From: an uncultured bacterium
GTDB lineage: Bacteria > Cyanobacteriota > Vampirovibrionia > Gastranaerophilales > Gastranaerophilaceae
NCBI GenBank assembly: GCA_902774905.1
Contig: CACYKF010000011.1
Location: forward strand, 1 to 45,062
Direction of reading: 5' to 3'
Length of the DNA stretch: 45,062 nucleotides
Part shown: piece by piece, positions 1-45,062 of the stretch
Position numbering within the stretch: the first letter of the stretch is position 1
Layout: each line of letters starts with the position of its first letter
Program-made: the position numbers and the translations under genes
Notes under the pieces: generated by a model
What the model saw: the letters and a program-made list of their open reading frames with translations, nothing else
Told to the model about the DNA's origin: nothing
Databases searched by the model: none

Positions 1-304
1 ATCATCATTTATCTGCGTCAACAATGAATAATCCAAATCATACTGCGCCTGCGCACCGATTGCCGCCTGATTTAAGGTCGATAATGATTTTTTAAACTGT
101 GTTGTAAACTTTTTAGAGTTAGAATTTTGCATCAAAAGAGGAATAGTAATCGCCGCAACTACGCCAATGATACCAATTGTAATCATTATTTCTGCGAGGG
201 TAAACGCTTTTTTAAAGGGGTTTGCTAATTTTGAAACGCTGTCATAGTGCGGTTTATACCCCCCCCCCGAGGTGTAAACTATTGTTATTATTGAGTTTTA
301 TCAT
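1..304 (-). CDS. Type IV pilin-like prepilin, 5' part, start out of frame at a G10 tract
   Basis: The reverse strand from 234 to the window edge reads ANPFKKAFTLAEIMITIGII followed by GVVAAITIPLLMQNSN. This is the prepilin peptidase and N-methylation signature with the Glu at +5, then the hydrophobic helix that buries the pilin in the inner membrane. The frame runs off position 1, so only about 80 residues are seen. The body frame has no ATG, GTG or TTG back to a stop at 298-300. An ATG at 304-302 has a well spaced GGAG seven bases upstream and reads MIKLNNNNSLHLGGG, but ten consecutive G (259-268) put it one base out of frame, giving GTA TAA. Nine or twelve G would join it to the pilin body. 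It is either a phase-variable gene or an assembly error in a homopolymer. Exact pilin class (major, minor, pseudopilin) cannot be told. Confidence 0.8.
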
Positions 305-342
305 ATCTTAACTCCGATGAAATTACATAATACTATTTTTTT

Positions 343-371
343 ATTATTTATGTTTTTTAAAGTTTTGTCAA
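343..371 (-). promoter_or_regulatory. Sigma70-type promoter for the pilin-like gene
   Basis: Reverse strand TTGACA (371-366), 17 bases, then AATAAT (348-343). It lies 39 bases upstream of the ATG at 304 and its GGAG. Confidence 0.55.
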
Positions 372-411
372 GAGTATAATCCAACACAAAAGTAGAAATT
401 ATAAATTACTT

Positions 412-2004
412 CTAATCAAACAATGCATTGATTTTATCGGTTATATCCTGAGGATCGATTTCGTCAGTAATCTTGTTTACATCCTGCGCAATCTGATAAA
501 GTTTTGCAGCCTCAATTTTATCCCCTGTTATCGCAACAGAGCGAGCAAGGTTGAAATGTGCCAACGCATAATTGGGGTTGTTTTCTACCGCTTTTTTAAA
601 CATTTCAATAGCAGGTGCTACTCTGCCCAAATCGTCAAGATAAATTACACCCAAATTGTTATAAGCAATTGCATAAGTATCATCATACTCAATAGCATGC
701 TCATATTCTCTGATGGCTTCCTGAGTTTGTCCCTGTCCCCAATATAAAAATCCCAAATTACAGTGAATTTTTGCATTTTTAGGGTCAAGTTCAAGTGCGT
801 TGCGATAAACAGTCAGCGCATTTTCAAAATCTTCTTTATCGTAAAATGCACTGCCCAAATTTACATAAATATCAATATCTTCAGGGGTCAGCAAATATGC
901 GCTCTGATATGATGTAATCGCAGCGTCAATATCTTTTTTGGCTTCCTGAAAAACAAACCCCAAAGTCTGATTTACAACACTTGTCCATTCTTTATTCGGA
1001 TTAAGAGTGATTGCGGTCTGAAAATGCGAAACCGCACCATCTACATCACCTTTTATATACAATATATTTGCCAAATTTGAATGAAATTCAGGCATATTAG
1101 GCATAATTTGAATCAGTTTTTCATAAATCTCTACCGCATTATCATAATCGCCCAAATCTTCGTACGCTCTGCACAAATGACGATATGCAGGAATATTTAA
1201 ACTATCAAGCCAAATTGCCATTTTGTATTCGGTTATAGCATCATCAAACCTGCCCAAAGACGAATAAATATCGCCCAACAAACAGTACAACGGAACAAAC
1301 CCCGGAGCCTTGTCAACCGCATCAATATAAATATCAAGCGCCTGATCAATTCCTTTGGTCTGAACAGCCAAATAACCTTTGAATAATATCGGCAAAAATT
1401 TTGCATAAGACAATGACTCTTTCACCCTTTTTATTGCTTCTTTGTCAAATGGCAAAGTCAAAACAGACATTATATTTTCATAAAAAGCCATTATCTTGTT
1501 TTTAAAAACCCTGAATGATGAAACCTGATACAAACTCTTTAACAAATTGTGAGCGCAGGAACTTGAAAACGGCGCATATTTTACCGCAAGTTTTGCATTG
1601 TCAAACGCATCTGTAAATCTTGCTTTTTTTGTATAAGTTTCTGCAAGCATATAGTATGCTTTGGCATATTTTGAATCCCTTTTTATTGCAGTGCTGAAAT
1701 AATTTACCGCCTTATCCAAATCGCCTTTGTGATATTGTGCAACACCGATTTTGTAATAAAGTTCCGGAGTATCAATAGATTCAAGCGCCATTTGATACTC
1801 TGTTATCGCTTCGTCAACATATTGGCTTGAAGTATAAATATCAAGATGCCAAGTCAAATACAAATCACCCAAACGCAAATGCAAATTTGCATTTGTCGGA
1901 TCCTTCTGCAAACCAATCTGGCATAATTCAATTGCCGATTTTACATTTCCCGTTTTAACTTCTTTTGCAATCTGTTTATCAAGTGTGGTTGTATCGTTTT
2001 TCAT
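412..2004 (-). CDS. Tetratricopeptide repeat (TPR) protein, about 13 repeats
   Basis: A 530-residue protein made almost wholly of 34-residue TPR units, recognisable by the repeating W/Y-x-x-L-G-x-x-Y and A-x-x-x-Y/F-x-x-A-I/L-x-L-x-P patterns. Examples are A-x-Y-Y-M-L-A-E-T-Y, P-x-F-V-P-L-Y-C-L-L-G-D, and the C-terminal N-A-K-I-H-C-N-L-G-F-L-Y and A-Y-N-N-L-G-V-I-Y units. There is no signal peptide and no membrane segment, so it is probably a cytoplasmic scaffold. A break in the array around residues 155-205 (basic and aromatic, F-R-V-F-K-N-K-I) may be a linker or a divergent repeat. TPRs bind partner proteins; the partner is not apparent from context. The gene diverges from the homocitrate-synthase-like gene across a 95-base gap. 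The family call is certain; the role is unknown. Confidence 0.9.
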   Translation of the reverse strand: MKNDTTTLDKQIAKEVKTGNVKSAIELCQIGLQKDPTNANLHLRLGDLYLTWHLDIYTSSQYVDEAITEYQMALESIDTPELYYKIGVAQYHKGDLDKAVNYFSTAIKRDSKYAKAYYMLAETYTKKARFTDAFDNAKLAVKYAPFSSSCAHNLLKSLYQVSSFRVFKNKIMAFYENIMSVLTLPFDKEAIKRVKESLSYAKFLPILFKGYLAVQTKGIDQALDIYIDAVDKAPGFVPLYCLLGDIYSSLGRFDDAITEYKMAIWLDSLNIPAYRHLCRAYEDLGDYDNAVEIYEKLIQIMPNMPEFHSNLANILYIKGDVDGAVSHFQTAITLNPNKEWTSVVNQTLGFVFQEAKKDIDAAITSYQSAYLLTPEDIDIYVNLGSAFYDKEDFENALTVYRNALELDPKNAKIHCNLGFLYWGQGQTQEAIREYEHAIEYDDTYAIAYNNLGVIYLDDLGRVAPAIEMFKKAVENNPNYALAHFNLARSVAITGDKIEAAKLYQIAQDVNKITDEIDPQDITDKINALFD

Positions 2005-2099
2005 ATCTGCTCTTTACAATATTTTAATTAATTATACTTAAAAAATCAAGTTGATTAAGATATTTTATACTATAATAATGATAACAAAGGGGAAAATTT

Positions 2100-3410
2100 A
2101 TGAGCGATAACAGAATATATTTTGTAGATGTAACTAACCGTGACGGCGTACAGACATCACGCTTAGGACTTGCCAAACTTCAAAAAACAATTATAAATCT
2201 GATGTTAAACAGCATGGGCATAACTCAGTCAGAGTTTGGGTTTCCGACAACAAAACACGAACTTAATTATTTAAACGGAAATTTGGAACTGGTAAAAAGA
2301 GGAGTTATAACAAAAACAAGACTCTCAGGCTGGATGAGAGGGATAGCAGAAGATGTGGAATTATCGTTCAAAAATGTTCCTGATTTGCAATATGTAAACC
2401 TTTCCCAATCAACATCGGAACAGATGATTAACGGGAAATACGGCGGTAAAAAAACACCTGACGACATTATAAAAATGACCAAAGAAGCAGTTGAATGTGC
2501 CGTTGATAAAGGGGCAAGAATTATCGGAGTAAACGCAGAAGACGCATCAAGAAGCGATATTGATTTTCTTATTAAATACGGTAAAGAAGCCAAAAAATCG
2601 GGCGCACACCGTTTCAGATATTGCGACACATTGGGCGGAGAAGACCCATTAACAACTTATAACAGAATTTATACACTTGCAAAAGCACTTGAGATGCCTA
2701 TTGAAATGCATTTTCACAACGATTTGGGAATGGCTGCTGCCTGTTCTATTATCGGAGCAAAAGCAGCAATAGATGCAGGGGTTGATGCTTATATAAATAC
2801 CGCAATTAACGGTATGGGCGAAAGAGCCGGTAATGCCGATTTGGTTTCCTGCCTTTTAGGATGTCTGAAATCCGCAGGCTTCAGAGGAAAATATAAAATT
2901 GACGAAAATATAAGACTTGATAAGGCTTGGCAGATAGCAAAATATACCGCTTACGCTTTCGGAGTTCCTATCCCTATGAATCAGCCTGCTGTCGGGGATA
3001 ACGCATTTGCACACGAATCAGGAATACACGCTGACGGCGCGTTAAAAGACCGCAGAAATTATGAACTCTATGACTTTGAAGAACTCGGCAGAGGCGAACC
3101 TGAAATCATTGAAACAGGACGAATGATTACAACAGGGGAATACGGCGGAATTAAAGGGTTCAGAAATGTTTATAACAACCTTGAACTTGAATTTAAAGAC
3201 GAACACGAAGCAAGAAATATTCTTGAACTTGTCCGCTATGCAAATGTCCATACTCAAAAACCTTTAACAAAGAGCGAATTGAAATTTATCTATTATTATC
3301 CTGATATTGCGGCAAAAGTAATGACGGTTGAGCCTTACTATGAGCCGATGGGCGCAATTAAAGACAGAGTGGAAGCACAGAAAATTAGCCCACCGCAAGA
3401 TGTGATTTAG
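2100..3410 (+). CDS. Homocitrate synthase / isopropylmalate synthase family enzyme (DRE-TIM)
   Basis: A 436-residue member of the DRE-TIM metallolyase family, which condenses acetyl-CoA with a 2-oxo acid. The first strand is D-V-T-N-R-D-G-V-Q (10-18) where 2-isopropylmalate synthases read D-T-T-L-R-D-G-E-Q. The metal-binding H-F-H-N-D (204-208), the N-G-M-G-E-R-A-G-N-A loop (237-246) and the F-A-H-E-S-G-I-H-A-D-G segment are all present. About 435 residues is too short for the LeuA regulatory domain, and it resembles NifV-type or lysine-pathway homocitrate synthases more than LeuA. The start has AAAGGGGA upstream. No lysine, leucine or nif genes lie nearby, so the substrate is not shown. Its stop overlaps the convergent folE2 stop by four bases. 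Confidence 0.75.
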   Translation: MSDNRIYFVDVTNRDGVQTSRLGLAKLQKTIINLMLNSMGITQSEFGFPTTKHELNYLNGNLELVKRGVITKTRLSGWMRGIAEDVELSFKNVPDLQYVNLSQSTSEQMINGKYGGKKTPDDIIKMTKEAVECAVDKGARIIGVNAEDASRSDIDFLIKYGKEAKKSGAHRFRYCDTLGGEDPLTTYNRIYTLAKALEMPIEMHFHNDLGMAAACSIIGAKAAIDAGVDAYINTAINGMGERAGNADLVSCLLGCLKSAGFRGKYKIDENIRLDKAWQIAKYTAYAFGVPIPMNQPAVGDNAFAHESGIHADGALKDRRNYELYDFEELGRGEPEIIETGRMITTGEYGGIKGFRNVYNNLELEFKDEHEARNILELVRYANVHTQKPLTKSELKFIYYYPDIAAKVMTVEPYYEPMGAIKDRVEAQKISPPQDVI

Positions 3411-4192
3411 GATTTAATTTCTTTTTGATAAGCCCAGGCTGAATGGTTGTGGATGCTTTCAAACGCTTCACAATCGACCTCAAATTCTTTTACAACAGGA
3501 TGGTTGCGTAGTTTTACAACAACTTCTCTTAACACATCTTCCACAAACCTTGGATTTTCCCATGCTTTTTCGGTTACATATTTTTCATCCTGACGCTTTA
3601 AAAGTGAATACAAAGGACAAGATGCACAGGATTCAACAAGTTCTATCAAATCCTCTAACCAAATATGTTCAGTTTCATCATAAGAAACCTTTACACTGAT
3701 TATTGCCCTCTGATTATGCGCTCCGTAATTTGAAATTTCTTTTGAACAAGGACACAGAGTTGTAACAGGTACTTTTGCACCTAATATAAATTTGTAATTG
3801 TTATTTTCATCAATTTTTCCTTCAAAAGAACAATCATAACTCATTGGGGCAGAAAGTTTTGATACCGGGGCTTTTTTATTGATAAAATACTTGAATTTGA
3901 ATTTTAATTCTCCGCTTTGAGCGTGAAGTTTTTTAATAATTTTTTCAAGACAACCTTTTATATCAACTCCGAGCATATTTTTTTCACGCCATTCATTAAA
4001 AACTTCAACAAAACGGCTCATGTGGGTACCTTTGTAATTCCTCGGCAAAGAGACAGCAGCCCTTGCAACTCCTGACACAACCAAATCCGATTTATTTTTT
4101 CTTTGGATAACCAAAGGTAAATCAATATCGGTTATTCCGACTTTTTGTATATCTACATTTCTGTAATCTTGCGTGTTTTGAACATCTTTCAT
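3407..4192 (-). CDS. folE2: GTP cyclohydrolase FolE2 (type IB)
   Basis: GTP cyclohydrolase of the metal-flexible IB class, which makes 7,8-dihydroneopterin triphosphate, the first step to folate (and to queuosine). It has 261 residues, the usual length. Family blocks are visible: G-T-H-M-S-R-F (55-61), P-V-T-T-L-C-P-C-S-K-E-I-S (142-154, with the metal-ligand Cys147), the G-A-H-N-Q-R block (157-162), E-S-C-A-S-C-P-L-Y-S-L-L-K-R, and the C-terminal E-S-I-H-N-H-S-A-W-A. It is the last gene of a three-gene minus-strand operon; its ATG overlaps the stop of the asparaginase as ATGA. folP for the same pathway is at 31648. FolE2 works with metals other than zinc, which fits an organism exposed to zinc limitation. 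Confidence 0.93.
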   Translation of the reverse strand: MKDVQNTQDYRNVDIQKVGITDIDLPLVIQRKNKSDLVVSGVARAAVSLPRNYKGTHMSRFVEVFNEWREKNMLGVDIKGCLEKIIKKLHAQSGELKFKFKYFINKKAPVSKLSAPMSYDCSFEGKIDENNNYKFILGAKVPVTTLCPCSKEISNYGAHNQRAIISVKVSYDETEHIWLEDLIELVESCASCPLYSLLKRQDEKYVTEKAWENPRFVEDVLREVVVKLRNHPVVKEFEVDCEAFESIHNHSAWAYQKEIKS

Positions 4193-5151
4193 GCCTGTAC
4201 CACACTCACAATGTTTCCTACTTTATCTCCGCTGTTGATTAAAATATCATGACTCACTTCAATACTTGCCCAGTGAAGATTATTTATCAAATCTATTGTT
4301 GCAACTTCTCTTGCATGCATATTTGCATCACAAATTTTGACAACAAATCCTTCTTCAATTTCAGGATTTACTACAATACAAAGTCCGCCTGCACCAACTT
4401 TTGCTATTAAGTTTTTGCTGTTTTCAATAATTTTTGTATCGGTGCGATTTTCTCCGCCTATAAGATAAGGATTATTCAAAAATGCATCTTTTATTGCAGA
4501 ATATTTTTCATCACAAAACAAATTCAGATAACCCTGAACCATATTAGATAAAGGCATTGAACAAATCGGGACTCCGCAACCGTCCTTTGTAACGGGATAT
4601 CTCTGTTTAAGACCGCAAAGTTCGTATATTCTTTTTTTAATTTCTAACTGCAAAGGATGGTTCAAATCATCATAATTTTCAATATCCCAGCCTTTTAATC
4701 TGCACAAACCGAGCATCATAATATGTTTACCGGAGCAGTTGTTATGCAATACAGTCGGCTTTTCATTGTTTAAAATCAATTTTCTTTGCGCCCTTTGAGA
4801 AAGCGGTTCTGTTACTCCGCATTTTAAATCATCTTCAAAAAGTTCAAATTTTTCCATCAGTTTTTTTAGTATATTTATATGTACCGTTTCACCTGCGTGA
4901 GATGCACAACATACTGCAATTTCAGACGAAGTTAAATCATACTCTTTATCTAACCCGTAATCAACAAGCAAAGATGCCTGCAAAGGTTTTGCGCAAGAAC
5001 GAAGATAAAACGGATAGTTTTTATCATCTCCGATTTTTTCTGCGACATGATTTTTTGAACATCTGACAACATAGCCGTAATGTTCTGTTTCAACAAGCCC
5101 ATCACGAACAAATTCTACAAGTTTTTCACTTTGAGTGTTAGTATTATTCAT
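4189..5151 (-). CDS. L-asparaginase, class 3 (Rhizobium etli type, PF06089)
   Basis: Hydrolyses L-asparagine to aspartate and ammonia. The 320-residue protein matches the serine-lysine, zinc-containing asparaginases related to R. etli AsnA/ReAV rather than the E. coli AnsA/AnsB fold. Visible are the nucleophile motif R-S-C-A-K (51-55, Ser52 and Lys55 as the S-x-x-K pair) and the metal-site residues Cys139 and Lys142 in N-C-S-G-K-H and Cys192 in D-G-C-G-V-P. These lie close to the positions known in ReAV (C135, K138, C189). There is no signal peptide, so it acts in the cytoplasm. It sits between a MshEN-like gene (8-base overlap) and folE2 (ATGA overlap), so the three are co-transcribed, though no pathway link is obvious. 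Confidence 0.88.
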   Translation of the reverse strand: MNNTNTQSEKLVEFVRDGLVETEHYGYVVRCSKNHVAEKIGDDKNYPFYLRSCAKPLQASLLVDYGLDKEYDLTSSEIAVCCASHAGETVHINILKKLMEKFELFEDDLKCGVTEPLSQRAQRKLILNNEKPTVLHNNCSGKHIMMLGLCRLKGWDIENYDDLNHPLQLEIKKRIYELCGLKQRYPVTKDGCGVPICSMPLSNMVQGYLNLFCDEKYSAIKDAFLNNPYLIGGENRTDTKIIENSKNLIAKVGAGGLCIVVNPEIEEGFVVKICDANMHAREVATIDLINNLHWASIEVSHDILINSGDKVGNIVSVVQA

Positions 5152-5851
5152 TTTTCCCGCCCGATAAAAGTTCTCTTATTCTCATTTTTAATTGTTTATT
5201 TTCTTTTTCCAAATTCTCAATTTTTTCTTCATATTTTTTTGCTTCAGCAATCTTTGGGATTTCATTATGATCAAGAATAAAGCGTTTTTTAGCCTCATCT
5301 TTAATTGATAGCAATATATCAAGTTGTTTTTGGCTGATTAAACCAAGTTCAATCAACGACTGACCGAATTTTTTGTCGTGTTTTTTTGTACGATGTTCGT
5401 AATTAAGCACCGCATCATCAAGTTGTTCTTCAGATATAACACCGTTCTGAACAAAATATTCACCAGTTCTGAATTTTCCCGCAAGAAAACCTGCAATATT
5501 CAATATTTGAGAATTATCAGGGATTTGTATATAACCTTCATCAACGGCAAACAAAAAATACCCTGCGACTTCTTCCATTGAAAGATAAGTATTAAGCGTA
5601 ATATCAGAGATAGTTGCGCCATTATCGCAATACTCAAAAATATTATAAAGATTAAGGTCGAACCCTGATTTTTTTGAATCGAGTTCACATTTTCCTTTAT
5701 CGGATAAAACAGGTTTAAAAGTTGCAAAAATATATGCAAGTTCTCCTTCCGGCTGAACATCTTTTTGCAGTCGCAAATAAATAATCTCTTTTATCCAACT
5801 CGGGAAATTAGATATTTTGTCCAAAAACTTATCTAAAAAATTTCTCTGCAC
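5144..5851 (-). CDS. Unknown protein with MshEN-like helical repeat and C-terminal coiled coil
   Basis: A 235-residue soluble protein of unknown job. Residues 60-105 look like a winged-helix or DUF4388-tail segment (E-Y-C-D-N-G-A-T-I-S-D-I). Residues 125-180 carry a unit of the form G-E-Y-F-V-Q-N-G-V-I-S-E-E-Q-L-D-D-A followed by G-Q-S-L-I-E-L-G-L-I-S-Q-K-Q-L, the pattern of MshEN/GspE N-terminal domains, some of which bind c-di-GMP. The last 40 residues (K-Y-E-E-K-I-E-N-L-E-K-E-N-K-Q-L) form a coiled coil. The start is GTG; CGGAG lies 11 bases upstream and no in-frame ATG is available. It leads the operon with asparaginase and folE2. Confidence 0.6.
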   Translation of the reverse strand: MQRNFLDKFLDKISNFPSWIKEIIYLRLQKDVQPEGELAYIFATFKPVLSDKGKCELDSKKSGFDLNLYNIFEYCDNGATISDITLNTYLSMEEVAGYFLFAVDEGYIQIPDNSQILNIAGFLAGKFRTGEYFVQNGVISEEQLDDAVLNYEHRTKKHDKKFGQSLIELGLISQKQLDILLSIKDEAKKRFILDHNEIPKIAEAKKYEEKIENLEKENKQLKMRIRELLSGGKNE

Positions 5852-5942
5852 TTTTACACATCTCCGCTTGAAACTATCTTATCATCAAAAGTTCCCCAAT
5901 TCAATATTATATTGCGCAAAATATCTTTACATTAAGGCAATT

Positions 5943-5971
5943 TTTACATCAAAAAATACTTTATATATACA
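5943..5971 (+). promoter_or_regulatory. Promoter for the RelA/SpoT-like gene
   Basis: TTTACA (5943-5948), 17 bases, TATACA (5966-5971), 24 bases before the ATG at 5996. An AAAGGGA element sits in the leader about ten bases before the ATG. Confidence 0.5.
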
Positions 5972-5995
5972 CAGGGGATATAAAGGGATATTATT

Positions 5996-7348
5996 ATGGG
6001 ATATGTAAGTCTTATTGCTAAAGGACTTAAAGTTGCTACTAAAGGCAAAACGGCAGCCAAAACAACATTCAGAATTAAACCTGAAATCACAATGCCTGTT
6101 AAAGCATCAACGCTGAAAAATAAAGGAGTAGAAAAAGTTATTGATGCAGATGCGCTGAAAACTGCAGATGCTCAGGGAGAACTTGGTAATGTTGCCATTC
6201 GTCAGGCTGATAATTTAAAGAAGAAAGAAAAATATGCAAAAGAACTTGCAGACGATATTTTTGGCGATATATCAGAAGTTAAAACACATTCTGTAAGAAC
6301 AAAAGATGCAAATTCAATATATTCAAAATATGAAAAAAATATTCAGGACGGTAAAGTTGTGACATCAGAGGAAGATGCGCATGCATTTATAACAGATGCA
6401 GTCGGAATGAGATTTCAGATGAAAGATTTAACTATTGATGATGCCATTCAAGCAATTAAAAAAGCCACAATTAATGGTAAAAAATTAACTACAAGTGAAC
6501 AAAGGTTAGTTAAAAGATTATTCAGAAATGACCCGACTTTGACTGCCGCAGAAATTGATAAAGCAGAAGAACTTGCAAAACCTGTAAAAATGCTGCTTGC
6601 AGAAAAGCAATCTCAACCGGTATTTGAAAGAATGTTATTATGCAATATAAAAAGCGCATTGGAAAGAAAAGTTACAACTATTGAAAAATTGAAACAAAGC
6701 GGTTTTTCCGAAGAATTTTTAAGCAGGTTAAACGACCCGCAAATTAAACCGCTTCAACTTACAAGAATATGTAATTACAAAGGATTAGACGGAATACCGT
6801 ATTATTCGGATAACCAAATGGTAAGTATCGGTAAATTATCTTTGGCAACAGGAGAAGATATAGTAGTTCAACACTGTCCAATCACCAAAAATCTAAAAAA
6901 ATACGGAACATATCTTTTATCTAAAGCCGAAAAATCTGCTATCAAACCATCAGGATATACAACAACTCAAATGAATGTTACACTGCCGGACGGTTCATTG
7001 GCAGAAGTTCAGTTTAGAGGTTCTAATCTTTTTGCCGAATACGAACATATCGCTTATGATTCAAGACAAGGCAAAAATACTTTGGGCAAAACATTTGACA
7101 ATTACAAAAAAGCAATTGAATCTTTAAAAGAAAACGAATTTAAGGAATACAATTCGTATTTAAGAAAATGTTATAATTATTACAGAAATCAGGAACTTGG
7201 GATTATGGTTGGTCAAAAACCAAAACTTCCCGCAAAATTCCCAAAAATTTTATCACAGGAAAGCATGGAAAGTTTATACAAGTTAAACCATGAAAATAAT
7301 CAGATTGCGATGCAATCATTTACTCCGCATCTTGAACTTGTTGCATAA
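5996..7348 (+). CDS. Divergent RelA/SpoT-type nucleotidyltransferase-fold protein
   Basis: 450 residues. The (p)ppGpp synthetase signature can be traced: R-T-K (101-103) before S-I-Y-S-K-Y, as in the R-x-K...S-I-x-x-K block; I-T-D-A-V-G-M-R (132-139), matching the Mg-binding D-x-x-G-x-R; K-P-S-G-Y (317-321), matching the G-loop Tyr that stacks on the nucleotide; and A-E-V-Q-F-R (336-341), matching the catalytic E-x-Q-x-R. About 180 residues separate the D and Y motifs, against about 45 in RelA, so a large helical insertion is present. HD-hydrolase, TGS and ACT domains are absent. It could make an alarmone, act as a toxSAS-like toxin, or modify another substrate. The basic, Thr/Lys-rich first 50 residues are not part of the fold. 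A 136-residue gene follows after 21 bases. Confidence 0.65.
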   Translation: MGYVSLIAKGLKVATKGKTAAKTTFRIKPEITMPVKASTLKNKGVEKVIDADALKTADAQGELGNVAIRQADNLKKKEKYAKELADDIFGDISEVKTHSVRTKDANSIYSKYEKNIQDGKVVTSEEDAHAFITDAVGMRFQMKDLTIDDAIQAIKKATINGKKLTTSEQRLVKRLFRNDPTLTAAEIDKAEELAKPVKMLLAEKQSQPVFERMLLCNIKSALERKVTTIEKLKQSGFSEEFLSRLNDPQIKPLQLTRICNYKGLDGIPYYSDNQMVSIGKLSLATGEDIVVQHCPITKNLKKYGTYLLSKAEKSAIKPSGYTTTQMNVTLPDGSLAEVQFRGSNLFAEYEHIAYDSRQGKNTLGKTFDNYKKAIESLKENEFKEYNSYLRKCYNYYRNQELGIMVGQKPKLPAKFPKILSQESMESLYKLNHENNQIAMQSFTPHLELVA

Positions 7349-7369
7349 GAATTAAAACAGAGGTAAAAT

Positions 7370-7780
7370 ATGGTACATATAAATAAAGCACAAATAGTAA
7401 ATCTCAATCCGACAATTAATAAGGATAAAAAATTGAGTCAAAACTTTAATTTAAAAGAATTAATTAAAAAACTTACATCACAGGCTGAAAATTATATCAA
7501 AAAGGATGAATATTACAGACAGATTGATGTGGGCTGCGAAGCAAACGACCCAAAATATTATGCAAAAGGAATAGCATTTTCTATTCAAAAAGATAATACT
7601 GCGCAAGATAAACACATGCTTTGGGTTTCTATGCTTCATCCATCTATGCAGGTGGAAAATTCAAAACCGTTAGCCTACGGCAACAAAGAAGAAATTGTAA
7701 AATTCCTTAAAGACGAAAAATCACTTAAACAAATTGAAGAAAAATTGAATACTTTAAGCGAAGAATTAAAAAACAATTAA
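7370..7780 (+). CDS. Unknown small protein, partner of the RelA/SpoT-like gene
   Basis: I do not recognise this 136-residue protein. It is charged and soluble, with a central mixed segment (A-Y-G-N-K-E-E-I-V-K-F-L preceded by M-L-W-V-S-M-L-H-P) and a helical, coiled-coil-prone C-terminus (E-E-K-L-N-T-L-S-E-E-L). It begins 21 bases after the synthetase-like gene with AGAGGTAA just upstream of its ATG, so the two are almost surely co-transcribed. In toxSAS systems the antitoxin is a small neighbouring gene; by position this is a candidate, but nothing in its sequence proves it. Confidence 0.7.
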   Translation: MVHINKAQIVNLNPTINKDKKLSQNFNLKELIKKLTSQAENYIKKDEYYRQIDVGCEANDPKYYAKGIAFSIQKDNTAQDKHMLWVSMLHPSMQVENSKPLAYGNKEEIVKFLKDEKSLKQIEEKLNTLSEELKNN

Positions 7781-7857
7781 ACATCATTAAAAAATAATTA
7801 AAAATTTTTAAAATCTCATACAACTGTATTATCATGAATTGTAGGAGATTTTAATTT

Positions 7858-8886
7858 ATGAAGTATAAAGATTATTACGATATATTAGGTGTAAAAAGAG
7901 GCGCAACGGATTCGGAAATCAAATCCGCATACCGTAAACTTGCAAGAAAATATCACCCTGATGTAAATAAGACAAAAGAAGCAGAAGCTAAATTTAAAGA
8001 AATAAATGAAGCCTATGAAGTATTGGGCGACAAAGCAAAACGCCAAAGATACGATAGTCTTGGAGCAAATTGGCAGGGTGGAGCAGATTACACTCCGCCT
8101 CCGGGGTTTGAAAATTTTGGTTTTAATCCAAACGGCGGAAGTTATCAACAATTTAACTTCGGCGGTGGTGATATGGGCGGATTTAGTGACTTTTTTAGTT
8201 CACTTTTCGGCGATATGATGGGTGCAGGTGCTCGCAATCAAGGCGGTTTTGGCGGATTTGATTTCGGTTCTATGGGGGCTGAACAACCGCGCACACGCAG
8301 AACACAAAGAACATCCCGCACCAAAAAAGAAGACTTGGATATAACATTAAACCTTAATGTTACCGCAAAAGACTTGTTTGGCTCAGAACCGATTACAGTA
8401 CGTTACAACAACATGGAAAAATGTACGCAATGTAATGGCGGAGGGTATTGTTCTCATTGCGGAGGAACAGGAATTGTCCACGAAAATAAATCAATAAAAG
8501 TTAAACTCCCTAAAGAGATTAAAGACGGACAAAAAATCAGACTTAAAGGTGAAGGTAAAGCGGATGCGTACGGGCAAAAAGGCGATATGTATTTAATCGT
8601 TCACCCGAAAGATTCCGAATATGAAATAGACCAAAGCGACCTGACGAAAGAGATTGAAATTACTCCGCCTGAAGCGGTTTTGGGCTGTAAAAAAGAAATA
8701 AAAACGCTGCATGGTAATATTACCATTCGAATTCCGCAAATGACTTCAACAGGCAAAATGTTAAGACTTAAAAATCTTGGTTTACCTAAAAAATCCGGCA
8801 GCTTTGGAAATTTGAACGCAAAAATCAAAATCGTTCTGCCGGAAAAATTGACGGCAAAACAACTGGAACTATACAAACAGATGTAA
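7858..8886 (+). CDS. J-domain co-chaperone (DnaJ/CbpA-like) with a single zinc site
   Basis: Stimulates the ATPase of DnaK and delivers unfolded clients in the cytoplasm. The J-domain (1-66) has the H-P-D triad at 33-35. Residues 70-145 are a Gly/Phe-rich linker. Residues 189-201 carry C-T-Q-C and C-S-H-C (Cys189, 192, 198, 201), which is one zinc centre where true DnaJ has two (four C-x-x-C-x-G-x-G repeats). The two beta-barrel client-binding domains follow ([12 protein letters not shown] and later I-P-Q-M-T-S-T-G-K). At 342 residues it lies between CbpA (about 305) and DnaJ (about 375). It has a strong Shine-Dalgarno (TAGGAG) and no grpE/dnaK beside it. Certain as a J-protein; the subclass is intermediate. 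Confidence 0.88.
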
Positions 8887-8900
8887 TATTTTTAGTCAAT

Positions 8901-11900
8901 TTAATGAGTTATCCATTTGAAACTTTTGACATAATTTGTTCCGTTGATGTCACCAAAGATTTCTGACTTAAAGACCCTTACGGCATTTTCTTTGTTAAAG
9001 TTTGGAATTTTATTTATGTTACTTGTCGATTCAGGATTGATTTCATTTATATTAATCCCCGGGATTCTGTTTAATAATCTGTTTAATGAGGCATTGCCGA
9101 TTCTGCCCAGCAGTGTAGAGAAATTCTTTGACAAACTGCCATAGACTTCCATATCCGCAACAAGTGTTTCAAGGTTATAACGCCCTGTCATATACATATT
9201 AAGTTCTTTACCTTCAGAATATACATTGATATCATTTGCCGCACCGTTTTCGAGTTTAATATCTCCGCTAATCTGCGAGAAATCACCTGTTTTTAACGGA
9301 GTAATCAAGTCAATAATACCGTTAACTGAAACTCCTGTTATTCCTCCTGTTACAAGGTTTGCTGCTTTTAACAAATATTCTAAAGAACCGAGTTTTGGCA
9401 TTCTGCCGTTTTTAACCTTAAATGAGCCGTCTCCGCTTAAAGTATCAAGACAATCAACACTGTTTGTACCTTTACAGGAAACTCTCAAATCTCCTGTCAC
9501 AATTCCGTACATTTGTCCCGGCATGTCAAAAATATTTTCACTTATAAGTTCTGCATCGGCATCTTTGATATTCATTGTTGCATTGGATTCAAAGGTTGAA
9601 AGATTTGTTGCGATATCGCCGTCAACCGATCCGTTTGCAAGATTAAACGCATATTTGTCAATATGAAGAATATGGTCATCTCCCATTGTAACTTTTGCAT
9701 TAAAATCTGTCGCTTCCGCTTTTTTGATACGAATTTTATCAGCACTTATTGTTCCGTTTTTAATTATCACCTGCTCAGGTGAAACAGTCATTGTGTTACT
9801 TGAAGTCTCTCTGTTTTTGAGTTTGTTTGTATCATAATCATTAAAAGTATTTGCAATTACATTAAGATCTAAAACATCTGTTTTGACATCAAAATCTTCG
9901 ACTATAAATGGCGGAGTGGTCTTATTAACTATTTTTGCATAAGTTGTTATATCATTTGTAAGAATAACTCCTTTTGCATTGAGATTTATATAATCTTTTT
10001 TCATATCAATATCAATATCTCTGATAGTTGAATCAAAAAGCGGAATATCAACACTTGAAATATTGAGAGTCCCAAGCCCATACGGCGCAAGTGATGTACC
10101 GTTTACAACCATATCAGTCATAAATATTCCCTGCTTAATTGTAGGCTTTTTCAGAATAATATTAAATATTTTCGCATCAGTCGGTTCAAAAGTTTTAATT
10201 TTCAAATTATCAAATTTCAGAATATTATTTTTTAAAAGTGAAACCGCACCTGACATTGAAAGTTGTTTTTGAGTTGAAGTTCTTTTATTTTGAGAAGTTA
10301 TAGTCTGAATATAATCAAGAGCATTAATTTTTATCTTATTCGGAGTTAAAACGGTATCTGCCTTAATTGATACAGGATTAGTTGCAATTCCGTCAATATC
10401 AGTTGCGCCAGACGGTGCGCCCGATAAAGTTGCACCCATATAATAAATTGAAGAATTTTCTTTTACATTAAGAGTAGAATTTGCGTGAATACTGTCTATT
10501 GTTCCGTTGAGTTTTGAATTAAAATTAGCATCACCTTTGAGTTTGACAGGATAAACAGATTTTTCGTTTACAAATTTATCAAAAAATTCCTGATTTAATT
10601 TCCCCGAAACATAAAGATTGAAATACGGATTTTGCAAAATATTTGAAATACTACCATGCAGATATACAGGCATAGAACTCACTTTTGTATTTATTCTGCC
10701 CAAATAAAGTTTATCTCCCCGCATATTTGCTTTGCCTGACAAAACATTTATAACAGCGTCAAGCGGAGCATAGCGGAAACTTATATTTTTAAGTTCGGTA
10801 TCAGAATATATTCCGCCGTTTTTAATTGTTCCTTTAATATTTACATGTCCCTGAATATCCTGAATATTATCTATTTGCTTCTGATATTCCTGAGGCAGAT
10901 TCAGACTGCCTTTCATATCATTAATTGATGCGATATTAAAATTATTAAAATCAAATACTGCATCTTTTATATTCATATATTTATAAATATCTGTTCCCGT
11001 AAATGACAGCGTATAAGGATTGCCGTTAAAAATCCCTTTTAATCCTTTTGCATTCAAAACAGAATGTCTGACATTAAAATTTCCACCGCTAACTTTGATA
11101 GGATTAGCAGAATTCATGTTGGAAAGAATTTTACCATCAACAATAATTTTGTCATAATCAAGTTTTGAGGCATCGGCAACCCCTTTGTATTTACCCGTAA
11201 ATGCGACTTCAAGTTCGCCTAATTCCTTTTTAAAAGGTACAACCATATCAGGTTTCATTGCTCTCCACAGATTAATAAGTTTAAACCTGTCAGAAGTTGC
11301 AACCAAATCCATTGACATATTTTTGGCCGTACCTTTTACATGTATTTTTGAATTGTCTAAATAACCTGTTATATCATAATCCGCATCTTTTTTATCAAAA
11401 TTTACCGTTCCATTAACATTTTCAAACGGCATATAAGTATTTTCAAGGACTGTTGTTGCATTATGCAATACCACTTTGCCTTTTGCAAACAAATCCTCAT
11501 TAAACTTAATTTTTGTTACATCTTCCCCTGCTTTACCGTATATAGTTAAATATAAATCACCTATACCGTTGGGATTAGTAAACGGTTTTACTACCCGTTG
11601 AACTTCAGCCATATCAGGCGAAGTTGTTATGACCTTAATCATATCCGGAATTTTTTGCCCTTTTGTTTCGGCAAATACTTCCATATCTCCAAATACGCTG
11701 CATTTCCCGCTAATTTTTGTTGGTCTTCCGTTTATTGTTCCGGAGGTTGTTTTGAAATTAACATTTCTGTCGTCAAATATAATTTCGCCTGCACCGTTTA
11801 TAAGTTCAAGATTATGTACTTGCGTAAAATGCGCATTTCCTTTCCAAAATTTCAGATATCCAAACAAATGCGGATCAACTTTTTTCCCTGCAGAACGAAG

Positions 11901-13397
11901 ATTTATCACACCAAAACCTGTCGCTTCCATAACGGGAACCGGTCCGAGTTTGAATTTTAACATTTGATGAAGCGGCATAAGAACCGTTTTTGCCGTTTCA
12001 AGCCGAACATTACCGGTACTTTTAATATCGAGTTCAGAATATTTTGAACCGTCAATTTTTGCAAACCCTTTAACCGATACAGTTTCTTTTTTTGTTATCG
12101 GAACAAATACATTCACTTTCATTATTTGCCCGACAAAATCTAAATCTGCCATACCGCCCTCAGGTAGGAGTAAGTGCCTGTTTACAAGGTGCATGCCACG
12201 AAGTTTAACTTTCCCGAAAACTTCAGGGAGTTCACCGTTGCCTATAATATGCAGATGACCTTCGCCCTTCCCCCACAAAGTTGCTTCTTTAAATTTATAA
12301 AAATCCAGTTCAGGCGGCAATTCTCTAAACCAAGGCAAAATCTTTACGACATCTTGCAATTTTGCAGGTTTTATTCCGACTTCCAAATCAAGTACAGGAA
12401 TCTTTTTACCCGAGGATGCAATTTTACCGTTTACGCTGAACTTGAAATCTTTTGATTCTATTGCGGTATTTTTTAAATTTATCCCGTTTGCAATAGTTTC
12501 AATATTTGTATTGAGAGAAAGTTTATCGTGATATATAATTTGAGACGGTTTATCAACTCCTATGACCTCTAAACCCGTTGTCCAAAGAGAAGCATTTACA
12601 AGTTTATGCCCGTATTTTGTAACCTTTGTATCGGCATTAAAATTCAATGTGCCTTTCAATTTTTGAACAACTCCGTTTGTTAAAACAGGAGCATAAGAGG
12701 AGACACTTGACAGGTCAAAATCCTTTAACTGGCCTTGTATTTTCAGCCTGTCATCATTAAATCTGTCTAAAGGCAAATCAAGTTCTATATCAGCAAAATA
12801 CGGAGTGACAGAGTTTTCAACAACAAAATTCCCTTTTGTTGAAAGTTGAATTTTGTCATCAAGAACAAACTTGGCATTGTTTAAATATTCACCGTTGAGA
12901 GCAAGTTTTTTATTATTTGATTTATCATCAAGATTTATTTTATATTCGCCAATATCAAGGTATACTTTTGAAATTGTAAACGGAGTTTCTTTTTTTTCAA
13001 ATTTTATCGGAGTATCACCTAATAAAAACTTTTTATCTTTTGAAAAAACTAAATTAACAACCTCTTTATCTGCAAAAATGTGAGCGATTTCGACTTTTTT
13101 GAAAATCAGCGGAAATAATTTGAGTTTGACTTTAGGATTATCTATTGAAAGCGCTTTTGAACCGTCTTTGTTGAGAACAGAGATATTGTTACTTTTAACC
13201 CAAACAGACGGGAATCCGCCCATAGAAAGTTTTGCCTTGCCTAATTTGACATTATACCCCGAAGCCTGATAGATTTTTTGTTCAATCTCTGATTGGTGTT
13301 TTGGCAGGTTTACAATTGCAGGAATACCCCAAATATAGCCTGCACTTAAAACAAGTGCAAACCCTGTTAAGGTTATAATTTTCCACTTTGCTCTCAT
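8901..13397 (-). CDS. AsmA/TamB-like giant envelope protein (1498 aa)
   Basis: One N-terminal membrane anchor (residues 7-28, I-I-T-L-T-G-F-A-L-V-L-S-A-G-Y) is followed by nearly 1450 residues of repeating short beta strands with alternating hydrophobic residues and Asn/Gly turns, typical of the AsmA/TamB/YhdP family. The C-terminal part (G-D-G-S-F-K-V-K-N-G-R-M-P onward) matches the AsmA C-terminal domain. Such proteins form a long hydrophobic groove in the periplasm, fixed in the inner membrane, and carry phospholipids to the outer membrane or assist outer-membrane protein assembly. Its presence argues for a diderm envelope. No Shine-Dalgarno lies within 15 bases of the ATG, yet a TATAAT (13412-13407) ends nine bases before it, suggesting a near-leaderless message. 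It follows rubrerythrin on the same strand. Confidence 0.82.
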   Translation of the reverse strand: MRAKWKIITLTGFALVLSAGYIWGIPAIVNLPKHQSEIEQKIYQASGYNVKLGKAKLSMGGFPSVWVKSNNISVLNKDGSKALSIDNPKVKLKLFPLIFKKVEIAHIFADKEVVNLVFSKDKKFLLGDTPIKFEKKETPFTISKVYLDIGEYKINLDDKSNNKKLALNGEYLNNAKFVLDDKIQLSTKGNFVVENSVTPYFADIELDLPLDRFNDDRLKIQGQLKDFDLSSVSSYAPVLTNGVVQKLKGTLNFNADTKVTKYGHKLVNASLWTTGLEVIGVDKPSQIIYHDKLSLNTNIETIANGINLKNTAIESKDFKFSVNGKIASSGKKIPVLDLEVGIKPAKLQDVVKILPWFRELPPELDFYKFKEATLWGKGEGHLHIIGNGELPEVFGKVKLRGMHLVNRHLLLPEGGMADLDFVGQIMKVNVFVPITKKETVSVKGFAKIDGSKYSELDIKSTGNVRLETAKTVLMPLHQMLKFKLGPVPVMEATGFGVINLRSAGKKVDPHLFGYLKFWKGNAHFTQVHNLELINGAGEIIFDDRNVNFKTTSGTINGRPTKISGKCSVFGDMEVFAETKGQKIPDMIKVITTSPDMAEVQRVVKPFTNPNGIGDLYLTIYGKAGEDVTKIKFNEDLFAKGKVVLHNATTVLENTYMPFENVNGTVNFDKKDADYDITGYLDNSKIHVKGTAKNMSMDLVATSDRFKLINLWRAMKPDMVVPFKKELGELEVAFTGKYKGVADASKLDYDKIIVDGKILSNMNSANPIKVSGGNFNVRHSVLNAKGLKGIFNGNPYTLSFTGTDIYKYMNIKDAVFDFNNFNIASINDMKGSLNLPQEYQKQIDNIQDIQGHVNIKGTIKNGGIYSDTELKNISFRYAPLDAVINVLSGKANMRGDKLYLGRINTKVSSMPVYLHGSISNILQNPYFNLYVSGKLNQEFFDKFVNEKSVYPVKLKGDANFNSKLNGTIDSIHANSTLNVKENSSIYYMGATLSGAPSGATDIDGIATNPVSIKADTVLTPNKIKINALDYIQTITSQNKRTSTQKQLSMSGAVSLLKNNILKFDNLKIKTFEPTDAKIFNIILKKPTIKQGIFMTDMVVNGTSLAPYGLGTLNISSVDIPLFDSTIRDIDIDMKKDYINLNAKGVILTNDITTYAKIVNKTTPPFIVEDFDVKTDVLDLNVIANTFNDYDTNKLKNRETSSNTMTVSPEQVIIKNGTISADKIRIKKAEATDFNAKVTMGDDHILHIDKYAFNLANGSVDGDIATNLSTFESNATMNIKDADAELISENIFDMPGQMYGIVTGDLRVSCKGTNSVDCLDTLSGDGSFKVKNGRMPKLGSLEYLLKAANLVTGGITGVSVNGIIDLITPLKTGDFSQISGDIKLENGAANDINVYSEGKELNMYMTGRYNLETLVADMEVYGSLSKNFSTLLGRIGNASLNRLLNRIPGININEINPESTSNINKIPNFNKENAVRVFKSEIFGDINGTNYVKSFKWITH

Positions 13398-13446
13398 ATT
13401 ACATTTATTATAATATAATTCTTTGTATTATGATACTCCTCCAAAT

Positions 13447-14025
13447 TTAGTATTTTTCGCATAAAAGTTGGAAATAACCTTTTTTGTGATGACAATTAGG
13501 GCAGTAGTCAGGTGCGCAGTTACCATCATGAATAAATCCACATTCACGACATATCCATTTTTGCTCTGTTTCTTTTTTAAATATCGTGCCGTTAATTAAA
13601 TTGTCATATAGTTGCTGAAATCTGTTGGCGTGATGCTTTTCGGAATTAATAATGTGTTTAAAAGTAGACGCAACAGAATCAAAGCCTTCTTCAAGTGCTA
13701 TTTTTTCTGCATTAGAATAAAGAGTTGTGTATTCTTCTGTTTCGCCGTCGATTGCACTCAATAAATTTTCTTCGGTTGACCCAAGAATAAAGGGATAACA
13801 GGAATTTACATTCCCGTCCGGTGTCATTCCTATATGTTTATAAAAAAGTTTTGCATGTTCATATTCATTATGCGCAGTTTGTTCAAAAATTTCTGCTATC
13901 TGTTCATAACCTTCTTTCTTTGCAATTGATGCAAACATCGTATATCTGTTGCGAGCCATTGATTCGCCTGCAAAAGCGTTTAAAAGTTGTTGTTCTGTTT
14001 TTGAACCTCTGAAATTTATTGACAT
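13447..14025 (-). CDS. rbr: Rubrerythrin
   Basis: Peroxide-reducing non-haem diiron protein of anaerobes. Residues 1-145 form the ferritin-like four-helix domain with F-A-G-E-S-M-A-R-N-R-Y (E21) and H-N-E-Y-E-H (52-57) as iron ligands, and H-I-I-N-S-E-K-H-H-A as the second pair. The C-terminus is a rubredoxin-like iron domain with C-R-E-C-G and C-P-N-C. The start at 14025 (MSINFRG) is preferred over an ATG eight codons upstream because AAGGAG sits six bases before it. 192 residues is the usual length. It implies an oxidative-stress defence in a strict anaerobe, in line with Rex nearby. Confidence 0.95.
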   Translation of the reverse strand: MSINFRGSKTEQQLLNAFAGESMARNRYTMFASIAKKEGYEQIAEIFEQTAHNEYEHAKLFYKHIGMTPDGNVNSCYPFILGSTEENLLSAIDGETEEYTTLYSNAEKIALEEGFDSVASTFKHIINSEKHHANRFQQLYDNLINGTIFKKETEQKWICRECGFIHDGNCAPDYCPNCHHKKGYFQLLCEKY

Positions 14026-14187
14026 TTTATACTCCTTTTTATAAATCATGTTATTTTAAGGAATTTTGTTCTACCCACGATTTACTACCTGATAAGGTAA
14101 TTTTTTAAATATTTTTTTCTACTTTTTGGCGATTATTTGAAAAAATAAAACATTCATAATGAAACTGTTATGATAGTTAGGAAAATT

Positions 14188-14352
14188 ATGGCAGATTTGT
14201 TGCATTTCACAAAAAAAATTGCACAACAGATTAACTACTACGATGCAATTATAGACTTTTCTCAGGACACTCATTGGTTTAATCCGTTTTATACCCCCAA
14301 AGAGATTATGGTAATTTGGAGTGATGACGAAGATAAATTCAATAAATATTAA
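14188..14352 (+). CDS. Small unknown protein (54 aa)
   Basis: A short gene starting MADLLHFTKK and ending D-E-D-K-F-N-K-Y, with TTAGGA seven bases before the chosen ATG. An ATG at 14170 in the same frame lacks such a site. The peptide is aromatic-rich (T-H-W-F-N-P-F-Y-T-P-K-E) and acidic at the end, and has no membrane segment. An overlapping reverse-strand frame is longer, but it lacks a ribosome site and is very Phe/Ile-rich, as expected of antisense. I see no family. The call rests on the ribosome site and balanced composition. Confidence 0.5.
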   Translation: MADLLHFTKKIAQQINYYDAIIDFSQDTHWFNPFYTPKEIMVIWSDDEDKFNKY

Positions 14353-14432
14353 GAATTTTTGAAAAACATAGCAAAAAATATTTTTCTTGTGTATTATTAA
14401 TTCCATATCCTATAAAGTTATTGGAATAAGAC

Positions 14433-15284
14433 ATGCTATCTTTAACAGAACAAGAAAAAGAACGAATATTTAAGCCGGATTTTAATTCAAAATCAGGTCG
14501 TGAGTTGCTTGCATTCTATCTTCAGACAAAATTTAAACAGATATTTTTGTATGATAAAAAACAGCAAACCCCGATTATAAATGCTATTGCTCCTGATTTC
14601 ATTTCAAGGTTTACAAAAAGAATAATAAATAATCCGTCAAAAAGACTTTTGATTGGTGTAACAGGAGAATCTGCGTCAGGAAAATCCACAATTTGTTCAG
14701 AAATTCAAAATGTAATAGGTCAGTTTGACATGCCTGTAACAGTTTTGAGTACGGATAATTATTTCAACGACATTTCAGACTTAATCAATAAATACGGTTC
14801 TTTTGACAGTGTTCGTGACAACGGATATGATGTTGATGCACCGACAAGTTTTCAACTTGAAATTTTAAGACAGGATTTGGAAGATTTATCTGTCGGACTT
14901 GATGTTAAGGCGCCAATGTATCTGCCTAACGGCACCGGAGTTTCTGTTCCTAACGCAATTTATGTTAAATCTCAAAAAATCATTATTGTTGAGGGTATTG
15001 CAACAATGTATGATGAAGTAAAAGATATTTTTGATATTAAAATATATGTTGAAACCGAAAACGAACTTCGCCGTTCAAGATTTATGTCCAGAGCGGTTGA
15101 AGAAAGAAATCAGGACAAAGAAAATGCCCTCAAACATTGGAATTATATTTCTAATGCGGGAGAAAAATATGTTAAACCGTTCAGAAAAGAAGCAGATTTG
15201 GTACTAAACGGCAATTCAGATTTAGGTTATTTTGCACAAATTTTAGAATACATATACAATATTACAAATAACTTTGAAAATTAA
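14433..15284 (+). CDS. Uridine kinase / phosphoribulokinase-family P-loop kinase
   Basis: A 283-residue P-loop kinase. Walker A is G-E-S-A-S-G-K-S (78-85), followed by L-S-T-D-N-Y-F (catalytic Asp region of uridine kinases), F-D-S-V-R-D-N-G-Y-D-V-D-A-P-T-S-F (substrate-binding block) and I-I-I-V-E-G-I (Walker B-like). The lid region is R-R-S-R-F-M-S-R-A-V-E-E-R. This is the arrangement of Udk and bacterial PRK-like proteins that phosphorylate uridine/cytidine or a related sugar. About 70 N-terminal residues precede the P-loop, more than in Udk (about 10), so the true substrate may differ. It stands alone and converges with the next gene one base apart. Confidence 0.75.
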   Translation: MLSLTEQEKERIFKPDFNSKSGRELLAFYLQTKFKQIFLYDKKQQTPIINAIAPDFISRFTKRIINNPSKRLLIGVTGESASGKSTICSEIQNVIGQFDMPVTVLSTDNYFNDISDLINKYGSFDSVRDNGYDVDAPTSFQLEILRQDLEDLSVGLDVKAPMYLPNGTGVSVPNAIYVKSQKIIIVEGIATMYDEVKDIFDIKIYVETENELRRSRFMSRAVEERNQDKENALKHWNYISNAGEKYVKPFRKEADLVLNGNSDLGYFAQILEYIYNITNNFEN

Positions 15285-15285
15285 T

Positions 15286-15696
15286 TTACTTTATAATTAG
15301 TACTTTTCCGTTATTTATAACTTTTACGAGTTTACCCGTGGCATCACGAACAAACTCATTGATATAGTTGTTCTGCGGAGAAGTCTTTGATGTAAATTTT
15401 TCTATATGATGAGTAAAAGAGTCTTTGACGAAAGTTTTAATTTCTCTCACATACTCCTGCGTTTTGCTTTTATATGTCTCAATACAGCCATCGGGAGTAT
15501 ATTCTTTATGCAAATGTCCTATTACTTCCTTTTTTTCGTTAAATTCTACGCTGTCAACATCTCTGCAAAGTTTGTCATATTTTATTCTGCGTACAAGATT
15601 TTGCCTGTCATCAAAAGTTTCTAATATATTGTGACTTTTATCGTGATAGCGTATATCTCTGTTTCCAAAAGATACCGGACTAAAATTTACCTTCAT
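15286..15696 (-). CDS. Unknown 136-aa protein with N-terminal SPVSFGN motif
   Basis: Not recognised. It begins M-K-V-N-F-S-P-V-S-F-G-N-R, a short motif (V-x-F-G near the N-terminus) shared with four other unrelated proteins in this window. The rest is charged and beta-prone, with a turn like E-Y-T-P-D-G-C-I-E-T-Y-K, recalling YD-repeat units, and a final V-K-V-I-N-N-G-K-V-L-I. No signal peptide or membrane helix. It begins nine bases after rex with an AGGA site, so it is the third gene of the dxs-rex transcript if the hairpin between dxs and rex is read through. Confidence 0.7.
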   Translation of the reverse strand: MKVNFSPVSFGNRDIRYHDKSHNILETFDDRQNLVRRIKYDKLCRDVDSVEFNEKKEVIGHLHKEYTPDGCIETYKSKTQEYVREIKTFVKDSFTHHIEKFTSKTSPQNNYINEFVRDATGKLVKVINNGKVLIIK

Positions 15697-15705
15697 TTTC
15701 TTATC

Positions 15706-16323
15706 CTAATTTAAATCATAAGTGAACTGCAGAAAATTACCCATTAAGTTTTCATTCCAAACCTGAACTTCATCAGGTACATCAAGAACTGTCGGAGTGA
15801 AATTCCAAATATACTTTATACCGGCATTTACAAGAAAATTTGCGGTTGTTTGTGCGTATGGAGCAGGAACAGTTAAAATTGCAATATCAATGTAATGTTG
15901 CCAAACATATCTTGGAAGTTCTTTAATATCAAGAATTTTCTTGTTATTAATTTCCTTACCTATTTTATCACCATCGTTATCAAAAAGGCAAACAATATTT
16001 AGTCCGTAGTTTGCAAAATTGTCATATTTTGCAAGTGCCATACCGAGATTACCCGCACCGACAATGTACGCTTTTTTGTTCTTTGAAAACCCCAAATTTG
16101 TTTCTATTGATTTTTTTAATTCTTTGACTATGTATCCGACTCTCGATTTGCCTGAATTATTAAGCAAACTGATATCTTTGCGAACCTGCGAATCGTCAAT
16201 TTTTAAAAGTGCCGAAATTTGTCCGCTGGAAATATATTCCTCACCTTTATTAAGGTAATCATTCAAAATACAATGATACAATGTAAGTCTGTTTATTACT
16301 TTGTCGGATATTTGTTTTTTCAT
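15706..16323 (-). CDS. rex: Redox-sensing transcriptional repressor Rex
   Basis: Senses the NADH/NAD+ ratio and represses fermentation and respiratory genes. The N-terminal winged helix (1-75) contains I-S-S-G-Q-I-S-A-L-L-K-I-D-D-S-Q-V-R-K-D. The Rossmann domain carries I-V-G-A-G-N-L-G (87-94), then C-L-F-D-N-D and I-L-T-V-P. From ATG at 16323 the protein is 205 residues, typical of Rex. A longer frame back to a TTG at 16392 is rejected because it would translate the dxs terminator. There is no Shine-Dalgarno; a TATAAT (16335-16330) ends six bases before the ATG, so the message may be leaderless. No clear TTGTGAA-N4-TTCACAA operator was found beside it. Confidence 0.92.
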   Translation of the reverse strand: MKKQISDKVINRLTLYHCILNDYLNKGEEYISSGQISALLKIDDSQVRKDISLLNNSGKSRVGYIVKELKKSIETNLGFSKNKKAYIVGAGNLGMALAKYDNFANYGLNIVCLFDNDGDKIGKEINNKKILDIKELPRYVWQHYIDIAILTVPAPYAQTTANFLVNAGIKYIWNFTPTVLDVPDEVQVWNENLMGNFLQFTYDLN

Positions 16324-16344
16324 AAAATTATTATACACAATAAT

Positions 16345-16372
16345 AAAAAACGGAGTATTTGCTCCGTTTTTT
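16345..16372 (-). terminator. Intrinsic terminator after dxs
   Basis: AAAAAACGGAG, six-base loop, CTCCGTTTTTT. The stem ends four bases from the dxs stop and lies between dxs and rex, so rex may be partly uncoupled from dxs. Confidence 0.8.
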
Positions 16373-16375
16373 ATT

Positions 16376-18148
16376 TTATATAAGTTTTTCAATATCCTGC
16401 GTAATAAGTTCTTTTGTCAGGTGATAACGTTGATTTAACTCACTCATCGGCACTCTGTCGTTGAACTCTTTAAATGCACCGTAATTCAGAACTTTTACAT
16501 CACTATTTCCGTAAAATCTTGATATTTTTTCACCAAATCCGCCGTCTAAAGTTCCGTTTTCAAGAGTTATAACAATATCATGGTCAGATTTTAAATTGTT
16601 TAAAAGTTCTTCATCAATTCCGGAAATAAATCTCGGATTAATAAGTGTTGCATCTATACCAAGTTTAGATTTTAATTCCTCTTTTACGCTTCTGCCAAGT
16701 TCAAAGAAATCGCCTAAGCCTAAAATGGCAACTTTTGAACCCTTTTCAACCAATTTATATTTGTTAAGAATTGAATAATCCGTTGTATCTTCAACTCCCG
16801 AAACAACATAATTTGCACTCGGCACTCTGATTGCGACAGGATGCTTATTTTGTTCAACAGACCAGTCAAGCATTTTTAAATATTCTTCTTTGCATGTCGG
16901 TGCAAGATACACAATATTTGGGATATTGCATATCAGCGGAATATCAAACAAGCCTAAATGAGTGCAGTCTGCACTTGAAATTCCGCCCCAGAATACAAGA
17001 ATCGTCGCAGGTGAATTATTTAGAGCCAAATCTTGCGACAGTTGGTCATAAGCACGTTGAATAAATGAAGTCATTACTCCGAAAATCGGTTTTGCCCCGT
17101 TTCTTGCAAGCCCTGATGCATAACCGGTTGCGTGTTGCTCTGCGATACCGACATCTGTGTAATTTTTACCTAACTTATTTCTAAATTCGCTATCCCACCA
17201 AAATACCCCCGGAGTTGCTGCATTGACGGCTATAACAGAACTGTCTTGTTTTACTTTGTTCAAAATATATTCTTTTGTAATTGTTTCATAACACTCATGA
17301 GCATTAGAGCCTGAAGGGGAAAGATTTTGGCTGATTAACCCCGGAATTGACCAGTGTCCCCATTCTTTATTTTGTTCCGCTTTCTCAAAACCTTTACCTT
17401 TTAATGTGTGAATGTGAACAACCACAGGCTTTGCAGAATCTTTTACATCAGAAAATGCTTTTATAAGTGATTCAATATCATTGCCCTGTTCAACATAAAT
17501 ATAATCAAATCCGAACGCTTTAAACCAATTGTTTGCGCAAGTTCCGTTTGATTCTCTTAATTCTTTCAGATTCTTGTATAACCCGCCTTGGTTTTCGGCA
17601 ATAGACATTTCATTATCGTTTACAATTATAATAAAATTAGAACCCAAAACAGATGCGTTGTTAAAACCTTCAAATGCTTCACCTCCCGAAAGTGAACCGT
17701 CACCAATTAAAGCAACTACATTATAATTCTCGCCTTTTAAATCTCTTGCTTTGGCAACCCCTGTTGCAAGCGTGATTGATGTTGAAGTATGACCAATCAT
17801 AAAATGATCATGCTCACTTTCGTTTTGATTTGAATAGCCTGATATTTCAGGATGATTAAGCGGGTCTAAAAAGCCCTGTTTTCTGCCTGTGAGCATTTTG
17901 TGTGGATAACATTGATGCGAAACATCAAAAATAAACTTATCAACAGGCGAATTAAAAACATAATGAAGCGCAATAGTTGCCTCAACAATACCCAAATCCG
18001 GACCTAAGTGACCGCCGACTTTATCTACTCTGTTTAAAATTCCCTGTCTTATCTCCCCTGCAAGTGTATTCATTTCATCTAAAGAAAGTTTTTTTACATC
18101 CTGCGGGGAATTAATGTGTTCTAAAATGGTTGTCTGTAATGCTGACAT
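16376..18148 (-). CDS. dxs: 1-Deoxy-D-xylulose-5-phosphate synthase, divergent type
   Basis: Thiamine-diphosphate enzyme joining pyruvate and glyceraldehyde 3-phosphate, the first step of the MEP isoprenoid route. Visible are G-G-H-L-G-P-D-L-G (45-53), the G-H-T-S-T-S-I block, the ThDP motif G-D-G-S-L-S-G-G-E-A-F-E-G-x-N-N-A and the central catalytic D-V-G-I-A-E-Q-H-A of the pyrimidine domain. At 590 residues it is about 30-50 shorter than standard DXS and reads N-E-S-E-H-D where standard enzymes have the G-x-x-P/R-x-S-Y-D region, as in a divergent DXS branch of some Firmicutes. A related transketolase-like function is possible. AAGGAG precedes the ATG; a promoter-like TTGACG lies upstream. 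Confidence 0.82.
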   Translation of the reverse strand: MSALQTTILEHINSPQDVKKLSLDEMNTLAGEIRQGILNRVDKVGGHLGPDLGIVEATIALHYVFNSPVDKFIFDVSHQCYPHKMLTGRKQGFLDPLNHPEISGYSNQNESEHDHFMIGHTSTSITLATGVAKARDLKGENYNVVALIGDGSLSGGEAFEGFNNASVLGSNFIIIVNDNEMSIAENQGGLYKNLKELRESNGTCANNWFKAFGFDYIYVEQGNDIESLIKAFSDVKDSAKPVVVHIHTLKGKGFEKAEQNKEWGHWSIPGLISQNLSPSGSNAHECYETITKEYILNKVKQDSSVIAVNAATPGVFWWDSEFRNKLGKNYTDVGIAEQHATGYASGLARNGAKPIFGVMTSFIQRAYDQLSQDLALNNSPATILVFWGGISSADCTHLGLFDIPLICNIPNIVYLAPTCKEEYLKMLDWSVEQNKHPVAIRVPSANYVVSGVEDTTDYSILNKYKLVEKGSKVAILGLGDFFELGRSVKEELKSKLGIDATLINPRFISGIDEELLNNLKSDHDIVITLENGTLDGGFGEKISRFYGNSDVKVLNYGAFKEFNDRVPMSELNQRYHLTKELITQDIEKLI

Positions 18149-18178
18149 ATAAAACTCCTTATATAAGGTATAACACTT

Positions 18179-18209
18179 ATAGTATGCTTGAATTAAAATT
18201 TTTCGTCAA
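18179..18209 (-). promoter_or_regulatory. Promoter of dxs
   Basis: Reverse strand TTGACG (18209-18204) with CATACT at 17 bases or TACTAT at 19 bases, about 30 bases before the dxs start. Confidence 0.45.
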
Positions 18210-18297
18210 GAACAATCTTAATATAAGTTTATAAAGTGTAGAAAATACACTTTCTTTGTTTTTTAATTGAATTGTTACTAATAAAGGAATAATAGTT

Positions 18298-18531
18298 ATG
18301 CGTACAAATTCAATTACACCAATTTATACTGGTTGGAAGTCAGCAAATATTTTTGCTAAGTCTGAAAAAAATATTAAAAGACCATATTTATACAATGAAA
18401 TTTTAGATATTACAAAAAAATTTCATGTTCCTGCGACTTTTCACAATGACAGAATAGAATTTCCGACACCGACAGTTGCAGTTATCAACAAATTAAATGA
18501 ACTCGGTATCAGGTTTGAAAAAATTGTATAA
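18298..18531 (+). CDS. Unknown 77-aa protein
   Basis: Not recognised. Begins MRTNSITPIYTGWKSANIF and ends with a helix-strand unit (P-T-V-A-V-I-N-K-L-N-E-L-G-I-R-F-E-K-I-V). An AAAGGA lies nine bases before the ATG, and the gene sits in its own divergent slot next to dxs. Its stop is four bases from the convergent cysK stop. The C-terminal pattern resembles an alpha/beta ferredoxin-like half, but that is too weak for a family call. Confidence 0.65.
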   Translation: MRTNSITPIYTGWKSANIFAKSEKNIKRPYLYNEILDITKKFHVPATFHNDRIEFPTPTVAVINKLNELGIRFEKIV

Positions 18532-18535
18532 GTTT

Positions 18536-19459
18536 TTAAATATTATTATACAATTCTGAGCTCAAATACCTGTCACCGCAGTCAGGCAATATTGTTACTA
18601 TGAGTTTACCCTTATTTTCAGGTCGTTTAGACAATTCTATTGAGGCAAAAACATTTGCGCCACCTGAAAATCCCGCTAAAATTCCTTCTTGTGTTGATAA
18701 TTTACGGGCAGCATCAATCGCATCTTCGTTTTTTACGGGGAAAATTTCGTCAATAAATTTTCCTGCAAAATTTTCAGGTCTGAAGTTTGCACCAATGCCC
18801 TGAATTTTGTGAGGTCCTGCTTTCCCCCCGCCCAAAACCTGTGAGGAATAAGGTTCTACTGCTACACATTTTATATTCGGATTTTTTTCTTTTAATTTTT
18901 TTGCAATCCCGCTTATTGTCCCGCCTGTTCCGACTCCGGCAACGACTATATCAACTTTGCCGTCTGTATCTGACCAGATTTCTTCTGCGGTATTAAGATA
19001 ATGCGCTTTGGGATTTGACGGATTATCAAACTGTGAAGGAATAAAAGAATTTTTTATTTCGTTATGAAGTTCAAAAGCCTTATCAACTGCACCCTGCATA
19101 CCTTTAGAACCTTCAGTTAATACAAGTTCCGCTCCGTAGCCTTTTAAGATTGCTCTGCGCTCCATTGACATAGTTTCAGGCATAGTTAAAATTATTCTGT
19201 AACCTCGAATTGCACTAATCATAGCAAGCCCGATACCTGTGTTTCCGCTTGTCGGCTCAATAATTACGGTATCTTTATTTATTTTTCCTGATTTTTCGGC
19301 ATCAAGTATCATCTGCAAAGCCGCTCTGTCTTTTATGGAATTTGCGGGGTTAAAATATTCAAGTTTTACGGCTATATCAGCGTAGCCGTCGTTTAATTTA
19401 TTAAGTTTTACCATCGGAGTATACCCGATAAGTTCAGTTAAATCGTTTGCAATTTTCAT
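18536..19459 (-). CDS. cysK: Cysteine synthase (O-acetylserine sulfhydrylase)
   Basis: PLP enzyme that replaces the acetyl group of O-acetylserine with sulfide to give cysteine. The Schiff-base Lys43 is in N-P-A-N-S-I-K-D-R; T-S-G-N-T-G (69-74) binds the substrate carboxylate; G-T-G-G-T-I-S-G binds the PLP phosphate. The 307-residue length and the end S-F-I-P-S-Q-F then L-P-D-C-G-D-R-Y-L-S are canonical. The start follows GAGGTAC. No cysE is in the window. Confidence 0.95.
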   Translation of the reverse strand: MKIANDLTELIGYTPMVKLNKLNDGYADIAVKLEYFNPANSIKDRAALQMILDAEKSGKINKDTVIIEPTSGNTGIGLAMISAIRGYRIILTMPETMSMERRAILKGYGAELVLTEGSKGMQGAVDKAFELHNEIKNSFIPSQFDNPSNPKAHYLNTAEEIWSDTDGKVDIVVAGVGTGGTISGIAKKLKEKNPNIKCVAVEPYSSQVLGGGKAGPHKIQGIGANFRPENFAGKFIDEIFPVKNEDAIDAARKLSTQEGILAGFSGGANVFASIELSKRPENKGKLIVTILPDCGDRYLSSELYNNI

Positions 19460-19491
19460 TTTGTACCTCGTATTTATGCTAATATTAAAAT

Positions 19492-20088
19492 ATGAAATTA
19501 TGTGTTTTTCAAGGGACTTTTAATCCTATTCATAATGCGCACTTGCGAGTAGCAAAATATGTGTTGAATAAATACGATTTTGACAAACTCCTGTTCATTC
19601 CTGCATACAAACCACCTCATAAAAAGTATGACGATAATATGAGTATACACAGACTTAATATGGTAAAACTTGCTATTGAAGATGAACATAATTCTAAAAT
19701 TGAAGTGTCAGATATTGAATATAAAAGAGAAGGTAAATCTTATACATATCTGACTATTTGCGAACTTTATAAAAAATACAAAATTGATAGTAAAATAAAT
19801 TTCATTATCGGAACTGATGCGTTTAAGGATATTGAAAGTTGGTATGAGACAAATAAATTAAAAGAACTTGTTAAATTTACGGTTTTTATCAGAGAAAATA
19901 ATTTTTCGTCTTTAGAGTATAATTATTTAAAAGACAAAGGTTATGATTTCATTTTTGATGAACTTTCTTTTGAAGATATTTCATCAACGGAATTGAGAGA
20001 AAAAATTAAAAACGGACAAAATATTGACGGTTTTATAAATAACAGTGTAAAGGAATATATTGCAAAAAATGAATTATATAAAACTTAG
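19492..20088 (+). CDS. nadD: Nicotinate-nucleotide adenylyltransferase
   Basis: Adenylates nicotinate mononucleotide in NAD synthesis. G-T-F-N-P-I-H-N-A-H (8-17) is the nucleotidyltransferase (T/H)-x-G-H motif variant of NadD, and I-S-S-T-E-L-R near the end is the second ATP-binding motif. 198 residues is normal. The gene overlaps yqeK, the usual nadD-yqeK pairing in Firmicutes and relatives. There is no good ribosome site; a TAATAT lies a few bases before the ATG. Confidence 0.93.
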   Translation: MKLCVFQGTFNPIHNAHLRVAKYVLNKYDFDKLLFIPAYKPPHKKYDDNMSIHRLNMVKLAIEDEHNSKIEVSDIEYKREGKSYTYLTICELYKKYKIDSKINFIIGTDAFKDIESWYETNKLKELVKFTVFIRENNFSSLEYNYLKDKGYDFIFDELSFEDISSTELREKIKNGQNIDGFINNSVKEYIAKNELYKT

Positions 20089-20665
20089 TTTGGAAGAAAC
20101 AAACAAATGGCTGAAAGAAAATCTTAACGAAAAAAGATATCAACATTCACTTGGTACGGCGGAATGTGCAAAAGAACTTGCAAAACATTTTGGGCAAAAC
20201 GAAGAAAAAGCCTATATTGCAGGACTTTTACATGACTGCGCAAAATGTTTTAGTGATGAAAAGTTACTTGAAATTATAGACAAATATCTTGATGATGTCG
20301 ATTCTGACGAACGCTCAAACAAAAAAACACTTCATGCTCCGGGCAGTTATTACATAGCAAAAACAGTTTTTGGTCTTGAAGATGCAGAAATGCTTTCAGC
20401 AATCAGATGGCATACTTTGGGCAAAATGGATATGACTGATTTTGAAAAAATAATTTTTCTTGCCGATAAAATTGAACTTCGCACAAGAAGCGAAGACTAC
20501 AGAAAAAAAATTACAAAAGATTTATATAGTGAAAATGGTTTAAATAAAGCCATTTTGGAATGTTACAAAGAAACTATAAAAAGTCTTGTTGACAGAGATT
20601 TAAAAATTTGTCCACTGACGATTGAAATTTATAATAATCTTCAAAAATCAATAAATGTTAATTAA
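20060..20665 (+). CDS. yqeK: YqeK-type HD-domain diadenosine tetraphosphatase
   Basis: HD-superfamily protein; YqeK family members split Ap4A symmetrically into ADP. Metal ligands are seen in Y-Q-H-S-L-G, the H-D pair of G-L-L-H-D-C-A-K (56-63), H-A-P-G-S-Y and the later L-A-D-K-I-E. The TTG start at 20060 is chosen because AGGA ends five bases before it; an ATG at 20069 (three codons in) is 14 bases from that site. It overlaps the end of nadD by 29 bases and is translationally linked to it. Confidence 0.88.
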   Translation: MQKMNYIKLSLEETNKWLKENLNEKRYQHSLGTAECAKELAKHFGQNEEKAYIAGLLHDCAKCFSDEKLLEIIDKYLDDVDSDERSNKKTLHAPGSYYIAKTVFGLEDAEMLSAIRWHTLGKMDMTDFEKIIFLADKIELRTRSEDYRKKITKDLYSENGLNKAILECYKETIKSLVDRDLKICPLTIEIYNNLQKSINVN

Positions 20666-20674
20666 CTTAATAAA

Positions 20675-20706
20675 TTTACCAAGGCATGCCATTTTCATGG
20701 TACAAT
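20675..20706 (+). promoter_or_regulatory. Extended -10 promoter for the HerA-like gene
   Basis: TG-G-TACAAT (20698-20706) is an extended -10; TTTACC at 20675-20680 is a poor -35 at 20 bases. The ATG follows at 20733 with GAGGGG seven bases before it. Confidence 0.45.
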
Positions 20707-20732
20707 CAAAGTCAAAATCGAGGGGCTTTTAA

Positions 20733-22829
20733 ATGAAATTAATCGAAATACGAAATAACTTAATCAAACTGTCATACGAAGAAAACGAAAGACCTACATT
20801 AGGTCAGTTTATTGCACTAACAGGAGTTGAAAAATCCTATGTTGCGCAATATGTAAACCTTAAAGCCGATAATATAAATAATTTTGCGGTTGCAAAACTT
20901 ATGTTTTCTTTCAATGCAGACGGAGTAGTCAGTGAATATGACGGTTCAGCCCCAAGTATCAATAGCAATATTGTTGAATTACCTGCAAATGAACTTCTTG
21001 ATTTGCTGCCTGTTGATACAGCACTAAAAATCGGTCAAATTTCAGGTTGTAATGATGAATTAAATGTTGATATTTCTATTTTTGAACATAATTTTACCGT
21101 ATTTTGTGAAACAGATTATGAAAAAACAACTGTTATTTCAAACTGCGTAAGACAACTGTTCAGAATGAAAGAAAAAAGTGTAATTCTTGATTGTGACGAC
21201 CTTTTTGAAGAATATCCGAGAATTACATTAAGTAAAGACTTTAAACTACCGCTCAACTCCGGATTTATTGATTTTATATTTGAACACGATTTAAAAAATG
21301 TTGATGCGGCAACAAAAGCCGTTATACAGGATATTTTTTATGCAGTTCAGCAGTATATCAAAACTCTTGATGATGAATTTTTGCCGATAGAAAGTTTTAT
21401 AGATGTTGTTACGGCACAGTATAAAGAAACACAAATGCCTGAACTTGCCCTGCTGAAAAACAAACTTTTAAAATACAAAGATGCAGGGATTTTTGCAAAC
21501 GAACCTGATGAATACAAGCAACTTGAACAAAAACTTAAAGAAAGAAACTGTATTGTAATCAATATAAAAGAAGCAAACGGTGATTTGCAAAGAGAAATTA
21601 TAAATTATATTCACAAAATAATTGAAACTTTTGATAAGTATGTATATTATTTTGTACCGCTGACAGATGATAATTCGGATAAAAAACTTGTAAAACGACT
21701 TATTAACCACAGCCATGTATTCACGACATTTTTTGCAAGTCATTTGTATAAATATGCATCAGAATTAAAATCTCACGCACAGAATATATTATTCTTTGCC
21801 CCACAAACTATGCAAAACGATTTTGCGGCATACAATACATTTTTAAATAAACTAAATCCGTCAGAAGGAATTATTTACGGAAATCTTACACAAGGAATCC
21901 CGCTTATTATAACCCTTGAAGATTTAGAACTTGATTTGACAAAAGATGATGTGTTTGGTGACAGACAGAGATTTGTTCCTGCAATAGAAGAAGACCTTTT
22001 ATCAAGTGATGATATTTATGCAATAAACAATTTGCAGGAAGCACCTACTCCTGCCCCTGTTCAGGAACTTCCGACTCAGGAAGCACTTGAAATACAGGAA
22101 CAAGAGAATTATTTAGATGAGATTTCAAATGAAGATATAGAAGAATTTGACTCCGATGAAGCAAAACAAGTACTTGAAGAACAAAAACCGGAAAATATTT
22201 CTCATGACGAAATAACTTCACCAGCAATTGAAGAAACAGAAACAGAAAAAAAAGAACACCCAATTGAAAATATTTTAGCAGATGATGAGGAAGAAGACGA
22301 GATAACAGAAACTTTTGAACCTGAACAAACTCCGGTTGCCGTAGTTGCAGACACAACTGAAGAAGTTTCTCAAGAGGTTACTGAAGAATCAGTTGAGGAT
22401 GAAGACGATTTGTCATTTATGGACGATTTTCATTCCGTAAATGAAGAATCCGAACAACAGGAAGAAGTTGAAGATTTTCCACAGGATGAGGATACAGCAG
22501 AACAATTAACCGAAGACGATTTGGATTTAATAGAAAATTCAGGACAAATTCAATCCGGTGAAGAAGTTGCTGATGATTTTGCTGATACAATCGAAAACGA
22601 AGAAGATGCTCCGCCTGTAGTGCCTGTTTATGATACCGAAGACGGGGACGAAATTGCAAAGGAAAATATCGGTTTTAAAGCCGGAGATAGGGTTTCTCAT
22701 CCAAGATACGGAAACGGCACCGTTGAAAAAATTATCAAATACGGCAACAAAACACTATGTTCAATAGACTTTGAAAATGTCGGCAGAAGATTGTTAGATC
22801 CATCCATTTCTGATTTTGAAAAAATTTAA
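20733..22829 (+). CDS. HerA/FtsK-like ATPase homologue with degenerate P-loop, acidic linker and C-terminal barrel
   Basis: 698 residues. Residues 95-165 follow the HerA plan: L-K-I-G-Q-I-S-G, then H-N-F-T-V-F-C-E-T-D-Y-E-K-T-T where Walker A should be, then a Walker B-like V-I-L-D-C-D-D-L-F-E-E-Y (HerA: D-x-H-G-E-Y). Both P-loop glycines are gone (Cys125, Glu130), while Lys131-Thr132 remain. The end of the core (G-I-I-Y-G-N-L-T-Q-G-I-P-L-I-I) resembles the HerA C-terminal strand. Residues about 415-640 are very acidic and low in complexity. The last 55 residues (F-K-A-G-D-R-V-S-H-P-R-Y-G-N-G-T-V) form a small barrel like the CarD/UvrD C-terminal domain. Likely a nucleic-acid- or polymerase-associated scaffold that does not hydrolyse ATP. 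The HerA relation is inferred by eye. Confidence 0.55.
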   Translation: MKLIEIRNNLIKLSYEENERPTLGQFIALTGVEKSYVAQYVNLKADNINNFAVAKLMFSFNADGVVSEYDGSAPSINSNIVELPANELLDLLPVDTALKIGQISGCNDELNVDISIFEHNFTVFCETDYEKTTVISNCVRQLFRMKEKSVILDCDDLFEEYPRITLSKDFKLPLNSGFIDFIFEHDLKNVDAATKAVIQDIFYAVQQYIKTLDDEFLPIESFIDVVTAQYKETQMPELALLKNKLLKYKDAGIFANEPDEYKQLEQKLKERNCIVINIKEANGDLQREIINYIHKIIETFDKYVYYFVPLTDDNSDKKLVKRLINHSHVFTTFFASHLYKYASELKSHAQNILFFAPQTMQNDFAAYNTFLNKLNPSEGIIYGNLTQGIPLIITLEDLELDLTKDDVFGDRQRFVPAIEEDLLSSDDIYAINNLQEAPTPAPVQELPTQEALEIQEQENYLDEISNEDIEEFDSDEAKQVLEEQKPENISHDEITSPAIEETETEKKEHPIENILADDEEEDEITETFEPEQTPVAVVADTTEEVSQEVTEESVEDEDDLSFMDDFHSVNEESEQQEEVEDFPQDEDTAEQLTEDDLDLIENSGQIQSGEEVADDFADTIENEEDAPPVVPVYDTEDGDEIAKENIGFKAGDRVSHPRYGNGTVEKIIKYGNKTLCSIDFENVGRRLLDPSISDFEKI

Positions 22830-22872
22830 TTTTTAATAGCAAATAATATTATTTTTGTATTTTATACTGAAT

Positions 22873-23436
22873 ATGAATTCAGTATCTTTTAGTGGCAGTT
22901 TTAAATCAGATATATATATTAAATCTAAACAGAAAGATGATTTTGCTGAAAAAAAGGCAAAGATTGTTGAACTTGATAAAAATAATGAAAACGATTTGGA
23001 ATCACTACATAATGTATCATTACTCTGGAGCAAAGAAAGTTCAAACTTTGTTCCGTATCTGTTTTCAGACTTTATAAAAGATAACGAATTTAAGCCTGAT
23101 GTAAATCAAGACCACTGTTTGATATTAACATTACAGGACGATAATTTTGAAAACATTGACCCCAAAAAAGTTTTGGGGGTTACACTTTTTTCAGAAGAGG
23201 ATATTGAAAATGAACTTAATTGGCTTCAGGTTCAGCCCAAAAATAATTCTGTTTTTGCACCGTCAAACAGAAGATATAAAGGTGTAGGACGAGCAATTGT
23301 GTCATATATAAAAAATCAATATACAGGCAAACCGATATATGTAAATTCTTCAAATACAGCAATCAATTTTTATAAAAAATTAGGATTTGAAACTTACGAT
23401 AAAGATTGCCCTTGTTCTTTGCATTGCGAAGTATAG
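22873..23436 (+). CDS. GNAT-like acetyltransferase with N-terminal VSFSGSFK motif
   Basis: 187 residues from ATG 22873. The first ten residues, MNSVSFSGSF, carry the short V-x-F-x-G motif found in other proteins of this window. The C-terminal half shows the GNAT acetyl-CoA site R-R-Y-K-G-V-G-R-A, then S-S-N-T-A-I-N-F-Y-K-K-L-G-F-E, the usual last helix-strand of the fold. The substrate is unknown. There is no Shine-Dalgarno; TATACT (22863-22868) ends four bases before the ATG, so the message may be leaderless. A TTG six codons upstream in frame is not supported. It converges with aroH. Confidence 0.75.
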   Translation: MNSVSFSGSFKSDIYIKSKQKDDFAEKKAKIVELDKNNENDLESLHNVSLLWSKESSNFVPYLFSDFIKDNEFKPDVNQDHCLILTLQDDNFENIDPKKVLGVTLFSEEDIENELNWLQVQPKNNSVFAPSNRRYKGVGRAIVSYIKNQYTGKPIYVNSSNTAINFYKKLGFETYDKDCPCSLHCEV

Positions 23437-23441
23437 GATAA

Positions 23442-23795
23442 TTATTTCCTTAAATTTGATGCACCTTTAAGATAGACAAATTTGGGTTCAAAATCTTCGT
23501 TGCAATTATATACAATAAGAATACGCAAACACATTTTGAGTGAATTTGGAACATCAAGTTCGTGATAACACATCATTGCAACATCATCCCAGCCAAACTC
23601 AAGCCTTGGAAATTTTGCAGGGAAATCAGCATTTAAATCATTTGTTGTTGTAAAAATTACATGTGAAATATTTTTTGTACCTTTAATCCCGTTTTGTTCA
23701 AACATCTCGCACAAAAGTTCTAAAGTCGCATCTTCAAGTGACTTTGAGGTGTTTTCTTCAACAGTTATTGCGCCTCTTATACCTTTTGTAATCAT
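23442..23795 (-). CDS. aroH: Chorismate mutase, AroH type
   Basis: Converts chorismate to prephenate for Phe and Tyr. The 117-residue trimeric AroH fold is shown by G-I-R-G-A-I-T-V-E-E-N-T (Arg7 binds substrate), F-T-T-T-N-D-L-N-A-D-F-P-A and L-R-I-L-I-V-Y-N (the catalytic Arg). Last gene of def-fmt-aroH, with its ATG overlapping the fmt stop by one base. It is monofunctional; no other shikimate genes are present here. Confidence 0.92.
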   Translation of the reverse strand: MITKGIRGAITVEENTSKSLEDATLELLCEMFEQNGIKGTKNISHVIFTTTNDLNADFPAKFPRLEFGWDDVAMMCYHELDVPNSLKMCLRILIVYNCNEDFEPKFVYLKGASNLRK

Positions 23796-24706
23796 TATTT
23801 TCTTACTCCGTTATACCAATCCGATGCCTTCATTTCACCTTTACCTTCAGGCTTTACGGTAATTAGTCTTACTAAACCGTTTCCGCAGCCCATATCGACC
23901 CCCTCTTTTGAATGTGCAACTATTTGTCCCTGAACGCCATTACCATCAATCACTTTTGATTCTATGACTTTAATTATTTTACCGTTATGAATAAAATAAG
24001 CACTCGGACTTCTGCAAACTCCTCTCACAAGGTTGTGAATATCTCTGTTTGATTTTGACCAATCTATTAAACATTCATCTTTTGTAAGTTTTGGAGCCAT
24101 ACAAACCCCGTTTTCACATTGTTTTTCAGGTTTTAGGGTTCCATTTTTAAGTGCGATTAAAGTTTCTTCAATCATTTTTGGGGATTTTTCTCCGATTTCG
24201 TCCCATAGTTGTTCACAATTCATACTGTCAGAAATCGGAATTACAAGTTTTTGGCAAATATCACCGCAATCAAGTCCGAGTTCTGTTATCATTGTGCAAA
24301 TGCCCGTTTCTCTGTCGCCATTTATTATTGCACGCTGAATAGGATTTGCACCGCGATATTTGGGCAATAATGATGCGTGAAGATTTATTGTTTCATATTT
24401 CGGTATATCCAAAACTTCCTGTGATAAAATCTGACCAAACGCAAAAGTTACAAAAAAATCAGGTTCAAATTTCTTTAATTCTTCCTGAATTTCAGGCTCT
24501 TTTCTTATTGATTTTGGTTGAAACACCGGTATATTATGTTCAAGTGCATACTTTTTTATCGGAGAAGCCTGAAGTTTATTTCCCCTGCCTGCCGGCTTAT
24601 CAGGCTGGGTAACTACTGCACACACATTGATTTTATCCGAATTATTCAGATAATCAAGTGATTTTAAGCCTATATCCGGAGTTCCAAAGAAAATAATTTT
24701 TATCAT
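23795..24706 (-). CDS. fmt: Methionyl-tRNA formyltransferase
   Basis: Transfers a formyl group from 10-formyl-THF to Met-tRNA for translation start. Visible are F-F-G-T-P-D (N-terminal strand), the catalytic block with N-L-H-A-S-L-L-P-K-Y-R-G-A-N-P-I (Asn, His) and the Asp of T-E-L-G-L-D-C-G-D-I. The C-terminal OB-like domain includes G-V-C-R-S-P-S-A-Y. 303 residues, usual length. It overlaps def by four bases (ATGA). Confidence 0.96.
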   Translation of the reverse strand: MIKIIFFGTPDIGLKSLDYLNNSDKINVCAVVTQPDKPAGRGNKLQASPIKKYALEHNIPVFQPKSIRKEPEIQEELKKFEPDFFVTFAFGQILSQEVLDIPKYETINLHASLLPKYRGANPIQRAIINGDRETGICTMITELGLDCGDICQKLVIPISDSMNCEQLWDEIGEKSPKMIEETLIALKNGTLKPEKQCENGVCMAPKLTKDECLIDWSKSNRDIHNLVRGVCRSPSAYFIHNGKIIKVIESKVIDGNGVQGQIVAHSKEGVDMGCGNGLVRLITVKPEGKGEMKASDWYNGVRK

Positions 24707-25257
24707 AACTGAGATTTTAACTCCTCTTCGTCTAACAATTTGTCAGGATCAATAGAGGGAAGATTATTTTTTTGCAAAATTTCTTCAGTTTCAAATCTGT
24801 TTAGACAGTGGTCTATAAATAAAATTCCGTCAAGGTGGTCGTTTTCGTGTTGAATACATCTTGCAAGAAGTGTACCGCCTTTTGCTTCCATCACAAATTG
24901 TTTGCCGTGTTCATTAGTTGCTTTTACCATAATATCTTTGTATCTGACAACATCAGAATAGGCTTCAGGGAAACTCAAACAACCTTCGGTACTTTTTACC
25001 GCACCTGATTTTTTAATGATTTTCGGGTTAATAAATACCATAGGTTCAAGCGGTTCTTCTTTCGTTGAAGCATCTACAACAAAAACTCTCAAATTTACGC
25101 CAATTTGCGGAGCGGCAAGTCCGACACCGTTTTGAGCATACATTGTGTCAAATAAATCTCTTATTAAATCGCTTATTTTTTTTGATACTTTATGAACTTC
25201 TTTTGACGGTTGTCTTAATGATTCTTCGCCATAGTGCAAAACTCTTTTTATAGCCAT
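24703..25257 (-). CDS. def: Peptide deformylase
   Basis: Removes the N-formyl group from new proteins; metal hydrolase. The three motifs are present: G-V-G-L-A-A-P-Q-I-G, E-G-C-L-S-F-P-E (Cys ligand) and Q-H-E-N-D-H-L-D-G (two His ligands and catalytic Glu). 184 residues, with a short charged tail D-E-E-E-L-K-S-Q-L. First gene of the def-fmt-aroH operon. AAAGG lies nine bases before the ATG. Confidence 0.96.
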   Translation of the reverse strand: MAIKRVLHYGEESLRQPSKEVHKVSKKISDLIRDLFDTMYAQNGVGLAAPQIGVNLRVFVVDASTKEEPLEPMVFINPKIIKKSGAVKSTEGCLSFPEAYSDVVRYKDIMVKATNEHGKQFVMEAKGGTLLARCIQHENDHLDGILFIDHCLNRFETEEILQKNNLPSIDPDKLLDEEELKSQL

Positions 25258-25393
25258 AGATTAAAACCTTTCTCAACTTCTTTAACACCATACTACAATA
25301 AATTTTTAACCTTTGCAATAAAACAGGAAAAATATAATCGCAAAAAATTCAATAATATGCTATAATAATTTTGACATTTGAGGGGTATAAATT

Positions 25394-25888
25394 ATGAAAA
25401 AGCATGTTCTTATTTTATCTTTAATTTTAGGTTTAAGTATTATTCCTGCAAGCGTTTGTTTAGGCGCAGATGCAGATGCGAGCAAGACAATTACGGAAAT
25501 AGGAATACTTGTCAATGCTCAAAAGTACCAAATAGCAATGACAAAATGCAATGCTGCAATTCAAAAATACCCGAATGAATCTTTCTTGTACTATTGGAGA
25601 GGATCTATACATAACTCCATGGGCGAAAAACAGGCGGCAATCGAAGATTTTAACAAAGCCATCGGACTTGATGAAAAAAATGCCAAAGCCTATGTTTTGA
25701 GAGGAATTTGCAAGGCAGATTTAGAAGATAAAGAAGGTGCTTTGCAAGATTATAACAAAGCAATAGAACTTGCACCGCAAGACGGCAGCGCATATTCAAT
25801 GCGTGCAATGGTAAAACTTGATTTGGGGGATATGGATGGTGCAAATGAAGATTTAGATACCTCAAATAAATTAATGAACAGTAAGTAA
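25394..25888 (+). CDS. Secreted TPR protein
   Basis: Begins with a Sec signal peptide (K-K-H, then hydrophobic L-I-L-S-L-I-L-G-L-S-I-I-P-A) with likely signal peptidase I cleavage near C-L-G-A-D-A. The Cys is preceded by Val, so a lipobox is unlikely. The mature part holds three to four TPRs (W-R-G-S-I-H-N-S-M-G, Y-V-L-R-G-I-C-K-A-D-L, Y-S-M-R-A-M-V-K-L-D-L-G-D). It is probably periplasmic and binds a protein partner. The start has GAGGGG at good spacing. The next gene follows after seven bases. Confidence 0.88.
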   Translation: MKKHVLILSLILGLSIIPASVCLGADADASKTITEIGILVNAQKYQIAMTKCNAAIQKYPNESFLYYWRGSIHNSMGEKQAAIEDFNKAIGLDEKNAKAYVLRGICKADLEDKEGALQDYNKAIELAPQDGSAYSMRAMVKLDLGDMDGANEDLDTSNKLMNSK

Positions 25889-25895
25889 GGTAAAT

Positions 25896-26330
25896 ATGAG
25901 AATACAAAGAGTTGATAATACGCAATTTGGCGCATTAATAAGAATAAAAACCCCCGAAGAATTATTAGCACAGGCAAACCAAATGATAACGCACATGTCA
26001 CCTGAACAAAGAGGTTTAGCTGCGGCAGCATCAAGTTCAGGAATGAGTACTAGCGGTTCAGGTCTTATGACGCTTGGAACGGCGTCAAATACTGCAGCAA
26101 CAACTTCTGATGTTATTGCCTCCGCACATTTTTTAAAAGCAAGCGGAATTGATTCTTTTGGTATTGCCCCGAGTGCAATAGCAAAATCCGCCCCATATAT
26201 GACCCCTGAAACAATAGTATCTTCTCAGGTGCATCCTGAAACCGCCGGAACAGTATTTTCAGGCTTAGGCGGTTGGATTCATTCACATTTTAAACTATTT
26301 AATAACAGACCGAAAAAAATCCCTTCATAG
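25896..26330 (+). CDS. Unknown 144-aa protein with N-terminal NTQFG motif
   Basis: Not recognised. Opens with M-R-I-Q-R-V-D-N-T-Q-F-G-A-L-I, containing the T-x-F-G form of the recurrent N-terminal motif. The middle is rich in Ala, Ser, Gly and Thr (S-S-S-G-M-S-T-S-G-S-G), suggesting a disordered or secreted-like linker, and the last 30 residues are basic-aromatic. No signal peptide. It is seven bases downstream of the secreted TPR gene, with AAGGTAA before the ATG, and is probably co-transcribed with it. Confidence 0.7.
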   Translation: MRIQRVDNTQFGALIRIKTPEELLAQANQMITHMSPEQRGLAAAASSSGMSTSGSGLMTLGTASNTAATTSDVIASAHFLKASGIDSFGIAPSAIAKSAPYMTPETIVSSQVHPETAGTVFSGLGGWIHSHFKLFNNRPKKIPS

Positions 26331-26339
26331 TGATAAAAT

Positions 26340-26792
26340 TTATTTTACTTCTTCAAGTTCGCGTCTTAAATCTTCGACCGAAACTCTTACGATAGGGCTA
26401 TTTTCGTCTTTTTGTAATACACAATGAGTTATACCTGACTGAACTATAAACCTTTTGCACAAAATGCAAATCATATTATGTCCCCAAATATATATTGTTG
26501 CATCCTGACATCTGTCTTGCCCTGCCTGAATAATTGCGTTTTGCTCAGCATGAATTGAACGACAGGTTTCATACTGCGTACCGGATTTGATATTATGGTC
26601 AATTCTGTAACAAGAACCACGCTCTGCGCAGGATTCTACCTTTGACGGTGTTCCGTTATAACCTGTTGCTTTAATCTTTTTATCCTGCCCAACAATAACC
26701 GCACCAACCTGCGCTCTTATGCAATTAGAACGGCTTGCGCATGTCTTTGCCAAATCTAAAAAATATTCATCCCATGGTTTTATATTAGTCAT
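26340..26792 (-). CDS. dCMP/cytidine deaminase family protein (ComEB-like)
   Basis: Zinc deaminase, most likely deoxycytidylate deaminase supplying dUMP. Zinc ligands and catalytic Glu are in H-A-E-Q-N-A-I, and the two Cys in C-I-L-C-K-R-F (usually P-C-x-x-C, with Ile replacing Pro here). The sequence G-Y-N-G-T-P-S and E-R-G-S-C-Y-R is typical of ComEB/dCMP deaminase. The start at 26792 (MTNIKPWDEY) is favoured: AGAGG is seven bases before it and too close to the ATG two codons upstream. 150 residues. Confidence 0.9.
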   Translation of the reverse strand: MTNIKPWDEYFLDLAKTCASRSNCIRAQVGAVIVGQDKKIKATGYNGTPSKVESCAERGSCYRIDHNIKSGTQYETCRSIHAEQNAIIQAGQDRCQDATIYIWGHNMICILCKRFIVQSGITHCVLQKDENSPIVRVSVEDLRRELEEVK

Positions 26793-26813
26793 TTTCATAC
26801 CTCTTTGTTATGT

Positions 26814-26919
26814 GTGAATAGTGTATAGTGAATAGTGAATAGTTCTTTACAGGATTAATTATTTTAATTGTGCGTAGCATTGAAACCGACAATTCACTAT
26901 TCACAACTCACTATTCACT
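26814..26919. repeat. Inverted-repeat element built from GTGAATAGT units, copy 1
   Basis: The left arm (26814-26844) and the reverse complement of the right arm (26891-26919) read GTGAATAGTG-N4-GTGAATAGTGAAT, the same apart from the four central bases (TATA vs AGTT). Copy 2 is at 34985-35091. About 46 bases lie between the arms with no gene. It looks like a short non-coding dispersed element. Confidence 0.65.
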
Positions 26920-26923
26920 CTGA

Positions 26924-27856
26924 TTAATACCTCTTGTTCCTTATTTTGGTAAATATCATTGATATTCCGTATTTATCTGCCTGTTTTAAAATATCTCCGG
27001 ATATATTGCAATCTCCGGATTCTACAATCAAGCCAATTCTGCCCTGAATAGCGGTATTTAAAACCTGCGAAGTTTCAATCGGACAATCAAGCACCATTAC
27101 TGCATCTTTTGAATTTTCACATGCCAAATCCATTGCACTTTCGACGGCAACCACCATATTTGAGCGTCCCTGAACTATTGCTTTTGCGCATAAATCTTTT
27201 GCAATTACAACTGATGCAGATTTTAAATGCTTTGAAACTTTCCAGCCAAAAACGGCATCTTCAACCTGTTCCTGAGTCGGTTTTGCAACTGATACAACTT
27301 TAAAATTTTCTTTTGAAAGTTTGCTTGTATTCTGCTCCTGAACCAAAATTCCAAACGGAGTAACTTTAATATCTTTTGCACAAAATCCCTGCAATTCATG
27401 AAGCGGTGTTTTTATCAAAATCATATTAATATCTGTATCTAAAAGATACGAAAAAGCCTCTTTTGAAAAACCGGTTGAAACAACATTTCTTATTTTTAGC
27501 GATTTTATAAGTTTTGCTGTTTCCAAATTAACTTCTTTTGAAAAACCTGCACTTGAACCCGCAATTGAGACAGGATCGGAATCCATGACTTTTGCAAACG
27601 CATCATCAATACTTGAACCAAGTGCAACCGCACATATAAAACCTTCTTTTGCAATTACGGCAGAATTGACATCAAAAAATTCGCCCAAAAGTTTTATGTT
27701 TTCTGATAAATTTATATAATCAATATACTCTAAATCCTTGTTTCGGCTTAATATTTCATACTCAACCCCGTCAGAAATTTTTGAAATACCTGCACTCTGA
27801 TGAGGGTTTGCACCACAAGGCAAAGACTCTATATTACTAATCTCTATTGTTTCCAT
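26924..27856 (-). CDS. PurH C-terminal (AICAR transformylase) domain homologue lacking catalytic motifs
   Basis: 310 residues from ATG 27856 (GAGAGG six bases upstream; the longer frame lacks a site). The whole chain follows the AICAR formyltransferase half of PurH: C-G-A-N-P-H-Q (14-20; PurH G-E-N-P-H-Q), A-V-A-L-G-S-S-I-D-D-A-F (PurH G-V-A-x-G-x-S), D-S-D-P-V-S (92-97), G-I-L-V-Q, F-G-W-K-V-S-K-H-L-K-S and a terminal I-F-T-K-I-R-N-K-R-Y. Yet K-H-x-N-P-C-G has become K-E-G-F-I-C-A (70-76), F-G-G is lost, G-x-G-Q-x-S-R reads V-Q-G-R-S-N, and R-H-F-x-H is R-N-K-R-Y. The IMP cyclohydrolase domain is absent. The intact frame suggests a kept, repurposed protein. It stands alone. Confidence 0.7.
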   Translation of the reverse strand: METIEISNIESLPCGANPHQSAGISKISDGVEYEILSRNKDLEYIDYINLSENIKLLGEFFDVNSAVIAKEGFICAVALGSSIDDAFAKVMDSDPVSIAGSSAGFSKEVNLETAKLIKSLKIRNVVSTGFSKEAFSYLLDTDINMILIKTPLHELQGFCAKDIKVTPFGILVQEQNTSKLSKENFKVVSVAKPTQEQVEDAVFGWKVSKHLKSASVVIAKDLCAKAIVQGRSNMVVAVESAMDLACENSKDAVMVLDCPIETSQVLNTAIQGRIGLIVESGDCNISGDILKQADKYGISMIFTKIRNKRY

Positions 27857-27994
27857 ACATATCCTCTCTACAAAAAAAATATTATCACGAATATATTGCC
27901 CGTACAAGTTTAAGAAATCATAATTTTGTTGCAAAAATACCATGTCTTTTATATAATTTAAACAAGATTAGAGATATTTTTTTAAGAGGTTATT

Positions 27995-28627
27995 ATGACT
28001 GATAGAATAAGTGACAATGTAGGGAAGAAGATAGTTGAAGCACTCAGAATGCAATCTGCTCCTGTTGAAGAAAAACCGGTTGCGGTTGAAGAAAAAGTTG
28101 AAGAAACAATTGTAGAACAGGAAGAAATCACCGAACCTCAAATTCAGGAAAAAGAATTACCTGTAATTGAAGAAAATGATGATGCCGATACAACAAAGAT
28201 GACTCTTGATATCAGTTCTATTTTGAATAATAATCCTGCGCCTGATATTGATACAATATTCCAAAATACCTTAAACCAAAATCTCGGGACTATAGATGTA
28301 ACAGATGTAAAGGCAGATTTTGATTACCCTAACAATGTGGCTATTTTAACTCATTTGATAGCAAAACTTCCTGCCGGAGTAACAAAGCAAACAGGTGCAC
28401 TTATTATCCGTCAAACAATGGAAGCACTTGGAATTCCGATGAAATCCGTTATCAGAGAAGCACAACAGGTTCAGGAAGCATTGACTTCTCGGGCAAGAGA
28501 GTGCCAAAAAAATATTATTGAATACAAAAAACAAATTGCAACACTTGAAGTTAAAGGTCAACAATATCAAAAACAAGCCGTTTCTATGAACGACATAATC
28601 AATTTGTTTTTAAATACGGGTGTTTAA
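27995..28627 (+). CDS. Unknown cytoplasmic protein with Glu-rich linker and C-terminal coiled coil
   Basis: 210 residues, not recognised. The first 20 residues form an amphipathic helix; residues 25-65 are Glu/Val/Pro-rich and probably disordered. Residues 105-150 form a compact helical domain (D-F-D-Y-P-N-N-V-A-I-L-T-H-L-I-A-K-L-P, then T-G-A-L-I-I-R-Q-T-M-E-A-L-G-I), and a coiled coil runs from about 150 to 195. AAGAGG lies five bases before the ATG. It converges with the coiled-coil gene at 28629 one base away. The two pairs could belong to one cell-envelope or cytoskeletal assembly, but that is only a guess from coiled-coil content. Confidence 0.75.
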   Translation: MTDRISDNVGKKIVEALRMQSAPVEEKPVAVEEKVEETIVEQEEITEPQIQEKELPVIEENDDADTTKMTLDISSILNNNPAPDIDTIFQNTLNQNLGTIDVTDVKADFDYPNNVAILTHLIAKLPAGVTKQTGALIIRQTMEALGIPMKSVIREAQQVQEALTSRARECQKNIIEYKKQIATLEVKGQQYQKQAVSMNDIINLFLNTGV

Positions 28628-28628
28628 A

Positions 28629-28961
28629 TTACTTACTGCCGTAAGAGAATAAATCCTGAATTTCACCCTTAATCATTTCATCAACGGATTTTAATTCTGT
28701 GTCAATTTCTTGCAATCTTGTTTGAATTTCTTCTTTTTGTAACCCTAAAGATTCTTCAAGAAGTTTAAACTTGTATTGTCTTTCCTGCAAACGCTTGGTA
28801 ATTAAAGAATCCGATTCATAATCGGTCCCGACCTGCATAAGTTCGTTGGTAGATTTTTGAGCCTGAGAAATTGCCTTGGTAATCAACAATAACTGAAATT
28901 GCAGATTAGATCTTTCCATTCTTAATTGGCGTCTTTGAATTGTTGCTACCAGTAATCCCAT
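28629..28961 (-). CDS. Small coiled-coil protein (110 aa)
   Basis: Almost entirely helical: R-S-N-L-Q-F-Q-L-L-L-I-T-K-A-I-S and then heptads through L-Q-E-R-Q-Y-K-F-K-L-L-E-E-S-L and E-I-D-T-E-L-K-S-V-D. No membrane segment. The layout, two helices with a Tyr-Glu-Ser-Asp turn, recalls small structural or chaperone-like coiled coils of secretion systems, but no family can be named. Its AAAGGTAG ribosome site overlaps the stop of the upstream gene, so the two are translated together. Confidence 0.75.
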   Translation of the reverse strand: MGLLVATIQRRQLRMERSNLQFQLLLITKAISQAQKSTNELMQVGTDYESDSLITKRLQERQYKFKLLEESLGLQKEEIQTRLQEIDTELKSVDEMIKGEIQDLFSYGSK

Positions 28962-28967
28962 TTTACA

Positions 28968-29240
28968 CTACCTTTTCTGATCTAAATTGGAACCTTTTAA
29001 GAAGTTGTGGTCAGAATTTTCGGCGATTAACTGTTCCATCTTCTGAAGTTGATGCTGGTGATAGTTAAGCCTGTACTGAGCCATTTTTAACTTCTTTTTT
29101 ATTGTCAGAAAATCTTTTATACCTTCCACTATTGATGCAGACATTGCCTTAATCGGATTAGTCCTTATTATATAGTTTTTGGTGTATAACAGAAAGTCTA
29201 AAAGTCTTCTGATATATAGTTCTAAAGATTCTCGGAACAT
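28968..29240 (-). CDS. Unknown 90-aa helical protein, operon leader of the coiled-coil pair
   Basis: Basic, helical protein: M-F-R-E-S-L-E-L-Y-I-R-R-L-L-D-F, then K-K-L-K-M-A-Q-Y-R-L-N-Y-H-Q-H-Q-L-Q-K-M-E-Q at the C-terminal half, a coiled coil rich in Gln and His. AAGGA before the ATG. It is six bases upstream of the 110-residue coiled-coil gene. Function unknown. Confidence 0.7.
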   Translation of the reverse strand: MFRESLELYIRRLLDFLLYTKNYIIRTNPIKAMSASIVEGIKDFLTIKKKLKMAQYRLNYHQHQLQKMEQLIAENSDHNFLKGSNLDQKR

Positions 29241-29450
29241 TAATAATCCTTACACTTTAGACCTACATGTATTTAAAAACATACCAAACGGATAAATTGC
29301 TAAATATCGCCATGTGTCTGTTACATTTCTTTACATGAAAGGTCCATGGGTATCACTACTTTATATTATACGGATAAAAACAAAAAAATCTTTAATTAAT
29401 AAAAATGGATTAAATATAAATAATTTTAAAATATATAAGACGAAATATGC

Positions 29451-29479
29451 TTGACATCAGCGTACAGTTATAATAATTT
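29451..29479 (+). promoter_or_regulatory. Possible promoter of tRNA-Leu
   Basis: A full TTGACA at 29451-29456 with TAATTT at 17 bases (29474-29479). A better TATAAT at 29469 is only 12 bases away, and another TATAAT sits near 29496, so the exact -10 is open. Confidence 0.4.
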
Positions 29480-29517
29480 AGTAGTAACCGTATTGTTTAT
29501 AATTGACAACTAAATAT

Positions 29518-29599
29518 GGGCATGTGGTGGAATGGTAGACACGCTAGTCTTAGGAACTAGTGCGAAAGCGTGGGAGTTCGAGTCTCTTCATGCCCACCA
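29518..29599 (+). tRNA. tRNA-Leu(UAG)
   Basis: Acceptor stem GGGCATG/CATGCCC with discriminator A and encoded CCA. D-loop TGGAATGGTAGACA, anticodon stem CTAGT/ACTAG with loop CTTAGGA giving anticodon UAG (Leu CUA codons), a long class II variable arm (TGCGAAAGCG) and T-loop GTTCGAGTC. 82 bases. A strong terminator follows directly. Single tRNA, not in an array. Confidence 0.97.
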
Positions 29600-29600
29600 T

Positions 29601-29634
29601 AAAGGACAGAAGTTAATTCTGTCCTTTATTTTTG
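29601..29634 (+). terminator. Intrinsic terminator after tRNA-Leu
   Basis: Perfect 11-bp stem AAAGGACAGAA / TTCTGTCCTTT with a five-base loop, followed by ATTTTTG. Confidence 0.9.
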
Positions 29635-29714
29635 CTTATTTTATAAGTTAGAGTTTTTATCTGTTTAATAAATCGAAAGCCGTTGAGTTAATAATGTCAG
29701 CACTTTTTAAAGTT

Positions 29715-29867
29715 CTATCGACTCTTATGCTCTTTGTCTTTTAATTTTGCAGACTCATGTAAGTCATTATGGCAAAATACTAATTTTGCGAATAATTTTA
29801 ACTGTTCTTATTTAGATACAACATTACCATCAAAAGCAATAGCATAATTTAATTTCCGTTTTTTCAT
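29715..29867 (-). pseudogene. Small gene broken by one nonsense codon
   Basis: From ATG 29867 (GGTGGT a few bases upstream) the frame reads MKKRKLNYAIAFDGNVVSK, a TAA stop (29810-29808), then continues in frame as EQLKLFAKLVFCHNDLHESA and ten more residues to TAG at 29717. The basic, protein-like composition on both sides suggests one 50-residue gene with a K-to-stop change. No family is recognised. It lies in the accessory gap after tRNA-Leu. Confidence 0.4.
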
Positions 29868-29890
29868 ATTTACCACCAATTATGTAAATA

Positions 29891-29919
29891 TTGAAAATAT
29901 AAAAATGTTTCTATATAAT
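29891..29919 (+). promoter_or_regulatory. Strong promoter for the hydrophobic peptide transcript
   Basis: TTGAAA (29891-29896), 17 bases, TATAAT (29914-29919). Transcription would begin near 29926, leaving a leader of about 70 bases before the peptide ATG. Confidence 0.65.
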
Positions 29920-29996
29920 AAGTTTCAAGGGTAGTACCACTTACCTCCACCCACACACGTATTTAACTAAGAAATCGGTGGAAAGGGGGTGAGGAT

Positions 29997-30071
29997 ATGA
30001 AAAGGCACATAATAAAAAGTGCCATCAAGCTACTGATAGCACTTTTAAGTTTAATTTATTGTCTTTTATAG
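29997..30071 (+). CDS. 24-aa hydrophobic peptide, candidate type I toxin
   Basis: The peptide is M-K-R-H-I-I-K-S-A-I-K followed by L-L-I-A-L-L-S-L-I-Y-C-L-L: a basic N-terminus and one membrane-spanning stretch, the build of small type I toxins and holin-like peptides. GGGGGTGAGG ends two bases before the ATG. CCTCCACCC (29944-29952) can pair with GGGTGAGG (29987-29994) apart from one bulged base and hide the ribosome site. The reading frame itself contains an AAAAGTGC/GCACTTTT hairpin, and another stem (30080-30111) follows the stop. A consensus promoter lies upstream. No antitoxin RNA is proven. Too short for a homology-based call by eye. Confidence 0.5.
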   Translation: MKRHIIKSAIKLLIALLSLIYCLL

Positions 30072-30079
30072 GGTACTAA

Positions 30080-30111
30080 GTCAAGCCTCAAGTAAATACC
30101 ACTTGCTTGGG
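30080..30111 (+). terminator. Stem-loop after the hydrophobic peptide
   Basis: AAGCCTCAAGTAA pairs with TTGCTTGGGGCTT (two G-U pairs) around a seven-base loop near 30080-30111. A weak T-run follows later, so it may be a terminator or an RNA-stability or antitoxin-pairing structure. Confidence 0.45.
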
Positions 30112-30119
30112 GCTTGCCC

Positions 30120-30301
30120 CTATATGCACATTATTTACTATTTTTAATTATTTGTCAATACAAAAAATAGAAATTATGCAATTTTTCTTAATTGTTCGTA
30201 TTCATCAAGTAAAAAATCAATATATAATATGCTGTTAGATTTTAATTTTATTACAAAATCTTTGCACAAAAGTTCTAGTTTAGCATCTTTACCTCCAGAT
30301 T
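30120..30301. other. Gene-poor remainder of the accessory gap
   Basis: On the reverse strand, 30300-30182 is an open frame without a start codon that ends in I-D-F-L-L-D-E-Y-E-Q-L-R-K-I-A then TAA. A CTGGAGG and ATG just upstream are in another frame (MLN, stop). This may be a frameshifted remnant of a small gene. Nothing else is seen. Confidence 0.3.
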
Positions 30302-30302
30302 A

Positions 30303-30330
30303 AAAAAAGAGCCTTTCGGCTCTTTTTTAA
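30303..30330 (-). terminator. Bidirectional terminator next to the AI-2E transporter gene
   Basis: AAAAAAGAGCC / TTTC loop / GGCTCTTTTTT. It lies directly after the transporter stop on the minus strand and has A- and T-runs on both sides. Confidence 0.85.
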
Positions 30331-30331
30331 T

Positions 30332-31357
30332 TTATTCAATCGATTTCATATAAATTTCTTCCGTCAAAACGACAGCCATGGCTGCAATTGCAGGGGCAAA
30401 AACCACTCCGATTATGCCCAAGAATTTTGCGGCTAAGAATATAAATAAAAATACTAAAAGCGGATGAATATTTAATAACTTACTGAATACAAACGGTCTT
30501 ATAAAGTTGTTTTCAATAAGTTGCGCTACCCCAAAAACTATTGCCGTGCCTAATAATACCCAAGGTCCGAATTTATACACCGCAACAAGGCAAACAAAAA
30601 ACGCAATCGTCGGACCAACAACCGGTACTATATCAAATACTGCAGAAATAAAACCTAACAACAGCGCATAATCAACTTTCAAAATCCAAAGACCAATTGT
30701 TACAACTATGCCTATCCCTGCCATTGTAGTAATTTGCGCAACAACATACCCGCCTATTTTTAATGATATTGAATCATAAATTTCAGAGGTTCTTTTACGC
30801 ATCGGAACAGGAAACAACTTTAAAAAAGTACTTTTTATAATATCTTTATCTACCATAAAATAATAAATTATCATTATTGATACAAGTATATAAACAAAGG
30901 CAGAGCCAATGTTTTTACCGAAATTAATCGTTTCTGTTAAGACTTTTGATGAAAAATCACCTGCAGATGCAATCATACCGCCTATGTCCATATTTTCTAT
31001 ATGGCTTTTATTCAAAAACGGTGTATCCATTATTAATTTTTTGAATAATTCGGCATGCTGCGGAAAAGAATCCGCAAATGCTTTAATTTCATTTGCCGCT
31101 ATTATAATCAAAGGAACAAATAACAAGCCTAAAATAAGCAACGAACCTAATATAACTAAAGCACTTGCGGTAGCCCTTGACATTTTATTGGAAAGTTTTT
31201 GTACCAACGGCTCCATAGAACAAGCAATTACAAATGATGCAAAAAACATTACTGCAATATCTGGAACTTTAGTAATAAACAATAACAACAGAATTGCAAC
31301 AATACCAAAAAAAACATTTTTTGGGGTCAAATATTTTTGTGAAAAAGCAGCAAACAT
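30332..31357 (-). CDS. AI-2E family transporter (PF01594)
   Basis: 341-residue inner membrane protein with about eight transmembrane helices. The first pair is F-F-G-I-V-A-I-L-L-L-L-F and I-A-V-M-F-F-A-S-F-V-I-A-C; a long soluble stretch (about 95-155) separates the second pair; the last block contains the family's P-V-V-G-P and the motif I-E-N-N-F-I-R-P followed by H-P-L. The family includes AI-2 exporter TqsA, but many members move other substrates, so the cargo is unknown. AAAGGAG before the ATG. Confidence 0.9.
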   Translation of the reverse strand: MFAAFSQKYLTPKNVFFGIVAILLLLFITKVPDIAVMFFASFVIACSMEPLVQKLSNKMSRATASALVILGSLLILGLLFVPLIIIAANEIKAFADSFPQHAELFKKLIMDTPFLNKSHIENMDIGGMIASAGDFSSKVLTETINFGKNIGSAFVYILVSIMIIYYFMVDKDIIKSTFLKLFPVPMRKRTSEIYDSISLKIGGYVVAQITTMAGIGIVVTIGLWILKVDYALLLGFISAVFDIVPVVGPTIAFFVCLVAVYKFGPWVLLGTAIVFGVAQLIENNFIRPFVFSKLLNIHPLLVFLFIFLAAKFLGIIGVVFAPAIAAMAVVLTEEIYMKSIE

Positions 31358-31444
31358 TTTTATCTCCTTTTTTTGTTACTTTACCATAAAATAAGAAATC
31401 TTAACAAGCGATAAACATATTTGTTATTATGGTAAAATTTTTTT

Positions 31445-31651
31445 ATGAAACAAGTACTGCTATTTTTTATAAAAATATATCAATGGTTTTCAAAATTCAC
31501 TCCGCCTGTATGCAGATTTACACCAACCTGCTCAGAATATATGAAGCAGGCAATAATCAAATACGGAGTATTAAAAGGGCTTTGGCTCGGAATAAAAAGA
31601 ATTTGCCGCTGCCATCCCGGAAACCCCGGAGGCTATGACCCTGTACCTTAA
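31445..31651 (+). CDS. yidD: Membrane protein insertion efficiency factor YidD
   Basis: 68 residues with the family signature: [15 protein letters not shown] (Cys-rich core), [10 protein letters not shown], then [17 protein letters not shown]. YidD helps YidC insert membrane proteins at the inner membrane. Usually placed with rpmH-rnpA-yidC, here it stands alone, converging with folP with a four-base overlap. Confidence 0.96.
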
Positions 31652-32784
31652 TTTAAAATTTCAAGCAGTTTTTTGTGAATTTTTACATTATGAACTCGTA
31701 TATAATCAATATTTTCATTGATTAAAATACTGTTTAGTGCAAGCGTGTATAAATCTTTTTCTTCATTTGAAGCATTTGGCATATCTAAAAGGCTCTTTCT
31801 TGAAACCCCAAGCATTACAGGGCAATCAAGTGATTGAAACTCTTTCCATCTGTGCAAAATTTCAAAATTTTGCTCTCTTGTTTTACCAAAACCTATTCCC
31901 GCATCTATGATAATATTTTCTTTGAGTATTCCTTTTGATAACGCATAATCGATTTTATTTTTCAAAAATTTAAAAATATCATCTGTAAGATTTTCATATT
32001 CAGTATTTTTCTGCATATTTTCAGGTGTTCCTTTGCTATGCTGAATAACAACTTTCAACCCGTGTTTTGCAACAACATCAGCCATATTTTTATCAAATTC
32101 TAACCCCGATACATCATTTATTACAGAAGCACCCAACCCCGCACAAACATTGACAACTTCACTGTTTCTTGTATCTATGCTGATGGGTATGTCTATTTTG
32201 TTTTTATTAATATAATTTAGTACAGGAATAATTCTTTTTAACTGTTCATCTGCGCTAACTTCTTTCGCTCCCGGCTTTGTTGATTCCGCACCTATATCTA
32301 TAATATCAGCGCCGTCACTTATGAGTTTATTCAAATGTTTGATAGCATCTTCGGTACTAAAATATTGTCCTCCATCTGAAAAAGAATCGGGGGTAACATT
32401 CAATATGCCCATTATTTTTGTTTTAACGAAATCTTTAACGCAAATTTTTTCTTCTAATTTTTGCCCCAAATCTTTTAAACCAAACGGCTGAAGTTGAAGT
32501 TTTTGCGAAATAGTTTTGAGTTGAGATAAATTCCCGCCCAAAATACAATCCGATTTTTCAATTTGACCTGTTATAACAAGTTTATGCGTAGCACAATCTG
32601 CTCCGACAGACAGAGCAAGTTGTTTCAGAATATTTCCTTGTGCCGATGTTATACCGAAAATTTTAAAATTCAGATATTCAAATTTTTCTTTCCCTTTGAA
32701 GGCATACGAACTGTCATAACCGATATTCAAAAGTTCGGATTCAAGGTTGTTTGTGCTTAGTTTTTTTACCAAAAAATCGTGCAT
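31648..32784 (-). CDS. folP: Dihydropteroate synthase with N-terminal extension
   Basis: Joins p-aminobenzoate to dihydropterin pyrophosphate in folate synthesis. The TIM barrel begins near residue 120: [16 protein letters not shown], then [38 protein letters not shown] and L-G-V-S-R-K-S at the end. About 115 extra N-terminal residues (A-F-K-G-K-E-K and L-V-I-T-G-Q-I regions) are as in clostridial proteins. The start codon lies in a 12-bp hairpin (32771-32808) and has no Shine-Dalgarno, so its expression may depend on read-through or structure. Confidence 0.93.
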
Positions 32785-32808
32785 AAGATAAACTTAGCAC
32801 GATTTTTT
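32771..32808 (-). terminator. Hairpin-terminator overlapping the folP start
   Basis: AAAAAATCGTGC (32771-32782) and GCACGATTTTTT (32797-32808), a perfect 12-bp inverted repeat with a 14-base loop. On the minus strand it ends the gene at 32829 and its 3' arm begins at the last base of the folP ATG (32784-32782). Confidence 0.7.
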
Positions 32809-32828
32809 ATATATTTCAAATTTATATT

Positions 32829-33290
32829 TTATGCTGCCATATCAAGTTTTTCTTTTAAATCAGAAACGGCAATTTTACCGTTTTTAGACGCTTCGCCCAA
32901 ACTTGAAATAAGGACAAACACGGCTGTTACACCACCAAATACACCCGTAAGTTTTTTGGTAATCGGACTTTTAATAATCGGACCGATAAATTTTGTATTT
33001 TCAAAACCTTTTAACCATTTGAACGCGTGGTTGCCAAATCTTTTTGTGTCACGAACTAATTTTGCCCAAATTCCTGTCGCAATTTCATTATTCTGAGCAG
33101 TCAATTTTGATGTTTTGATAACTCTTTCATACATATTGCGAAGCATTGTGCCTCTTGAAGTTCCGACATGAGCGGTAACCCCTGCAGCACCTACACCTAC
33201 CGCAACCTCTTGTGTTTCGTGACGGCGTTGCGCTCTTTGTTCAGGAGTCAGATTAGAGTGAAAATATCTTGGTCTTACCGTAGTATCCAT
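32829..33290 (-). CDS. Unknown 153-aa protein, probably membrane-interacting
   Basis: Basic N-terminal half (Y-F-H-S-N-L-T-P-E-Q-R-A-Q-R-R-H-E-T) followed by Gly/Ala/Val-rich segments: A-V-G-V-G-A-A-G-V-T-A-H-V-G near residue 32, and L-T-G-V-F-G-G-V-T-A-V-F-V-L-I-S-S-L near 125, the latter long enough for one membrane helix. No family recognised. Its ATG overlaps the stop of the gene at 33290 by one base, so they form a two-gene operon that ends at the hairpin before folP. Confidence 0.7.
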   Translation of the reverse strand: MDTTVRPRYFHSNLTPEQRAQRRHETQEVAVGVGAAGVTAHVGTSRGTMLRNMYERVIKTSKLTAQNNEIATGIWAKLVRDTKRFGNHAFKWLKGFENTKFIGPIIKSPITKKLTGVFGGVTAVFVLISSLGEASKNGKIAVSDLKEKLDMAA

Positions 33291-33892
33291 TATATTTCAC
33301 CACTTTCCTGTTCAGATTTTTCAACTGCTTTTGCATAAGCACTTGCAACACCGGAACCTACACCTAAGCCTGTAGCAGTTCTTGCAGTTGCTTTATCAAA
33401 TACTTCTTCACTTTTGAATGGATTTAATTTATTTAAAAATTCTTTAACTGTTTTAATCGATTTTTTAGCGAAATCAACAATTTTCTGACCTTTATCTTTG
33501 CCAAACAATTTTCTTACCGCATCAGCAGCATAATGTTTTAAAGTTTTGAAACCTTTACCTGCATATTCTTCCATTGGTTTAAACCCTGAAACAGTACTTT
33601 GTACCATTTTATTGCCTGCAAGTTTATTGAATGTATTCTTACCACAGGTTGCACTTGCTATTGTTGCACAAGCAACCGTAAAACCTGCTATTAAAGCATC
33701 AGTGACAACATTTGCGACTTTTAAAAACTTCTTCATTCCGCCCGGCAATCTGTTATCGTCGATTAAACCTTCAATTTCGCGTTTTTGTTGTTCAAAAAAT
33801 TCTCTGTCATCTTCAAAAGACTGTCTGTCATTTCTTTGAAAATTAACTTTTTGAGAATAAGTATTCATTGATACCGGTTGAACTGTCAACAT
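33290..33892 (-). CDS. Unknown 200-aa protein with N-terminal KVNFQRN motif
   Basis: The start at 33892 is favoured because GGAGA lies seven bases before it; the frame extends five codons up to a GTG. The N-terminus reads MLTVQPVSMNTYSQKVNFQR, containing the V-x-F motif shared with other proteins here. Then an acidic helical stretch, a possible membrane helix (A-L-I-A-G-F-T-V-A-C-A-T-I-A-S-A-T) and a long Lys-rich helical part with a Gly/Ala end (T-G-L-G-V-G-S-G-V-A-S-A-Y). Not recognised. The companion gene at 32829 also has Gly/Ala/Val-rich helices, so the two may act together at a membrane. Confidence 0.7.
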   Translation of the reverse strand: MLTVQPVSMNTYSQKVNFQRNDRQSFEDDREFFEQQKREIEGLIDDNRLPGGMKKFLKVANVVTDALIAGFTVACATIASATCGKNTFNKLAGNKMVQSTVSGFKPMEEYAGKGFKTLKHYAADAVRKLFGKDKGQKIVDFAKKSIKTVKEFLNKLNPFKSEEVFDKATARTATGLGVGSGVASAYAKAVEKSEQESGEI

Positions 33893-34054
33893 ATTATTTC
33901 TCCACACTATTTATAAATTACTGTTTGACTTTAGTAAAAACGCAGAAAATAATTTTTGCTACCATGCTTCACAATTTGTTACATTCCTACACACATATTA
34001 TTTCACATGATAATTCGTTTGTAAAGTGTTTTAGGGTAAAATAGTAATAAATAA

Positions 34055-34975
34055 TTAATTAAATTTTGCCCCCTGATATGAATTTCTTTTCAAAAATTCT
34101 CTGTCAATTTTGTTTAAACAATCAAGTTTGGCACCAAGCCATCTCGGAGCAATCAGAGTTTTACGAAAACCATTCCCTGCAAGGCGGTGAATAGTTGTTT
34201 CGGGAGGTAAAATTTCAAGAAAATCACAAACTAAACTTACATATTCATCTTCGCTCATAAAATCTATTTCTTTATTTTCGTACATTTGTGCCAATTTTGT
34301 ACCCTGAAGCGCGCATAGCATGTGGATTTTTATACCGTCAATTTTCAACTGAGCAAGTCTTTGTGCGGTTTGCAAAATTTCATCACGGCTTTCCCATAAG
34401 CCAAAAATTACATGCACACAGACATTTATTCCCTTATCTTTTGTTTTTTCGTAGGCTCTTAAAAAGCAATCGTAATCATGTCCTCTGTTGATTTTAAGAA
34501 GGGTTTTGTTGTGTGATGACTGTAAACCGTATTCAAGCCAAGTATAGTAATCTTTTGAAATATCCGAAATTAAATCGAGTTTATCTTCATCCACACAATC
34601 AGGTCTTGTTCCGATTGAAATTCCTACAATATCGGGGTGGTTTAACGAGGCCTTATAAATATTTTCAAGTTCATTAACGGGACGATATGTATTTGTATAA
34701 GCCTGAAAATAGGACATAAATTTTTCCGCTTTAAACCTTGCAGAAAGTGTTTTTATCCCCTCATTTACTTGATTTTCTATACTCAAAAGATTTGAATGAG
34801 CCTGAGAAAAACTTCCCGAATCGTCACAAAAAATACAACCGCCTTTAGAGATTGTACCGTCACGGTTTGGGCATGAAAACCCCGCATCAATGGTTATTTT
34901 ATAAACCTTAGCCCCGAAACGATTTTTTAAATATGCGCTAAATTGGTTGTATCTTTTATCGGTATTGTTAAACAT
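34055..34975 (-). CDS. TIGR01212-family radical SAM protein (YhcC-like)
   Basis: 306 residues. The radical SAM cluster motif has the family's wide spacing: C-P-N-R-D-G-T-I-S-K-G-G-C-I-F-C (34-49), followed by D-D-S-G-S-F. Further family blocks are Y-F-Q-A-Y-T-N-T-Y, I-G-T-R-P-D-C, W-L-E-Y-G-L-Q-S and R-L-A-G-N-G near the end. YhcC is a 4Fe-4S SAM enzyme of uncertain reaction, often linked with tRNA modification or GltB. It stands alone here. The inverted-repeat element copy 2 begins just upstream of its start. Confidence 0.93.
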   Translation of the reverse strand: MFNNTDKRYNQFSAYLKNRFGAKVYKITIDAGFSCPNRDGTISKGGCIFCDDSGSFSQAHSNLLSIENQVNEGIKTLSARFKAEKFMSYFQAYTNTYRPVNELENIYKASLNHPDIVGISIGTRPDCVDEDKLDLISDISKDYYTWLEYGLQSSHNKTLLKINRGHDYDCFLRAYEKTKDKGINVCVHVIFGLWESRDEILQTAQRLAQLKIDGIKIHMLCALQGTKLAQMYENKEIDFMSEDEYVSLVCDFLEILPPETTIHRLAGNGFRKTLIAPRWLGAKLDCLNKIDREFLKRNSYQGAKFN

Positions 34976-34984
34976 AATTTTAAT

Positions 34985-35091
34985 GTGAATAGTGAGTTGT
35001 AAGTGGTGAATAGTTGTTATCTGTACTAACGAACATTTTATAAATCAAAAAAATGTAAAGGGCTATTCACAATTCACTATTTACTATTAAC
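34985..35091. repeat. Inverted-repeat element built from GTGAATAGT units, copy 2
   Basis: Left arm from 34985 (GTGAATAGTGAGTTGTAAG, then GTGAATAG) and right arm ending at 35091 (CTATTCACAATTCACTATT, then TACTATTAAC) are imperfect reverse complements, with about 47 bases between. Same family as 26814-26919 but with more mismatches. It lies between the radical SAM gene start and the zinc ribbon gene stop. Confidence 0.6.
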
Positions 35092-35092
35092 T

Positions 35093-35257
35093 TTATTTAC
35101 TTTCTTCGTCATAAATCGGATAAACATAGTGCTCACCGCATTGAGGACAAACAACTTCCTGTTGTTTTCCATCCTCCACCTGAGCAACTTCAAATAAACA
35201 TTTGCATCCTGATTGAACGCATCTTATAGCCAAAGTAGGTCTGATTAATCTTGCCAT
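35093..35257 (-). CDS. Small zinc ribbon protein (54 aa)
   Basis: The reverse strand reads MARLIRPTLAIRCVQSGCKC, then L-F-E-V-A-Q-V-E-D-G, V-V-C-P-Q-C-G-E-H-Y-V-Y-P, ending D-E-E-S-K. Cys13, Cys18/20 and C-P-Q-C (37-40) make a zinc ribbon. ACAGGAGGG is a near-perfect ribosome site nine bases before the ATG. Partner or nucleic acid unknown. Confidence 0.85.
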   Translation of the reverse strand: MARLIRPTLAIRCVQSGCKCLFEVAQVEDGKQQEVVCPQCGEHYVYPIYDEESK

Positions 35258-35936
35258 ATAAAATTCCCTCCTGTTTGAGTAAATTGTAGCACACTTTTGG
35301 TTTTAAGTCCATAAATTATTTACCTCGCAGTTGTATATGCCAAGTAATTTGTACATAAAAAATATTATGTGAATATCTCGCTAAGATATTCTTAATATGT
35401 TCACTTTTCTTTTTGATTGCGACGCAAAAAGAAAAGTGAACCGAAAAGAAAAACACGCTAAGATAGTATACCGCCTGCGGCGGCATAAGACTGCTAACGC
35501 AGTAATATGTGTTTTTGCCTGTCGGCAAAAATCTCTTAGCGCACCTAAAAAAACGGTGCGCATTTAACCCCTCACCCCTACCCCTCTCAATGCGAAGTAT
35601 GAGCATTTGAAAAACGGGTGAGGGTTATTATACGACCTTTACGAAGTGAGCAATCATTGTTTTCGACACAACAACAAGGCGGGATTTGTTTGAACGATAG
35701 TGAGTTATCCCGCCTGTATGTGGAGCATAGCCCGAGCAGATTTTACCCCACCTAACCTCCCCCTTTGGGGAGGAACCATGCGAGGGCGTACAAATGATTA
35801 GCGAACGGAGTGCAGGTCGGGGAGTTTCTTTGTGCCCCGTTTCTTTGCGGTCAAAGAAATGGGGCAGGGTAGTTTTGATGAAACAAAAACTACCGATAAT
35901 ATTTTTTATGTAAATAACTGCTATGCATAAAAGGAA
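35258..35936. repeat. Mosaic of palindromic dispersed repeats, copy R1 and further hairpins
   Basis: No gene is supported in this 680-base gap; frames across it are by-products of repeats. It holds: a 16-bp perfect hairpin (35400-35415 with 35425-35440, loop with TTGCGA); ACTGC/GCAGT and TTTTTGCC/GGCAAAAA stems; GCGCACC/GGTGCGC; and a block 35526-35643 that recurs inverted at 42601-42740. Then come GGCGGGAT/ATCCCGCC (35678-35714), CCTCCCC/GGGGAGG (35756-35773), CCCCGTTTCTTTG/CAAAGAAATGGGG (35835-35864) and GTAGTTTT/AAAACTAC near 35870-35893. Probably several hairpin modules of a non-autonomous repeat family. Confidence 0.75.
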
Positions 35937-37232
35937 TTAAAATTCCTGCTTATACATCTCATCATCCCAATATTCAAGTTCAATTTTACCAACAACTACA
36001 GTGTCGCCGTTTTGAATACCTATACGCTTGAGTTCGTCAATAATTCCCATTGCGCGCATTGTATTCTGAAGTCTGATTACCTGTTCTGTATTTCTCGTAT
36101 TTATAACCTGCGAAATTCTTATAATCTTTCCGCCATCAACTATATAAGTATTTTTATCAGCCTGATAAACCTCCCAATAACTGTCATCATTATTTGTGGC
36201 TTCCAAATCTTCTTCCACAATATAATCGAATACAGGTTTTGGAATCGTATCAACCCTGTGTTCAAGTTCATTTTTCAGTTCGTCTAAATTTTCACCCGTT
36301 ACTGCAGAAATCGTATAAATATTATCAATTCCCTCATTTTTAAACTCGTTTTTGAGTTCGCTTAATCTGTCAGGCTCAATCGCATCAATTTTGTTTATTG
36401 CAACTATTTGGAATAAATCCGCAAGTCTTTGAGAATATTTTTTCAGTTCGTTATTAATTATTTTGTAATTTTCAAGCGGATTTTCTTCCGTGCCATCAAC
36501 AATATGCAATAAGAAACGGCATCTTTCGACATGACGCAAAAAGTCGTGCCCCAATCCAACCCCGTCAGATGCCCCTTCAATTAGTCCGGGAATATCTGCG
36601 ATAACATAGGCATCATTATCGTGTTTTTTAACAACTCCAAGATTTGGTATTATCGTTGTAAACGGATAATCAGCAATTTTTGGTTTAGCAGATGATACTC
36701 TGCTGATAAAGGTTGATTTACCGGCATTTGGCATACCTAAAAGTCCGACATCGGCGATTAGTTTTAATTCTAACTGCAAATTTCTTTCAATCCCCGGTTC
36801 ACCAGGTTCGCAATACTGCGGAGCACGATTTTGAGGGGTGCAAAAATGAATATTACCTCTGCCTCCCCGACCGCCTTTTGCCACAAGAACTTTCTTTTCA
36901 TGCTCATCTAAATCGGCAATTATATTTTCTGTTTTTAAATCTTTTACAACCGTTCCGACTGGAACTTTTATGAACAAATCTTTTGCACTTTTACCGTGCA
37001 TACTTTTTTTGAAGCCATTTTCTCCTGCTTCGGCTTTAAAAACCGTTTTGTAAGTAAAATCCATCAAAGTTGACATGTTTTCATCCGCAATAAGATAAAC
37101 GCTTCCGCCGTTTCCGCCATCTCCGCCTGCTGGACCGCCTTTATCAACATATTTTTCTCTGCGCCAGGCAACAATTCCGTTACCGCCTTTGCCCGAAACT
37201 ATTCTTATTTTTACTTTGTCCATAAATTGCAT
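35937..37232 (-). CDS. obg: GTPase Obg
   Basis: Essential GTPase for large-subunit ribosome assembly and stress response. The Gly-rich N-terminal Obg fold (K-G-G-N-G, G-G-P-A-G-G-D-G-G-N-G-G) runs to about residue 158. The G domain shows G-M-P-N-A-G-K-S-T (P-loop), T-T-I-I-P-N, D-I-P-G-L-I-E-G-A and N-K-I-D. A C-terminal OCT domain follows (D-D-S-Y-W-E-V-Y to I-G-I-Q-N-G-D-T-V). 431 residues. A 23-base palindrome ends at the start codon (37230-37252), and no clear ribosome site is present. A second ATG lies three codons in. Confidence 0.96.
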   Translation of the reverse strand: MQFMDKVKIRIVSGKGGNGIVAWRREKYVDKGGPAGGDGGNGGSVYLIADENMSTLMDFTYKTVFKAEAGENGFKKSMHGKSAKDLFIKVPVGTVVKDLKTENIIADLDEHEKKVLVAKGGRGGRGNIHFCTPQNRAPQYCEPGEPGIERNLQLELKLIADVGLLGMPNAGKSTFISRVSSAKPKIADYPFTTIIPNLGVVKKHDNDAYVIADIPGLIEGASDGVGLGHDFLRHVERCRFLLHIVDGTEENPLENYKIINNELKKYSQRLADLFQIVAINKIDAIEPDRLSELKNEFKNEGIDNIYTISAVTGENLDELKNELEHRVDTIPKPVFDYIVEEDLEATNNDDSYWEVYQADKNTYIVDGGKIIRISQVINTRNTEQVIRLQNTMRAMGIIDELKRIGIQNGDTVVVGKIELEYWDDEMYKQEF

Positions 37233-37252
37233 AGTAAATTCACTTTACTATG
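37230..37252 (-). promoter_or_regulatory. Perfect palindrome covering the obg start codon
   Basis: CATAGTAAA TTCAC TTTACTATG: nine-base arms and a five-base centre, with the obg ATG forming the 3' end on the minus strand. It could be an operator or an mRNA hairpin that hides the start. Confidence 0.45.
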
Positions 37253-37280
37253 AACAAAATGCGCTTTCAAGATAAATTTA

Positions 37281-37880
37281 CTACTTTATAACTTTAAAAA
37301 ACTCATTCGAAATCAACTGCGAATATTTTTCGCCCTGATTAATTGACACAAGAATTTTATCATTTCCTTTTTCGTCTTCTACAACGGAAACTATCCCTGA
37401 AATTTCACCGATAGGAAGTTTTTTGATTTTTGCCCTGAATTTTGCATAAGGAACTTTCTGCCCGTAAGTAGTCATAGTACCTTTTTCTGTTACTCGAAAT
37501 TCTTCAATCGCTGCAGATTGGTATTTTACTTTAGAAATAGCCTTTTTTAGTCTGTCTTCAACATCATTTGCTTTAATATCCTGCGGAGTAAGAATTTTTT
37601 TCTTTGCTGTATCAACAACAACCATCTTTTGACCTGAGGCTTTGTGTTCCGCAACAACAGCGTTATAGCCCATTATTCCGGCGGCTTTTTCTATCTCAAA
37701 TTCTTTGTCTATTTTTGAAAAATCTCCGACTTTTTTCGCTCTTTCCAAAATTACATCATGGGTTGGGTGTAAAAAATTGTTTATTCCCTCATTTATCCAT
37801 TTTTGTCCCCCAAAAGCTATAAACCCTACGGCAACAACAGTTAGAAATATTGACCTTGTAACATTTTTAAGACAACCCAT
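37281..37880 (-). CDS. Membrane-anchored protein of unknown function
   Basis: 199 residues. A single N-terminal membrane segment (S-I-F-L-T-V-V-A-V-G-F-I-A-F-G-G) is followed by a soluble, probably periplasmic domain rich in Lys/Glu and beta strands (K-M-V-V-V-D-T-A, Y-A-K-F-R-A-K-I-K-K-L-P-I-G). The Cys at position 3 is too close to the start for a lipobox. AGAGG lies eight bases before the ATG. Its stop is 48 bases upstream of obg, so the two may share a message. No family recognised. Confidence 0.72.
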   Translation of the reverse strand: MGCLKNVTRSIFLTVVAVGFIAFGGQKWINEGINNFLHPTHDVILERAKKVGDFSKIDKEFEIEKAAGIMGYNAVVAEHKASGQKMVVVDTAKKKILTPQDIKANDVEDRLKKAISKVKYQSAAIEEFRVTEKGTMTTYGQKVPYAKFRAKIKKLPIGEISGIVSVVEDEKGNDKILVSINQGEKYSQLISNEFFKVIK

Positions 37881-37916
37881 GTTGAAATCCTCTTATTTTT
37901 ATATCAATATTATATT

Positions 37917-40508
37917 ATGAGCAAAGGGGAAATCAATCATGTTAATAGTTGGGATGTGAATATTGAGGACACTACCCCTGCCATGCAACAGTATCTCAAA
38001 ATAAAAAAAGAGCATCCGGGGATATTACTTTGGTATCGTATGGGTGATTTTTTTGAAACCTTTTTTGAAGATGCCGTTATCATGGCAAAAGAACTTGAAC
38101 TTACCCTGACAGGCAGAGATTCCGGAGCGAAACTTGGCAGAGTTCCGTTAGCAGGAATCCCTGTCAAAGCCGCAGATGCGTACTTGCAAAAACTTGTGCA
38201 AAAAAACTACAAAGTGGTAATTTGTGACCAACTTGAAGACCCAAAATTTGTAAAAGCAGGTCAGGTAGTAAAACGTGGAGTTACAAGAGTTTTAACCCCA
38301 GGAACACTAACAGAAAGCAATCTGTTGAAACAAAATTCAAACAATTACATCTGCGCAATTTATAAAGATAATAAAAAAGATTTGTTCGGGTTTTCATATA
38401 CCGATATTTCTACAGGAGAATTTAAAACTACTCAGGCACCATTAAATCTGATTATGGCTGAACTTGCAAGGCTAAATCCGTCTGAAATTGTCGCGCCAAG
38501 TTTAAAACAAGACATAAAACCTTTTCAGATTGTGGCTGATGAAGTCGTGAATCTGCCTGAAGAAATTACTAAAAAATACAATTGTTCAAAAATTCCGCCG
38601 TCTGTTTTTGAGGAAAATTTTGCGTCAAATAATCTGAAAACCGTGTTTAAAACAACAAGTTTGGAAAGTTTTGGGTATTCAAAATATAAACTCGGATTTC
38701 AGGCAGCAGGGGCTTTGCTTGCATATATCTGGGAAACTTCAAAAGATAATATGCCAAAATTTGACCGTATTGAATCTTATGAACTGTCAGAATATATGAT
38801 TCTTGATGCTTCTACGAGAAAAAATCTTGAACTTGTGGAAACTTTAAGGGAAAAGAACAAATATGGTTCGCTTTTATGGGCAATAGACAAAACCAAAACA
38901 AATATGGGCGCAAGGCTTTTGAAAAATTGGATTTGTCAGCCGTTAAAAAATGTAGATGATATAATGGCAAGACAAAATTCAGTTTCCGAACTCGTAAAAA
39001 AAAGTGATGTAAGACTGAATTTATCTGAACTGCTTGATAAAATTTATGATATTCAAAGACTCGCAACAAGAATGAGTAACGCTTCTGCAAGTCCGAAAGA
39101 TTTTATAAGCCTGAAACTTTCACTCTCAATTTTGCCGGAAGTTTTGGACGCAACAAAAAATTTGGATTACGATATGTTTGCAAAAATCAGAGATTATGCC
39201 GATGAAATATCTGATTATGTTCAAATGATTGAGAATACCATCGTTGACAACCCTCCGATACTCTTAAAAGAAGGTGGAATAATCAAACCGCAGGTAAGCG
39301 GAGAACTTGATTATTTCAGAGATTTATTAACAGGCGGAGAGGAATGGCTAAAAAGTTTTGAAGAAAAAGAAAAGGACAGAACAGGAATTAAAAACCTTAA
39401 AATCGGTTACAATAAAGTTTTTGGATACTTTATTGAAGTTACAAATTCAAATCTTAATATGATTCCTGACGATTACATCCGAAAACAAACCCTTGTAAAT
39501 GCAGAAAGATTTATAACGGAAGAACTTAAAAAACACGAAGATGATGTTTTGAGTGCAAAATTCAAATCAACCGAACTTGAATATAAATTGTTTACCGATT
39601 TCAGAGAATATTCAAAAGAATATGTTTCAAAAATTCGTGAAATAGCAGACGCTATTGCTACTGCAGATGTTTTGACATCACTTTCAACAGTTGCCGTTGA
39701 AAATAATTATTGTTGCCCGGTTATTGATGAATCAAACGATTTTCTCGTCAAAAACGGCAGACATGCGGTATTAGAAAACATTTTGCCGTTAGGGGAGTAT
39801 GTCGCAAATGATTTGGAAATTAAATCAAATGTTACAACAGGTGATGATACCCAATTTATGATTTTAACAGGTCCTAACATGGCAGGGAAATCAACATATA
39901 TGCGCCAAAATGCACTTATTGCAATCTTGGCTCAAATCGGTTCATGGGTTCCAGCAGATAGCGCAAAAATCGGTGTTGTAGATAAAGTATTCACAAGAGT
40001 CGGCGCAAGTGATGATTTGACACTCGGACAATCGACATTTATGGTCGAAATGATTGAAACATCTTTTATTCTAAACTCCGCAACAGAAAAAAGTTTTATA
40101 CTTTTAGACGAAATCGGCAGAGGAACAAGCACCTATGACGGTGTGGCAATCGCATGGTCTGTTGCCGAATTTATCGCAACAAAAATCAAGGCAAGATGTA
40201 TTTTTGCAACTCACTATCACGAATTGAATGTAATGACTAAAAAATACCCGCAAATTAAAAATTACAGAATAACAATATCCGAAAACAACGGTGAAATTGA
40301 ATTTTTGAGAAAAGTTGTATCAGGCGGTGCAAGCAGAAGTTACGGGATTCAGGTCGCAAAAATGGCAGGATTGCCAAACGAAGTTATTAACCGTTCTCAA
40401 GAACTTATGACAAAAATGCAAAAAGATTTTTCAAAAAACCTTGCATCAGGAAAGAAAATGGTACATAATGAGGACGGAGTTCCTCAATTATCTTTGTTTG
40501 GAATGTAA
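37917..40508 (+). CDS. mutS: DNA mismatch repair protein MutS
   Basis: 863-residue MutS1. The mismatch-reading motif is Y-R-M-G-D-F-F-E-T-F (Phe-x-Glu). Connector and lever domains follow; the clamp includes I-G-Y-N-K-V-F-G-Y-F-I-E-V-T. The ATPase has G-P-N-M-A-G-K-S (652-659), D-E-I-G-R-G-T-S-T-Y-D-G and A-T-H-Y-H-E-L. The C-terminal tail is short, as in many non-enteric MutS. No Shine-Dalgarno is visible before the ATG (AT-rich, TATATT directly upstream). mutL is not in the window. Confidence 0.97.
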   Translation: MSKGEINHVNSWDVNIEDTTPAMQQYLKIKKEHPGILLWYRMGDFFETFFEDAVIMAKELELTLTGRDSGAKLGRVPLAGIPVKAADAYLQKLVQKNYKVVICDQLEDPKFVKAGQVVKRGVTRVLTPGTLTESNLLKQNSNNYICAIYKDNKKDLFGFSYTDISTGEFKTTQAPLNLIMAELARLNPSEIVAPSLKQDIKPFQIVADEVVNLPEEITKKYNCSKIPPSVFEENFASNNLKTVFKTTSLESFGYSKYKLGFQAAGALLAYIWETSKDNMPKFDRIESYELSEYMILDASTRKNLELVETLREKNKYGSLLWAIDKTKTNMGARLLKNWICQPLKNVDDIMARQNSVSELVKKSDVRLNLSELLDKIYDIQRLATRMSNASASPKDFISLKLSLSILPEVLDATKNLDYDMFAKIRDYADEISDYVQMIENTIVDNPPILLKEGGIIKPQVSGELDYFRDLLTGGEEWLKSFEEKEKDRTGIKNLKIGYNKVFGYFIEVTNSNLNMIPDDYIRKQTLVNAERFITEELKKHEDDVLSAKFKSTELEYKLFTDFREYSKEYVSKIREIADAIATADVLTSLSTVAVENNYCCPVIDESNDFLVKNGRHAVLENILPLGEYVANDLEIKSNVTTGDDTQFMILTGPNMAGKSTYMRQNALIAILAQIGSWVPADSAKIGVVDKVFTRVGASDDLTLGQSTFMVEMIETSFILNSATEKSFILLDEIGRGTSTYDGVAIAWSVAEFIATKIKARCIFATHYHELNVMTKKYPQIKNYRITISENNGEIEFLRKVVSGGASRSYGIQVAKMAGLPNEVINRSQELMTKMQKDFSKNLASGKKMVHNEDGVPQLSLFGM

Positions 40509-40576
40509 AGAAATCTTAACAAAAGGGCAAAAATTTAGGTTTATATGTTTTAAAAGAAGCATCAAGGAGTGTGTGT

Positions 40577-41362
40577 ATGAATGTAGCATTTAATCCGAAC
40601 GTAAATTTTAAGTCAGAATCAAACTTAATTGCAGAAGCAATGAGAAACATTGCACAGGAAGAAGCGGTAGAAAAGCAACCTCAACCCGTTCCTATTCAAA
40701 CTATATCAGAACCAAAAACAGATAAGTTTGACAAAGAAATCAATGATGCAGAGTTGAATGAAAAAGCAAATATTTTTGCCGAAAGATTAAAAAGCCGCAA
40801 ATGGAAAAAAGAATATTTACCCGAAAATGATATCATAGTTGTTCGTCAAAAAAGAGTCAAAGACGGACTTGAATATATGATTAAAAATGACGGAACAGTT
40901 TTGGAAACTGGTTTGCGCGATAAAGCAGTTACAATAATCGAACCTAACAGAGAAAGTGCAAAAACTTTTGCAAAATATAAAAAGAAATTAGACCCGAATG
41001 CTCCAAAAACATCAATTTGGATGAAAGGTAAAGAAGCCGTTGCCGATGTTTGGAAATTCTTTACGGTATCAGCAACAATGGGGGTAGCAACTGCAAAAGG
41101 TCTATGGCAGGGCGCTTTGACAGGAGCGGCAGTACTTGCAACAGCAATATTAGCCAAAGGTGCAGTTGCAGTAATTAAGAATGAAAAAACTGTTTCAGAT
41201 ATAATCAAAAATCCTCTGAAAATAGCAGGTAAATCAGGCAAAATTCTTGCTGCAGCAGCAGGCGCAGTTGTTCTTGCATCACACATAGTTGCTGGCAGGT
41301 TGGAAGCAAACCAAAAATCTGCGGTTATAGAACACAAAGTTGATGTTCCGCATGTTGATTAA
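40577..41362 (+). CDS. Unknown 261-aa protein with N-terminal PNVNFKS motif and two hydrophobic helices
   Basis: The start at 40577 is fixed by AAGGAG seven bases upstream; a GTG two codons earlier is not needed. The N-terminus MNVAFNPNVNFKSESN carries the recurrent V-x-F-K motif. Residues 25-125 are charged and helical (Glu/Lys), ending in an Arg/Lys-rich strand region. Residues 165-200 (G-A-L-T-G-A-A-V-L-A-T-A-I-L-A-K-G-A-V-A-V) and 220-245 (G-K-I-L-A-A-A-A-G-A-V-V-L-A-S-H-I) are Ala/Gly/Val-rich and may be membrane helices or a hairpin insertion. It resembles the 32829/33290 proteins in build, but no family is known. It stands alone with its own terminator. Confidence 0.75.
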   Translation: MNVAFNPNVNFKSESNLIAEAMRNIAQEEAVEKQPQPVPIQTISEPKTDKFDKEINDAELNEKANIFAERLKSRKWKKEYLPENDIIVVRQKRVKDGLEYMIKNDGTVLETGLRDKAVTIIEPNRESAKTFAKYKKKLDPNAPKTSIWMKGKEAVADVWKFFTVSATMGVATAKGLWQGALTGAAVLATAILAKGAVAVIKNEKTVSDIIKNPLKIAGKSGKILAAAAGAVVLASHIVAGRLEANQKSAVIEHKVDVPHVD

Positions 41363-41387
41363 AATAATTACAAGATAATACAAAGAT

Positions 41388-41425
41388 AAAAATGAGAATA
41401 TTCTAATATTCTCATTTTTATTTTA
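41388..41425 (+). terminator. Intrinsic terminator after the 261-aa protein gene
   Basis: AAAAATGAGAATATT / AATATTCTCATTTTT, followed by ATTTTATC. Perfect 15-bp arms 25 bases after the stop. Confidence 0.85.
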
Positions 41426-41431
41426 TCAGGA

Positions 41432-41621
41432 TGCTTGCCCTGCTCATCGCAGGGCAACCTGTTGCTACACATCGGCTTACGCATTTTCCCGCCTGTGCAA
41501 TCTTAGATTGCTCCGTTCACTTCACTTGCGTTCCGCTCACAACGGCGGTGGTATCATGTTTCGCAACCTGCTTGCCCTGCTCATCGCAGGTCAACCCGTT
41601 GCTACACATCGGCTTACGCAT
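41432..41621. repeat. Pair of 53-base direct repeats
   Basis: Copies at 41432-41484 and 41569-41621, both starting TGCTTGCCCTGCTCATCGCA and ending ATCGGCTTACGCAT. They differ at two sites (GGGCAACCTG vs GGTCAACCCG). The GC content is much higher than in the surroundings. The 84 bases between hold CCGCCTGTGCAATCTTAG and a C-rich tract. Two copies only, so not a CRISPR. A reading frame across both is a by-product. Confidence 0.8.
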
Positions 41622-41755
41622 AAAAAAAAGGGTCTAATAATTAGACCCTTTGGAATGTAAACTTTTGTCTCATTCCTCGTAATAGTGAAGTGTGAAGTGT
41701 GTGCTTAAAGTTCGGTTTTTAAGTCCTCTATTTTAAGCATCCTCGTGTTTACATG
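41622..41755 (-). ncRNA. Candidate structured small RNA ending in an intrinsic terminator
   Basis: On the minus strand, ATGTAAAC (41754-41747 complement) pairs with GTTTACAT (41662-41655 complement) in an outer 8-bp stem; TGCTTAAA and TTTAAGCA (41739-41732 and 41709-41702) make an inner 8-bp stem; ACGAGGA occurs twice, once beside each. The transcript then forms AAAGGGTCTAA / TTAGACCCTTT and runs into eight T (41629-41622). No open frame is convincing. It does not match the 6S, SRP or tmRNA signatures I know. The promoter is uncertain (TATACA near 41759). Confidence 0.4.
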
Positions 41756-42044
41756 TATATAAAGTATTTTTTTTATCGAAAATTGCTATAATTTGTATAT
41801 ACTCATTAATAATTCTTTACATTAGGTAACATTATAAATTTACGCTATTTCATTGCACCTGTCTGAAATAGCAGGGTAATTATAAACCACTCATTCATGC
41901 ATTATATTTTTGGGGTTAGTACTCTAAATTTAATTAAGGTATCTATATAATTGCCTTCCAGATTTTTTATTGCAGTTACAAAAAAGTGATATTATGAAAA
42001 CATAATACCACATATTATTTTGAAAATTTTACACTCATCAAAGT
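41756..42044. other. Intergenic stretch with one clear hairpin
   Basis: No gene seen. GCTATTTC (near 41844) pairs with GAAATAGC 13 bases on, a perfect 8-bp stem. A TATAAT-containing AT-rich segment lies before it (about 41788). Could be the leader of a non-coding RNA. Otherwise no structure I can support. Confidence 0.3.
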
Positions 42045-42281
42045 TTAAACTTCTACAAACAATCTTCTGCCAACAATATTTTGTTTGCCGTTGTAATACC
42101 CAGCAAAATATCCGCCTTTGACAGGTCTGTTTTGAGCATAATACTGATTAGAAAAGTTTTTGCCGTTGTAACTTACAAACGGATTATTCCCGTACGGATT
42201 AGATGACTCTCTCACAACCGGTGTTGATACAATTTGCGGTGCCTGAAATACATTCGATAATAAATTTACTAAACCTGCCAT
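42045..42281 (-). CDS. Small Asn/Tyr/Gly-rich protein (78 aa)
   Basis: Begins MAGLVNLLSNVFQAP, then N-P-Y-G-N-N-P-F-V-S-Y-N-G-K-N-F-S-N-Q-Y-Y-A-Q and G-G-Y-F-A-G-Y-Y-N-G-K-Q. AAAGG lies before the ATG. The composition is unlike antisense noise and suggests a flexible or surface-exposed peptide. No signal peptide, no family. The gene lies alone between repeat regions. Confidence 0.55.
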   Translation of the reverse strand: MAGLVNLLSNVFQAPQIVSTPVVRESSNPYGNNPFVSYNGKNFSNQYYAQNRPVKGGYFAGYYNGKQNIVGRRLFVEV

Positions 42282-42944
42282 ATCACTTGCCTTTCTATCC
42301 GTATTTTAATAGTGAATTTCTCTTTGTCATTATTATAACATCAAAATCTTTTTATTTTTAATATAACTTAACAAAAATCGTATGTTTTATGTAGTATAAA
42401 AACATTTACATAAACTTTATTATCGGTATCTAAAATATGCTCCGCAGGGTCTTCAAGACAGAGGCACTTTTGCCACCAAAAGTGCCTCCAAACGGATTGC
42501 GAGCCAAAGCCGAAACCATTTTGCTTGTAACGCAAGCCACAAAAAGCAAAATGCGTAGTGCTGTCGAAGGCGAGCAACCAAGCAGAACCGACCTGTACTG
42601 CGTAAAGGTCGTATAATAACCCTCACCCGTTTTTCTAATGCTCATACTTCGCATTGAAAAACTACCCTCTCCCAAGGGGAGAGGGGTTGGGTGAGGGGTT
42701 AAATGCGCACCGTAGTTTTAGGTGCGCTAAGAGATTTTTGTCCGTTAGGACAAAAATGTATGAACATTTTGAACATATATCTTATGAGCGGAGCGATGCC
42801 GCCAGGCATTGCAGTGAGATAGCGTATTTTCTCTTTCTTGGTTCGTTCTTTTTCTTTTCATCGTAAGAAAAGAGAAAGAATGAACATACAAATAATATAG
42901 TTTATGTATAATTAATTCCTCATTTTTATTGTATAATCAAGACT
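42282..42944. repeat. Palindromic dispersed repeats, copy R2 and extra hairpins
   Basis: No gene supported. It contains a perfect 12-bp hairpin GAGGCACTTTTG/CAAAAGTGCCTC (42461-42488), CATTTTGCTT/AAGCAAAATG (42517-42553), and a block 42601-42740 that is the inverted counterpart of 35526-35643, here with an extra CCCTCTCC/GGGAGAGGG stem. A block 42789-42894 matches the reverse complement of 44964-45062. The hairpin 42842-42859 with 42867-42884 has two G-U pairs. Reading frames here mirror those of R1 and are repeat by-products. Confidence 0.75.
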
Positions 42945-44177
42945 ATGATTAAAGAAAAGATTAGAATTTTAATTGTTGGGGGAGGTGCGGTTGCCTCTGC
43001 ACTTGCAAGATACATTAAAAAATTTGATTATGTTGAAAAAATATATGCAACTTCAGGCAAATCCGATTTCTATGAAACAATTGATATAAGAGAAGATGAC
43101 CTGACAGGGCTTTTGATGTTTGCGCTGAAAAATGAAATCAGTCTAACAATCCCTATCAGCGAAAAAACTCTTGGCGCAGATATTGTTTCATTTTTTCAGT
43201 CTAACGGTCAAAATATTTTTGGGCCTTCAAAAGACAGTTGCGATTTTATGCTCAACAAAATTCAGTGCAAAAAATTTTTATACAAAATTCACGCCCAAAC
43301 CCCAAAATTTGCAATGTATAACAAAACTTCCGCAATAATTGATTATCTGAAAAACTCAAATTTCCCCGTAATAATTTCTACAGCACAAAGTTCAGTTTTG
43401 CAGGATGAAAAAATGGTGTGTCCAACTTTGAAATCTGCTTCTGATTTTATCGAAAAACTGTTTTTAAAAGGGGAAGCAGATGTTTTGATTGAAGATTATA
43501 CATTTGGACATAATTTTACGGCCTATTATATAACAGACGGTTACAGTGCAATTCCGTTTAATATTGTCGGGAACTACAAATTTTTAGGAAAAGACGGGGG
43601 TATTTATACAAACGGAGCAGGTTGCTATTGTCCTGATTACAGAGTAAATTCACTTATTTTGACAAGAATAAATAAAATTGTATCAGATATTTTAGAAAAC
43701 CTTGATAACAGCGGTCACTCTTATACAGGTATAATTGGGGTTGAATGTGTCTTAACAGGCGAAAATAACTTTGTTGTAACAGAAATAAAACCGTTTTTAC
43801 GAAATCATGATGCAAGAGCAATTTTGAATTTGTGTCAAGATGATTTAATAAAGATTTTTACTTCCTGCATAAACGGTTTTTTCTCTGATGAATATGAAAA
43901 GATTAAAACAAATGATTATTTTTCGGTATCTTTGTGTATTTATTCAGATATTGAAAATAAGGAAATCGAAGGCTTAGATGACCTTGAAGATGTTGATTTT
44001 ATCAAAATAAAAGAAAAAGACAGCATTTATTATTCTCAAATCGGAATGAATTTTTCACTGACAAAAACCGCATCAACACTTTCAAGAGCAAAAAAATATC
44101 TGTCAGAAGAACTTGAAGAAATAAATTTTGACAGGATGAAATATTTAAAGGAAATTTGTGCTAAAATAGAGCAGTAA
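42945..44177 (+). CDS. PurD-like ATP-grasp protein lacking the usual catalytic motifs
   Basis: 410 residues following the GAR synthetase layout: I-L-I-V-G-G-G-A-V-A-S-A-L-A (PurD: V-x-G-x-G-x-R-E-H-A-L), I-F-G-P-S-K (91-96, as in PurD), an ATP-grasp middle and the final Y-T-G-I-I-G-V-E-C-V-L-T. But the ATP-binding V-I-K-A-D-G-L-A-A-G-K-G-V is replaced by V-I-I-S-T-A-Q-S-S-V (142-151), E-E-F-L-x-G-E-E is E-D-Y-T-F-G-H-N, T-G-G-M-G is T-N-G-A-G and E-x-N-x-R-F-G-D-P-E is E-I-K-P-F-L-R-N-H-D (280-289). Full length and in frame, so probably a kept non-canonical protein. TATAAT (42932-42937) lies seven bases before the ATG with no ribosome site. Confidence 0.68.
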   Translation: MIKEKIRILIVGGGAVASALARYIKKFDYVEKIYATSGKSDFYETIDIREDDLTGLLMFALKNEISLTIPISEKTLGADIVSFFQSNGQNIFGPSKDSCDFMLNKIQCKKFLYKIHAQTPKFAMYNKTSAIIDYLKNSNFPVIISTAQSSVLQDEKMVCPTLKSASDFIEKLFLKGEADVLIEDYTFGHNFTAYYITDGYSAIPFNIVGNYKFLGKDGGIYTNGAGCYCPDYRVNSLILTRINKIVSDILENLDNSGHSYTGIIGVECVLTGENNFVVTEIKPFLRNHDARAILNLCQDDLIKIFTSCINGFFSDEYEKIKTNDYFSVSLCIYSDIENKEIEGLDDLEDVDFIKIKEKDSIYYSQIGMNFSLTKTASTLSRAKKYLSEELEEINFDRMKYLKEICAKIEQ

Positions 44178-44195
44178 AGAAAAGGAGAAAGTTAT

Positions 44196-44699
44196 ATGTT
44201 GGATTTTTGCAAAAGACAATTAAGCGAATTTAAAGCATTTGCGGTCAGAGGTAATGTAATTGACATGGCGGTAGGTATAATTATCGGTGCTGCATTTGGC
44301 AAAATCGTTGATTCTATGGTAAATGATGTTATTATGCCGCCTTTAGGATGGTTGATGGGTAAGGTTGATTTTACAAACCTGTATTTTACTATGCCGACAA
44401 AATTGGATGATTTGGGCAATATGCCTCATTATGATTCATTGGCAGCCGCAAAGGCAGCAGGTGCGGTTACTATCAACTACGGTGTATTTATAAATACATT
44501 AATAAGCTTTATTTTAGTCGCATTTGCGGTATTTTTACTTATTAAAGGTATTAACAAATTGCAGGCCGCAGCGAAAAAAGAAGAAGCAACAGAATCTGCA
44601 GCAACTCAAAAGACTTGCCCGCATTGTTTCTCTCAAATTGATATCAGAGCAACAAGATGTCCAAATTGCACATCTGAAATTCCTGCAGAAGTAAAATAA
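44196..44699 (+). CDS. mscL: Large-conductance mechanosensitive channel with C-terminal zinc ribbon
   Basis: Opens under hypo-osmotic shock to release solutes. TM1 is [18 protein letters not shown], preceded by F-A-V-R-G-N-V; TM2 is [16 protein letters not shown]. The periplasmic loop is A-A-K-A-A-G-A-V-x-I-N-Y-G. At 167 residues it exceeds E. coli MscL (136); the extra tail has C-P-H-C (141-144) and C-P-N-C (155-158), a zinc ribbon. It is 18 bases after the PurD-like gene with AAAGGAGAAAG before the ATG, so they may be co-transcribed. Confidence 0.95.
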
Positions 44700-44717
44700 A
44701 TTTAAATTATTTATATG

Positions 44718-44752
44718 AAAGGCTGAGCGAAAAATCGTTCAGCCTTTTTATT
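44718..44752 (+). terminator. Intrinsic terminator after mscL
   Basis: AAAGGCTGAgCGA / loop AAAA / TCGtTCAGCCTTTTT, then ATTT. Confidence 0.85.
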
Positions 44753-44880
44753 TATCCTCCGATAAAATGGGAAATTATCGCCATCAAAATTGTTGCAACA
44801 ATTCCGAACACAAGGGGGAATAATACATCATTACCTTCTGAAGTATGTATTTCTTTTTTATTTTTATCATTTTTACTCAT
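44752..44880 (-). CDS. Small membrane protein (42 aa)
   Basis: The reverse strand reads MSKNDKNKKEIHTSEGNDVL, then F-P-L-V-F-G-I-V-A-T-I-L-M-A-I-I-S-H-F-I-G-G. A charged N-terminus and one membrane helix. TTAGGAGA lies six bases before the ATG. No family recognised. It converges on the mscL terminator. Confidence 0.7.
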   Translation of the reverse strand: MSKNDKNKKEIHTSEGNDVLFPLVFGIVATILMAIISHFIGG

Positions 44881-44963
44881 TATTTTCTCCTAAAATCTAC
44901 ATAATTTTTAATCTTTACATAAAACATATTATCGGAATATGTTGAGAGATTAAAATTTCTGTT

Positions 44964-45062
44964 TGTTCATTCTTTCTCTTTTCTTGCGATGAAAAGAGAA
45001 AGAATGAACCAAGAAAGAGAAAATACGCTATTTCACTGCAATGCCTGACGGCATCGCTCCGC
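44964..45062. repeat. Palindromic dispersed repeat, copy R3, cut by the window end
   Basis: TTCATTCTTTCTCTTTTC (44966-44983) and GAAAAGAGAAAGAATGAA (44991-45008) make a perfect 18-bp hairpin with loop TTGCGAT. The following AAAATACGCTATTTCACTGC and GCATCGCTCCGC segment is the reverse complement of 42788-42840 with few changes. Confidence 0.8.

Follow-up and report, generated by a model that had tools for sequence, protein, structure and literature searches.

A HerA-fold protein with a decayed nucleotide site and a UvrD-type Tudor tail is conserved in the Gastranaerophilales

Introduction

The closest described relative of the protein analysed here is HerA, a DNA translocase of the HerA-FtsK superfamily (DUF87, PF01935; Sulfolobus structure 4d2i). 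The two share the whole fold, with its N-terminal barrel, and the collinear VLxxDxHGE and GEAIIxG strands. However, our protein, called pseudo-HerA below, lacks the P-loop glycines of HerA and, as judged from the alignments, appears to lack its EEAH Walker B motif and RKFG...QRP segment. It also differs from HerA in its strongly acidic core and in an added linker and Tudor domain, and no NurA was found in its genome. HerA-type domains fused to foreign domains are likewise found in the HerA/FtsK capture proteins that belong to defence systems (DndH, BREX-related). In part of the published accounts, the HerA portion of these proteins is regarded as an active translocase, and the inactive domains are other ones (PMC10853773, PMC12839542). 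The defence HerA systems are mobile and patchy in their distribution, whereas pseudo-HerA is near-universal and vertically inherited.

The tail of the protein has the same fold as the Tudor domain of PcrA/UvrD (PF21196; 5dma, 7egs, 7egt), and of the four positions that contact RNA polymerase (RNAP) two are kept and two conservatively replaced, but the domain sits on a HerA fold here and on an SF1 helicase there. The PcrA Tudor recognises the motif [VIL]DxxTGE[VIL][VILT] in its partners, RpoB and UvrB among them (PMC8318588), and mutation of PcrA H681, W684, K712 and L714 abolishes RNAP binding (PMC5397179). The RNAP-interaction domain of CarD/Mfd (PF02559) is also a small Tudor-like barrel, but our tail stays under its Pfam cut-off, and the structural match is lower than that to UvrD (Z 8.1 vs 10.2).

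A literature search for inactive or pseudo HerA proteins or degenerate Walker motifs, with most subscription journals outside its scope, gave no relevant paper. We found no earlier description of a HerA-fold pseudoenzyme, or of the arrangement of HerA, acidic tether and UvrD Tudor. Pseudo-kinases and other dead ATPases often become essential regulators. The present protein is a candidate HerA-fold pseudoenzyme that is near-universal in an order of bacteria common in animal guts, and its family shows a graded series of P-loop decay together with a clear domain capture from UvrD.

Results and Discussion

The gene and its domains

The window is the whole stretch of DNA analysed, 45,062 nucleotides from a Gastranaerophilales genome (class Vampirovibrionia). 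The open reading frame at 20733-22829 (+) was confirmed, with 698 amino acids and an ATG start, and its features are collected in Table 1. The motifs quoted in the initial annotation are all present, i.e., EHNFTVFCETDYEKTT (residues 118-133), VILDCDDLFEEY (residues 150-161), GIIYG (residues 379-383) and GDRVSHPRYGNGTV (residues 650-663). That the protein is a pseudo-HerA whose tail is a Tudor domain of the UvrD type we regard as almost certain.

Table 1. Features of the pseudo-HerA gene and of the two genes upstream of it, in window coordinates
Feature	Positions	Strand	Evidence
Pseudo-HerA/Tudor gene, 698 aa	20733..22829	+	ORF, orthologues, dN/dS
N-terminal beta-barrel (HAS-barrel-like), residues 1-90	20733..21002	+	AF2 strands; VIA alignment to HerA 4d2i
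RecA-like HerA core, residues ~91-417, catalytically decayed	21003..21983	+	hhalign, PDB profile match, AF2, Foldseek, VIA
Decayed Walker A, C125-E-T-D-Y-E-K-T132 replacing G-x-x-G-x-G-K-S	21105..21128	+	Alignments; 103-orthologue positional table
Counterpart of HerA strand VLxxDxHGEY (KSVILDCDDLFEE)	21174..21212	+	Alignment; Asp153 invariant
Walker B strand without acidic EEAH motif (FDKYVYYFVPLTDDNSD)	21630..21680	+	HerA alignment; orthologue table
Final core strand GIIYG, counterpart of HerA GEAIIxGK	21867..21881	+	Alignment; Gly383 invariant
Acidic low-conservation linker, residues 418-646	21984..22670	+	Composition; dN/dS 0.33-0.37
C-terminal PcrA/UvrD-type Tudor domain, residues 647-698	22671..22826	+	Pfam PF21196, PDB, VIA
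nadD, first gene of the conserved upstream run	19492..20088	+	Pfam CTP_transf_like; conserved order
yqeK-type HD hydrolase, directly upstream of pseudo-HerA	20060..20665	+	Pfam HD; conserved order

The core has the fold of HerA

The AlphaFold2 (AF2) monomer model of residues 1-428 (pLDDT 87.7, pTM 0.85) has the HerA fold, with an N-terminal barrel and a RecA core. When the model was submitted to Foldseek, the top matches were all HerA structures, and VIA aligned it with Sulfolobus HerA 4d2i over 382 residues (Z 25.1, 4.0 Å). Because this alignment spans model residues 1-405 and starts at residue 1, the N-terminal barrel belongs to the HerA match. The family profile (alignment A1, 28 orthologues) was compared with every PDB chain, and the sole significant match was again 4d2i (E 1.5e-7), in two collinear segments, one with the P-loop and the VLxxDxHGEY region and the other with the C-terminal GEAIIxGK strand. 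By hhalign, A1 matched 20 canonical HerA-type proteins of the class over 403 columns (E 9.9e-10), and a column-shuffled HerA control gave E 0.5-0.7. A chance likeness to HerA was thus ruled out by the shuffle control, the PDB profile match and the VIA fold match. The initial annotation had compared the order of motifs with HerA/FtsK ATPases; the homology to HerA was upheld by the A1 profile, hhalign, Foldseek and VIA, with HerA ranking nearer than FtsK, and the fold search by Foldseek and VIA gave HerA rather than an unrelated fold.

The window protein alone did not reach the DUF87 cut-off in a Pfam scan, which gave SepF-like noise only, and a phmmer search of the PDB with the single N-terminal domain found no match. 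Among the 28 orthologues, 13 matched DUF87 (best 2.3e-9), and in a whole-genome search the curated cut-off of 23.2 bits was passed by the proteins of G050 (40.8), G038 (37.5), G052 (34.2) and G057 (28). The HerA homology is therefore visible only with the family profile or with divergent orthologues. Invariant structural positions in A1 are Asp153, Lys171, Pro173 and Gly383. The core carries a net charge of roughly -5 per 100 aa, as compared with -0.2 to -2.0 in the canonical HerAs of the class.

Decay of the nucleotide site

In the alignment to Sulfolobus HerA, Cys125, Asp128 and Glu130 stand in place of the three P-loop glycines, and Lys131 and Thr132, the GK[ST] residues, are still present. 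The earlier description of a Walker A destroyed by Cys and Glu at glycine positions is accurate, and Asp128 adds a third replacement to it. GxxxxGK[ST] was found at the P-loop in none of 103 distinct orthologues, among which the residues of the loop vary freely; N, D, Q, E and H predominate at position 130, and only 49 of the orthologues have Lys131. The Walker B site reads FVPLTDDNSD in place of xEEAH in the sequence alignment, so that the catalytic Glu motif is missing, and the RKFG...SQRP arginine-finger/sensor segment is missing from the aligned segment, a comparison made by sequence alignment and not by residue-level superposition. Judging from the sequences, ATP hydrolysis has very probably been lost, and we strongly infer that the protein is a pseudo-ATPase. 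The decayed site together with the acidic core suggests a protein that deals with neither ATP nor DNA in the manner of HerA.

The acidic linker and the Tudor tail

The linker (residues ~418-647, about 230 residues) contains 37% D+E and has a net charge of -80, in agreement with the acidic region noticed at the outset. Its length ranges from 102 to 601 residues, and it is acidic in all 58 orthologues measured (27-42% D/E), with net charges of -26 to -165. In L251, one of the diverged homologues described below, it is proline-rich rather than strongly acidic.

The isolated tail matched PF21196 with 26.3 bits (cut-off 23.9), and all 42 tails matched this family. In the full-length scan the score was 21 bits, and this was the only Pfam domain seen in the single sequence. 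The PDB match of the tail was the UvrD1 Tudor (E 1.4e-5). The model of the tail (pLDDT 92) was superimposed by VIA on UvrD in complex with the lobe of E. coli RNAP (7egs, Z 10.2), PcrA (5dma, Z 9.2), UvrD1 (Z 9.1) and the UvrB-bound UvrD of T. thermophilus (7egt, Z 8.6), with CarD below these UvrD-type structures. The CarD/TRCF RID family PF02559 gave 18.8 bits on the tail and did not reach its cut-off of 23. Of the UvrD/CarD-like tail proposed from the sequence, the UvrD/PcrA Tudor therefore stands, and CarD is a secondary likeness.

The tail is the most conserved part of the protein. The motif GRRLLDP is shared by all of 88 tails with the same length, although its invariance is partly by construction because these tails were chosen by a pattern containing GRRLLDP; a listing made without the pattern agrees. 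The counterparts of PcrA H681, W684, K712 and L714 are His, Tyr, Arg and Leu, two kept and two conservatively replaced, and the Tyr, Arg and Leu are invariant in the same 88 tails.

Distribution and diverged homologues

The source genome is 99.8% complete and has a single copy of the gene. Matches were obtained in all of the 59 nearest genomes, and 58 of these matches include the core. In the class-wide sample, pseudo-HerA is present in 96 of the 97 genomes that belong to this family and in one further genome of the order, and the orthologues recorded under named taxa come from rumen and gut Candidatus Gastranaerophilales. The dN/dS values against close relatives were 0.02-0.10 for the core, 0.33-0.37 for the linker and 0.02-0.17 for the tail, and these low values indicate a functional gene, not debris. 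No relative was found in the phage collection. Contigs titled Fusobacterium sp. CAG:439 (L174) and Muribaculaceae (L130) carry the Gastranaerophilales nadD-yqeK-pseudo-HerA locus, and they are probably mislabelled bins.

The A1 profile had no match outside the order in the class-wide search. Confinement to one order was overturned, however, by a search with the tail only, which revealed very diverged homologues in three more families of the class (f9, f14 and f15), where they form a second Tudor protein in addition to UvrD. Taken together, four of these six deep homologues match A1 over 261 columns with E 1e-12. The cores of the other two, L251 and L252, were not significant against A1 by hhalign (E 0.26), and their assignment rests on synteny, the tail and the whole-protein pairwise match. 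Directly against HerA, the deep homologues gave no match (E 0.086). rarA adjoins five of the six, and maf and ileS are nearby in four. Their P-loops read GTCVAGKQ (L252), GNALGVKR (L251), GDSLEAKH (L250) and GPNFLLKY (L253), and none is intact. The decay is thus graded in degree from GTCVAGKQ through GNALGVKR and GDSLEAKH to CETDYEKT, and the partial P-loops of L251 and L252 (family f9) are possibly relics of an active ancestor.

Three further families (f8, f11 and f12) have a full-length canonical HerA, and no second Tudor protein was found in them. Canonical HerA and the second Tudor protein are therefore complementary in this sample, which is suggestive of a replacement but is not proof of it. 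In the window genome, no protein reached the canonical HerA cut-off, and NurA was not found by a search that was positive in the controls Synechococcus, Sulfolobus and others. Three members of the order (L218-L220; G328, G330 and G197) have a canonical HerA-type protein of 588-594 aa in addition to pseudo-HerA, and this sporadic protein is perhaps a defence gene.

Origin of the tail and of the core

The UvrD of the window genome likewise ends in a Tudor tail. In the order's own UvrD, the counterpart of L714 is usually Ala or another residue (GKKAMDA; L198, L199-L216), and in the remaining families of the class G[KR][KR]LLDP is retained by most UvrD-type tails, e.g., as GKRLLDP in L217. The GRRLLDP of pseudo-HerA resembles these out-of-order tails more than the order's own UvrD, and the tail scores place it nearer to the single outgroup UvrD compared (137 vs 80-101). 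This likeness suggests that the tail was captured from a UvrD of the ancestral type. Among the canonical HerAs of the class, whose matches to the core are weak, no single protein is distinguished as its parent.

A possible role in excision repair

The RpoB of the window genome (L190, a short frame of 1108 aa) has no PcrA-type TGE hairpin motif. None is found either in the stretch after GRYKLNKKL, which we take to be the hairpin site in Bacillus RpoB. The UvrB of the same genome contains IDQISGEII, a relaxed form of the motif with Ser for Thr, in a segment that looks equivalent. Coupling to transcription, one of the two roles first envisaged for the protein, is not borne out with an RpoB that has no PcrA-binding hairpin, and together with the relaxed copy in UvrB this would weaken the transcription idea and favour a role in repair.

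It is rather likely that the tail binds a partner of the UvrD type. UvrB may be this partner, as its relaxed motif would suggest, though we lean slightly against being so specific, and a scaffold role in repair is proposed more tentatively still. The best model as a whole, plausible if not quite probable, is that of a HerA scaffold which works without nucleotide and docks on the partners of UvrD, with UvrB in first place. The HerA part would no longer pump DNA and would act as a scaffold, possibly an oligomeric one, and the Tudor tail would dock the protein on carriers of the helicase-interaction motif, with UvrB as the best candidate in the window genome. The protein could then have a housekeeping function as an accessory to excision repair or as its regulator, and could share partners with UvrD or compete for them. 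Points against this model are the Ser in the UvrB motif, the Tudor tail that UvrD of the window genome has as well, and the gene neighbourhoods described below. If the model is true, the lineage may have rebuilt excision repair, or the coupling of repair to transcription, around a non-moving motor. A longer scenario, which we consider unlikely, is that a dead HerA took the UvrD tail at a time when the UvrD of Gastranaerophilales still had its key residue, before GKRLLDP became GKKAMDA. As a scaffold free of nucleotide, it would now occupy UvrD's dock on UvrB or on further partners and take the place of the HerA-NurA pathway that is missing from the lineage.

Other readings were weighed against this docking scaffold. 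An ATP-free HerA-like ring could stay on DNA as a static clamp, with the Tudor tail tethering RNAP or the repair machinery. The HerA fold forms rings in solved structures, and UvrD-RNAP and CarD-RNAP complexes are among the structural matches of the Tudor, but the strongly negative charge of the core, far from the values of the canonical HerAs, disfavours DNA binding and RpoB is without the interaction hairpin, which leaves the clamp improbable. The linker could also be a nucleic-acid mimic in a regulator of RNAP, the Tudor binding the polymerase and the HerA fold being an anchor only. The acidity of the linker throughout the orthologues measured and the match of the tail to RNAP-bound UvrD and CarD speak for this, but we doubt it strongly, because the linker evolves fastest while the core is nearly frozen, the linker of L251 is not strongly acidic, and the PcrA-type hairpin is again missing from RpoB. 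Survival of ATPase activity through a non-canonical nucleotide site is very improbable, even though Lys131 and Thr132 remain in the window protein and L252 keeps GTCVAGKQ; just 49 of the 103 orthologues have the lysine, unrelated residues fill the glycine positions, and the Walker B acids appear to be absent. An anti-phage function like that of HerA-SIR2, HerA-DUF4297 or DndH is hardly credible either. HerA subunits of defence complexes are among the closest solved structures, but PADLOC gave no match, and the gene is present in single copy, near-universal in the family and under strong purifying selection, in a fixed nadD-yqeK neighbourhood without a nuclease, SIR2 or DUF4297 partner.

Gene neighbourhood

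The neighbourhoods of the gene (nadD-yqeK; yifB or an orphan; rarA-maf-ileS in the deep homologues) have no direct link to repair. Nearly all complete loci of the family have the genes in the order nadD-yqeK-pseudo-HerA, and this order would fit a factor tied to NadD and YqeK, acting in NAD or nucleotide signalling and not in DNA repair. In other families of the order, however, neither nadD nor yqeK lies within the flanks examined around pseudo-HerA, and the deep homologues adjoin rarA, maf and ileS, so that we give such a factor little credence. In these other families, the gene often follows an orphan of 153 aa and is found near yifB/comM, or it is found near ldpA. The orphan lies directly upstream on the same strand in families f2-f5 (L051:2962-3420 and nine other genomes of the order) and has no Pfam or NCBIfam match; as an obligate partner it was ruled out by its absence from the family of the window. 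In family f6, an LdpA-like iron-sulphur protein is encoded divergently from pseudo-HerA (L041:3861-4757 and L050:3449-4318). LdpA is a cyanobacterial clock-associated family, and the hosts in f6 are non-photosynthetic. In the window itself, an ORF of 144 aa without a Pfam match (25896-26330) adjoins a TPR gene and is conserved in close relatives.
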